Source of the DNA: Apostichopus japonicus
Taxonomy: Eukaryota > Echinodermata > Holothuroidea > Aspidochirotida > Stichopodidae
DNA: 64,000 nucleotides
Direction: 5' to 3'
NCBI RefSeq assembly: GCF_037975245.1
Contig: NC_092575.1
Coordinates: 27,925,841-27,989,840, forward strand
Shown: positions 1 through 64,000 of the stretch, in pieces
Position numbering within the stretch: the stretch's first letter is position 1
How the letters are laid out: every line of letters begins with the position of its first letter
Program-made: the position numbers and the translations under genes
The notes under the pieces: model-generated
Told to the model about the DNA's origin: nothing
The model's database searches: none
The model's input: only the letters and a program-made list of their open reading frames with translations

Positions 1-282
1 CAATGTCCCATGCCTTGACTGTCACACCTGGGCCATCCCTGGTTGTTGCAGGCAGGCTTTGTATGGGTCAGGGGTATATTGTCTGGGGGGGGGGGATTTT
101 GTCCTAGAACCCCTAAATAGCACTCACAACGGATAATGGTACCAGACGGTACCTGTACGTTGTCTGCTAGATTCATACGATGTCAAAAGGCTAGAACATG
201 CACTATAATACTGTTAACAGTCGTCAGTAGGTATACACCACACTCATCTCATATCAGTAGTTGTTTCTAATATCATAACAGG
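1..282. other. No gene seen; short G-tract
   Basis: I see no coding region here. A run of G lies near 87-96, followed by a GTCCTAGAACC motif. A similar G-rich stretch with GTCCTAGAACC occurs at about 58590-58655 inside an intron, which hints at a dispersed repeat. Confidence 0.4.
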
Positions 283-615
283 CAGTGGCGGAGCGTCCAT
301 ACAGTCAGCCGGGGGGGGGGGGAGGCGGACTCAAGTGGGAAGCTGGCGCCCTTTTCAGCTATTCACCACTTTTTCTTATTCGCGATTATTTACTTTTTTA
401 TTGCGCTCTCTTCTACCTATTGACATTTGTCACATTTGGTTGGCGATGACACCTATACCTAAAGGGTCATTTCCGGCGATATAGGGAGCATCTTTACTCA
501 AAAGATTTCTGTACGCTCTGCTCAAACCTGTGGTGGCGCTCCGCTTAGATAAAGTCGAAAGCGCCCGTACAGACCTTTCTCGCCCCTCTGACCAATATCC
601 CTAGCTCCGCCACTG
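283..615. mobile_element. hAT-type MITE, family with GGTGGCGCTCCGC core
   Basis: The element is bounded by a perfect 12-bp inverted repeat, CAGTGGCGGAGC at 283-294 and GCTCCGCCACTG at 604-615. CAG-initial ends fit the hAT superfamily. It has no coding capacity (333 bp) and carries G- and C-tracts near its ends. I found no 8-bp target duplication, so the flanks may have diverged. Its right part (about 503-615) recurs at 3344-3458, and a shorter piece recurs near 63190-63230. Confidence 0.75.
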
Positions 616-673
616 GCTCCCAATCTTCTTCCCCGTCAATCCGTCTAGTATCCCCCCCCCCCTTCCCCAACCG

Positions 674-1301
674 AACCTCGTTTGTTAAAGAAATATCTAA
701 TGATTATAGACACTTATTCTAACGTTAAATCAGCAAAGAGCAAGCAATATCTTACACTTAATCTTACACTCCCTGATACTCTTCCATCCCAATGTAGGAA
801 ACTTCATCGTTACACGCAGCACGCAACGATCTTTGTTCTACTTAATTGATCCTTACTGAGTCTTTCAACTTAAAAGCATATTTTTTTTCCAAATAGATTA
901 GTGAAAGTTACACAGTTAATAAATTAGAAGCATCTCCTTGTTAGAGAATTGTATTATCGGCGTATAGTCTTCCGATATGCGTAACTGAACCTCGTTTGTT
1001 AAAGAAATATCTAATGATTAGAGACACTTATTCTAACGTTAAATCAGCAAAGAGCAAGCATTATCTTACACTTAATCTTACACTCCCTGATACTCTTCCA
1101 TCCCAATGTAGGAAACTTCATCGTTACACGCAGCACGCAACGATCTTTGTTCTACTTAATTGATCCTTACTGAGTCTTTCAACTTAAAAGCATATTTTTT
1201 TCCAAATAGATTAGTGAAAGTTACACAGTTAATAAATTAGAAGCATCTCCTTGTTAAAGAATTGTATTATCGGCGTATAGTCTTCCGATAAGCGTAACTT
1301 A
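674..1301. repeat. Two-unit direct tandem duplication, 314-bp period
   Basis: AACCTCGTTTGTTAAAG begins at 674 and again at 988. The following roughly 310 bases are nearly identical in both units, with only scattered single-base differences and one homopolymer-length change. The offset is 314 bp. No open frame is conserved, so this looks like a recent local duplication of noncoding DNA. Confidence 0.85.
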
Positions 1302-2545
1302 GGGTTTAAAGAAATCAGTGAGAGCAGGCAGTAATGATATAAACTTACATATATATATTTTCAAATCTCTTATTGAACGAATTATCAGCCCCTTGGTTAC
1401 TGTCACGAACGACTTTATTCATTGTACGTGTATTCAGTATATGCTGGTCAGGGTGATAAGTAGGTCACTCGTCGTGACTGACAACTTGTGCGTTTTTTCT
1501 AGAAGCGACCATTAATGATGGCGCTATTCGGTATTAGCGATCACAAATTTCCAGAACATACGGGAAGTTATTTTTAGCAGGTGACCGGATATCGTCGACC
1601 AATGAACGTTGAACTATCAGTCGTATCTTCGAGACATGGATGATTCTCGATGTTTTTCTGTCAGGATTCCTGGAAAAGAACTTTCGGGAGATTAAACCCG
1701 TCTATATATAATAAGAGATATTTTCGGTGATGAAGAGTTTACTTTTTCCCGACCTATTGTGAAAGAAAATCATCTGAGATAAAAGATTAATTATCGAGGG
1801 GACGGACGGAGGAACCGGTGGACTGTTTGTTTATAAGATTGGTGCGTCGTTTAACCGGGACAGGCGTGACTTCGGCAGAGTTTTCGGAGTTCACCCAGGA
1901 GGAAGCCATCCTTGGGATACAAACGTTGAGTCGATTTGGACCAGCGGGGAACGGTTTTGCTCCTGACCAAGTCACGGGATACCAGCCTACGAGGGAGAAT
2001 CCCGACATCGTTGTTGGTGACGCAAGGAGGTCAGAACAGCTACGAAAGGAACCGAGAGCTGGCACGCGCCGCGTAAGATAAGTTAAGTAATCTTTTAAAA
2101 ATTTTACGGCCGTATAATATTGTAAAATCTGTCTGTAATATTCCAAATTTCTAGTACCAATAATCCCTGTACAAATCAGTAGAGATCGTATCATTGTAAA
2201 TATATCGTTTTTGTTAACTTTCAGAAACATCTCAGTAGTCTTTTGGTCCTTTGAGTTTACTTCCCTGAATCTATCTAAAATTTTATTTTTATCGGCTTTG
2301 AAGGCCAAAGGAAAAACCCGGGGTCGCAACAGAGGGGGCGCTAGAAGGTGCCATTTTGTTTAATCCCACGGAAGTTGTGACAGTTACATCGTCATTTATC
2401 CCTCCCCATCCTGCCCTACCCTTCTTCACCTCACACACTCCGCTCTATAGGGTTAAAAGAAATCAGCGAGAGCAGGCAGTTATGAAATTTACTTACGATA
2501 ATGAATTTTTTAAATCTCATTTAGGACAAATTATAAGGTCCCCCT
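1302..2545. repeat. Diverged ~160-bp tandem pair split by a solo LTR
   Basis: AGGGTTTAAAGAAATCAGTG near 1301 reappears as AGGGTTAAAAGAAATCAGCG near 2450, each followed by similar sequence down to a C-rich stretch. Removing the solo LTR at 1401-2382 leaves two adjacent units of about 160 bp. The LTR therefore inserted into the first unit after the tandem array formed. Confidence 0.6.
1401..2382 (+). mobile_element. Solo LTR, copy 1 (TSD GTTAC)
   Basis: This 982-bp block starts TGTCACGAAC and ends GTTGTGACA, a typical TG...CA LTR with short inverted ends. It is flanked by a perfect 5-bp duplication, GTTAC at 1396-1400 and 2383-2387. A TATATATA motif near 1702 suggests transcription on the plus strand. 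Related copies lie at 28813-29785 and 45453-46433. No internal retroelement region adjoins any copy, so all three look like solo LTRs left by LTR-LTR recombination. The open frames inside, including one of 180 codons on the minus strand, have no recognisable domain and I do not call them genes. A 5-bp duplication fits Gypsy or BEL/Pao elements; the family is not determined. Confidence 0.85.
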
Positions 2546-2618
2546 GGTAACATCATTTACCCCCCCCCCCCATTCTCCCCTTCCCTTCCTCACAATCACC
2601 GCTTCTCTTACACCTAAT

Positions 2619-2895
2619 ATATGAGATATCCTCGCAAAGCGGGATGAACTAGGTCCCCCATTAATCTAATGCATGGGAGGAACTCGAAACTTTCTTCCTT
2701 ATCCGCATACTCCAAGCTTTCTCCAAGAAAAGAGTTACAGTACCTATTACCCAGATTTTAAAAAATATCCTCCCTCCTCATAAAACGTGATGATCTATGT
2801 CTCTCATTACTCTAAAGCATGGATGTACTTCAAACTTTAAGCATATTACAAAGTTTTTCCACAAAAGAGCTACGGAACCTACTACACACAAATTA
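2619..2895. repeat. Possible diverged direct repeat, ~140-bp period
   Basis: ATATCCTC followed by a similar run of motifs (GTGATGA/GGATGAA, TCTAATGCATGG/TCTAAAGCATGG, GAACTCGAAACT/GTACTTCAAACT) occurs at about 2626 and 2765. The similarity is weak but ordered. No coding potential is seen. Confidence 0.35.
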
Positions 2896-3343
2896 TGTAA
2901 ATGTCACTAAACGGCATCCGTAGGGACATCGTTTTTTGGCCCACATTTGAGTTTGTATCATTTCTTTAACCTGCTTTTCATAGAAATCTTTTATTGTGAT
3001 TGTTATGATGACCACATCTAAGGACTTTTGAGTCGTATTATTGTATCCAGTGGAATTGTCTCGCTGAGATATAAAAGGATGAATTTTCCGTACGTTTTCA
3101 CGGTAGGCCCCTCTGTTCAAGGTCAATGCACGACGATAACATTAGGTCCACTAAGTGCGGATATTGGTCTCCATTTGCCACTATTGCAGTAAACCTAGAC
3201 GAGCAACGTATCTACGGTGTCTCTTAAAAGACAATATTATTTACAAATTCGAAAAGAATTTTTAGTCTCTTTGGTGTCATTTTAAATGTATTTCTGATAA
3301 CATTACGTACAGAATTCTTTTGTATGAGAAAGGTACATATGAG

Positions 3344-3458
3344 AAAAGATTCCTGTACGCCCTGCGCCAACCTGTGGTGGCGCTCCGCTTAGACAAAGTC
3401 AAAAGCGCCCATACAGACCATTCTCACCCTCTCTTACCAATACCCCTAGCTCCGCCAC
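3344..3458. mobile_element. Truncated hAT-type MITE fragment
   Basis: This is a partial copy of the right half of the 283-615 element. It matches from the AAAAGATT stretch through the GTGGTGGCGCTCCGC core to the terminal GCTCCGCCAC. The left half is absent. Confidence 0.7.
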
Positions 3459-3647
3459 GATAACTTTCCATATGTTATTGGTAGGAAATTGCAGGAATTA
3501 TTGGAATCCTCAATGAAAACTATACGTAGGTAGTCTTGTTTGCGTGGGGATTGAGTTGTGTAGGTGTTACACAAAAATGTAAATATGCTTTCTTTATTCT
3601 TGTGGAAAGCCGCTTTCACTTGATATCAGATAAACCTGTGGTACATG

Positions 3648-4194
3648 CAGTGACGTAGCCAGGATTGTTCCAGTGGAGGGGTGGGCGCTTGGGGGGGGGG
3701 GGCTTGACCAATTCCTGGGAGGGCGTCGTGTTACTACCTGAGTGAAATGCCACCATGGGTTTGCGCTCAGCATACGTGAAATTTTCAGCTATAAAGACCT
3801 CCTAGATCGTTGGAAATGACACTTCCCAGGCCTTGTAAGCTGCTCTAAAGTTTCACAACATCCTTTATTTTGAGATCCCCATGTCTTGATATGGTCATCA
3901 AATAGTTTAGAGAAATAGAAGAAAAAAGACAATCTGGTAAGTTGCTTTGAAAAATCATGACATATCTCGGCCTATGCGCTATGTCACGTCAGGTTTTTCA
4001 GCAACTATAGCCTACTGCCGGTCCGCGGTCGAAGGGTCGTTCATGAGTGGTCGTCATGGAGATTCGATACCATGCAGACCAATGAATGATATATTTTTCG
4101 CACATGTAATTTTTTCGACACCCAAAATCCCAGTGGGAGGGCGACAAGCTTTCATGGGGCTGTCGCCCCCCCCCCTCCCGTGGCTACGCCACTG
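3648..4194. mobile_element. Complete hAT-type nonautonomous element (TSD GGTACATG)
   Basis: The ends are imperfect inverted repeats, CAGTGACGTAGCC at 3648 and GGCTACGCCACTG ending at 4194. A perfect 8-bp duplication flanks them, GGTACATG at 3640-3647 and 4195-4202. An 8-bp duplication with CAG-initial ends is diagnostic of hAT elements. The 547-bp interior has G- and C-tracts next to the ends and no transposase. The 113-codon plus-strand frame that crosses it has no known domain. Confidence 0.9.
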
Positions 4195-4202
4195 GGTACA
4201 TG

Positions 4203-7200
4203 GTGCCGAAGCACATATTTTCAAACTACTGTCTCCAACTTTCAATTGTTTCAAGCTACTATGTGACAAAAAGAAGTTCTCAAGATGAAGTTGCAGATCT
4301 GAAAGGACCAGTAATTTTACTAGGAAACCTTTCGACCACGTACACCTTTGAAGTAGGAAAGGATTACACAGTATTTGAATTCTTCATCGATCGGCTTAAA
4401 TTCTTAGCTTTATTCGTTGTATATCCATCTCTAGAAAACACATCACAGGTTCTACAAGGCTTTGTATTAAATTAGCTGAAACTCTATAGACCAGTCTTGC
4501 AATGTTTAAAGAAATGGCTCCTTACATAGTTGGCATGATTCAAATTCATCCAGTGCAAATTCATCCAGATGCAAATTCATCAATATTGGTCGAGAACTTG
4601 CTAGAACATTCAGTAGGTATATTCAAATTTACACAGTTGGCAATGAGGTGCCACATTAATCTCATATCAGACAGACAGGGAGATGGGTTAAACAAATAAC
4701 CCAAACCTGTACATCTATGTTACCCCCCTAACCTACAGCGAAAGTTTAGAATAATGAATGAAATTCATACTTCAACCAAAGCTAGTCATGTTTGTCAACA
4801 AAAGCGATAACTGGCATTTTGCATCAAATGAAAACCCTATTTCTCACCAGGCAAGTCATAACAGTAAGCTGTCTGAATTAGCATCTTCAGATCGAATATG
4901 GGTTTGCTGAGTTAGAGAGCAATATGTTCGAAGTTCAAGGATCAACCAATGAACACAATTTTAACATAAGAGGCAGAGATAAGACACTATAGCAGAAATC
5001 ATTATGTCTTCTTTCTGTTTATTACTGATAAATGCAAATATTTTCATTAAAAATCAATATGAAATTTTATGTTACTTTCAGAAATATATAAACAAAGCAA
5101 CTTCTACAACTTCAGCTCATTCACATTCATGCTATCAGCTAGAAAATTTACCATGAGACACATTTTCTATGAGGCATTGATGTGAATACCACTGACATAA
5201 CTTGTGCTATTCAAATGGATAAAGGGCTTGGTCAAGTCATGAATAAGGCTCTGCCCCATATATTGCACATGTTCAAAAAGGGTTACTGCTGTACATGCAA
5301 TACTTTTTAAATGGGGGAGAGTGGGGGGAGATGTAATAACATGTTGAAAAGACCACATCTTTTAATTTGTCATTTTTCTTTTGAACATATGCAAATGCTA
5401 GAAATGAAAGCGCTTGGAAATTTCTTGGGGAGATAGGCAGTTGTTGCCCTTGCACTGCTTTGAAGTCTGCACCACTGTAAATATTGTTGAAGGAGTGGAG
5501 TTCTGCAAATCTCTTGATATTCAAGAAATAAATTTTTCTTTTAGTGTTTGTTAAACAGCTCCTAGCAGTAATATGTATTTACACGACATTGTATCTGAGG
5601 TTCATTATGTAACCGGTGTTTTCTACATACAGTCAAATTAAAAACCAATGTTAAACTTGTTCACCTGCAATGGTCTAAATTCAGAAAGTACATCAATATC
5701 ATATCTCTTTTGCATATTGTATAACGTACTGAATTTTAAGTGGATTATATTTATCAATGAATATAGCAATGTTTTTGGTAAAAGCAATTAAAGCATCTAT
5801 TTGACCTTAATGTTTTCCTTGCATTGCTTGCTACTTCCTCCTATCTAGTTTCGAAAGGGAAATATAGATAAATGCTCAATACCTCAAACAACATTATTTA
5901 ATCTTGTTTCCCACAAAAAAATGTTCTGTCCCAGTTTCTGTAAACTACTCGGGATAAATGGAGGGGTGGGGGGGGGGGGGAGTTGGACAGGTTGGGAAAC
6001 TAAATATTTGACAGATGTTGTATTTGACAATAAAATTCACCTTCCCAAGAAAGTAATACAGTTCTTTAAGTGGCATTTTATGAAGGACCTATAGTATGTA
6101 ACGATAGCAGAATTGATTATTGCCTCCTGCTGAAATGTCCAATAAAGACTCACAGTATTGAAATGTTCATCAGATTCCTCATCTGTTTATTGAAACTTTC
6201 CTAGGATGTTGCCAACAAGATGCAGTTGAAGTCTACTGTACCTTGTTGTCAAAGGTGGAGCTCACAAAAAGTCCTATCAACTAGTCTTATTCAAGCAGTG
6301 GCAACATATGGGAAAAAAGAAAAGCAAAATATGGTACAATTTTGTTAATATTATTTTGAACTATTTATCCCAACACCTTATCCTCCTTTAAAGACTTTTG
6401 CAAGCTTGTAAACCAGTTACAGCACTCATGCAACATGATATGACAAAGGTTCATTGCCAGAACATGAAGCTAGCAATTTGGAGTAAATTTGTTTAAGAAT
6501 GATGAAGTTAAAACACTGCAATATTGAATGGGGCTCGAAAGGGCTTAAGAAGTCTTTTGAGGTACATTACTTGTTCTGATAAATATATTAATTGCCCTAA
6601 GGTTCAGCTATTAAATCAGCTACTAGTCAGATACTAGATAGTATGGGATCATGAAGGTTTTCAGATTTTACCTATATTGGCCTCAAATAACCTTTGACTT
6701 GGCTAAAAGCATTAGCTTGAACTCAGCACATGATACACCTGCATACAAACTTCCATTAATCATTCCAATATTGAACTATCATGTTAACAGTTTCAGATAT
6801 CTAGTTATCTCACATGGGCTTCTGCTATACTGTACAAATTTATAGAATAGTACTCAATGTCAGAAACCTATATGCACTACATATGACTACCAACTTTTCC
6901 GTGTTGAGTTAGATGCTCTATGTTACTCTACTGACCTTGAGTAGCCTTTGACCCTCAATGAAGCCAACACCTAATGAAAATTCCAGTATAAATATAAAAT
7001 TAATCAAATGATTCAGAAAATACTTAAACAGAAAGAAAAACTATTATAAACACTTGTGTTCATACTGACCTCAGCGTAAACAATTTAGAGACCAAGAACA
7101 TATGGTATAATAACTATTAGCTAACATTTCTTCCTTCTACTCTGCAATTTGGAGAGAACAATAAGCAAAATTGATACTGGCAAATGTAACATGGCAACAA

Positions 7201-8303
7201 TAGCAATAATTCACAAATGATGATGACATCAGAAAAAGTAGCAACGATGACAATGACGATGATTTGAAAATCTTAATGAGCAATCCTAAATGTAACTAGA
7301 ATACCACTTTTAGTAGAGCAGGGTTCTAACAAACACGTTTTAACCTGGCGGTGGTCGTGGTTTGAATATGATTTTGCCTCTCCCTGCATGGTTTGAAAGT
7401 TGAGTGCCCGGGCTGAACATTTATGAACCAGGAAAAGCTTGCTGCCACTTATCTGGTCTGAAAAATTATAGCATGAGGTAAATTTCCTCCTGGGTGCATA
7501 ATTATCATAACAGTTTAAGAATTTTTACCAAAAGTGATCTTTGGTATCTGGAGTCGGCTCGGACTTGAGGGGTTTGGGATTTGGCTCAGACCATATGGAC
7601 TCGGACTTGGATCGGACTCTGGCTAATTGGACTCTACTACAGCTCTGCCATAAATATAAAGAGATAATGGATTGTTAATAATTTATGATATGATGTTGTG
7701 AAGGTAGAGACTAAGAGAGTACTCCTAAATGTAATGGATAGCATTAAACTCTTCGTTTCACTAACAAAAGGATTCTCAAATACAGTACTAGCAACATTAG
7801 AAGCATTATTGAGCATCTAGTTAGCATTAATTGGGTAACTGAAGTATTAAAAGACCTTGGTGTCTCCCCTCCCAGCAGTATAACAACTGGAATAATGGAT
7901 TGATGAAACAATGTTTTATTTGATACAGTGAAGTAAGGGAGTTACATGGATAATAGTTAATGCAATGAATATGATAAAAATCTTTGTTTTACTAACGAAA
8001 ATTATTCTCAAATACAGCAACATAAGAATTTGTATAAATGGATTATTAATAATGAATTTTATGATGCTGTGGAGGAAGGAAATTCATTAACAAATTTTAA
8101 TTTGTATGCATGTCATATACCTGTCCAGAAACTAAAGTGAAAAATTCAAACTCATAGAATGCACCGTACCTGGCTCCAAGCAATGACATATAAATCTAGT
8201 CCTCAATGTATCTACAGAAGTTGTTTGTCCAATTTTAATGGAAAGCCATTCCTTTCATTGAAGATTTTGATCTTCAGTAAAAATATTCTTCTGTCTGCAG
8301 ATT
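4203..8303. other. About 4 kb without a recognisable gene
   Basis: The sequence is AT-rich, with only short frames on both strands and no domain I recognise. A G-tract lies near 5968-5979. Intronic or intergenic sequence is the simplest reading. Confidence 0.5.
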
Positions 8304-9178
8304 TTAGTGATGACAGTACTTCCTTCTCTTGTGGAGAAATTCCACCAGCTCTTGTTCACCTACAACAAACCAAAACAACATTTCAATCATATGTCAAAGT
8401 TTCACTGAAGTACATTCCATGTAAAAATTTTTTAAAAGCCTCACATTTTGATATTGACATTGTTGCAAAAGGTACAAATAAACACATCATAATCAAGGTT
8501 AAAATGTGATGGTGTGTTAACACCTCAAGTCTTTGCTTCACAATCCTACCTACAATTCATTCCAGCCTGCCAGATGGCAGATTTACAGTACATTTGGTTT
8601 TCAAAGACTACACATAAAGTCATTTCAATTCTGATAACATTCTATGATGGTGGAAGTAGCAAAGTAAAACAAAAGGTTTGGCAGGGGACTTGGTGGGAAG
8701 TTGAAAGTCTTTCTTACATTACTTTGTTAGTCGTTGCCTTAGATCGTTTACAGTTTTTGAAAATAAACAGCAAATTTTCATCATCTTTGTTCGTGTTGAA
8801 ACGTAGTACAGTAAATTTATATTATGTATAGTGTGTGTTGATCAGACTTAGAGGATATTAAAGGGAAGACTTTAGAAAACTAACTTCAGGTAATAGGGAT
8901 TTAAAATATATCTCACAGTCAATACTTACTGAATATTAAAGACAACAGGCAATATATGCTTGTGGGAGCTCCTTATTTCCATGTAAGCCATTTCTCGCTG
9001 TATCCCATGGTCAGCATGAACCAGCAGCTCAAAGTTACAGTATTTTGATATCCTGTGTCGACCTTGAACCTGCAGCCCTGTACTTCTTGCAATAAAGTGG
9101 AGCATATCTGCTGTGGTGTTCTCATTCTGCATTCATGCATTCCTCAAATTGTGCCAAATTTAAGCCATCTTTTCTGAC
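8304..9178 (-). CDS. Candidate exon pair of an unidentified minus-strand gene
   Basis: On the minus strand a frame at 9132-8930 encodes about 68 residues, including HFIARSTGLQVQGRH and KYCNFELLVHADHG. It ends at a strong donor (GTAAGTATT, 8929-8921). Upstream, an acceptor-like CTCTTGTCAG ends near 9173 and leads into a frame reading KDGLNLAQFEECMN, which is one base out of phase with the main frame. Downstream, an acceptor TTGTTGTAG precedes 8359, where one frame gives 17 residues (EQELVEFLHKRRKYCHH) to a TAA at 8304-8306. Joining the 8930 donor directly to 8359 puts a stop at once, so either another exon lies between or the terminal reading is wrong. I do not recognise the product. Sequence and splice signals support exons, but only weakly. 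Confidence 0.3.
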
Positions 9179-12100
9179 AAGAGAATGAACATAAATAAGT
9201 CCAGATAATTGTTTCATAAATTGCAAGTGGAAGTCTTGACAGTGCAGTTCCCTATTTGATGTCAATACTTAGTGTACTGTACATGTCGTCCAATATTCAT
9301 GTCAGGTTAGTTAATTTAGCTATCACTTTTTTTCATGGAAACCGCATATGCAACAATTGAGAAAAATGCCACACTACTAAGTTTGAATATTGATCTATAA
9401 TTTGGTATGTAAGTTGTACCAGGAATTTAGCATGCAATCACTTCAAGAGATTGACTGAGTATTCATGCATGGTCCAATGCCTCATCCCGCATGCAGTTCA
9501 TTTACTTAAAAATTGCATGCACCCTAGACTATGTATACCGGTACCTTTAGTCCCTCAACGTATCATTTGGGGTTTAAGCTCAGGACTACTTGTGTACACA
9601 GACTTTGGCATTATGACTGAGTTCATTTTCAATGTGTGGTTTCAATGATGTTGACTTTCTACTCACGATGGCATATGTGTGCGTGTGCATTGGTGGGAGT
9701 ACTGTGTTTGTGATCCTAGCTTGTAAACACAGTTTCTCATGACAGTAAGCTTTATTGGACAGATTTCATAGTTGGTACAGTATGTACATAGATGCATCAC
9801 AAGTACAAGAAGCCCATTGTTTTTGGTGAAGGTCAAAGGTAATTTAGGTAAAACTGGTCAAATTGTGAAAACTCAATTTGAAGCATCGATAGATCTATTT
9901 TTTGGTATGTCTAGGCCAGTGGTTGGGTCAACAGGGCAAACTTTTGAAAACCTTATTTAAACCATACATCTCAAACCAGGGTACACTAGCTTGCAGAGAT
10001 ATATAATGTTTAGTATCAGGTTATATCGCTACAGAAGGCTTTCAGTGGTCTTTTTAGATCCCCAACTGTCACTTTGAAAATGTTGTTTATCACAGTTTTC
10101 AATAGTTTTTTGGTGTATATTATTAAGATACAATAAAATGTTTTTGGGTGTATATTATTAAGATACAATAAGTTGTACATGCAGCCTACACATATACAGT
10201 AGCATATGTCAGATTGACAAATTCATAAAGCAAAACTTATTACATAATGGAAACCATGTGCAGTGCAGTTTGCATAATGGTGATTTATTTATACACCCAA
10301 CCAGCTAGTATCGGATCATAGCAACATATTACCACATGTATGCATTTATTAAGTATTTTGTCACACAGTACAGTGCTAACATCATACAACGGAGTTGTTA
10401 TTGTTCCATAACAACTCTGATCATAATAGCCTGTTCGTGCAGGGAGTTGTAATGGAACAACTCCCTGGTTTGTGCTACGGACATGAGGCTAGTGCCTGTT
10501 GAACATAAGTCTTGTGCATTTTCATGTTACTTTCTAACACCAAATTACTGCACACTGGTCATTTTTAAAACTAAATACAATCAAGAGCTTTTATTTGGAC
10601 ATGATACCCAATATGAAACTACTTTAGTTGCACATACTGTATGTTTGCTGGTTTTTATCATGAATGATTTTTATAGGAGCCATGATTTTTTTTTTATTGA
10701 AGTAGTTCTGGATTCCCTTGGCATTTTAACCTGATTGATATTTAGCCTCTGTGATTGCACTAATATGTGAGACCATTGATTAACCTAATTAATAGTTTTT
10801 AATGATGAAGACACTGATTAAAATTGCATAACTCATTAGTGTGAAGACAATGCAAGGTTCTATGAGGTACTGTTTATTTCCTTAAAATGCATGGCTGGTG
10901 GTTTTTCAACATACTCTAATCCTTTCAAATATGTTACATTGAATCTTTACACTTTTCCATTGATATATCACAGACTGTGTGTGTTTGTTATGGGACTCCA
11001 TAAAACTGGATCAAACCTAGCAATTTTGGACAAGGAATTTGCTCTTTTCGCAGAAAACTCCTAAGTGCTCAAGTGACTATAGTTCACCCTGTGATGGCAT
11101 TGTGGGACTTTGAGGAATACTTTTGATCAAGCTATTACTTCAGCACTATTAACACTACCCCCATCATAACGTTAATATCAAAATGCCTAAATTACTTAGC
11201 CATGATTGCCTTGTTATTCTAAAATGCATACTCAATTGTTTACCTTCAGCCATGATTTATCCCATAGGTGCAGGAAAGAAAAAAAACTCATGTTACAAAA
11301 AAATTGTTGTACACTGCTACACTGAGGCCCTGTGTGACTTAGTTCTCTGAATCAGAACCAATGACACACCAATACAGTACTACTGTACGCACAGGGCTAA
11401 GTGATGAACACTAACACTTACAGAGAATATTGTGGGGATGAATATTGTACCGAGACGGCAAACGTTTTCACATTTTTTTACTTTTGTAACTCATTTATGG
11501 AATATGGAATCTATCAGGCCCTTTCTTTTACTGTAGTGTTCCGTTTGCTTGTGTATATGTTTTTGTGGAGTTGTGACTTTCTGACTGCCTTATTTTATGG
11601 CAGAGAGATTGAGACATACCGAAAGATTTATATTTCGTGAAATGGTTCAAAATTGCATCGCACGGATGCAAGTTCTTTCATACCCCTAAATTGACACATC
11701 TGTCGATAAGCTTACTGTAGTGAAGGCCTAAGTAAACATCCATTATCTTTGGATGCTGTTTGCTATGCTCTGAGCCTCTAACCTCAGAAAGGTCAGGTCC
11801 CAGAGATTGGTGGTATTATATTGAGGTAATTTTGGTTATTTTTAGGGAGTACGATTTCCAAATGCCCCAAAACATGCAAAAACACAATTTGATCAGCATA
11901 TACCTGAAATGGATTCAAACTCATGAAATATTTAACCCTGCTTGGCTGCAAAAAGTTATGGTTGCCTGCTGTATCGTTGCTACAGTAGTACTAGCTACAG
12001 TAACAATAGTAGGCTAGTATAGTAGTAGTAATATTTGGAGGTGCGTCAAGTTAAGCCTTTACTTTAAAAGATCTGGAAGATCACCAGGCTGCAAAATGTG

Positions 12101-12930
12101 TAGGTTGACCAGTCTGTTACAAGTATTTATTTTAATTAATTTATCACATTTTATATTCCGAGTATCAGCAAAGGCAGTAGCAGGCAGCTGTGATTTACCA
12201 TAGCCAGTAATACTGATAGGTCTAATATAGGACTAACGTTAGGCCTAGGCTAGTCTACTCTAACTCTAACCATGGTCTTACTTTATTTGTGTTCAGCATG
12301 AAGGTATTTACTCTAAATGTTATTAATATATCCGGAACACTTATAAAGAATTTACTTACAATGCATATACTCCACCAAATTTCCAAAAGCCAACTTCAAA
12401 TGGGGAACGTTTACGGTAACCTGCGGCACTTTCCTTTGTAGACTACCTGGCTAGGCCCACATAAAGTAACGTTGAATGTAGGCTATTGGGATAGCAACGA
12501 TACGATCCGATCGACTGCCTTGTTACCGAACACAGAAAAGAACTGCTTATGGATGGAGCGTTGTTTCGTTACGTGTAAATTTGCCAGTTAAAATAGAAAC
12601 TCTTATTTTCTTAAATATCCCAAATTAATGGAAGAAAAAGTACAAACGCGAAGATTTCAGTGTAATTAGAGGAACCTTTAAGTTTCGGAACTATATATAG
12701 CCGCATTTGGTCAAAATCGAGGTGTAAAGTTGGGATCAACATATATACCATGTACGTAATTCTGTTATATACCCTTCAGAATTACCTCCACTTTTGAGGG
12801 GAAATTTTACCCTTTAAATGAACGATTTTTTTTTTGTAACTTCGGAATTGCAAAGTTTATGAGTTAATCTCTTAACTCGAAATAATCATTCCTCAAAGGA
12901 TGTGAAATTGATTGAACAAGAAGGCCCTAG
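9179..12930. other. No gene seen; intron-like or intergenic DNA
   Basis: The stretch is AT-rich. Short frames exist on both strands but carry no domain. Near 12240-12500 the sequence becomes TAGGCCTA-rich, with a good minus-strand donor (GTAAGTAAA) at about 12360. That could mark the 5' region of the minus-strand gene suggested at 8304-9178, but I cannot trace the exons. Confidence 0.35.
10392..10466. repeat. Two adjacent perfect hairpins
   Basis: GAGTTGTTAT (10392-10401) pairs with ATAACAACTC (10408-10417) across a 6-base loop. AGGGAGTTGT (10441-10450) pairs with ACAACTCCCT (10457-10466) across another 6-base loop. The two stems share the GAGTTGTT core. Confidence 0.7.
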
Positions 12931-12981
12931 ACTTAGGTTTACCTGGTGTCAGGTAAACCTATCCCCGAGGTAAACCTAAGT
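12931..12981. repeat. 14-bp inverted repeat with an extra internal arm
   Basis: ACTTAGGTTTACCT (12931-12944) is the exact reverse complement of AGGTAAACCTAAGT (12968-12981). A third AGGTAAACCT copy at 12951-12960 could pair with the left arm instead, giving two alternative foldings. Confidence 0.75.
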
Positions 12982-13017
12982 CCCAGCTATCATGGTATAA
13001 AGTAAACCAAAATACCA

Positions 13018-13019
<2 letters not shown>

Positions 13020-13062
<43 letters not shown>
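13020..13062. repeat. (TA)n microsatellite
   Basis: A pure TA dinucleotide run abuts the 1.1-kb block shared with 44489-46572. The same junction with a longer TA run occurs at 44488. Confidence 0.95.
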
Positions 13063-13065
<3 letters not shown>

Positions 13066-14149
13066 GAAAAGATGAGGACAACATGTAATGCCTTTAAATC
13101 CAACATAATATTTAGAATAGAATAGAATAACTAGACGCTACACAAATTTTAGGACACCCTGGCCCTTCGTTAGGCGTAAAAGGATTGATTGAAATCACGA
13201 GGGTCTACCGTAAGCCCCAGACTACTCAAAGTGCTTGAACCCGGAAAGAAAAGGCATATCCCTATTGAGACCATGACAGTGTGAACGTACTTTAAGGATA
13301 AATTCGACATCCTTCAAGTTTCTTTTATTATGGTCAGACAAATTACGCAGGATTATGGCAAACGTGAGACAGTCGATATTGTGTTGTGGAAGATTAAAAT
13401 GAAAAAAATGAGAAACTTCATGAGATGAAAAACATAAGATATATTAATTTAAAACGTATCAATATTGATATGAAAAGTAGTAACTTCCAAGAATAATCAT
13501 ACACTCTGAGACATTTGGATATATAATAGTCTAGGATTGCAGGGAAAAGTCAAACATTGGAAAAACACTTTTCTTTCGATATTGTTACATTTTTTAAGAG
13601 AAAGCCAAGAAAAAACAGGGTTAGCCGAAAGAATCAAAATTTTGCTGTGTAAAACTTAAACTATTATACACGATATTTACAATATAATGTTTCTAACGTG
13701 ACTTGGTATGATAATTGAATAAATAAATATACCAACAATATATGCCAAGTGTCATCCGATGTGACGGGTCTGAAAATGTATTGACAAAAAACAACTCTTC
13801 CTGAAGTCAATTTAAAACAAGCAACAACTTTAGATACACAGTGATTTGTTCATTCTTAGTTCCATATGAATTAGTATGTAAACCAATCAAAAGTAGTTGC
13901 GAAATGAAGGATATAATCTTTTTAACAGAAACTGGAAGATATACATCAAAGTGAATTTTGAGATGTGAAACACGTGGAATGCTAACTATGACGACTGCTA
14001 CACTGCAGTTACCTTGTCTTTGTTGGTAGCACGGTAAGCACGAAAATCTTGAATCTTGTTGCACTTACCATTACCAGTCCATGCAACTCATAAACAACTT
14101 TTTGAAAAAATTCCCAGGCACCAACACATGCCCTTTGGTATTCCAGATT
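13063..14149 (-). pseudogene. 3' fragment of a SAMD3-like gene plus 3' flank
   Basis: This block matches 44489-46572 once the solo LTR there is removed. On the minus strand, 14149-14009 is open and reads NLEYQRACVGAWEFFQKVVY followed by about 25 residues to a TAA at 14009-14011. The motif matches the C-terminal region of SAMD3-like proteins and is similar to the last exon of the gene at 55004-60448 (FLQTVVYNLPG). The homology stops abruptly at 14149, so the rest of the gene is missing here. The remaining 950 bp to the TA run is presumably 3' untranslated or flanking DNA. Family membership rests on recognising the motif and on similarity within this window. Confidence 0.7.
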
Positions 14150-15433
14150 CCACCCTTTTTCTCCAAACCTATCTACCTTTGTCCTTCTCCTGTTTATTCT
14201 CTACCCCTTTCACTTAATCCCCTCTTTGTCCCTCTACTGTTTATCTCCTACCTCTCCTCTTCCCCCGTTGCTTTGTCTCTTCATCCCTTGTCTACTAATC
14301 TCCTTACATCTATCTCTTTGCGTTCACCATGCTCATTAACCTGTTTGTATTCTGTGTGTGTTTTTGTCGCTTCTGTTACTGTCACTTGCCATGTAGCCTC
14401 TGAAGAAGATCCTGCTAGGATCGAAACGTCAGGACAACTTACTTTTACTCATATGTCAATTTAATTTGACATATGTCGATTTCTTCCAATCAGAGCGTTC
14501 GAAAGAACATGTGACACTGGTCGTCCAATGGGAGCACGAGAAATCAACATATGTCAATTTATATCATATCATTACCTAATCATTCGTTCTTTCTTATATT
14601 TCATTGTTATATTTCTTATGGCTTTATTTGTGAATATTATATATTTATTTTAGTTCCAAGTCTTTATTGTAAGGTGTATAGACCTCCGAGCTGCAGGAAT
14701 TTGGTTTCCTGTTGTACATCCTGATCCACTGTGTGTTTTCATACTTTGTTGTTTGTATACTGATCCTGTGATTGAATCAAATATATAATGATAATGATGA
14801 AATGAAATAACGAAATTTTACGGAGTTCGTCAGACAATTCGTTCTACATGTGCGAACGTTCCTCTGGATATAGACTAGATTTGTGTAAGCACTGCAGGCT
14901 AGGCATGCACCGTCTGCTCAACCGTCTACGTAGTCGCCACCATACCCTATTTTCATACCTATTGTTTATTTTAAGACTCATATAAATCTTCTATATCAAT
15001 TAATAGTAGCCAATTTGAGAGTGTAATATGCGTACAACTAATCAACAGCTGCAACAAATTAGTATTTGAAGTGAAACGGTCCACTTGTTCATAGAAGGAA
15101 ACAACATGCCCTTTTTAGAGAAACTCTTTTCCTTATATACTGGAACTATCAGACACACCAACAGTTTAATTTTTAACCCCAGCGCTTCTGTTTCGTCATG
15201 GTGCAAAGACTGGAAAATTCGGGTCTCGATATCAATCGAATTAGGACTTTTATTCTACCATATTATATTGCAATATGATTATTGCCGGTAAAATAACCTT
15301 TTGAACATAGGATATGATGAGGTCAAACTTTTTTTCACATTATGGATCCAAAGTTATGAAAAGACCTATGTGAAATAAATGGACTTCCAATATAGCAGTA
15401 CATTTGGTATGGAAAAGACGGAAGTGTGGTTAT
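14150..15433. other. No gene seen; pyrimidine-rich tract, stem-loop and palindrome
   Basis: 14150-14350 is C/T-rich on the plus strand. Its 127-codon frame (14081-14464) looks like low-complexity read-through. At 14401-14427 a stem, GATCC-loop-GGATC, follows CTCTGAAGAA and is followed by GAAACGTC. At 14450-14478 lies a near-perfect palindrome, CATATGTCAA with TTGACATATG. Around 14777-14810, AT-rich ATGATA repeats resemble a retroelement tail. No protein domain is recognised. Confidence 0.4.
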
Positions 15434-16090
15434 GGAGTTCAGGATCGCTTCTCGGCCTTTTGACTAAGATCTTGTGTAGTATCTGTTCCCTTTCGAGGGG
15501 ATTGACGATGATCTCACAGTCACAGCCCCGATGCAAGGGGACTGGGGTTGAGAGCGGATCAGTCGTTCGGTAGTTTGGTTTTCGTGCCGAGGTTCTTTCC
15601 TGGGCGACTTTTTCTTAAAAAGTACGGAGTTCAGGATCCCGTGTAATATCATTCCGTGATACTCGTGATACTCACTTGACATAGTCATGATCACACGGTT
15701 ATAGTCTCGATGTAAGTGGACTGGTGTTAAAAGTGGACTGGGATTGAGAGCTGATCAACTTGTTTGGTTTTGGTGCCCATGCTCTGTTGTTGGTGACTTC
15801 TTCAAAATTATTTACCAAATAACTTGACTCAAAGGGTCAATTAAATTGTATATTTTTTTCAAAGAGATCTCGTTCTTTGCTTGTAAAGCTAATGAGGAAA
15901 ACCTTCTGAAAGTACTGTGTTGTAAAAACAAGTAACCCATTCAGTACCAAATATATTGTGGATATTTTTTGTTCCCTGACACCCACCTCCCTCCTTTTCC
16001 ACTGATGTAAGGGGACTGGGGTTGATAGTGAATCAAACCAAGTTGTTTGGTGTCCGAGCCCAGGCACTGATGGGTGACTTATCATGAAAA
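15434..16090 (+). repeat. Array of U2-snRNA-derived repeat units
   Basis: 15444-15488 closely matches the 5' end of U2 snRNA (ATCGCTTCTCGGCCTTTTG, then CTAAGATC and GTGTAGTATCTGTTC). It differs at a few bases, including TT for AA after CTAAGATC. It then diverges and lacks the branch-site loop region and the Sm-site body, so it is not a working U2 gene. The preceding GGAGTTCAGGATC recurs at 15624, where a shortened, diverged match follows. Downstream blocks containing GATG(C/T)AAGGGGACTGGGGTTG recur near 15531, 15710 and 16003. This suggests two or three units of about 190-290 bp, possibly a SINE with a U2 head or decayed U2 repeats. Confidence 0.6.
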
Positions 16091-16957
16091 ATACCAAAGC
16101 TGACTTTGTTTGTAACGCATACATTTCTAAGACTGCTTCTCTATAACAACACACATTCGAATTTCTTTCAGTGTCGCGACCAAAACGTCCAGTGTTTTTT
16201 AATGTATGAGCAAGCAGTATTTATTCAGTTAACTGACAAAGCAATTGTGTCATATCTTGCGCTTCAATAGCACAAACCTTTAATAACACAATTAAAACTC
16301 TCGACTCAACATAAAAGAGACTCAAGCAGTTGTAATTATTGCACATGCAGGGTTAGGGGAATTTTTGTTTTAATAGTCTGTGACCCATCGAAATTTCCTC
16401 GTGATCTAGTCTTGGCCTGCAAGTCGGGCGACTAAGAGTTTGGGAACCGATTGTGTCGAGGTAAACATTCATTCCGCAATCATGATCCTTCTTCAGAAAC
16501 CTACCAGAATAACACTATATATATATATACTCCTATACTAACTGCGGTGTCTTCCATGGATGATTGGTGGTTCTTTCGGGTATTGGGAAATGGGGGTTGT
16601 AGTATATTGATATTACTGAATAGCGCCATCAATTAAGTAAATATAAAGACTTTCACAATGGCGTTTCTGTCTTCACTCGAGTATAAAACAGGGGTCAAAT
16701 GGTTCTGTTCAAAGAGCTAGAAAAAAGTTTAGTTCTTTGGTTCGGGTCTTTCATTGGTTTTGAAATGCTTAACTTCGCTCGCCATGAGTGCATGGCAATT
16801 CAATACTGATCAGACGGCTCTGAATGATATCAGTGTACTGCCCTCATGCAGCCAAGCTAGCGTCAAGGTGGCATACTCCTCTTAGAGTGTGCGAAAAAGC
16901 AGCAGGAGAACATCTTTTGTGACCTGTTATCAATCATAATCTAGTTTTTTTGTGGCT

Positions 16958-17940
16958 TGCATGTTGAAGATCATGAATAGAAGAACATGTGGTGAAAAAA
17001 ATTGGGTCAATTGAGGCAATTTTATACCCCATTAGGCCTCCCAGGAGCAGCGTAAGAAATTTGTTTACCACTGATGAAGAGGTTTGTTTACAAGTGACGA
17101 AAACTTCCGGCTCGGATGGCAAAATATCTACATGGTCATGATACGGAAAATTGATGATGCCATGGAAGGCCAACTTGTCAGCTATCCGGTGATGGGTAGC
17201 GTTTAGCTAGTGAAAACTTCTATCTAGACATTAGAGACCACGTTACTTTTGTGATTTAGTGTGTAAGTCAATGGGGCTTTTAATGGGCGTATGCTATACC
17301 TCAATTGGATTGGTCACTCATTTTCTAAAGTAGTACAACAATCATTATAAAACAATCCTCAAAGCAGACTCCTACTGCTAGCAAACATCTTATCTATACC
17401 TAGCAGGGAGGCCATGCTCGGCATCCAGGAAGTCAGAAAATTTCTTGCTGACTAAACATTTCGTCCAATGCCAGGCGTATACTGATGATTTTCAAATTAT
17501 AATATTATTTTAGTGCACGTTGGTCAAATGTAGGTGCTGCACATGTTATGCAATAATCACATATGTTTAAGTTCGTCATTATCGGATCCAAATGTTCTCT
17601 TAAATTACTATTCTAGACATCCAGACGGTCCATGCCTCTACCAGTAACTTTCCTCACCGTCGAATTCAGTCCATTAATCTAATCACAACAGTTTTGATAT
17701 GTTATTAATCAGGATCTGTTATGTTGTTGCTTGTATGTTGAAGAGCAGGCATGGAAGTACATGTCGCGCAAAAATGGAGTAAATGGAGACAATATATACC
17801 TCTTTAGGCCTCCCAGGAGCAGCGTACGATTTTTTTTTTACTACTGAGTGAAGAGGTTTGTTTACAAGTGACGAAAACTTCTGGCTCTGATAGCAAAAAA
17901 TCTACATGGACATGATACGGAAAACTGATGGTGCCAAATT
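16958..17940. repeat. Diverged local duplication, ~775-bp period
   Basis: GCTTGCATGTTGAAGA near 16957 through GATACGGAAAATTGATG near 17157 recurs at about 17730-17935. Shared landmarks are GGCCTCCCAGGAGCAGCGTA and GTTTGTTTACAAGTGACGAA. The unit at 17730 is also the one carried into duplicate B near 50800. Confidence 0.75.
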
Positions 17941-19252
17941 ACTTTTGTGATTTATTGTGTAAGTTAATGGGATTTTAATGGGCGTTTACTACCTAAAGGT
18001 TTGAACAGTGCGCACATCAATTCACATGAAATGGGAGTAATGGCGCTATTTCAAAACTTGTCAGAGCAATACACTCTGAAACTTACAAAAGTGAGCGAGC
18101 AGACTTTAACTTTTGATCAAGAGCGTCAATAACCAACTGTCATTGTAATAACATTACTTATTAAATACAGTATATTTAAGAAACATCGTAACTCATTTTG
18201 CATATGTATGAAGGTGTAAAGAATAACAGCTATTATTAAATTTCATGAAGGATTTTTTTTAAATATCTACACATTTGTGACAATACTTGTAACATTAACA
18301 TGTAACTGTATACGCCTCAATACGACCAATAAATCCATACAGTTAGAATCACTAGGTTGCGTCAGCCCTGTTTTTAAAGATGTCTTATTTATCACTTAAA
18401 TTTAATTTTCTCATAAGCAATTTTGAAGTGAAACTCTTAGCTTTTGACTTTAGTGAAACTTCTAAATCGCTACGTTTTCAGTCTGCATTGTTACTAATCA
18501 GTAATTATCTCCCTAATTTGATACAACACCAACCATCTCATGATAAGTCGATACAGGGAGGAAATACTGTACAAATCTTACAACCTTTTAATATATGATA
18601 TGTAAGTTTACGGCTCTGGCGTGTCTGATTGACCGATGTGGGTGGCGCTTTACATATTGATCACTTTAAGATTTCGCCAATTAAGTCTGTCCCATGAAAA
18701 TGATTCATTAAGTTTGCATCAAAATGTCAATATTTCAACATTTAGGAGCAAATTAATGAATTGCAGCAAATTTTGCATCTTAACTTTTCTCATAGATAAA
18801 AGTTAGGAACAGTTTATGTCGGTACGATTGCTTCGAAGCTTGGTGTAATCAGTATAAATCAGTATATAAGAGGGAATTACTAGAATAAGACAATAGTCCT
18901 AAATGGCTGGCGATGCACCTCTTCAACCACACAAATGATCCTTTTTTTTGGCGATGTAGGTCTATATTGGATTAGATCGTCTAGGCAAGGCTCATGAGTA
19001 AGCATGATATGAACTTAACTGTTCGGGAGACAAATAATGAAAACAGCTTAATAATCACCAGTAGCAAGCAATATTAATACAAGGGCAGTTAAAGATATAA
19101 GAAATTATAACAAAACGAATAAGCTGCTAACTTTATTTGATCTTTCAATTTATATACATATAGCCTAACCGGTAATCCAAAAAATATATTGTAAGAACAG
19201 AAAGAAAAGACCAAGAAATAGTCAGTTTCGAAATTGAAATTTACAATTATAA

Positions 19253-20000
19253 CTAAACGAAAGGGTGTCCGTGTTATTACACAATCTGATTTTTTAGCAC
19301 ATACCCCACCACTATTTAGCTCACTGAACTTACTTGATATTTTTGATTTACATAGATATTAATAATAAATTACCAGTCAATTTTAATGCTTACTTTAATT
19401 TCAATTATAATATACATAACTACTACACCAGATCCTCTGGACATTTATTTTCATTGCCCATAAATACCGATGTCTTTAAACGTTCCATCGTCTGTTATGG
19501 TGTTAATTTCTGGAATAGCTAAAGTCATGTATTAAGAAATATTAAGTACCTTAATTATTTTCATTCAAATTGAATGAAAAAATTATCTTTCATCCAAGTA
19601 TCAACATCTATAGATCTACATTTGTCTCTGACTTTAAGTATTTCCCACATGATCGCAATGCCTTTTTTGTCTAGTTTAGGGGTAGGGGTGGGGAAGGGGG
19701 GTATATGTCTTCTTGGTAAGGGCTTTATTATCATGCCATGTATCCTTTATACATGTTATCTTTATTTTTGTGGGCTTCTTGTACAAGCTACGGCTTCCAA
19801 GCCCTTCCATCATTTTCTCTCAGCAATTTCCATTATTTTTCTTTTATATGATTTATTACTTACTATTTTCTTTGCATGGTATGGTCTTCACCGTCTTATT
19901 ATGTAGACATTGTGAGGAAATGCAAAATATAAATGAAACGAAAATGAAATGAACTGCCTACCTCCCCCCCCACTCCCCCCCAAAAAAGTGGAAATTAAAG
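19253..20000 (+). mobile_element. 3' end of a CR1-like LINE, degraded
   Basis: The block is absent from the matching point of copy B (52180), so it is an insertion. One frame reads PPLFSSLNLLDIFDLHRY at about 19306-19362, then stops. A shifted frame continues at 19366-19522 with HNYYTRSSGHLFSLP and YGVNFWNS, ending at a stop. These are the closing motifs of CR1-like non-LTR reverse transcriptases (LF..LN.L....LY, YNTR, LP, G..LWNSLP). One frameshift separates them. The rest is probably the 3' untranslated region, ending near AAATGAAACGAAAATGAAATG-type repeats and a C-rich tract. The 5' end is truncated, as is usual for LINE copies. Confidence 0.75.
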
Positions 20001-20107
20001 AAAATCATCTACCGTGAAAAGGAAAAGAAAAAGAACAAACAAAAAAACAAAACAAATTAAAACGGAACCGAAAACGAAGAAACGAAATATATATATAATA
20101 TATATAA

Positions 20108-20525
<418 letters not shown>

Positions 20526-21244
20526 TATTTGTATATTTATATAGCCTATATGTATATATATATATATTTACCAAATTCATTTCAATTTTTCTAGTTGACT
20601 TATTAGTTTTGCATGAAAGTAATGTATATGGTAACTAATGCAAAATGATATGATAGCGAATATCTTTAAATAATAATTTAACCCAAAACATACGATACTT
20701 AAAATGATCTCGTTGCAATTAGTAAATTTAGATTATTTGGCAAATCACTCCAATTAACAAACTATATTTAAAACAGTGATATCTATCTTAAGTTTTATCA
20801 AATTGTCGATGATATTCAATGTTAAAATCCTTTAAAATATATAGTTAATTAGCTGGACCATAATATTTAATGAGTGAAGTTAGAGCCGAAACAGTTTTTC
20901 GGTGTGCTGTTTACAAGTTCTATGTCACTGCTGATATGTAAAAATATATCAGGGTGACAAAATGTTGAGACACGAATCATATATTTACATGGAATTGTTT
21001 GATCACAGTTACTGATACTTCTGTGGAAACATCAAAGACGATGTCGTAGTTTAAATTTATTACAAACTAACATTGTCTATACTTATCAATGGTAATTGGT
21101 ACAATTGTTGACAATGATACGCATTTTTTATTATTCAGAAAACTGAATATAAACTTTTAATAATATGTTCCATGGAAATATGGTAAGTCTTTCAATTAAT
21201 AAATATTCCTAATGAGTTATGTGTTCACAGAGCACAATCTTTTC

Positions 21245-24200
21245 AGAACATTACCTTACAGTTTGTCTATTAGTATACAGTACATGAGAAAGAAGAACAT
21301 TACCTTACAGTTGGTCTATTAGTATATAGTACATTAAATGATGAACACTACCTTACAGTTTGTCTATTAGTATACAGAACATTAGAAAGAAGAACACTAC
21401 CTTACAGTTTGTCTATTAGTATACAGTACATCAGAAAGAAGAACATTACCTCACAGTTTGTCTATTAGTATACAGAACATTAGAAAGAAGAACATTACCT
21501 CACAGTTTGTCTATTAGTATACAGAACATTAGAAAGAAGAACATTACCTCACAGTTTGTCTATTAGTATATACAGAACATTAGAAAGAAGAACATTACCT
21601 TACAGTTTGTCTATTAGTATACAGTACATTAGAAAGAAGAACATTACCTTACAGTTTGTCTATTAGTATACAGAACATTAGAAAGAAGAACATTACCTCA
21701 CAGTTTGTCTATTAGTATACAGTACATTAGAAAGAAGAACATTACCTCACAGTTTGTCTATTAGTATACAGAACATTAGAAAGAAGAACATTACCTCACA
21801 GTTTGTCTATTAGTATATAGTACATCAGAAAGAATAACATTAGCTTACAGTTTGTCTCTTAGTATATACAGAACATTAGAAAGAAGAACATTACCTCACA
21901 GTTTGTCTATTAGTATACAGAACATTAGAAAGAAGAACATTACCTTACAGTTTGTCTATTAGTATACAGTACATTAGAAAGAAGAACATTACCTTACAGT
22001 TTGTCTATTAGTATACAGAACATTAGAAAGAAGAACACTACCTTACAGTTTGTCTATTAGTATACAGAACATTAGAAAGAAGAACATTACCTTACAGTTT
22101 GTCTATTATGATATAGTACATTAGAAACAAGAACATTACCTTACAGTTTGTCTATACGTATACGTATATATAGTACATTAGAAAGAAGAACATTACCTTA
22201 CAGTTTGTCTATTAGTATACAGAACATTAGAAAGAAGAACATTACCTTACAGTTTGTCTATTATTATACAGTACATTAGAAAGAAGAACATTACCTTACA
22301 GTTTGTCTATTAGTATATAGTACATTAGAAAGAAGAACATTACCTTACAGTATGTCTATTAGTATACAGTAGATTAGAAAGAAGAACATTACCTTACAGT
22401 TTGTCTATTAGTATATAGTACATTAGAAAGAAGAACATTACCTTACAGTTTGTCTATTAGTATATAGTACATTAGAAAGAAGAACATTACCTTACAGTTT
22501 GTCTATTAGTATACAGAACATTAGAAAGAAGAACACTACCTTACAGTTTGTCTATTAGTATACTGAACATTAGAAAGAAGAACATTACCTTACAGTTTGT
22601 CGATTATGATACAGTACATTAGAAACAAGAACATTACCTTACAGTTTGTCTATACGTATACGTATATATAGTACATTAGAAAGAAGAACATTACCTTACA
22701 GTTTGTCTATTATTATACAGTACATTAGAAAGAAGAACATTACCTTACAGTTTGTCTATTAGTATATAGTACATTAGAAAGAAGAACATTACCTTACAGT
22801 ATGTCTATTAGTATACAGTACATTAGAAAGAAGAACATTACCTTACAGTTTGTCTATTAGTATACAGAACATTAGAAAGAAGAACACTACCTTACAGTTT
22901 GTCTATTAGTATACAGAACATTAGAAAGAAGAACACTACCTTACAGTTTGTCTATTAGTATACTGAACATTAGAAAGAAGAACATTACCTTACAGTTTGT
23001 CTATTATTATACAGTACATTAGAAACAAGAACAGTACCTTACAGTATGTCTATTAGTATACAGTACATTAGAAAGAAGAACATTACCTTACAGTTTGTCT
23101 ATTAGTATATAGTACATTAGAAAGAAGAACATTACCTTACAGTTTGTCTATTAGTATATAGTACATTAGAAAGAAGAACATTACCTTACAGTTTGTCTAT
23201 TAGTATACAGAACATTAGAAAGAAGAACACTACCTTACAGTTTGTCTATTAGTATACTGAACATTAGAAAGAAGAACATTACCTTACAGTTTGTCTATTA
23301 TGATACAGTACATTAGAAACAAGAACATTACCTTACAGTTTGTCTATACGTATACGTATATATAGTACATTAGAAAGACGAACATTACCTTACAGTTTGT
23401 CTATTATTATACAGTACATTAGAAAGAAGAACATTACCTTACAGTTTGTCTATTAGTATATAGTACATTAGAAAGAAGAACATTACCTTACAGTATGTCT
23501 ATTAGTATACAGTACATTAGAAAGAAGAACATTACCTTACAGTTTGTCTATTAGTATACAGAACATTAGAAAGAAGAACACTACCTTACAGTTTGTCTAT
23601 TAGTATACTGAACATTAGAAAGAAGAACATTACCTTACAGTTTGTCTATTATGATACAGTACATTAGAAACAAGAACATTACCTTACAGTTTGTCTATTA
23701 GTATACAGAACATTAGAAACAAGAACATTACCTTACAGTTTGTCTATTAGTATATAGTACATTAGAAACAAGAACATTACCTTACAGTTTGTCTATACGT
23801 ATACGTATATAGTACATTAGAAAGAAGAACATTACCTTACAGTTTGTCTATTATTATACAGTACATTAGAAAGAAGAACATTACCTTACAGTATGTCTAT
23901 TAGTATACAGTACATTAGAAAGAAGAACATTACCTTACAGTTTGTCTATTAGTATACAGAACATTAGAAAGAAGAACATTACCTTACAGTTTGTCTATTA
24001 GTATACAGAACATTAGAAAGAAGAACATTACCTTACAGTTTGTCTATTATGATACAGTACATTAGAAACAAGAACATTACCTTACAGTTTGTCTATGCGT
24101 ATACGTATATATAGTACATTAGAAAGAAGAACATTACCTTACAGTTTGTCTATTAGTATACAGAACATTAGAAAGAAGAACATTACCTTACAGTTTGTCT

Positions 24201-24643
24201 ATTAGTATACAGTACATTAGAAAGAAGAACATTACCTTACAGTATGTCTATTAGTATACAGTACATTAGAAAGAAGAACATTACCTTACAGTATGTCTAT
24301 TAGTATATAGTACATTAGAAAGAAGAACATTACCTCACACTGTGTCTATTAGTATATAGTACATTAGAAAGAAGAACATTACCTTACAGTATGTCTATTA
24401 GTATACAGTACATTAGAAAGAAGAACATTACCTTACAGTTTGTCTATTAGTATATATACAGTACATTAGAAAGAAGAACATTACCTTACAGTTTGTCTAT
24501 TAGTATACAGAACATTAGAAACAAGAACACTACCTTACAGTTTGTCTATTAGTATATAGTACATTAGAAAGAAGAACATTACCTCACACTGTGTCTATTA
24601 GTATATAGTACATTAGAAAGAAGAACATTACCTTACAGTTTGT
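21245..24643. repeat. 49-bp satellite array A, about 69 units
   Basis: The basic unit is 49 bp, with the invariant core CATTACCTTACAGTTTGTCT, then ATTAGTATACAG(A/T)ACATTAGAAAGAAGAA. Units differ at a few sites (TTACC/TCACC, TACAG/TATAG, AGAAAG/AGAAAC). A rare longer variant with GTATACGTATATA recurs at about 22152, 22653, 23345, 23791 and 24093, which shows duplication of multi-unit blocks. The array sits about 100 bp past the 3' end of the LRAT gene, and a related array occupies the same place in copy B. Confidence 0.95.
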
Positions 24644-24744
24644 ATACAGTCATGATATGTTTTAACACCAGTGCCAGTTACTTGTCATTAATCAATTTGC
24701 ACTAATCAGGATTATAATTTGAAGCATAGGCCTATACCATTGAA

Positions 24745-26015
24745 CTAAATGCTTTGATTCAAATGAATATCCGGTATTCCTCTCGTACAACAATTAAGAG
24801 AAGCGCAGCAACAACACTTGAACTGGAAACAGCAATGTACTACAAATGGGCAAAATGTTAATAAAAGAAAGCCCAAGATGCTTCCACTGAAACCACCTGC
24901 AACGCCCAAAGTCCAATTTCTTTGATCATACCTATCACGTTTGACCACGGCCCGTTTTTACCTTCTAGGTACGCTTTGAGAAAAACGCTAGATGATACAA
25001 CCCCCGCTATTACAAACATAGTGTTGAACACCATTCTAATTGTAGCTTTGCCACACGCAATTGAACACTTCACTTTTCTACAACGTCCGTAACAACATCG
25101 TGGCCAGTTCATTTGTGAATTATACAGTTGTGGTGTATCAATGCACCAAGTTATACCTAAAGCTATAATCAAATAAATAATTTCCAGCAAAATGTACAAT
25201 ATAGCTCCAATGATATCGTATTTATTTATAGAAAGCGGTACATCTACTTGTGCACTACTTAAGTCGTTTACTTGTGTACTATTGTTTGGCTGTTCACTAT
25301 CTTCGTGCGCTTCTTCAATGCCTTCTGTAACGGCAACAAAAAATACCAAACGGATCAAAAAGATGAGTGATTTCAAAATCAAGGATTGGAGACCTATTTG
25401 CGTTTGATATATCTGGTCGCTACGATATACTCCAGTTTTACAAAATGTTGCGAAATGTTCACAGTTGTTAGTAAGCAAGTTATAACCTTTCTCTGTCAAG
25501 CGTGATATTGCTCGAACAATAACTAAATCAGGAGGATTTTGATCGAGTAATCCTTCTGTGTAATATGCTTTGTACATAGGACTACAGATAGATGAGATAC
25601 TTTTCGTTTTCCTTTTTATTTTCCACGAGCAGCATGAACGTTTAGAGAACTCAATTACATGCAAGGTGTTGTTAGCTATTTTCTCTACAATACCGTGATG
25701 CCAGATTCCGTAACAGTGTATCCACGCAACGTGGTCTCCAGCTTTCAATATCGTTGTGGATTCGTTGTTTTGAACCTTTTCCCAACAGCAGTTAGCAAGA
25801 GTCCCTGCATCAGAAGGAATCAAACAACAGAGTTGTGGAGAGAAGTATAAGTGATGCGGTTGACAAGGTCCTCCCCGTTCTAACCACTCTTTCCTGCATT
25901 CTCTACAAAAGTAGTACTTCGTCAGTGGAGGATCTTCAGCGCTCGCTGAAGAATGAATTCGATAAAATGACAATAAAATTAATCGATTCGAAATAATAGT
26001 CCAAAACGGGTACAA
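24745..26015 (-). pseudogene. LRAT-domain multi-pass membrane protein, copy A (frameshifted)
   Basis: The minus-strand frame from 26015 carries an LRAT/NlpC-P60-type domain. AGDHVAWIHCYGIWHHGIVE holds the likely first catalytic His (107), H119 lies 12 residues on as in HRASLS enzymes, and NNCEHFATFC supplies the nucleophile C185. Family members are thiol acyltransferases or phospholipases; the substrate here is unknown. Three hydrophobic segments follow at about residues 212-232, 268-292 and 330-349. Near 24908-24912 copy A reads AAAGTCC where copy B reads AATCC. The 2-bp gain shifts the frame, replaces the fourth hydrophobic segment and Cys-rich tail, and ends the protein 385 residues from its start. 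The original tail remains readable in the other frame to 24745. The true 5' end is unsure: an acceptor-like TTCATTCTTCAG just before 25945 suggests an upstream exon. An assembly error at the indel is possible. Confidence 0.75.
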
Positions 26016-26088
26016 TATGTGCGACGTATGGATTTACAAAATGCACCTAAAATACTGTCATGAGATTACCGGATAATTAAGCTACCGG

Positions 26089-26431
26089 CAGTGGCGTAGG
26101 AAGGTACTTTTGAGGGGGGGGGGGGCTGAATACTGATGGCCGGCCTGGGGGAGGGGTCTAAGGGGAGGGGGTGCATCTCCAGGTGGCCTCAGATGCAATT
26201 TGGAGCAATATAGCACACTTCAACACCCACTCCATTTTGTAAATAATTTTGCATTTTCACCTGGCCTTAGATGCAAATTGGTGCTCCAAATGAGATTTTT
26301 TCTCATTTGGAAATGAAAAAGGGGTTTCTGACTTGCGGAGCGGGGGGGGGGGGGCGGAATGATACTTCCGCCCCCATATTTTTCACTGGGGGGGGCTGGC
26401 GCCCCCAGCCCCACCGGTTCCTACGCCCTTG
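26089..26431. mobile_element. hAT-type MITE (TSD GCTACCGG)
   Basis: It begins CAGTGGCGTAGGAA and ends TTCCTACGCCCTTG, an inverted repeat with a mutated right terminus. A perfect 8-bp duplication, GCTACCGG, flanks it at 26081-26088 and 26432-26439. The 343-bp interior is G/C-tract rich and noncoding. It lies about 75 bp from the start of the LRAT frame. Confidence 0.9.
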
Positions 26432-26439
26432 GCTACCGG

Positions 26440-28540
26440 TATCTTCGGTTAGAGGGTACGGTTAGCGGATCTTGCCTTGGGGTCTGAATAAAGGTTAGGC
26501 TATACGAAGCGTAAACATTACGTACGATTCGTTATTCAAAGTAACGGTGACAAGTTAAAGTTAATATTTAATTGAATTAGTCTCTCTTCTTCTCATCGCA
26601 AATGCAGTAAAGGAAATCATGATAAATATTTGATCAAGTTCAATTAATAGTAACATCATATGTAATTTAAGCGACATCGTTCCAGGCTTAATACGTGGGT
26701 GCCATATATATGGAATACGTGAAATATGTTTTTCAAATGATCATCAAGTTTCTCATCAATAATCCAATATAAACGGTGATATCCCTAATTATTCGAGCGA
26801 TAATCTTTGTAAAACCTGGATTAACGGACCATGAAACCTGAATAACTTCGAGCGACAAATTTGCGTTATCTATATTTATTCCAGCTATTCGGTCGAAAAA
26901 TCGGGAATATCTAATTAAAGGGCATTTGGCTTGTCAAACAATTCATTCTCAATATTTCACTTTACAAACAATTAACGGAGGTAGTAGACATACTGTATGC
27001 TGTTTGATATGAAATGGATCACTTCTAAAAATTGCAATCATGTTTTTATGAATCTTATTCTGACTGAAAATGAAGAAATGATTAAGTGGCAGAAATTATG
27101 ATACTAATTGAATAACTCAGTGACAATCCTCTTCTTCATCGTCTCAGATATTATCGTATGTTATTTTTCATGAAGCACATATTGGACTAGCGGTAGCGGT
27201 TATAGAAGGGCCGCCATATTAAGAAAAAAATTAAACGGCTGTATGGCGCAAGTTAAAGAACTGGGAATAGATGGCCATTTTTAACAAATAGTTTTGTTGT
27301 AAATCTAGTGGATGGGGACAAGCCAATCATAGTTGTAACCATTCCTGATATTAAAGAACATAAGATGTGTAAAAAAGCGTGGACTTACAATTGTCGGTGA
27401 CTTTGTAGGAACAAATGCTACCTCCACAACCAGTCCATTGTGTGTGTTGCTTCATTTCTTCCAATGGAAGCGCTTCCCGTTGAATGTCTCCATCGGATTT
27501 CTTTGTGTAAAAAAAGGAGACTCTTCACTCTTTAATACACCTATACCTACTTATCTACCTACACACTTACATACGTATGATACATATATACATACACATA
27601 CATACGTACAGACATACATGCACCCATACAAACAAGCACATATATTCGCAAATGCATACATACACACACTTACATACAGGCTTCTACATTGCAGCGTTCT
27701 GTTGTTCCATTACAAAATAATGAGCTTAGCTTTCTTTCCATCTGTGTTCTTTGGTATCGTTTTCTGAAGAGAAACACCCTCTAACTTTTACAAAATAATG
27801 AGCTGGCACTTTATTTAAATACTAGTTTCCTTCCGCAGATTTCATCCCGCATGTTTTAGCAGGAAACCTGTTTAAGCAGTAATAATAATAACATTTCTGT
27901 TATAGCATGTCACCTTTTTTTCACGAAAAAATTGGCCAATTGACCGTTATTATTTATCCCATTTCGAAGCTAAACGTGATAGATTCGTTACATCGTATGC
28001 AAGTTCCTATTACAAAGACTCACCAATTTGATTTCATAGTCAGATGATTTGTCGTCGTTCTGAAAGAAAAACCAACTAAGTACATCAATCTACAACTAAT
28101 CAACAGAAAAATGGAAATTATGTTTACAGTTGAAGATGAAGGCCTACTGTGGTATAGTTTTATCACAAGGTATTACTGTAAAGCATGGCATGTACACGTT
28201 TTCGCAACAGCACAACTATTCATATGTGCTCACGCAAGCATGTTCTATTCGGTTAGGTTAAAGATATACATTTACAGGATTGGTTAATAATAACACTGCG
28301 TTGACATGTGATTTAGACCTCTTATCAGACCATTCAAGTCAGGTTTTCTTCGAAATGACTTAAATGTAATACAGACTAGCAACATTTACACTTTTACGAC
28401 GGAAACGATGCTGTTGTATATGGTATAAACATTTCAAGACTCAAGGCATCATAGAAATCACGTATAATAATCACTTAAAGGATAGAGCATGCTACAGTTA
28501 TACAAGTTTAGCTTATGTCATTGTTAGCTTGCATCAATTG
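26440..28540. other. No gene seen; contains a CATA-rich microsatellite
   Basis: The DNA is AT-rich without recognisable coding regions. 27541-27680 is a degenerate (ACAT)n/(TACA)n tract, which explains the Tyr/His/Thr-rich frame there. Confidence 0.5.
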
Positions 28541-28544
28541 CTGA

Positions 28545-28812
28545 ATGACCTTTGCATACCACCCAAAAAATAGGCTTCTTCTACTCAGTGTGGTACTTCT
28601 ACACTCCAAATATGAGATCGTTCCAAGCTTCCCTTCTTAAGATATCGTGTATATATATTTTTTTTTCACAATTAGACCTCTGGTGACCCCAAATTAACTT
28701 TTGACATCCATCAAACAATAGGCTTCTCATACTCAATGTGGTACTCCTACACTAAATATGAGATTGGTCCAAGCTTCACGTCTTGGGGTATCGTATTTAC
28801 AAGTAAGGAGTC
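28545..28812. repeat. Diverged ~130-bp repeat units (GACCTCTGGTGACCCC type)
   Basis: ATAGGCTTCT(T/C), ACTCA(G/A)TGTGGTACT, AATATGAGAT(C/T)G(T/G)TCCAAGCTT and a TATCGT motif recur in order at about 28569-28650 and 28717-28795. GACCTCTG(G/C)TGACC lies between them and again near 30010. Fainter relatives occur near 42400-42960. The second solo LTR is inserted at the end of this array. Confidence 0.6.
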
Positions 28813-29785
28813 TGTCACGAACGACTTTATTCATTGTACGTGTATTCAGTATATGCTGGTCAGGGTGATAAGTAGGTCACTCGTCGTGACTGACAACTTG
28901 TGCGTTTTTTTCTGGAAGCTACGAGAAATGATGGCGCTATTCGGTATTAGCGATCACAAATTTCCAGAACATACGGGAAGTTATTTTTAGCAGGTGACCG
29001 GATATCGTCGACCAATGAATGATATCAGTCGTATCTTCGAGACATGGATGATTCTCGATGTTTTTCCGTCAGGATTCCTGGAAAAGAACTTTCGGGAGAT
29101 TAAACCCGGCTATATATAAGAAGAGATATTTTCGGTGATGAAGAGTTTAGTTTTCCGATCTACTGTGAAAAGAAATTCATCTGAGATAAAAGATTAATCG
29201 AGGGGACGGACAGAGGAACCGGTGGACTGTTTGTTTATTAGATTGGTGCGTCGTTTAACCGGGACAGGCGTGACTTCGGCAGAGTTTTCGGAGTTCACCC
29301 AGGAGGAAGCCATCCTTGGGATACAAACGTTGAGTCGAATTGGACCAGCGGGGAACGGTTTTGCTTCTGACCAAGTCACGGGATACCAGCCTACGAGGGA
29401 GAATCCCGACATCGTTGTTGGTGACGCAAGGAGGTCAGAACAGCTACGAAAGGAACCGAGAGCCGGCACGCGCCGCGTAAGATAAGTTAAGTAATCTTTT
29501 AAAAATTTAACGGCCGTATAATATTGTAAAATCTGTCTGTAATATTCCAAATTTCTAGTACCAATAATCCTTGTACAAATCAGTAGAGATCGTATCATTG
29601 TAAATATATCGTTTTGTTAACTTTCAGAAACATCTCAGTAGTCTTTTGGTCCTTTGAGTTTACTTCCCTGAATCTATCTAAAATTTTATTTTTATCGGCT
29701 TTGAAGGCCAAAGGAAAAACCCGGGGTCGCAACAGAGGGGGCGCTAGAGGGTGCCATTTTGTATTATCCCACGGAAGTTGTGACA
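28813..29785 (+). mobile_element. Solo LTR, copy 2 (TSD GAGTC)
   Basis: This 973-bp copy of the 1401-2382 LTR starts TGTCACGAAC and ends GTTGTGACA. It is flanked by a perfect 5-bp duplication, GAGTC at 28808-28812 and 29786-29790. It differs from copy 1 by small indels and substitutions. The TATATATA motif lies near 29110. Confidence 0.88.
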
Positions 29786-29790
29786 GAGTC

Positions 29791-31085
29791 ACACACTCAC
29801 GCATACGTACACCCACACGCCCATCCGCCTGCATGACTACAAAGGTTACGATGATCATCGAAACCAAAAAGGCTTCTTGATCTCATATACTAGGAAAGTT
29901 TACGAGTAGAATATAAGAATTGTTCCCGTCTATGAGATGTAGGCTATGAGAAATATACCCTCGGTTACTAACAAATTGTACATTAGCATGACAGTTTCAA
30001 ACTTTCTACACTTTGACCTCTGCTGACCTTATAATAAAAATGGACACACTTGTAGACTTCATGGACGCGTTATTACTATTTCATGCTTACACTAATTTCC
30101 AAAATGACATATTTTCAAAATATATATTTCTAACTCCAGTACATTGATTGCAATATGTAGTGATGTCAAGAATACATGTCTTATGCCCTGGACAAGATGA
30201 CACATGCTTGATCTTACAGGTCACTAATATATTTTGTATCTAATTTTCGGGCTACAATACTACTCCTGTGACAAAACGGAAACATTAAATAGCCCACATG
30301 CAAAATGAATTATCAAAACGTCCTATAAAAAGGATAAAAATCAAATAAAAATCGATATGTTCTGTTGAAAAGCAAATGCTTAGACGTTCCGGGTATTTTC
30401 CACATGGTTGTTATCACTATCATGTTCTCCGACATTGATAATTATTAAAGGAGACTACGTTAAAATATCTCAGTGGACTTTAGGCAAAATGCTTTGAGGC
30501 TGTGTGGTAACGCAATGCGTGTGAAACTTGGATATCCTGGACACTATTTGACTTTCATAGACCGTTAACCCTAGTGCTCATCTCCTATAAATAATGCGTT
30601 GGTGAAAAGCAGTCCATATAATACTGACCACTGACGGATTATCGTCTTCACTTTGATTGCTGCTACTCGCCATGAGGCTCTGTTGAAGTAAATGAAGAAA
30701 ATCTAATTACATAATTTGAATCAAACTCAACACCAATCTTATAATCCTTAGCGGAATATAATCATTTTTCAAATTGGAATAAAAATAAAAAAACAGTCAA
30801 GTAAGATAGAAACCGTTTCCTTTAAACAACAGGCGTACATTTACCTGACATATCTAATACAGTATTCGTTTTCGTCTCCTATTTTGAGATTAAATCTGAA
30901 TTCTAGATGACTCCATGTCGGTAACAAACTGCAGATGTGCTAAAGAATTGATATGATTGTAAGTTCTATACTGCAATAGTTTATTATAATGACGAAGAAC
31001 ATGAGAAACTTGAGAGAAATGTGAATGTCAACTCCGATAGACACAAGAATCATTCGTATAAAGTTTGACCATGATGTTAACGTAT
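29791..31085. other. No gene seen; holds one copy of a ~180-bp dispersed repeat
   Basis: Between the solo LTR and the Gypsy element I see no coding region. 30722-30900 (AACACCAATCTTATAATCC to TTTCGTCTCCTATTTTGAG) matches 40793-40965 in the same orientation, so related copies flank the Gypsy element. Confidence 0.5.
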
Positions 31086-31828
31086 TGTAATATTGTGACG
31101 AGCCCGGCTCCTCCGATAGTGATAGTATATCGGGACTCGCGATAGAAAGGTACTGGGATATCTTGATGCCGTATTTATGCTTCTTCAGGAGATGTCTTGA
31201 ACGGAAGAAAACAATGACTTCACACAAAAACAAGTTGACGAGATAGGATTTGATTATTGATTCGGTATAATTTCTTCTCTGTCGATTCTCTTTACAAATA
31301 AAACTAAATTACAATGATTTGACTTGACTTGACTCCGTCAATTAAACAATTAAGAGTGATGAACTTTCGGCGGAGTGATAAATTTGCTGACCAAGTAAAG
31401 ACGAACTGATCACGGAGCGCTGACGGAGTGATAAAACTTTCGGCCCCCTTTTCCTTTTAAACCTTACTTCCATAAAATCTCACTGCGCACAATCAGAAGG
31501 CAGCCAATGAACTGACCATCCTGTATTAACTTAACGATATAAAAATAAGTGCGCTGGCACTGATCTGCCCTGATTGGTTGGGAGTTTGGAAGTCCATCCC
31601 CTTTCTATGGAAACTTCCATACCACGTGAGAGAACCTTCTCGAATGTTCTACAGACATAATGGAATCTATTTTGGGAAAAGGCCCTGTACCAAGATTCAA
31701 TAAGATAGTTAAAAACTTCTCGTGGGAAAACTGAATCCATGACCTAGATAAATACATAAGAGGCCTGTAAGGTGTCTCAATGGAGTGTTTCGGTAACATC
31801 AAAGAGATGGTATTACTATTTCATAACA
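31086..31828 (-). repeat. 3' LTR of the Gypsy element
   Basis: On the sense strand it begins TGTTATGAAATAG and ends AATATTACA. It is essentially identical to 39246-39988. Frames read across the LTR are not genes. Confidence 0.95.
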
Positions 31829-33080
31829 TCCCCCTCAATCTTTTAAAATTTTTGGATACTCCAAAATTTTAACATCATACTGCTTTAACTTATCATTATC
31901 TCAAGAAAGTAGAGTACTGTAAGCACATTCACTAATATTCATTGACTTCAATAAATGGTCTTCATATATCTCAAAGGTTAACATCTTGGTTACGAATTAT
32001 TAAAATGATCATATGGTATATACATTGACACTATCTCCATGAAAATATTTTTGTGTACCTCTTCAATATTGATGACATCATATGATGTAATCTAAAAAAA
32101 ATATCATTAAGATATCTTAAAGTTACAGGACACAGCAAAATATGCAGTATCTCTTACAAAATACATTTATGCATTTCATACATCAATAATACATTCATAT
32201 CAAAAGTGAAATCATGCCGTGATTGGGGAGAGATCAGAGAATACTAGACTTAGTTATCTTTTAACTGAATAGAACACCCTTAGCGTTCCATAAAAATTTC
32301 GTATTTTACAAAAAGAACCTTAAAATATTACAAACTCATTTACAAAACCTCCTCTTTAAATGAAGGCATACAGTAGTTTCAAAACTGCTTTGAAACCTTG
32401 TGAATCATATACATTCACCTCAAGAAAATCAAGAAAATGTGACTCGATAGCATGGTGACCCTAGGTATGCACTCCGAAATGATCTAGTAAAGTACCAAAG
32501 TACTAGATATTCGATACCATAAAAGAGACTCCATAGACTATGACATCAACAAATCTTTCTTCAAATTACATAATACTTAACATCTTGTCTTTTAAACTTC
32601 ATGATGAAATTTACTTTTGCATGAATAATTGAGGAAAAGAAAATACATAATTTCCTCAAAACATCTATACTTTCATTTGCTTCGATAACTGTTGCTGTAA
32701 GCAAAAGTTGCACATCTTCAAATGCTGTCTCTGAATAGCCTTCAATATAACATAAATGATGCAATGTAAATATCCTTAAAATATTTCTCAATATATGAAA
32801 ACCCATGTTGCTAATATTCCGGATATGTTCTAATTGCCGGGTAAACGTTTGAACGAATTCATAAGGAGAAATAAGGTATACTCATTACACATTTGTTATA
32901 AAAGATGAAACTAGGTCACTTGGTGGCGTTTTTAACAATAAAGCTTATATTGTTACACCATATAGTACAATGACTTCCACTTAATAGGTATGCAGGTAAT
33001 TACCATGACGCATTCCATTCATACAATTGTGGGTAAAACACCTGTTCATCTGAACTTAAACAATTATGCAGTTATACATA
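31829..33080 (-). other. Gypsy 3' noncoding region and polypurine tract
   Basis: No frame with a known domain lies between the integrase stop and the 3' LTR. The last bases before the LTR read GATTGAGGGGGA on the sense strand (31829-31840), a good polypurine tract for plus-strand priming. Confidence 0.75.
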
Positions 33081-34765
33081 TTAACCATATAATGTTTGCA
33101 ACATCCTGCCTGGATTGCCTGTAATGTTCAATCCCTTTTCATGGAGAAAATTCATTATTTCCCCTGTGTTGGAATATTTTCCTACATCCCACCAAAAATC
33201 ATGACTCTTAAAGCCTGTTGGAAAACATGGTGTCTGATAGGTGACCAGAACCTGTAATTCACCCAATTTGTATCGAGCACGTTGGACTTTCATGTCTCCT
33301 TGTGGAGCATTTGCAAAAACTTTCTTTTGCCTTAATATGCTATCTTTCATGGAAGGATATGGAAGTGCTAATCCTTCATTATGTGCTCTATTCTCCAGAA
33401 AGGATGCAACATTCATTGGCTTAGTGGTCATAAGACACATGACGTGATCTGAAGTTACCCCTGGCAAAATGTTACCAAACTCATCATGAAACTCAATATG
33501 TGCATCTTGCATGACATTAACATTTTCTGCATTAGAAGTGTTACTACTCAAAACATTTCTCATTCGTGCAACCTTTTCACTTGATGAACCCTTTGTTTTC
33601 AAGACATTTCGCAATTTCTGAATGTTGGTGATATTCTTAGTCTCAGAAGATGCTCTTACAAAACATGGTTTAAGCCTGTTATAATTGAATACATCACTAA
33701 GAATTTCTCCTTTGAGAGTGGCCAACAAATAATGAGTCCTATCTAAAACTTGATGGATCACTAGTGGTCCACACCATTCTGCAGCAATTTTGCGCGAGTT
33801 CGCAGTCAAGGAGGAAGACGTTGGCTTATACAGATACACTAATTGACCCGTTGAATAAATTGCACCTTTGTCCAGTGTTGCACTTATCTTAACATTTTGA
33901 GCATCTTGTTGCTTCTTTTGTAAGACTAACATTACCCTTGACAAATGATAAAATCGTTTCTTTAACAATGCAGCATATTCTCCATGAGATTGTGATAATC
34001 CTGCCATTGGATTAAATGATAAATTTGTAAGATTTGGCGGCTTACGTCCAAATGCAAGTTCAAATGGGCTATAGCTACCTAACTGAGGAGAGGAAAATGT
34101 GTTATATGCATAGGCTGATGTTGGGACAAATCGTACCCAATCCGTACCAAACTGATTTAAGTTCACTTTGAGGAAATTTGAAAGAGTCTGAATGTGTCTT
34201 TCAACCTGTAAGCTTCCATGATTGCTTACACTCATGAACTTTTGTTCAATGCCTAAAGCTTTACTTAAGAGCTCCACTAATTTTCCTGTAAGAGAAGCTG
34301 CCGCATCACTTATAATACAAGACGGTGGACCAAAGGTTGTAACTACCCTCTGCAATAATGCTTCACATATTGTTTCAGCATCAAGAGTCTTAAGAGAAAC
34401 ACATACAACAAATCTAGTGATCTCATCACAAACAACCATCAAATGTTTAAATCCTGTAGCCGTTGTGGGCATAGTCTTGAAATCCAGACTAAGTCTGTCA
34501 AAAGGACGATAAGAATCAGGAATGCGAGCATGATATTGTCTCAATTTGTCCGGTTTCTTACGGAATTCTTGACAACGGAGACATGCCTGAATATAATTAC
34601 TGATGCGTTCAAACATATTGCGCAGATAGAAATGCTGTCTAATGGTCAAATATGTACGCATTACACCCTGATGATTACTTAACAAGTCATCGTGATATCG
34701 AGATATTATTTGTTCTACCAAGTTTGTTGTTGAATTTGCAACTCTTTTACATCAAATGGCAGATC
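33081..34765 (-). CDS. Gypsy integrase domain
   Basis: This frame encodes about 550 residues. Counting from the TTG at 34721, a zinc-binding HHCC module is seen (H10, H17, C47, C50), then the catalytic triad D80 (RLSLDF), D139 (IISDA) and E174 (LQVERH), with 34 residues between the last two. A GPY/F-like region follows (WCGPLVIHQVLDRTHYLL). No chromodomain is obvious. It has no ATG at its start. The frame stays open upstream to a TGA near 34766, overlapping the end of the RT frame by about 50 bases in the -1 register, so it is probably made by frameshifting or another recoding event. Confidence 0.92.
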
Positions 34766-37060
34766 ATAGTTTTTGATCAGCTTTCCTTGAATTGCCTTCA
34801 TGACTTTATTCAATTCCTTTTGCTTTGGAATGTGCCCTGTAACCAAATGATCAAGGTTTGTTATGACTGGCTTCGGCTGAACAAATAATTCTGGTGGTGG
34901 TTCTCTGACTACCTCTGGCACTCTATGTCTACTCTGATCCACTAATCTTGGCTCTGTAGGTTGAGAAACACTTGTAAAATTTGGCACAACTAACATGTCA
35001 GGGCTAAATGTATGTCTATTTTCACTAGGCATAGTAATAGTAGGCCTTTGACTATATGTTTCTCTCTTGTCAGTAGAAATTACTGGTGTAGTCGTCTTTT
35101 GTGACTCAGATTGTGGTCTCTGTGTAACATGCTCACTAGAGTGTGTTGCCTTAACTCTATTTGTTGATTCTTTGGCTGGGGAATCCTGCTTGGACTCCTT
35201 AGTGACTTTATTCGGAAATAAATCTGGAACTTTGACTCCCATTGACCTTGCCTTTGACCTTGTCATGATTGGATTAAATGTCTCCTTAGGTGGAGTTGAA
35301 ATATCCTCATAAGAACTGACCTCTGGAGCAACCTGATCTATTTCAGAGTGGAATTCCTGTGGTGCTCTAGACAAATAATCTGCCAAAACCAATTCTGAGC
35401 CTTTCTTATAACCAACCTGAAATGTATATTCTGACAATTTGAACAGAAGCTTACGTAAGCGTGAAGTTGCTGGTTCTTGTTTTGATTTAAACAATTCAAC
35501 AATGGCTGAGTGATCAACATATGCCTCAAATTCTACATTTTGCAATAAATGTTTGAATGCTGTCACATTAATAAATAGACCCATCATTTCTAATTCAGTT
35601 ACACTATACCTCTGACATGCTGGTGGTAATATCTTAGAGTAATATGCAATAATATTCTCTTTGCCATTAACTCTTTGTGTCAGGTACGATCCTGTTGCTA
35701 CTCGTGATGTGTCGCTATATAATACAAAACGACCATATTTCTGTGGCATATGCAGTATAGGTGGATTACACAACAACTCTTTAATACTTTGAAATGCACA
35801 CTGATGTTCCTCTGTCCATTTAAATACCTTTCTCTTACGACTCAAATGATGTAATGGTCTCAATAGTGCTTGAATATTTGGGAAAAATGAAGCCACATAA
35901 TTAACTGCACCTACAAATCGTCTTACTGACTTAACATTGTGTGGTTTCGGTGTGTTCCTGATTGCTGCACATCTGTCATGCAAAGGTTGGATACAAGCCT
36001 CACCTTCTGGGGTTATTGAGAGCAAATGTCCCATATATCGGACTGAATTTTGAAAAATGCTACACTTTTTCGGAGAGATTTTCAATCCGTTGTCCATTAA
36101 AACCTTAAAAATTGCCTGTAGGTGTTGTTTGTGAGATCGTTTGTCTGCACTGTACACAATAATATCGTCATGATGAGCAATACAGAACTTATTTGAATTT
36201 GGGATTGTTGCCAAAATATCATTAATTTGCGACTGAAAGATCGCTGGAGATAAGTTCAATCCCTGTGGTAAGCGTTTATAATAATAATGCTTTCCTCCAT
36301 GAAATGAAGCAATACCTGTATATTGTTGTGCATGAACACTAAGTGGCAGACAGAAGAATGCAGACTTTAAATCAAGAACACCCAAAATTTTGGCTCCAGA
36401 GTACCCTATGGTACGGATAGTCTCATTCAGTAATGGAAAAGGGTGATTGAGACGTTTTATTCTACTATTCAAGTAGCGAAAATCTGTGACAACCCTTTTG
36501 TCTTTCGTTCCCTTCTTTGGAATGAGGAAAACCGGTGAGGTATAAGACTGATGTCCTACTGCTAAGATTCCTAATCGCACTAATTTGTCAAGCTCACTGG
36601 CGACAATGACTTTGTCCTCATCTGAAAGTCTATAGGGACGTATGTAAAATGGCTCATCATTAGTAAGCGTAATATCAGCCTCATAATTTGGACAGTGAGA
36701 TAATTCACCATAAAGAGAAAATGCATCTCTATGTGAGTCTAGAAATTCATAAATGCTTTCTGTTTCTGAAGCCTTTAGAATACTTTGTTCCAAATTAATG
36801 TTATCTCTCATGATTTCCTGTTCGGATTTGGAAACCAGGGGATCATCGGCTGTCAAATGTGGATATCGATGTAAATTATATCGTGTAATTTCATCACGAT
36901 TCTCTTTCGAGTTAGAATTGGTTCGAAAAAGAGACGGTTTTTCGATGTCTCTCATGACATTGAGAAAATCTAGAGAATCAGTAGGTATGTCTTCTGTGAC
37001 CGTAATGATATCTGCTAAATTTAAATGAGCCACTGTGCGAGAAGGATGCAGACAAAATTT
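34715..37060 (-). CDS. Gypsy reverse transcriptase and RNase H
   Basis: Numbered from the GTG at 37033, the RT fingers and palm are seen at about residues 130-300: TDFRYLN, VLDLKSAF with D221, and the catalytic box IAHHDDIIVYS with D289 and D290. The usual Tyr of YxDD is His. RNase H follows (FVLYSDTSRVATGSYL, then TELEMMG and YVDHSAIVELF). A tether rich in Pro, Ser and Thr leads to the end. The frame lacks an ATG and is open upstream through the A_AAU_UUU heptamer at 37060-37054, which lies in the protease frame, so -1 slippage there would fuse protease to RT. Confidence 0.93.
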   Translation of the reverse strand, partial: KFCLHPSRTVAHLNLADIITVTEDIPTDSLDFLNVMRDIEKPSLFRTNSNSKENRDEITRYNLHRYPHLTADDPLVSKSEQEIMRDNINLEQSILKASETESIYEFLDSHRDAFSLYGELSHCPNYEADITLTNDEPFYIRPYRLSDEDKVIVASELDKLVRLGILAVGHQSYTSPVFLIPKKGTKDKRVVTDFRYLNSRIKRLNHPFPLLNETIRTIGYSGAKILGVLDLKSAFFCLPLSVHAQQYTGIASFHGGKHYYYKRLPQGLNLSPAIFQSQINDILATIPNSNKFCIAHHDDIIVYSADKRSHKQHLQAIFKVLMDNGLKISPKKCSIFQNSVRYMGHLLSITPEGEACIQPLHDRCAAIRNTPKPHNVKSVRRFVGAVNYVASFFPNIQALLRPLHHLSRKRKVFKWTEEHQCAFQSIKELLCNPPILHMPQKYGRFVLYSDTSRVATGSYLTQRVNGKENIIAYYSKILPPACQRYSVTELEMMGLFINVTAFKHLLQNVEFEAYVDHSAIVELFKSKQEPATSRLRKLLFKLSEYTFQVGYKKGSELVLADYLSRAPQEFHSEIDQVAPEVSSYEDISTPPKETFNPIMTRSKARSMGVKVPDLFPNKVTKESKQDSPAKESTNRVKATHSSEHVTQRPQSESQKTTTPVISTDKRETYSQRPTITMPSENRHTFSPDMLVVPNFTSVSQPTEPRLVDQSRHRVPEVVREPPPELFVQPKPVITNLDHLVTGHIPKQKELNKVMKAIQGKLIKNYDLPFDVKELQIQQQTW

Positions 37061-37630
37061 CTGGTTAAATGGTGACCTGGGTAAATAACAAATCTCTGCA
37101 CTGGCCTAAGGAAAACTTTGGCTTGTTTAATTCTAAAACAGTTTGTGGTAAAGTCCAAAGATCCATTCAATTCCTTCAGAGTTTGACTACCTAATATTAA
37201 GTCAATACCTGTCAGGTTTGCAGCAATTAAAGCAGAAAGCTGAAATTCATGACCTTGAATTTTGACCTGAAATGTTATCGTGCTATACGCATGAATAAAC
37301 TGACCATTACCCAACTTTAGGTTTACTACATCAACTGAGACTGGTTGTATAGAGGATAAATACTTTGAATTTTGCACTGTAGAAGAAGAAATGATAGAGC
37401 GTGTCGCTCCACTATCAAACAATGAAATTCCTTTACCATCATGTAAAGTACCTCTTACAAAATTACGTGTGTCCAGTTGAATATCCACATTACGGTCGTT
37501 CCCTGTATATCTAGAACTAGGAATATTACTATTCTTCCAAATATTATTTGCTTTTCGTTTCGATCTTCCTTTACTTGGTACTTTGTCTGGAGTCACTGTA
37601 TGATGAGTGCTATCATAAGTGCTCCCTAAT
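37021..37630 (-). CDS. Gypsy aspartic protease
   Basis: The frame carries the retroviral-type aspartic protease active site, SLFDSGATRSII, and the later IDLILGSQTLKELNG, which matches the conserved ILG flap-end motif. It has no ATG. It is open upstream past the gag stop, so it is most simply made by -1 slippage before the gag TAG (37628-37626). It overlaps the RT frame by about 40 bases. Confidence 0.88.
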
Positions 37631-38574
37631 GAAAATTCTGTGTTGGTACTCTCTTTACATTAGCCTCCTTTTCATGGCTTAGGCGAATTTGGCAATATTG
37701 TGCAAAATGACCTCGATTTTGGCAGTAGTAACATGTGATTGAAGGATTAAAATACGGTAACCTTCTCCTGTTATTATTCTGACCTGCCCTAGGACCACGA
37801 GAATCACGAGAACTATATCTTTGCCTCATATCTTTTGGAATGTCTTGCGATTCTGACCTACGTGACTGATCAAACTTGGTTTCTAACTCCTGAATTTTAT
37901 TACACAACTCGTGTATCTCAGAAGATGCAGAAATAGGAGCCTGAACAGAAGATGCTTTGTCGTGCATTGCCATAAATGGTTCGGAAGAAGCTGGGGGTTG
38001 ACTTTGGATTTGTAAGTCAAAATAGCATTGTACTTTCATGACCAAATCTGCAATTGTTGCTTGTGGTGATGCAGACATTAACACTGCTGAGCGGCATTGC
38101 AAAGGCAGGGTCGAGATCAATTTATCTCTAATTTGGTCCTCGCCATAACTTAATTGTGCTGCAGCTTTGGAAATTTTGGCCAAATGAGCTTGAGCTGTAT
38201 CACCTGGCGTATAGCTTAATGCATGAAATGCCTGTGATTTAGCGTAGGAAGAAGTTCCTGGACTGAAACGAGCAAGGAATTGTGTGCGAAGATCAGCAAC
38301 AGTTGAAAAATTTTTGTTTTCAATCCAGAGTCTGGCTTGGCCTTTAAGTGTTCGCTTAAATATGCGACATATTTCAGTAAATTCTTCCGCTACAGGTGGG
38401 GTTTGGGACGGCAATTTATGCACCTCTAAATAATCTTCAAATCCCAAATAATGAGCTTCGGCTAAATCTGCATCAATTACATCGCCCTGAAATCGTGATG
38501 GCAAAAAAATCAGTGGGCCTATGTTTTTGCATAACATTAACAGAGGTCGAAGTTTCCTGTTCACTGACGGACAT
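37626..38574 (-). CDS. Gypsy gag with CCHC zinc knuckle
   Basis: The main frame holds a retrotransposon gag/capsid-like region (FKRTLKGQARLWIE, then FSPGTSSYAKSQAFHALSY) and near its end a zinc knuckle CYYCQNRGHFAQYC, which fits CX2CX4HX4C. The frame has no ATG at its 5' end. A plausible ATG lies at 38574 in another frame, and the two frames meet at a seven-base homopolymer at 38503-38509 where one base fewer would make them continuous. This may be a mutation, an assembly error or a recoding site. Confidence 0.85.
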
Positions 38575-39245
38575 TATGCCGAATACAATTAGGCTAGTTA
38601 CGAGTTTACAACAAGAGCCTTTACTTAATTGAACACACTATCGACCGCAATTAAATACAAATAACAAATATGCAATACATGGACACGATTAAAATAACTT
38701 AACGGTACACTCTGATCTCAAATAGGGGTTGGGATACAAATTGGCATGATTTCACTCACCCTTAAGTTTAACTAAGAACTGGAACTGGTACTGGTACTGG
38801 TACTGCAAACGATGATTGAAGTCCCTCGGTTAGCAGTAGTAGTAGCGGCAGGTAGTAGCAGGTAGGCCTACATCTCGAATACTGCAGATTCGTTCGCCGT
38901 TAACATCGGGTAGGGTCTAGGCTTAGATTTCGAAAAATGTTCAGTTCTGATGTTTAGAGCTGTAGTATTCTACGTACTAGTTGCGCGAATGTTCAAACGC
39001 GATCTGCATGCTGGGTTGATTAACGTTAGTGTACAGATCAGTGGTTCCGGTGTACAGACTTAGGCTAGTATAGGCTGACTTCCATCGCAGAGTGTGTATG
39101 TTAGGCTAGGTCGTGAACATACGTTGTGTTCCTCGTTAGGTCTTCGGGCCAAAAAAATCTCCTGTTCGTTATTGATCGTAACGAACGAAAGTGTGAACAG
39201 TTCCGTTACCGTTTTGTTCCTGAAGAAAGCAACCGATCTCCACCA
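38575..39245 (-). promoter_or_regulatory. Gypsy 5' leader with primer-binding site
   Basis: Directly inside the 5' LTR the sense strand reads TGGTGGAGATCGGTTGC (39245-39229). A TGG start complementary to a tRNA CCA end is the rule for LTR elements. I do not assign the tRNA. The rest of the roughly 670-bp leader is noncoding. Confidence 0.6.
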
Positions 39246-39988
39246 TGTAATATTGTGACGAGCCCGGCTCCTCCGATAGTGATAGTATATCGGGACTCGC
39301 GATAGAAAGGTACTGGGATATCTTGATGCCGTATTTATGCTTCTTCAGGAGATGTCTCGAACGGAAGAAAACAATGACTTCACACAAAAACAAGTTGACG
39401 AGATAGGATTTGATTATTGATTCGGTATAATTTCTTCTCTGTCGATTCTCTTTACAAATAAAACTAAATTACAATGATTTGACTTGACTTGACTCCGTCA
39501 ATTAAACAATTAAGAGTGATGAACTTTCGGCGGAGTGATAAATTTGCTGACCAAGTAAAGACGAACTGATCACGGAGCGCTGACGGAGTGATAAAACTTT
39601 CGGCCCCCTTTTCCTTTTAAACCTTACTTCCATAAAATCTCACTGCGCACAATCAGAAGGCAGCCAATGAACTGACCATCCTGTATTAACTTAACGATAT
39701 AAAAATAAGTGCGCTGGCACTGATCTGCCCTGATTGGTTGGGAGTTTGGAAGTCCATCCCCTTTCTATGGAAACTTCCATACCACGTGAGAGAACCTTCT
39801 CGAATGTTCTACAGACATAATGGAATCTATTTTGGGAAAAGGCCCTGTACCAAGATTCAATAAGATAGTTAAAAACTTCTCGTGGGAAAACTGAATCCAT
39901 GACCTAGATAAATACATAAGAGGCCTGTAAGGTGTCTCAATGGAGTGTTTCGGTAACATCAAAGAGATGGTATTACTATTTCATAACA
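39246..39988 (-). repeat. 5' LTR of the Gypsy element
   Basis: It pairs with 31086-31828, with one difference in 743 bases. The GTAT duplication follows at 39989. Confidence 0.95.
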
Positions 39989-39992
39989 GTAT

Positions 39993-41926
39993 AGTTTCGA
40001 GAATTAACAGTAAATTTTGAGTTTTGCCATAAACATCAGAACTATTCAAAATTGCCCAATAGAGCCCAAGGGAAGACCTTTTACTTGACTGGCGGACCAT
40101 TTAGACATATCAGACATTTAATAAAAGAGTACAGAACACACATAATTTACAAAACACGTGGCTCATAAGTATATCACAAATTACCCTAACCCACGTCGTG
40201 CCATCAAGTTCCAGTATCTGTGTACAGTTCCGTTGTTCTTGTAGCAATTTGCCTCTACAAGAATGTTTTAAAACAACGAAAACACATTCCACACAAAGTA
40301 CTGTAACGTTTTGTTGTTCGTCGGGTAGCGTCGGGCCGACACGATGGTGTCTTTGTCCAGTGGGATGTTGTATTTTAATTGCCAGATGACGACAAAAACA
40401 AACGCAGACATGACAACAGTCCAAGAATTTCTTTTTAAGGAATGAAGTGCTGTTCCAAACGTCAGTATCAGCTGTCTTAGAGTCTTGTGGTTACGTGGCG
40501 ATGTCGCCTACTGACAAGTTGTTAAATACAAAGACAAGATACTTCCTAGAAGGAACAGATCACAGAGAGACTCACACTGTAATGAGTTGAGAGTCAAGAA
40601 TGTAGAGACTATAGTGTCGGAGTGACCTGATGCTTCTACATACATATTTCACATGAGCGTCTGAACTATATGCTTAAAACGTTGTTCCTATGACATACTT
40701 AACTTAGATTCCTTAATTCTTACTAATTATCAGCTCAATTTAAGACGTGTACCCAAAGGCATAGTATTAACTCCCCGTTAATATAACGGTCAAACCCAAC
40801 ACCAATCTCATAATCCTATAACGGAATATAATCATTTTTCAAATTGGAATAACAAAATAACAGTCGAGTATGATTAACAAACTTGTTTTTAAACACGAGG
40901 CTTACATTCACCTGACATTATCTAAATGAATACAGTATTCAGTTTCGTCTCCTACTTTGAGATTAAAACAATAAAACACATTCCACATAAAGTACTGTAA
41001 CGTCATTTATTTGCGTGGAGCTTGTGGAACTATGCTTCCGAAATAGCCTACCAAATAATTTTCCCCCAAGGGGCATTCACTACCATCTCTATCGAGCTAC
41101 AGGCGATCTTCGCCACATCACAATACATACATACGAGGGTCGGGTCAGGCCCATTCCTATTACGACACGAAGATGATATAAATTTATGTTCACGATGAGT
41201 AGTAAAATATAACACAATGTGTAAAAGTGCAGGATAATGATAAGTGTGAAGGTACACAACACTTTTGGATTTTGTCTCCCATTATGATAAATATACACGA
41301 TATGATCCGTTGCGCATCTTTTGGCGTTCCTTGAAGTTCTTTTATCAGTAACGGATAGACGCAATTAACACCAAAAGTTGTGTATGCTGACGAAACCATA
41401 TTCTATTTTAAGGATTGAATCGTGGACGGGACTGATAAACAACAGTCCCTGTGTTCACACGAGTTCGATCACAATCAGATCATAATCAGACTGTCCCCCA
41501 GAATTTGTTTTTGAAAATTTAGAAGTCAAATAGTGTATTCGAGGCACATCTAGACTATAAATTAGGTCTATATAAACAGCCTGAACCACAAGTTTTTTCT
41601 AATAAATACTGTGTGAGTTTGAACAAAAATCACAGCGACACTATCGAATGGTTCCAGGCGATTACAGGGCTGTAGGGTGTGCAAAGAACATGAACAACAG
41701 AGATTCTTTTTAGAAGCAGAATGCGAACATTCATACTCGCTGTGATGATTTACAATCACTATTTGGTAATGAGTCGGTCATGCTGTACATTGAGGGTTTG
41801 AACATATTTGATGTAAGAAATACAGCAAGACGCATGTAAAGGTGACATGAATGTCATCACTGTGATAGATGTTGACCACCAACCTCCACTGATATGCGTC
41901 CAATGTAGTATACATGTGCATACTAA
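39993..41926. other. No gene seen; second copy of the ~180-bp repeat
   Basis: 40793-40965 matches 30722-30900. Otherwise only short frames without known domains are present. Confidence 0.45.
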
Positions 41927-42341
41927 ACGTCTATGGCAAGCCATGTGGGACAAACACTGCATAATATATCAGCGTATTAATCGTAATTTATACGCTTATT
42001 AATTGGAATATATACGCATATATATTATTAGCCAAACATATGGCCCAAATATATCCGCGTATTAATTCGAATATATGCACGTATTAATTCGAATATATAT
42101 ATACACGTATTAAATAGAATAAATATGGGGATTAAATCCAATATATGCACGGATTAATTAGAATATACACGAAAACACATTTCCGCTCTTGCTGTGTACA
42201 TATACCAACGATAAATGTTTTGGCGGGCTCGCGAGATCGCTTCATAAAGTATATATATATTCGAATTAATACGCGTATATATTCGAATTAATACGCGGAT
42301 ATATTATGCGGTGTTTGTCCCACATGGCTTGCCATAAACGT
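41927..42341. mobile_element. MITE with long (~55 bp) terminal inverted repeats
   Basis: The left end ACGTCTATGGCAAGCCATG continues through GTGGGACAAACAC. It is matched in reverse by the right end through CATGGCTTGCCATAAACGT, and the arms stay complementary into GCATAATATAT..GCGTATTAAT. The interior repeats ATTAATTCGAATATAT motifs. It is 415 bp with no coding capacity. No clear target duplication is visible and the superfamily is not assigned. Confidence 0.8.
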
Positions 42342-44389
42342 CAGATCTGTCCAAGCTCCCCATCTTGAAATTAATTTACGAGGTTGTGACTATTTTATCA
42401 TTGTTGACTCCAACAGACTTTTGACCTTCAACATGCACAACAGTGTTCTGGCACTAATTTTGGTTCACCTACAAACCTAATCTGAGGTGAATTCAAGGTT
42501 TCCTTCTTGTGATATATTTTTTACATACTTTTGACATATGGACCTCAGCTGAACCCAAATCACATGTGACTTCCACATAGAATACAGATAATAGACGTAG
42601 AAGCATCCCCTCTTGAGAAGCACCCCCTCTTTACAATTATTTTGGGACTTTGCGTCTGCTCATCCAAAATTACCTTTGCTAAAAACAATAGATCACATCT
42701 ACATAATCATAGTGCATCAATATGTCAACAACGTTTCCAACAAAGTTTCACCATTTGGCCACTACTGACTAGAAGTGTACTCAAAATGATATACCAGCAA
42801 ACCCTAATACAAGGATTGTGTAAGGTTTTGGACCCTTAATGATATTCAGATTTACCAGGATAGCCTACTTGTATTCAACGTGCTATACCCAGATACCAAA
42901 TATGAGACGTGTACCAGCTTTCCTTTCCACATACTGGTTTACATGTGAAACGATAATAGACACACACCCTAGCATGACTAGGAAGGTTATGATTTCAAAA
43001 ATTAAAAATACATACTTTCCAGATAGATAGAGATTTTATTAAACACAGTGACACGTTCAATACAGAAATTGGTACTACAACTACTAGCTATTGATTGGTA
43101 CTACAACTACAAGCTATTGGTTCTAAAACTACTAAAATTACTGCTTACTGCATTAATCTTGCAGCCTTGCCGGCCCGAAACGAATTTAAAGTGCTGATTT
43201 GGCCTAGTGCTGAGTACCTACAGATTACAACGTTAGTGCTAATGTCGTTCTACTCTTCATCGGTGGGGATGCCATCTGTTACACATGTTACCATGTTGCG
43301 AACACAGCGCAGTAGTTACTGATGTACGATTGTGGAACATAAACAATAGTTACTGTACTAGCTATGAGTATCGGGTGAATAAACAGACAAGCCTATAGCA
43401 CGGTTTTGTAAAGTTTTACATGATCAGCATATAACGTAACTACAACACTATTATGTAAAATTTGTCCAGCGATTTGTATATAGCACCCGTTCAGAAAGCG
43501 TTTTACACATGTTTTAGGTTAATTATTTATAGCAGCTTGATGCATCTTTTTTATTAAATCGATCACAACAGCACTGGCACATTTAAGAGAGAACAAGAAG
43601 GAATGACAACACAAATAATTCAGAATATTTGATGGATCCAACTTTTATTTCAACATCTAAGAAGGTATTCTGTGCATCTACAATCATGCATGAATAGTGA
43701 ACCACACCCATGACATTATAATTTGTGTGTCCAGTTATGGATGACAGTTTGCATCAGATACATTAGGCGGCCGTATTCATATTAGTATCATACTTTCAAA
43801 CGGTTGCAATTTTCAGCAATGTTAATCCCACTTTTACCTATAATAAAAAAACTGCAATAACAAAGACATAACCAAATATTAGAACAAAAACATGAAATTA
43901 AAGGTGCATGCTTACGAAATTTAAATGGTTTACCTTTTTTAGTTTCTGAGATGCATGTACAAAAGCATTTGGTCGACTGAGGCATTTTCACCTAACTCCC
44001 TCAACATGTAAAGATATTTGAAAGCTCCCAAAAATTAATATAATCAACTGTCTGATTTCAAAATTTGTCATGATACAGTTCTACCCGCAGCATTAGCTAA
44101 AATTATCATCCCATGAACGTGCCAAGAAACATAATCTTCTACGTCATGTGTGCTTTGCAACTTAAACATGCTGGTATTAGACCTTTGACATAAAAGATTG
44201 CAATGAAATATATATAATATATATTATATATAACCAAAAGAACAGTTTGTTTTTAGAAAAAATTAAATTTCTAGCAATCTTGTTAATCATCAGCTTCAGC
44301 CACAAGTATTCTGGAGTACACTGTGCCATATATCTATATAGTAACAACCATTACGGAAAATGATCAAGGTGTCGTGCTTTACATATATA
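42342..44389. other. No gene seen
   Basis: The DNA is AT-rich with no recognised domain. 42400-42960 holds faint relatives of the GACCTCTGGTGACC repeat seen at 28545-28812. Confidence 0.4.
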
Positions 44390-44395
44390 AATATA

Positions 44396-44400
44396 TATAT

Positions 44401-44488
<88 letters not shown>
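44396..44488. repeat. (TA)n microsatellite
   Basis: A TA run of about 90 bp with a few interruptions at its left side marks the same junction as at 13062. The poly-Tyr-Ile frame is an artefact. Confidence 0.95.
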
Positions 44489-44492
<4 letters not shown>

Positions 44493-46713
44493 GAAAAGAT
44501 GAGGACAACATGTAATGCCTTTAATCCAACATAATATTTAGAATAGAATAACTAGACGCTACACAAATTTTAGGACACCCTGGTCCTTCGTTAGGCGTAA
44601 AAGGAGTGATTGAAATCACGATGGTCTACCGTAAGCCCCAGACTGCTCAAAGTGCTTAAACCCGGAAAGAAAAGCCATATCCCTATTGAGACCATGACAG
44701 TGTGAACGTACTTTAAGGATCAATTCGACTTCCTTCAAGTTTCTTTTATTATGGTCAGACAAATTACGCAGGATTATGGCAAACTTGAGACAGTCGATAT
44801 TGTGTTGTGGAAGATTAAAATGAAAAAAATGAGAAACTTCATGAGATGAAAAACATAAGATATATTAATTTAAAACGTATCAATATTGATATGAAAAGTA
44901 GTAACTTCCAAGAATAATCATACACTCTGAGACATTTGTATATATAATAGTCTAGGATTGCAGGGAAAAGTCAAACATTGGAAAAACACTTTTCTTCTGA
45001 TATTGTTACATGTTTTTAAGAGAAAGCCAAGAAAAAACAGGGTTAGCCGAAAGAATCAAAATTTTGCTGTGAAAACTTAAACTATTATGCACGATATTTA
45101 CAATATAATGTTTCTAACGTGACTTGGTATGATAATTGAATAAATAAATATACCAACAATATATGCCAAGTGTCATCCGATGTGACGGGTCTGAAAATGT
45201 ATTGACAAAAAACAACTCTTCCTGAAGTCAATTTAAAACAAGCCAATTTAAAACAAGCAACAACTTTAGATACACAGTGATTTGTTCATTCTTAGTTTAA
45301 TATGAATTAGCATGTAAATCAATCAAAAGTAGTTGCGAAATGAAGGATATAATCTTTTTAACAGAAAATGGAAGATATACATCAAAGTGAATTTTGAGAT
45401 GTGAAACACGTGGAATGCTAACTGTGACGACTGCTACACTGCAGTTACCTTGTGTCACAACTTCCGTGGGATAATACAATATGGCACCCTCTAGCGCCCC
45501 CTCTGTTGCGACCCCGGGTTTTTCCTTTGGCCTTCAAAGCCGATAAAAATAAAATTTTAGATAGATTCAGGGAAGTAAACTCAAAGGACCAAAAGACTAC
45601 TGAGAGGTTTCTGAAAGTTAGCAAAAACGATATATTTACAATGATACGATCTCTACTGATTTGTACAAGGATTATTGGTACTAGAAATTTGGAATATTAC
45701 AGACAGATTTTACAATATTATACGGCCGTTAAATTTTTAAAAGATTACTTAACTTATCTTACGCGGCGCGTGCCGGCTCTCGGTTCCTTTCGTAGCGGTT
45801 CTGACCTCCTTGCGTCACCAACAACGATGTCGGGATTCTCCCTCGTAGGCTGGTATCCCGTGACTTGGTCAGGAGCAAAACCGTTCCCCGCTGGTCCAAT
45901 TCGACTCAACGTTTGTATCCCAAGGATGGCTTCCTCCTGGGTGAACTCCGAAAAACTCTGCCGAAGTCACGCCTGTCCCGGTTAAACGACGCACCAATAT
46001 TATGAACAAACAGTCCACCGGTTCCTCTGTCCGTCCCCTCGATTAATCTTTTATCTCAGATGAATTTCTTTTCACAATAGATCGGAAAACTCTGAACTCC
46101 TCATCACCGAAAATATCTCTTCGTATATATAGCCGGGTTTAATCTCCCGAAAGTTCTTTTCCAGGAATCCTGACGGAAAAACATCGAGAATCATCCATGT
46201 CTCGAAGATACTACTGATAGTTCAACGTTCATTGGTCGACGATATCCGGTCACCTGCTAAAAATAACTTCCCGTATGTTCTGGAAATTTGTACTCGCTAA
46301 TACCGAATAGCGCCATCATCTCTCGTAGCTTCCAGAAAAAACGCAAAAGTTGTCAGTCACGACGAGTGACCTACTTATCACCCTGACCAGCATATACTGA
46401 ATACACGTACAATGAATAAAGTCGTTCGTGACACCTTGTCTTTGTTGGTAGCACGGTAAGCACGAAAATCTTGAATCTTGTTGCACTTACCATTACCAGT
46501 CCATGCAACTCATAAACAACTTTTTGAAAAAAATTCCCAGGCACCAACACATGCCCTTTGGTATTCCAGATTAAACACATATAATGATTTGTAGCACATC
46601 AATGGCCTTCATAAATGTCCTCTGTGGTAGGGCATGTCTCTCGATGATGACAAATAACTGATGAGGATGTAGTTTTTTTTCTCCAAGAAGTAACACATAT
46701 GGCTGAGGCTTTT
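44489..46713 (-). pseudogene. SAMD3-like gene, last exon and 3' flank, disrupted by a solo LTR
   Basis: An acceptor ATATTTCAG ends at 46714. The exon then reads KPQPYVLLLGEKKLHPHQLF and VIIERHALPQRTFMKAIDV, matching the last exon of the gene at 55004 (KQPFVLAIGSSRVSPEQ, YIIIEREAIPQE). A frameshift at about 46597 moves the rest (YKSLYVFNLEYQRACVGAWE) into another frame. A seven-base A run near 46527, against six at the matching site near 14110, breaks the frame again. The solo LTR at 45453-46433 interrupts the final codons. Beyond it the 3' flank matches 13063-14010. At least two frameshifts and an insertion make a functional product unlikely. Confidence 0.75.
45453..46433 (-). mobile_element. 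Solo LTR, copy 3 (TSD CCTTG)
   Basis: This is an inverted 981-bp copy of the 1401-2382 LTR, flanked by CCTTG at 45448-45452 and 46434-46438. The related block at 14012-14016 has a single CCTTG and no LTR, so it shows the empty target. Confidence 0.92.
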
Positions 46714-48334
46714 CTGAAATATTTTGCAAATTGAACTGCAAGATGGTGCTTTCCTAAGTAACCAAAAAAAAAATGAAGATAAATACATTCCCATCATAAT
46801 AAGGCTTTGTAAAGCCTACATGATTCCTAGGCATTTATTTGCAGGTACCACTCACAAAAACGTGACATCTGCATCTGAAAATAATAAACGTTTAGTGATT
46901 CAAGTGGTAAGAAAAATGAATTCTAAAGCAAAGGCCTTCAACAGAGATACTCTCAAGCTGTTCTATTTTGTAATATCTCTCATAATAAGAAAAAGACCTA
47001 TGGTACATTAAGCCCTGTCTATTAATTACTATGCATGATATATGCACCAAAAACAACAAGGACCATCTTTGGGTTAATGGTTATAATTATACCTACTATC
47101 AACTCAAACATAATTAGATTTCGTGTTTACATGCTAGTTTCAGAAAAAAAATCTTATTTGGCCCCGCCAATCATCAATATTTAATTAGCAAACCCAAAAT
47201 GGCAGTGAAAACAAAGTAATCATGGACGAACGCTCCACACCAAATTTTAACTTAATGTCACGTATAGCTACTTGGAATTGCCTTTTTAATTTTTTTCACA
47301 TGAAGCCCCCCCCCCCCCCAATTCCTATACAAGATATCTTCACTGAAAACAGCAAGCAGACATCTCACGCACAGGACATCATTGCATAGATTCTCTGAGC
47401 CTTTGGCAAAGAAACAAAGAAAGCTCAAGCGTTGGAGGTATGGAAAACAATGTTCTTCAACCATATAATTTTTCCTGAGGATTAAAAACGTTTATCTTAA
47501 ATATCAGTACTTTTGAGAAATTTACTCTCTACCAGGATTTTATTAGTTGATAAATAGAGATAGATAGTTTACCCCTATGAGTCTCCCAGGAAACAAATGT
47601 GGCAACAAATGGATTGCAGCGTTGTTTTCCCCATCGAAAAAAAAACAAGTTTAAATAAAGCATCACCCTGTTTTGACATATGGTTATTGTTGAATATATG
47701 TACAAAAGTTTCCTAGATATCCACAGACGTACATTACTGTTATACCAACTAAATGAATTATTTAAGCAATCAAAAGGATAAAAATGAGACATCTAGTGTG
47801 CCAGTTGCACACAGCTACAGCTTACGCTAAAGTTAGGCCTAAAGTACAGGTAGGCATGGCCGCACTCAAATTTACATATATCTGGCTTGCTTCGGTTTTC
47901 AAAGTGATAAACATTCAGAACTCCTTGTAAACCCATGTGATGATAATGCAATCAACACTTTTCTTCACCCAGCATTATCAGCCACAACGGGCCTAGCCTT
48001 AGCATACCCTGTGCCGGATTTTTAGTGAGCCCTACAACGTAAAAAGGACTAGAAGGATACACTAAGTTAGGATTAGGCCTAACTGAATTTACGAATAGAA
48101 TACACAAACTTACTCAGTAACAGTATAAATCCTGGGTCCGTCCTTGATTCTCTGACAATTATGAGTTGACTATGGCAAACAGCAGCTATCCTTTTATATA
48201 ACTTGATGTATACATTTAACGTTAGGTCTACGTAACGCAAGTGAATCGAAATCAGTCGTCTATCCAAGTTAGTCGTGAGGTCTAGAAGCATTTCTCAGTA
48301 TTGTCACGTTCACTTACAGAATAACTTAACTGAC
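46714..48334 (-). other. Presumed introns of the SAMD3-like pseudogene
   Basis: Between the first-exon candidate and the last exon I could not identify the middle exons seen in the 55004-60448 gene. They may be lost or too diverged to see. A C-tract lies at 47307-47319. Confidence 0.4.
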
Positions 48335-48389
48335 CTTCGAATTGTTCAATCAACTCTTCCAGGCCCAATCCTTTAACGTGATTTTCCAT
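48335..48389 (-). pseudogene. First exon of the SAMD3-like pseudogene
   Basis: On the minus strand an ATG at 48389 opens MENHVKGLGLEELIEQFE, followed by a GT donor (GTCAGT) in phase 1. The intact gene starts MDSFVKDKLEEWGLMEWANS and splices one residue after a similar Phe, also in phase 1. The shared start, pattern and splice position suggest homologous SAM-domain first exons. Confidence 0.5.
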
Positions 48390-48826
48390 GCCATTGCAGC
48401 TCGAGTAGTCGCGAACTGTATGTGGCTTGCGCATGTATGGCCATGGAACGCTTTTGCAAAAGTTACTTGTAATCATGTAATATGACTAAGTGCATGGACT
48501 TTTGCCATAATTTTCGGCAATCCTCAATCGCAAGCATACGCATATTTTTCTTGAATGTTGTGTAATACTTACAAAATGCCATGTATTTTTTTACAACCCG
48601 TGATTAACATAACATTATTTCACATATTGTTTTCTGTGTGCAGTAGTTAGTTTAGACAGGCACATGTGATTTTTATTTAGAGACAAATGTTTACATTTCA
48701 GGGCATAATTACAATATACACGATTTTACATTATACATTCACGTTAATGGTGAAACTGGATTTTGAACGTCATATATCTAAGCTCTATTTATAACGGTAT
48801 GAGTTTGATAAGAATATACAATAACT

Positions 48827-49010
48827 CAGTGGCGTAGCTAGGATTTTTTGAGTAGGGAGGCCATTGGGGGGGCTGTTCTTTCTTGTGGGGAGGGGGGCGG
48901 AGGTTACTATCCAAGCGGAGCGCCACCTTGGTTGGCGTGGAGTGTACAGAGAAAATTTGAGATTTCAGCACCCCAGATCGCAGAAGATGGCACCTGTGAG
49001 GCAAAATAGC
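48827..49010. mobile_element. Truncated hAT-type element, left end
   Basis: It begins CAGTGGCGTAGCTAGGAT, close to the 3648 terminus, followed by G-tracts, GGAGCGCCACC and ACCCCAGATCGCAGAAGATG. No matching right end is found. Confidence 0.6.
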
Positions 49011-49409
49011 AACCAAAAAGATGTGCAACTTTGGTGACAGAAATGCAAAAAAAGTTTTTTCTCTTTCATGCTGACTGGCCTTGCCAACTCAGCCAGACTT
49101 TTAACTTGAGGGAAGTTGGCATCATTTGTCGTTTCAATGTGTCAAGGCCTTTCTCCCAACTCAAACCCCTGTGGGCTACCGGTAAGTTTGCAGGATATGC
49201 CCACATGTGGACTTAAATAGCATTAGAGGAAGTGGGATGGAAGACTAACACGCATCGATGTTTCGGTAATGGTCCACATTGGTGGCTCGGTGCTAATTAG
49301 ACCATTAATTGGGTCTCTTGAGGCAGCTGTCATCAGAATCTGGGTTTTTGTGCCAATCGATGACCGATAACATGTATTGGTATGTAAATTTCTTCTTCAT
49401 ATATCTAGC

Positions 49410-49645
49410 AACACTCTTAAAACAAATGAGTGAATTTCATTCCATTGGAGTGATCACTCGGCGCACTTCAAATTAAGAGTGAAATTTAACTCTATTGGAG
49501 TTAACTCTCACTCCTAATATGAGTGAATATAACTCTATTAGGAGTTAAGATTTACTCCAATGGAGTGGAAATTCACTCTTATACCGGAATGTGCTCAGTG
49601 ATCACTCCCATGGAGTGAAATTCACCAATGTTTTTTATCAGCACA
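49410..49645. mobile_element. Foldback element with CACTCTTAAAA end
   Basis: The left arm CACTCTTAAAACAAATGAGT continues through GAATTTCATTCCATTGGAGT and GATCACT. The right arm is its imperfect reverse complement down to AATGTTTTTTA. The centre is made of CACTCC/GGAGTG and AACTCTATTGGAGTTAA-like palindromes. The terminal CACTCT resembles the ends of the 53646-60754 element, but the right terminus is lost. Confidence 0.6.
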
Positions 49646-49920
49646 GTGCAGTGCATATCATCATAGACGTACGTACGTACGTACTACGTACGTTCGTATA
49701 TCAGACGCACTCGATACCCACGATACGATACGGTCCTGGAGAAACAATTTCCACCCATCATTTTTTAAGGCGATACAGTAGTGAGTAGTGAACAGGCACA
49801 GCCGCATGTTTGCAGGAATTTCATTCCCAATATTTTATATCTCTACCAGTAGTGGAAAAACATGTTTCGACAGTTTTGGTGGCCATAAAAAATTGTTTTG
49901 TTGAATATTCAATGACATAT

Positions 49921-50585
49921 CAGGGGCGGATGCAGTATTTGTGACAGGAGGGGGTCTGACTGGTCCGCCATCATCGGTTGGCGCGGAGCGTACAAGAAAA
50001 TTTTTGGCTTTACAAACCCCCAGATGGCCGGAAACGGCACTTCCCGAGTATTCTAAGCTGTATGTACCTAGCCTGAAAATATAGATCTCATGTCTGCAAT
50101 TTCTCAATTGATGAGAATAAAACAATCTATAAAATATGGTATTACATATCAGATGAGTTGAGATGATACAAAAATCATAATGCCTTTAGCCCCCAATCTC
50201 CTCCCGTTCCGTCATCACTGTTTGATGCAGGGCCGGATCCAGGATTCTGGAAGGGTGAGGGGTTTGCTCATGAAAAATTCGTTAGCGCATCCTAGCAGCC
50301 TACCGCTCTGTAACCTCACCGCCCAAGAAAATTCGAACACCACCTCAATTTTGAAACTTTTAGGACTAAAAATTGAGATTGTTGGGCATTTTTGGCACGT
50401 GTAGCACGCGTGCACACCATAGTTCATTTGACTGAAAAGACACACCTGGATGACTTGTGAGGATAACCGCCCTTCTGACGTCCTACATGTTTAAAATTGG
50501 CGTTTAATTTAATTATTTTTTCTTTCTCTTTTTAAAAAAAATCTTTTTTCTCTTTTTTCTTTCTTTTTTGGCCAAGAGCAGGGGG
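49921..50585. mobile_element. hAT-like end fragments
   Basis: CAGGGGCGGATGCAG begins at 49921 and CAGGGCCGGATCCAGGAT at 50228, both with CAG-initial GC-rich ends. The first contains GGTTGGCGCGGAGCGTAC and CCCCCAGATGGCCGGAAA, related to 48900-48990. Neither has a matching right end. A T-rich tract fills 50505-50570. Confidence 0.45.
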
Positions 50586-52575
50586 GTCCGTTGGTCAAAT
50601 GTAGGTGCTGCACATGTTATGCAATAATCACATATGTTTAAGTTCGTCATTATCGGATCCAAATGTCCTCTTAAATTACTATTCTAGACATCCAGACGGT
50701 CCATGCCTCTACCAGTAACTTTCCTCACCGTCGAATTCAGTCCATGAATCGAATCACAACAGTTTTGATATGTTATTAATCAGGATCTGTTATGTTGTTG
50801 CTTGTATGTTGAAGAGCAGGCGTGGAAGTACATGTCGCGCAAAAATGGGGTAAATGGAGACAATATATACCTCTTCAGGCCTCCCAGGAGCAGCGTACGA
50901 TTTTTTTTTACTACTGAGTGAAGAGGTTTGTTTACAAGTGACGAAAACTTCTGGCTCTGATAGCAAAAAATCTACATGGACATGATACGGAAAAATGATG
51001 GTGCCAAATTACTTTTGTGATTTAGTGTGTAAGTCAATGGGATTTTAATGGGCGTTTACAACCTAAAGGTTTTGACACTGCGCACATCAATTCACATGAA
51101 ATGGGAGTAATGGCGCTATTTCAAAACTTGTCAGAGCAGTTCACTCTGAAACTTACAAAAGTGAGCGAGCAGACTTTTTTTTTTTTTTTAAATATCTACA
51201 AATTTGTGACAATACTTGTAACATTAACATGTAACTGTATACGCCTCAATACGACCAATAAATCCATGACGTTAGAATCACTAGGCTGCGTCAACCCTGC
51301 TTATAAAGATGTCTTAATTATCACTTAAATTTAATTTTCTCAGAAGCCATTTTGAAGTGAAATTTTTAGCTTTTGACTTTAGTGAAACTTCTAAATCGCT
51401 ACGTTTTCAGTCTGCGTTGTTACTAATCAGCAATTATCTCCCTAATTTGATACAACACTAACCATCTCATGATAAGTCGATACAGGGAGGAAATACTGTA
51501 CAAATCTTACAACCTTTTAATATATGATATGTAAGTTTACGGCTCTGGCGTGTCTGATTGACCGATGTGGGTGGCGCTTTACATATTGATCACTTTAAGA
51601 TTTCGCCAATTAAGTCTGTCCCATGAAAATGATTCATTAAGTTTGCATCAAAATGTCAATATTTCAACATTTAGGAGCAAATTAATGAATTGCAGCAAAT
51701 TTTGCATCTTAACTTTTCTCATAGATAAAAGTTAGGAACAGTTTATGTCGGTACGATTGCTTCGAAGCTTAGTGTAATCAGTATAAATCAGTATATAAGA
51801 GGGAATTACTAGAATAAGACAATAGTCCTAAATGGCTGGCGATGCACCTCTTCAACAACACAAATGATTCCTTTTTTATGGCGATGTAGGCCTATATTGG
51901 ATTAGATCGTCTAGGCAAGGCTCATTAGTATGCATGATATGAGCTTAAATGTTCGGGAGACAAATAATGAAAACATGAAAACAGCTTAATAATCATCAGT
52001 AGCAAGCAATATTAATACAATGACAGTTAAAGAAATAAGAAATTATAACAAAACGAATAAGCTGCTAACTTTATTTGATCTCTTATTTTACATATAGCCT
52101 ATTCGGTAATCAAAAAAATATATTGTAAGAACAGAAAGAAAAGATCAAGAAATAGTCAGTTTCGAAATCGAAATTTACAATTATCGAAAATCATCTACCG
52201 TGAAAAGGGAAAGAAAAAGAAAAAGCAAAGAAAAGCAAACTAAAACGGAACCGAAAACGAAAAAACGAAAAAAACGAAATATATATATATATATATATAT
52301 ATTTACCAAATTCATAAAATTTTTCCTAGTTGACTTATTAGTTTTGCATGAAAGTAATGTATATGGTAACTAATGCAAAGTGATATGATACGAATATCTT
52401 TAAATAATAATTTACCCAAAAACATGCGATAATAAATGATCTCGTTGCAATTGTTAAATTCAGATAATTTGGTAAATCACGCCAATTAACAAACTATATT
52501 TAAAACAGTGATATCTATCTTAAGTTTGATCAAATTGTTGATGCCATTCAATGTTAAAATCCTTTAAAATATATA

Positions 52576-53233
52576 ATAATAACTAAGATTTATATTGCGC
52601 TATAATTATAAACAAAATAGTTGTCAAAAGCGCCATGCATATAAATACGAATAGAAAGAAAAGCAAAAATAATAATGCAACAATGAAATATAATTACAAA
52701 TCAAATTAAAAAAATGTTTAGCATAGAGAGTTTTTAGTTTAGATTTGAAAAGTGATTTATTAGGTATACATTTTAAATGGTTTGGGAGGGAATTCCACAA
52801 TTTGGGACCAGAAACTGACAAAGCACGGTTGGCATAAATAACCCCATTGGTCCTAGGTTCAAGGAGGGTAATACATTTTGACTGACGGGTGGCACGCTTG
52901 TATTGCTTTACTATTAGAAGTTCTGAAAGGTAGTTTGGAGATAAATGGTTATAAATACAATTGTGGATTAAAATAAGGACTTTGAAATGTAAACGCGTTT
53001 CAATTGGAAGCCAGTGTAATGCTTAAAGAAGAGGGGTAACATGTGTAAACTTAGTTTGCTTGAAGATAAGTTTGGCAGCCCAGTTTTGAATTTTTTGCAA
53101 ACGAATTACCAGATTTTTCGGAAGGCCAATGAAAATAGAATTACAGAAATCAAGGCGGGATGTAACAAAAGCATGGATTAATTGCTCACTCATTTCTTGG
53201 GAGAGATATGGTCTGACTAACTATGGATATATC
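52576..53233 (-). mobile_element. 5'-truncated CR1/L2-like LINE
   Basis: Copy A lacks this block at the matching point (20845), so it is an insertion. On the minus strand it reads IHAFVTSRLDFCNSIFIGLP, LQKIQNWAAKLIF, ALHWLPIETRLHFKVLIL, HLSPNYLSELL and finally LSVSGPKLWNSLPNHLK. This is the C-terminal RT region of CR1/L2-group LINEs. One in-frame TAA precedes ALHWLP. The 3' end is AT-rich (TTAGTTATTATT). It is dead but less decayed than the LINE at 19253. Confidence 0.85.
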
Positions 53234-53645
53234 GTTAATTAGCTGGACCATAACTTTTAATGTATGAAGTTAGAGCCGAAACAGTTTTGGGTTTGCTGTT
53301 TACAAGTTCTATGTCACTGCTGATATGAAAAAGTATCAGGGTGACAAAATGTTGAGAATCGAATCAAATATTTACATGAAATTCTTTCATCACAGTTACT
53401 GAACAGATACTTCTGTGGAAACATCAAAGACGATGTCGTAGTTTAAATTAAATACAAACTAACTTTGTCTATACTTATCAATGGTAATTGGTACAATTAT
53501 TAAAAATGATACGCAATGTTTTTTTTTTATACAGAAAACTGAGTATAAACTTAAACTAATATGTTCCATGGAAAAATGATCAGTCTTTCAGTTCATAAAT
53601 ATTCCTTCTAAAGAGTTATGTGTTCACAGAGAACAATCTTTTCTA

Positions 53646-56600
53646 CACTCTAAAAACACTTGGGTTAAAATTGACCCAAATTGGGTCACTTTTTGACCCA
53701 AATGAAAGTCAGGAGGGAACCTAACACATTTGGGTCAAACTGACCCAGAAAATTAGGTCAGAATAAGTGACCCAATTTATGGGTTGTAAATTTGACCCAG
53801 AAATATTGGTAAATATTGACCCCGGCAAGGGTTATGATGGAAATCAACCACATTTGGGTCAGCTTGACTCTTATAGGAAAAAATACATAAATACAAAAGG
53901 CTTCATTTGACAATGCAATTTATTGATGTAACTCCTTCAAAGAAAGTGAACTGCTGAAAAACTGCTAAAAACTAATGTAAAATTGCAACAAAACTGAATG
54001 TTTCATTAATATGGTACCATAGCACAAGATCTAAAGGAAGGAATTGTTTGAAGCATTACCAATTAATCAAAAATGTTTTTTACCCCAGTGCAATTTTTAC
54101 ATAAACAATTTCAACATTTTATTAGACTTGTATGGATAAAATACAATTTGCTGAATGAATGAACGAACACTTTCTAGCTAGACATGTGTGTGTCTTCATA
54201 ATGATATTTATCAGCTAGAGCATAGACTAGCTCGCATGGGGAAGTATTTGCCTTACTTACGATGTAATAACAAAAGAAGAAAATGACAACCAAAACATGG
54301 TTGCCAATTTTTAAAAGATGGGGTGCTGGATGGTCAGTCTTGAAAATGTTCACTAAATTAGGCCTCGTAAAGAAGATTCCCCTCCCCCCCCCCCTTTTTA
54401 ACACTTATCCATGGATTTCATTAAACGGCGGCAAGCCTTTAAGTAATGAGTCCATATATTATGTGTAATATTTATACTGCTGTTGTACATAACCCAGCAC
54501 GGGTAAATATTATATATGTAAATATGTGTAGAATGGATACACATATTTCTGTATTCCAAGAGCCGTTCAATTGAAAATAGTCCAAGCAATTTATTTAGAG
54601 CAGATAACTGGGACTGGGACAATCCATATAATTTGCTTCTAAAATTTCATGACAGCAAAATATTTGTGAGCTGCAACTTTGGAACTGGAATTTATGAGAT
54701 GAAAACAAATATGATCATACAGGCTGAAAACGTTTTGCCAATTCTTCTTAGAATACAAGCATATCTTTGCTTTGTATATGAGGCAAGTATGCCTTGGTCC
54801 CATAAACGTGATTCAACTAACAGTTGAGATTTCAACTAAAATCACACAACTTCAGATGATAATAAAGATTGCTCGGCATTGAACAAAATTGTGTCCAAAT
54901 TCTTTCAACTGTCATGTAAAAAGGAGTTGTAATGGACAGTTGAATCGATCGCCAAGTTAATTCTAGTGTTGCACTGTGCGAATAGGTCTGAAAATTTTCA
55001 GCCCTACTTCCTTCCGACTTTCAAATATGTCTTCAATGACACAACTGAAGATGACATTTTCCCAGGTAAGTTGTATACAACAGTCTGGAGGAACTGCCAG
55101 GTGTTGTATGATTGCCATTGATAATTCATATCAAAAACATGAAAACATTTAAAACATAAATCAATGGCATTAAGCAGCGACTCCTGTGGAATGGCTTCTC
55201 TCTCTATGATTATGTACGTTTGTTCCGGGCTAACCCTGCTGCTTCCAATAGCTAGAACGAATGGTTGCTTTTGTTTCACCCCTTCAAGGTAGTGTGGAAT
55301 ATTGGTTCCAATCTGAAATGAAAAAGAAAAGGTTATGGAAGCAAACTTCTTAGATTTATTCAAATGCTGCCTTCCATATAGAAAGGATCATATATTGCAG
55401 TACTCCCCAGAAGGCAGGTTGATAGAAGCAATCTTTGTTTTGATTAAGGATGTGCAGTATTTAGCATTTCACAACTTCAGTGATGAATAGTGCCACAATT
55501 TCATAGTGGGTTTTAGAGGTGCCAGGTAGGAATTGTCGGGTCTCTGTAAGTTATTTTGAGGCTCATCTAGGAACCCTTGACAATTGATTATGGATGAACA
55601 CAGTGTTCAGAAGTTAACAAGACACTTATACTATCACACCATACTGCCTGGAATACCACAATGTCCTATCCAATCGGTGTGAATTAGATTGTACACTCTT
55701 CTACTGCACATTCAACATATTCTGCATTCACATTTATATGTATTCATATATCATGTGTATACTGGAATGAAGAAATCATTGTTACAACTCTACCTGTAAT
55801 AAATTTGGTTAAGGGTTTGTACAATGCAACCTGGTGCAGTGGTAGTGGGTTATGGTTCCACAATTTCTGGGGCTGGTGAGGTTCTTCAGGCATTTGATTG
55901 GCACAGCTGCAGAGCATTAGTGACCGATGCTTTGATAGTCCCCTTCCACCATTCCCCTTGGGAAAGTGGCTGAATGCATCGTTCATGTCTTTCAGATGGG
56001 AACATAAAATGGTGGTTCTAGGAGCAGGGTAGGATTGTATCTGATGAATGTCTTGTCTCACCAATCGATGTACACTGCTCGCGAAGAGAAGGCAAGCTCT
56101 TTGCCTGTTTCATCCATAATTTTATCGTCTGTCAATTTTCCTAGATGAACCTGTAACCGACGATGATCTTATAAAAGGAATTTTTCTACTTCAAATTTAG
56201 CTTTCAGCTCACCTTTTGCAAATCTACAAATGAAGTGAGGGCATCTTCAATTGTAGCCCGTTTTCCTTTGCCCTTTATCTTCTGTGACCCAACAGGTAGA
56301 ATGCATGGAATACACTGCAGTGCAATGTTGCATACTTCATCATCTGTAAAGAGGAAAAATAAGAACCTTGGGGAAAGATTCACAGACTTAACACTCATGA
56401 AGGCACTGATTATGCCCGTGTTATAAGGTAACACATTTGTGGGAATATATGATGATATATCAGTTAAAAAATGTCTTTCAGTGGAACAATATGCATTATA
56501 TAGTGTGGATAGGATCTCTGACGGCTCTACAAATCCACCAATTTCTCAACAGCATCTCTGATTGTGATCCAAAGTTGGGTGGATGCCAGGCCAATGAATG

Positions 56601-59600
56601 TTCGTCGATGAAGCAATACAATATTACCAGAATTCTGATGCGAGAATAGAAAACATTTGTAGCTTATAACAAATCCGATGTCATCTATGTTGACTGTGCA
56701 GGGTTGTGCCCATGCCAGACCATTGTGTACTGAAATATGGCAATCAGGCATAATACTTGACACTATTCTGTTGCCTGACCACCTTAATCCCCTGACTGAC
56801 TCCCTCCTCCAAATACACACCATTTTCATTATTTCCCCTGACTGAGGTGAAGCTCAACTGGGGGCCAATTGAAACATCACTGGCAGTGCCACATGAAAAC
56901 AGTTCACATGCATTTTACCTGGGTTAATAAGTTATTGCAACTTAGTTACCTGATAGTTGACTGCTGTCTTGAACAATCCCCAGGTGTCGAGACCAATCAT
57001 TTTGCTTGTCAGCATAATGCAGTAGGTTCCTAGCGACTGCAGGTGTCCATAACAGGAACAATTTGTCCCCACACTTTGGCTTGATGACTTCAAAGTCCAG
57101 ATTAATCTGAAAAAGGATGAAATATGTGACAAGTCTGCACAGAAAGCATTTTTTTGTACCCAGACTTGGACTGTGAACAGAGCTGCAAAATAGTCTTGGA
57201 GGACCATCCAACCAAACTGATGTAGATGTCCCATATCCTGGCACTGAGGTGAATTCTTTTTGCTGGCTACTGCTACAGAGCATAAGACCATATCATCTCA
57301 GATGTTTTGTTTAACTAGAGATACAGGAGTAACGTGATGCTCTTGAAAATGCAACTGAGAGTACATATCCCACAAAGCATACCAAATATTTGTTTGCATC
57401 GATTTGAACAAAATCTTCCATTTTGCTAAAGCAAACTATGAACAAAAAAATGAAATTATACAGCAGGTATTATGCCTTTTTTTATTTTTGCGTTGTGCTT
57501 ATAATTCTGCCCTTCCTGAGAACAAAAACAGTAAACCATTGAGTTAACTGATCCCTTTTTTGTTTTTACACTTCATCGTACCATTAGCTCACCGACAAAG
57601 TTGGATGTATTCCCAGAGGGGGTGTCTTTCGAGTATTGACAGAGGCCATTTATTCTTGCCCTATCCTTGATCTGAAGGTACGAGCAGATTTCCTCGCTGA
57701 TTTCTTGTCTCACACATGAGAAGACCTACAAATGAAATTTGCCTGCTTATTACCCTAAGCTTGCCACATCACAGAATAAAACAACTATCTAAATAAAACC
57801 CACCAGTCCTGAAGTGTCCAGTAGTCTAGGATATTTCGCAAAGATGGCGACGCCCTCTGGATTTTCTCTAATCCACATGAGCCTGGACTTCGCTGTTTTT
57901 TGGTGGTATTCTCTGACTTTACCCAGAGGTTCTTTATTGTGTTTCATCCACTGTACCATCGCCTCAATGGCAGCAGGTTCGATGTCATCTGGAAAAGTTA
58001 ACAATAATTGCCCTATGAAGAATGGATATACCAAGGAATCATGACAAAGATATTGTTCTAAATGTGAATTCTGAAAATCTGCACATTACAAAGGAGATGA
58101 AAAGGTATGCCAGGAATGAACATCCTATGCATGATATGTAATTTCTTCTTACTCTTGTTAACATTTCAAATGTTAACTTAAAAAAAAACACATAAAAATA
58201 CCTTCATCACTCTCCAGACTACTGACTGATGAAGCTGTGGAGTCAGAGTTTGTTTTGTTGGCCTTCCGAATGCTCACATGATTCTTCTTTGCTGTTCTCT
58301 TCCTCACATTCCTGAGTCTTTCTTCCAAATAACCTGTAGCTGCATGCTGTCCAATGCTAGAAGTGTACCAAGCTTCCTGTGAAAACAACCAATGAAGGTA
58401 AAATGTTTTGCCTAAGGACACATGGTCAGAACTCAAACTCCCGATCCTAAAACTACTCAGCAGTTATGAATAATGAGCACCTAGCTATATGCTCATAACA
58501 GAAAGTCAATGTAAATGATGATTTCGCCCCGATTCATTTTGGTTTGAGGCAGACTGTATCGTGACCGGACACCTCCCCCGGACAGTGGGGAATGCCCGGG
58601 GGGGGGGAATTGTCCGGGTGGGGAATTGATGCGGGGTGAGATGTCCTAGAACCGAATGTAATCCCATCCATACGACCTGACACATCTATAATCAATGTTC
58701 TCTAGCTTCCAGCAAACAAATCATGAAACCAAATTGAACATTCAACTGAGAACTCACCAATCACATCAGAGCTGAAATTATTTAGTGAAAATAAAATGAC
58801 AGTATTTTTTAATGAGCCAAGTTGAGGGGGCACATTCCTCCTCATCTCAAATGCATATGATCACATGGGCCGGGAGAGAACAATCTCCATGTTTCTCAGA
58901 GTAAATCAATTCATTTCTTGATGTTCCCAGTTTATGCCAAATATATATTTGTCAAAGCTATTTCATTGACCCACTGACTTAAAACGAAGGGTTTTCTGTA
59001 TATGGTATATAGGCTACTTGGATAACATGTTGACAATTAAAAAGAATGGTAGTATCCAACTGGCAACAGCCATCCTTCTACATTTTAAAAACGTAATCCA
59101 AAAAAAGAAGTGATCTAACATGACAAAAATTGATACTAACATAACCATCTCCATCTTCTCCCTTCAGTTTGGGAAACTCATTTACAATGGATCTTGCAAG
59201 AGCCTCTTTTACATGGGATGTGGGCCTGAAATATAAACAATTTTGTGTAAAATAATGAGTTGCTAAATAAAAGTAAACATTGTGAAAACTAAAAATGTTT
59301 GTTCACCACTGGTCACCACTAATTCTCAAAGACATAGAATTCAAATCACCTATGCTATGAACAAATAAGATCTGTTAGGCCTACTTATTTTCAACCATAA
59401 TATATGCAAAACGGGCTGTTTTTTTTCACATCTTGACCAAAAAGACCTAACATTCTAGGCTAGGCCTAAATGTTAATTTTGTATGAAAATTCAAAATTTT
59501 CATTGCCAAGAAATTTTTAAATGAAATTGTTGTAAATTTATTCCAAGTTCTGCCTCTTGTTTGGTCTTCTTTGTCTTTTTTTTGGTAGGCCTAGGCCTAG

Positions 59601-60754
59601 TCTGATAAGCTATGTTAGTAAACTTACTGCTTAATCAGATGTAACATTAGGCCTAGGCTACAGTAGGTCTAGGCTAGGCAAAGCTATTTTTGTTATTTAG
59701 GCCTAGGCCTACAGTAACCCTAAAATTCTGGTAAAAACGCTGATGTTTTTTTTTGGTCACTGGGGCTTGTTCCATAACTAGGCCTAACGTTAGGCCTATA
59801 ACACTATGCGCAGTAGTGCCTAGCCTAGGCCTAACATTAGGCTACTGTAGGCCTACGACATTACGCATATTCCAAATGTTTCACACTTCAGTAGCTGCCC
59901 TGTGTGTACAAAAAAACCCACTCCATTAGCATGTCTAAATCTAGCCGTCATGCTCATGATCGCTGACCCTCATGATCGCAAATAGGCCTCGCCTAGGGGC
60001 CTAGGCCTCATCATATTTACTTACCAAACTTGGCACAACATTGCTTAGGCCTAGGCCCTAGGCTACTTATGCATTGTCAACAATGCTTACTTATGCAGTT
60101 GTGCATCGTCATATTTATTTTAAATATACAGTTCAATTAGGATTGTGGATTTATCTATCAGATACTAGAGGTTCCGTACATGTATACATCATCTCAATCT
60201 CAACTGCAATAGTGTACTCTTTACAGGCCTAGCCTATGTTATGGCTTAGCGTTAGGCTATAGGCTAGTACGACTACGAATTAGTCACCGACTTAGCCATA
60301 CGTTAAGTCTTCGTATGCTACTTCAGCATTTCTTGAAATTTAATTACATATTAAAAAAGATATTTGCACATGATACCATACCTTGAAATGAATTAGCCCA
60401 TTCCATCAAGCCCCATTCTTCTAATTTATCTTTCACGAACGAATCCATTTGTGCTTCTGATCATGTTCGCTCTGTCAGCAAACTTGTTCTACAGCCAATT
60501 TGTCTATGGCGCGCGCGCAGGGCCAATATGATCGGACGGTCAATGTGTGTTCGTTGATTGGCTGATCTGACATGGTGCACTCATATTCCTATAATGTTGA
60601 CCAATCATAGTCCAATATTATTTTGACTCGTTGATGAAAGTCAGTTTCGGACTTAGCATTAGGTCAGCTTAGTGTATGGTACAACCCAAATTGGGTTATA
60701 AGACCATCGACCCTGCGTTTGGGTCATGAATATGACCCAGGTGTTTTAAGAGTG
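53646..60754. mobile_element. 7.1-kb TIR element (CACTC ends) enclosing a SAMD3-like gene
   Basis: The left end reads CACTCTAAAAACACTTGGGT. The right end in reverse reads CACTCTTAAAACACCTGGGT. Possible 2-bp TA duplications flank it (53644-53645, 60755-60756). Inside the left end, TGGGTCA/TGACCCA motifs recur about ten times to 53865, and several occur inside the right end (60687-60740). CACT-initial ends, a short target duplication and subterminal repeats fit the CACTA (EnSpm) superfamily, though a Tc1-like TA target is not excluded. I see no recognisable CACTA transposase. The only gene found is the spliced SAMD3-like gene, whose start codon lies 306 bp from the right end and whose stop lies about 1.36 kb from the left end. 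Duplicate A lacks the whole element. Confidence 0.75.
55004..60448 (-). CDS. Spliced SAMD3-like protein gene (SAM domain plus conserved C-terminal region)
   Basis: Exons traced on the minus strand: 60448-60382 (MDSFVKDKLEEWGLMEWANS, start of a SAM domain, donor GTATGG); 59225-59141 (HVKEALARSIVNEFPKLKG); 58376-58202 (EAWYTSSIGQHAATGYLEER, basic and Ser-rich); 57988-57804 (IEAMVQWMKHNKE and MWIRENPEGVAIFAKYPRLL); 57725-57593 (VFSCVRQEISEEICSYLQ); 57106-56950 (INLDFEVIKPKCGDKLF); 56343-56213 (EVCNIALQCIPCILP); 55312-55004 (QPFVLAIGSSRVSPEQTYII to a stop). Five junctions join in phase with GT/AG sites: 59141/58376, 58202/57988, 57804/57725, 56950/56343 and 56213/55312. Exon 1 (phase 1) does not join directly to the second, so one or more exons completing the SAM domain are missing. 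The 57593/57106 junction is also unresolved. The ILE-rich tail, VIERxAxPQ and FLQTVVY motifs are typical of SAMD3-like proteins, whose molecular function I do not know. The upstream region is TAGGCCTA-rich. Confidence 0.75.
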
Positions 60755-60954
60755 TATAAAACGCTCTATTGTTGGTGAATGGTGACTCCTTCTTACCGTG
60801 AATGTTCATTCCGACTATACTACGTTAATATCCGCAAATATCACACGCACGTACGCACACGCACGCACACACGCACACACCCACACAGCAAAGCTAATAC
60901 AAACGATTTGAGTAGTTCTTTTCCGCCAAACTTAGATGTACAGCATGTATCGAT
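60755..60954. other. Linker with (CA)n microsatellite
   Basis: The stretch between the TIR element and satellite B contains a CACACG-type run at 60840-60886. Copy A has no counterpart; there the satellite starts almost directly. Confidence 0.7.
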
Positions 60955-62406
60955 AGTACATTAGAGAGAAGAACATTACCTTACAATATGTCTATTAGTA
61001 TACAGTACATTAGAAAGAAGAACATTACCTTACAGTTTGTCTATTAGTATATACAGTACATTAGAAAGAAGAACATTACCTTACAGTATGTCTATTAGTA
61101 TACAGTACATTTGAAAGAAGAACATTACCTTACAGTTTGTCTATTGGTATACAGTACATTAGAAAGAAGAACATTACCTTACAGTTTGTCTATTCGTATA
61201 CAGAACATTAGAAAGAAGAACATTACCTCACAGTTTGTCTATTGGTATACAGTACATTTGAAAGAAGAACATTACCTTACAATATGTATATTAGTATATA
61301 TATATATATATACAGTACATTAGAAAGAAGAACATTACCTCACAGTTTGTCTATTAGTATATACATTAGAAAGAAGAACATTACCTCACAGTTTGTCTAT
61401 TAGTATATAGTACATTAGAAAGAAGAACATTACCTCACACTGTGTCTATTAGTATATAGTACATTAGAAAGAAGAACATTACCTTACAGTTTGTCTATTG
61501 GTATACAGTACATTAGAAAGAAGAACATTACCTTACAGTTTGTCTATTAGTATATACAGTACATTAGAAAGAAGAACATTACCTTACAGTATGTCTATTA
61601 GTATACAGTACATTTGAAAGAAGAACATTACCTTACAGTTTGTCTATTGGTATACAGTACATTAGAAAGAAGAACATTACCTTACAGTTTGTCTATTCGT
61701 ATACAGAACATTAGAAAGAAGAACATTACCTTACAGTTTGTCTATTCGTATACAGAACATTAGAAAGAAGAACATTACCTTACAGTTTGTCTATTCGTAT
61801 ACAGTACATTTGAAAGAAGAACATTACCTTACAATATGTATATTAGTATATATATATATATATATACAGTACATTAGAAAGAAGAACATTACCTCACAGT
61901 TTGTCTATTAGTATATACATTAGAAAGAAGAACATTACCTCACAGTTTGTCTATTAGTATATAGTACATTAGAAAGAAGAACATTACCTCACACTGTGTC
62001 TATTAGTATATAGTACATTAGAAAGAAGAACATTACCTTACAGTTTGTCTATTGGTATACAGTACATTAGAAAGAAGAACATTACCTCACAGTTTGTCTA
62101 TTAGTATATAGTACATTAGAAAGAAGAACATTACCTCACACTGTGTCTATTAGTATATAGTACATTAGAAAGAAGAACATTACCTTACAGTTTGTCTATT
62201 GGTATACAGTACATTTGAAAGAAGAACATTACCTTACAATATGTATATTAGTATATATATATATATACAGTACATTAGAAAGAAGAACATTACCTCACAG
62301 TTTGTCTATTAGTATATAGTACATTAGAAAGAAGAACATTACCTCACAGTTTGTCTATTAGTATATAGTACATTAGAAAGAAGAACATTACCTTACAGTT
62401 TGTATA
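60955..62406. repeat. 49-bp satellite array B, about 28 units
   Basis: It is the same unit as 21245-24643. A variant with TACAATATGTATATTAGTATATATATATA recurs at about 61275, 61829 and 62230. The first two are about 554 bp apart within a larger repeated block, which shows duplication of multi-unit segments. This variant is absent from array A, so the two arrays have evolved separately. Confidence 0.95.
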
Positions 62407-62485
62407 CAGTCATGATATGTTTTAACACCAGTGCCAGTTACTTGTCATTAATCAATTTGCAGCTAATCAAGATTATAATTTGAAG

Positions 62486-63275
62486 CATGGGCGTCAACAG
62501 GTGGGGGACGGGGAGGACATGTCCCCCCCCACTTTCAAAAGTGAAGGGGATATCATATCATTTGTCCCCCCCCCACTTTTCAGAGCAGTTATTAAAAAAA
62601 TCACATGCATATGCGCGATTTTCTATCACAATTGCTGAGCTGATTCAAGTAGAATCTAACTTAAGAATCATTATCAATAAATTGCACTGGAAATTAGAAC
62701 AGTGCTTGGCCCTTTATCCCCCTTCCTCCGATATTCACCCTCCCGCTTCGTCCGAGACCTCAGATAAAAGTTTGTGCGATGTTTGAACGATGTTTTAGAG
62801 TGTTTTGTGGAAGCACCCCTTCTCGCCAGAAATGGAATTCCCCTTGCCCTACACTGTGAATCAGAGAAAACGACGCATTTCAACTTGAAAACAAGTCGAA
62901 GACCCCACCAGGAAGGTAATATCATATATTTTAGGCCCTACAGACAGTATTCTGCCTGTATGCAGGGTACTATATGATACCAAACTACCGAAAATATTTC
63001 GTTTGAGATGGACGCTGTGTAATTCGTTTTCCTTGGTGTCAGAACGGCATCTTTCTACCAGTACTTTCTGTCGGAATTTAGTTTTGTGAGACAAAATTTC
63101 TCCTCACAGATCTGGTTCTGATGTAACTAAAAACGACTCAGGAAGGCCGTCTCCTGCGATCTAGGGGGTCTTATGTACCCAAAATTTTCTGGTACGCTAC
63201 GCGCCAACCAATGGTGGCGCTCCGCTTAGATAGTATAGTGTCCCCCCCACTTTCTGAAATCTGCTGACGCCCATG
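62486..63275. mobile_element. hAT-type element (TSD ATTTGAAG) with known empty site
   Basis: It begins CATGGGCGTCAACAG and ends CTGCTGACGCCCATG, an inverted repeat with one unpaired base. A perfect 8-bp duplication, ATTTGAAG, flanks it at 62478-62485 and 63276-63283. Copy A at about 24717-24724 has one ATTTGAAG and no insert. It contains C-tracts and a GGTGGCGCTCCGCTTAGATA core shared with the 283-615 family. At 790 bp it has only short frames and no transposase domain. Confidence 0.93.
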
Positions 63276-63303
63276 ATTTGAAGCATAGGCCTATACCATT
63301 GAA

Positions 63304-64000
63304 CTAAATGCTTTGATTCAAATGAATATCCGATATTTCTCTCGTACAACAATTAAGAAACGCGCAGCAACAACACTTGCAACGATGGAAACAGCAATGT
63401 ACTACAAATGGGCAAAATGTTAATAAAAGAAAGCCCAAGATACTTCCAATGAAACCACCTGCAACGCCCAATCCAATTTCTTTGATCATACCTATCACGT
63501 TTGACCAAGGCCCGTTTATACCTTCAAAGAACGCTTTGAGAAAAACGCTAGATGATACAACCCCCGCAATTACAAACACAGTGTTTAACACCATTCTGAT
63601 TGTAGCTTTGCCACACGCAATTGAACACTTCACTTTTCTACAACGTCCGTAACAACATCGTGGCCAGTTCATTTGTGAATTATACAGTTTTGGTGTATCA
63701 ATGCACCAAGTTATACCTAAAGCTATAAACAAATAAATAATTTCCAGCAAAATGTACAATATAGCTCCAATATAATCGAATTTATTTATAGAATGTAGGT
63801 CAAATACTTGTGTACTACTTAAGTCGTTTACTTGTGTACCATTGTTTGGCTGATCACTATCTTCGTGCGCTTCTTCAATGCCTTCTGTAACGGCAACAAA
63901 AAATACCAAACGGATCAAAAAGATGAGTGATTTCAAAATCAAGGATTGGAGACCTATTTGCGTTTGATATATCTGGTCGCTACGATATACTCCAGTTTTA
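63304..64000 (-). CDS. LRAT-domain multi-pass membrane protein, copy B, 3' part
   Basis: The frame is open from the window edge to a stop at 63304. It starts inside the protein (KTGVYRSDQIYQTQIGLQ), just after the NCEHF motif of copy A, so the LRAT catalytic domain must lie beyond the window. Four hydrophobic segments are visible, the last reading GGFIGSILGFLLLTFCPFVV, followed by a Cys-rich tail (HRCKCCCCAFLNCC). The frame passes intact through the point where copy A is shifted. Divergence from copy A is modest and scattered. It is presumably a membrane-anchored acyltransferase-like protein of the LRAT/HRASLS group; its substrate is unknown. Confidence 0.85.
   Translation of the reverse strand, partial: KTGVYRSDQIYQTQIGLQSLILKSLIFLIRLVFFVAVTEGIEEAHEDSDQPNNGTQVNDLSSTQVFDLHSINKFDYIGAILYILLEIIYLFIALGITWCIDTPKLYNSQMNWPRCCYGRCRKVKCSIACGKATIRMVLNTVFVIAGVVSSSVFLKAFFEGINGPWSNVIGMIKEIGLGVAGGFIGSILGFLLLTFCPFVVHCCFHRCKCCCCAFLNCCTREISDIHLNQSI

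Follow-up and report, generated by a model that had tools for sequence, protein, structure and literature searches.

A CACTA-like transposon of the sea cucumber Apostichopus japonicus that very probably encodes a SAMD3-like protein beside a transposase of predicted RAG1 fold

In the maize transposon En/Spm, which has CAC..GTG ends, large open reading frames lie inside an intron of tnpA, and insertion duplicates 3 bp of the target; the RAG transposons duplicate 5 bp. En/Spm has subterminal repeats in both orientations, and its one alternatively spliced unit yields two proteins (tnpA, tnpD) that are needed for transposition, as described in the accessible text of PMC1636069. CACTA elements have been described from animals before, as has the alternative splicing of these elements: according to the same text, the animal TRC elements, including SmTRC1, are CACTA relatives with a Transposase_21 domain and 2-bp duplications, they give rise to several spliced transcripts, most ESTs lack the transposase ORF, and the authors report that conservation beyond the transposase domain was undetectable. 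Among fungi, the ESTA, Plavaka and EnSpm elements fall into a CMCT group that has C(2)C and H(3-4)H motifs, and some of these elements carry an extra gene (PMC12730594, accessible text).

The element described here, from the sea cucumber Apostichopus japonicus, shares with En/Spm the CAC..GTG ends, the subterminal repeats in both orientations and, we propose, the alternatively spliced unit with two proteins; it differs in having CACTC rather than CACTA ends, 2-bp rather than 3-bp duplications and a SAM/SAMD3-like second protein. The TRC elements differ from it in their CCC ends, and the accessible text of PMC1636069 names no SAM or SAMD3-like protein. Fungal ESTA also duplicates TA; however, the extra gene of the fungal elements encodes a TET/JBP dioxygenase, and a SAMD3-like gene is not mentioned in the accessible text of PMC12730594. 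We found no open-access literature linking SAMD3 or a SAM domain to CACTA/EnSpm transposons (subscription papers and Repbase reports may hold prior notice). Based on its ends, target duplications, C(2)C/H spacing and subterminal repeats, we assign the element to the EnSpm/CMC group: it is very probably a CACTA-like cut-and-paste transposon, of which the copy that we began with is internally deleted and the SAMD3-like protein is the second protein. Its anatomy recurs in diverged families of the same genome, its insertions are flanked by 2-bp duplications, and some of its copies are nearly identical.

The window, i.e., the whole stretch of DNA analysed, comprises 64,000 nt of contig NC_092575.1 (assembly GCF_037975245.1), and the element occupies 53646..60754. 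Its left end, CACTCTAAAAACACTTGGG, begins at 53646 and the imperfect inverse, CACTCTTAAAACACCTGGG, ends at 60754, the two agreeing at 18 of the first 20 positions; the CACTC-type inverted ends described in the original prediction are present to the base. The terminal inverted repeats are CACTCTAAAAACACTT (53646..53661, plus strand) and CACTCTTAAAACACCT (60739..60754, minus-strand reading), and TA lies outside both ends (53644..53645 and 60755..60756), where comparison of the flanks of copies identifies it as a target-site duplication. The dense subterminal TGGGTCA motifs were likewise found: eight, in both orientations, form an array at the left (53672..53861) and two lie at the right (60720..60739), giving 10 within the terminal 2 x 300 bp vs. 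2 in 6503 interior positions. Over the entire 64 kb, TGGGTCA occurs 16 times, compared to a shuffle mean of 7.72 (16 or more in 1 of 100 shuffles).

In the 671.6-Mb genome, the left end had 27 matches and the right end 28, and a properly oriented right end was located within 20 kb of 25 of the 27 left ends, delimiting elements that range from 0.2 to 13.5 kb in length; 24 copies exceed 4 kb, and the left ends without a partner, two in number, are partial matches. Twenty copies were fetched for comparison, with the right end unread in six. Five of them (L009-L013), all on other chromosomes, are 99.4-100% identical to the window over the aligned parts, indicating recent movement; two more (L014 and L015) are at about 94.6-97.8%, and the remaining 13 are more diverged or rearranged, with the left half mostly at about 90%. 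The C21 and C20 copies match the window up to 59351 (99.7 and 99.8%, respectively) and then continue with other sequence. Every one of the 15 copies readable at both ends, the window copy included, has matching 2-bp flanks (TA in 12, TG in two and CA in one), and we therefore regard TA as the target preference and 2 bp as the length of the duplication. The longest exact flank repeat is 2 bp in 14 of these copies and 4 bp in C21, so that no 5-bp duplication of the RAG type was seen among them. SAMD3-like exons sit between these ends in many copies, which disposes of the objection, raised with the original prediction, that SAMD3-like genes might never be flanked by them; the genome copies thus support a single, recently mobile TIR element to which the SAMD3-like gene belongs. 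One 209-bp, MITE-like copy (C19:25596744-25596953) consists of the two ends alone.

Within the window copy, the SAMD3-like exons lie on the minus strand between 55004 and 60448, with roughly 300 bp separating exon 1 from the right end, and are the only recognised coding sequence, so that the SAMD3-like gene is indeed the sole gene visible. Exon 1 (60382..60448) provides the start codon and the first half of the SAM domain and is followed by exon 5 (59141..59225), exon 6 (58202..58376), exon 7 (57804..57988), exon 9 (56950..57106), exon 10 (56213..56343) and the last exon (55004..55312; exon 11 of our initial model), which matches the NCBI model P0001. An open stretch on the same strand (57582..57725), initially taken as exon 8 of an 11-exon, 553-aa model, is skipped by P0001 and the other homologues; it is probably intronic and was dropped, leaving a full gene of 10 exons and about 505 aa. 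Between 59351 and 59353 the window copy lacks 6.4 kb that in the C21 copy holds the second half of the SAM domain, the transposase ORF, and exons 3 and 4. Three exons are missing relative to C21, and joining exon 1 to exon 5, the next one present, immediately breaks the frame. Thus, the predicted spliced gene with its start near one end is there as to exons and position, but what remains of it is not in frame, and the supposed autonomy of this copy has to be given up: the transposase is gone, although it is still present in four other copies. Judged by its sequence, the window element is a non-autonomous, internally deleted copy, which we take to be comparable to defective Spm.

Both genes are entire in the C21 copy. 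There, an 840-codon open frame on the minus strand (836 aa from the first ATG) follows SAM exon 2 and precedes exon 3 of the SAMD3-like gene, exactly where the window copy is deleted. The frame is unbroken at three of the four loci of the window family (C21, C8 and C20) and in two pieces at C9. The C20 copy has SAMD3-like exons 3-11 as well as the transposase ORF (by search), as far as known; C8 and C9 have the transposase and lack SAMD3-like exons 6-8; and C16 and C17 have no more than about 2 kb where the transposase region would be, with no transposase match. The ATG of the transposase lies about 50 bases past the donor of SAM exon 2, and inspection of the C21 copy by eye found no in-frame splice from that exon into the transposase ORF.

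The 836-aa protein is predicted to have a DDE core and a RAG1 fold over about 460 residues. Its putative catalytic residues D305/D399/E651, proposed from conservation, spacing and fold, are kept together with C419-C422 and H627-H631 in 47-48 of 48 homologues, and the C(2)C and H(3)H spacing lies between the second D and the E, where PMC12730594 (accessible text) defines the C(2)C and H(3-4)H motif. It thus resembles RAG1/RAG2, ProtoRAG (BbRAGL) and Transib in its fold, DDE residues, C(2)C and H(3)H, RAG also being a two-protein system, and differs from them in the 2-bp duplications and in a sequence identity of only about 12%. Zinc-finger-like Cys/His pairs are present in 45-48 of the 48 homologues. 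Pfam Transposase_21 scores 14.6 bits against the protein, below its cut-off of 28.6, and reaches E<=0.01 in nine of the 48 homologues (best 1.9e-5). In the structural model (m3888c4873179), residues 695-830 form a C-terminal, BAH-like fold that may be a chromatin reader.

The SAMD3-like protein consists of an N-terminal SAM domain followed by a conserved core. NCBI model P0001 lends support to splicing across the transposase ORF, and in the C21 gene the internal junctions follow the GT/AG rule and agree in phase. Once exons 1 and 2 are included, Pfam SAM_1 matches the SAM domain at E 4.5e-4 (21.0 bits, below the cut-off of 23); it is the only domain found by Pfam, in which the conserved core matches no family and no DNA-binding domain appears. 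One of the 11 homologues at E<=0.001 is named after a sterile alpha motif domain-containing protein, and the others are uncharacterised or unnamed. When the structural model (P0136; pLDDT 82.0, pTM 0.64) was compared with solved structures (Foldseek, VIA lists), the SAM domain alone gave credible matches; these include the SAM domains of tankyrase and polyhomeotic, both of which polymerise. The same lists gave no sign of the RNase H-like DDE core that the original prediction had considered for this protein.

SAMD3-like queries identified at least 212 merged last-exon loci in the genome. From the transposase side, 54 of 405 candidates were scored (56 rows, merged to 52 loci), and pairing was counted by the last SAMD3 exon only, excluding rows of other SAMD3 exons. 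On this count, the transposase has a SAMD3 last exon no more than 16 kb away at 36 of the 52 loci, with 0.53 expected by chance. The exon is on the same strand in 36 of 36, downstream in 32 and upstream in four, and the transposases of these pairs share 34-100% identity with that of the window family. No SAMD3 exon was found by last-exon queries at the other 16 loci; at one of these (C2, 29% identical), a profile picks up a pair of SAMD3 exons that follow the transposase in the same orientation (E 7e-4 and 3.5e-3). Profile scans of four loci gave no opposite-strand SAMD3 match at E<=0.1.

The C7 family (46%), with ends TACACTCTAAAAA, carries SAM exon 1, SAM exon 2, the transposase and the SAMD3 exons through the last, all on one strand; as in the C21 copy, the transposase lies inside an intron of the SAMD3-like gene in the same orientation. 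The C1 family (36%) has perfect ends of 22 bp, CACTCTAAAAACTAAAGTGCTG, and its SAMD3 exons follow the transposase. SAM exons were not detected in C1 and C2 (two of the four families scanned), and a pattern search for the ends of the C2 element found none. Short CAC...GTG TIRs with C instead of A as the fifth base are present in the window, C21, C7 and C1 elements; the tip CACTCTAAAAA is common to the three families with known ends (CACTCTTAAAA at the right end of the window family), and the C7 and C1 copies also show TA target duplications. Each family has its own subterminal 7-mer in both orientations, counted per 2 x 300 bp: TGGGTCA (10) in the window family, TCCTGGT (12) in C7 and AAGTGCT (12) in C1, with 1-4 copies of the respective word in the interiors of the window, C7 and C1 elements. 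The four loci of variant order, in which the last exon of the SAMD3-like gene closely precedes the transposase match, both on one strand, are C5:10757427 and C12:19953591 (gaps of 51 bases), C7:4675944 (511) and C17:3554956 (831); at the last two, the transposase match begins at query residues 170 and 271, respectively.

Beyond the sea cucumber, a set of 215 fetched proteins includes 101 with a match to the SAMD3 profile and 130 with one to the transposase profile; 16 match both. Transposase and SAMD3 core are joined in 14 (two from Holothuria, one from Lineus, one from Nymphon and 10 from fish), SAM domain and transposase in two (Folsomia P0120 and the unnamed P0076), and the order is SAM, transposase, core in all 16, as far as the parts are present. 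These proteins are gene predictions and perhaps annotators' fusions; we use them as indicators of gene neighborhood, since a fusion requires adjacency. The findings suggest that a widespread animal transposon family has SAMD3-like proteins as its second protein. A further step, possible in our view if short of probable, would make the SAMD3-like protein the obligate second subunit of a bilaterian-wide, RAG1-fold CACTA superfamily and vertebrate SAMD3 a domesticated copy; if true, this would be a second case, beside RAG1/RAG2, in which a two-gene transposon with a transposase of RAG1 type gave rise to a host gene.

The pairing bears directly on the suggestion, also part of the original prediction, that a CACTA-like element has captured a host gene family and carries it as cargo in the manner of Pack-type elements. 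Vertebrates do have a gene named SAMD3, two fish relatives (P0004 and P0174) are named after it in UniRef, and SAM is a common host domain. A late capture, however, would be expected to be family-specific and randomly oriented, and the pairing data speak against it: the two genes are on the same strand in 36 of 36 pairs even with transposases only 34-52% identical, they keep one order in gene models from several phyla, and in two families with transposases 44-46% identical the one gene lies within an intron of the other. Capture is improbable and fits poorly because the pair is shared by diverged transposon families (34-52%, and 29% by profile for C2) and by several phyla; both the pairing counts and the joined gene models disfavour it. 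That the ends instead belong to two small elements that chanced to flank a host gene has a negligible likelihood. The ends-only copy at C19 speaks for it, but 25 of 27 left ends have a properly oriented partner, the interior recurs on other chromosomes (five of 20 fetched copies at 99.4-100%) and the 2-bp repeat stands at the outer flanks in 15 of 15 copies; we reject it on the end pairing and these duplications.

It was also proposed that the SAM protein is itself an undescribed transposase or a helper. If it were the transposase and the adjoining ORF incidental, it would make sense that no coding sequence other than its exons is recognised in the window copy; yet its credible structural matches are limited to the SAM domain and the DDE core is in the neighboring ORF. 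We reject an undescribed DDE transposase on the fold comparison, a role as sole transposase of any kind is highly improbable, and the helper survives. The SAMD3-like protein might, on the other hand, be encoded by the element and stand outside the transposition machinery, as an anti-silencing or host-interaction factor or as a repressor made from deleted copies, a view that we consider rather unlikely while giving it real weight. It would accord with the lack of a DNA-binding domain in Pfam, with the transposase's own Cys/His pairs, which could read the subterminal repeats, and with the additional action of plant TNPA on promoter methylation (PMC1636069, accessible text), and it is compatible with the same anatomy.

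Under the reading that we prefer, a CACTA-like transposon with the SAMD3-like protein as its second protein, the full 13.5-kb element would be a single transcription unit starting near the right end, with the 836-aa zinc-finger transposase (RAG1-type DDE core, C-terminal BAH-like fold) nested in the second intron of the SAMD3-like gene. Splicing past the transposase ORF or retaining it would set which of the two proteins is made. By analogy with its group, the transposase would cut at the CACTC ends, and the SAMD3-like protein, working like plant TNPA, would assemble the ends through the subterminal repeats peculiar to each family, perhaps with the help of SAM-SAM contacts, and/or regulate the element; the zinc fingers of the transposase may themselves read the subterminal words. 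The window copy would then be mobile only with proteins supplied by other copies.

These results would give an identity to the “uncharacterised” and SAMD3-like proteins annotated in fish and echinoderms, many of which, at the least, appear to be transposon genes, and this bears both on gene counts and on where vertebrate SAMD3 came from. Animals seem to have a counterpart of the nested two-gene arrangement of maize Spm, with a different-looking partner and with a transposase that, according to the models, is RAG1-shaped and ends in a chromatin-reader-like BAH fold. Since some of its copies are nearly identical, the element should be testable in cells.

Some smaller features were seen in and around the elements. 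The intron after exon 1 (window 59580-60060) is dense in TAGGCCTA repeats, and AGGCCTA is frequent in the C1 element too. A tandem repeat of ~60 bp (AGTACATTAGAAAGAAGAACATTACC...), noticed by eye, lies directly outside the window element at about 60940-61200. On the minus strand of L018, at 6089 and 6237, two near-copies of the left tip (CTCTCTTAAAACAC and CACTGTAAAAACAC) lie just outside the element, perhaps marking a related element nearby.
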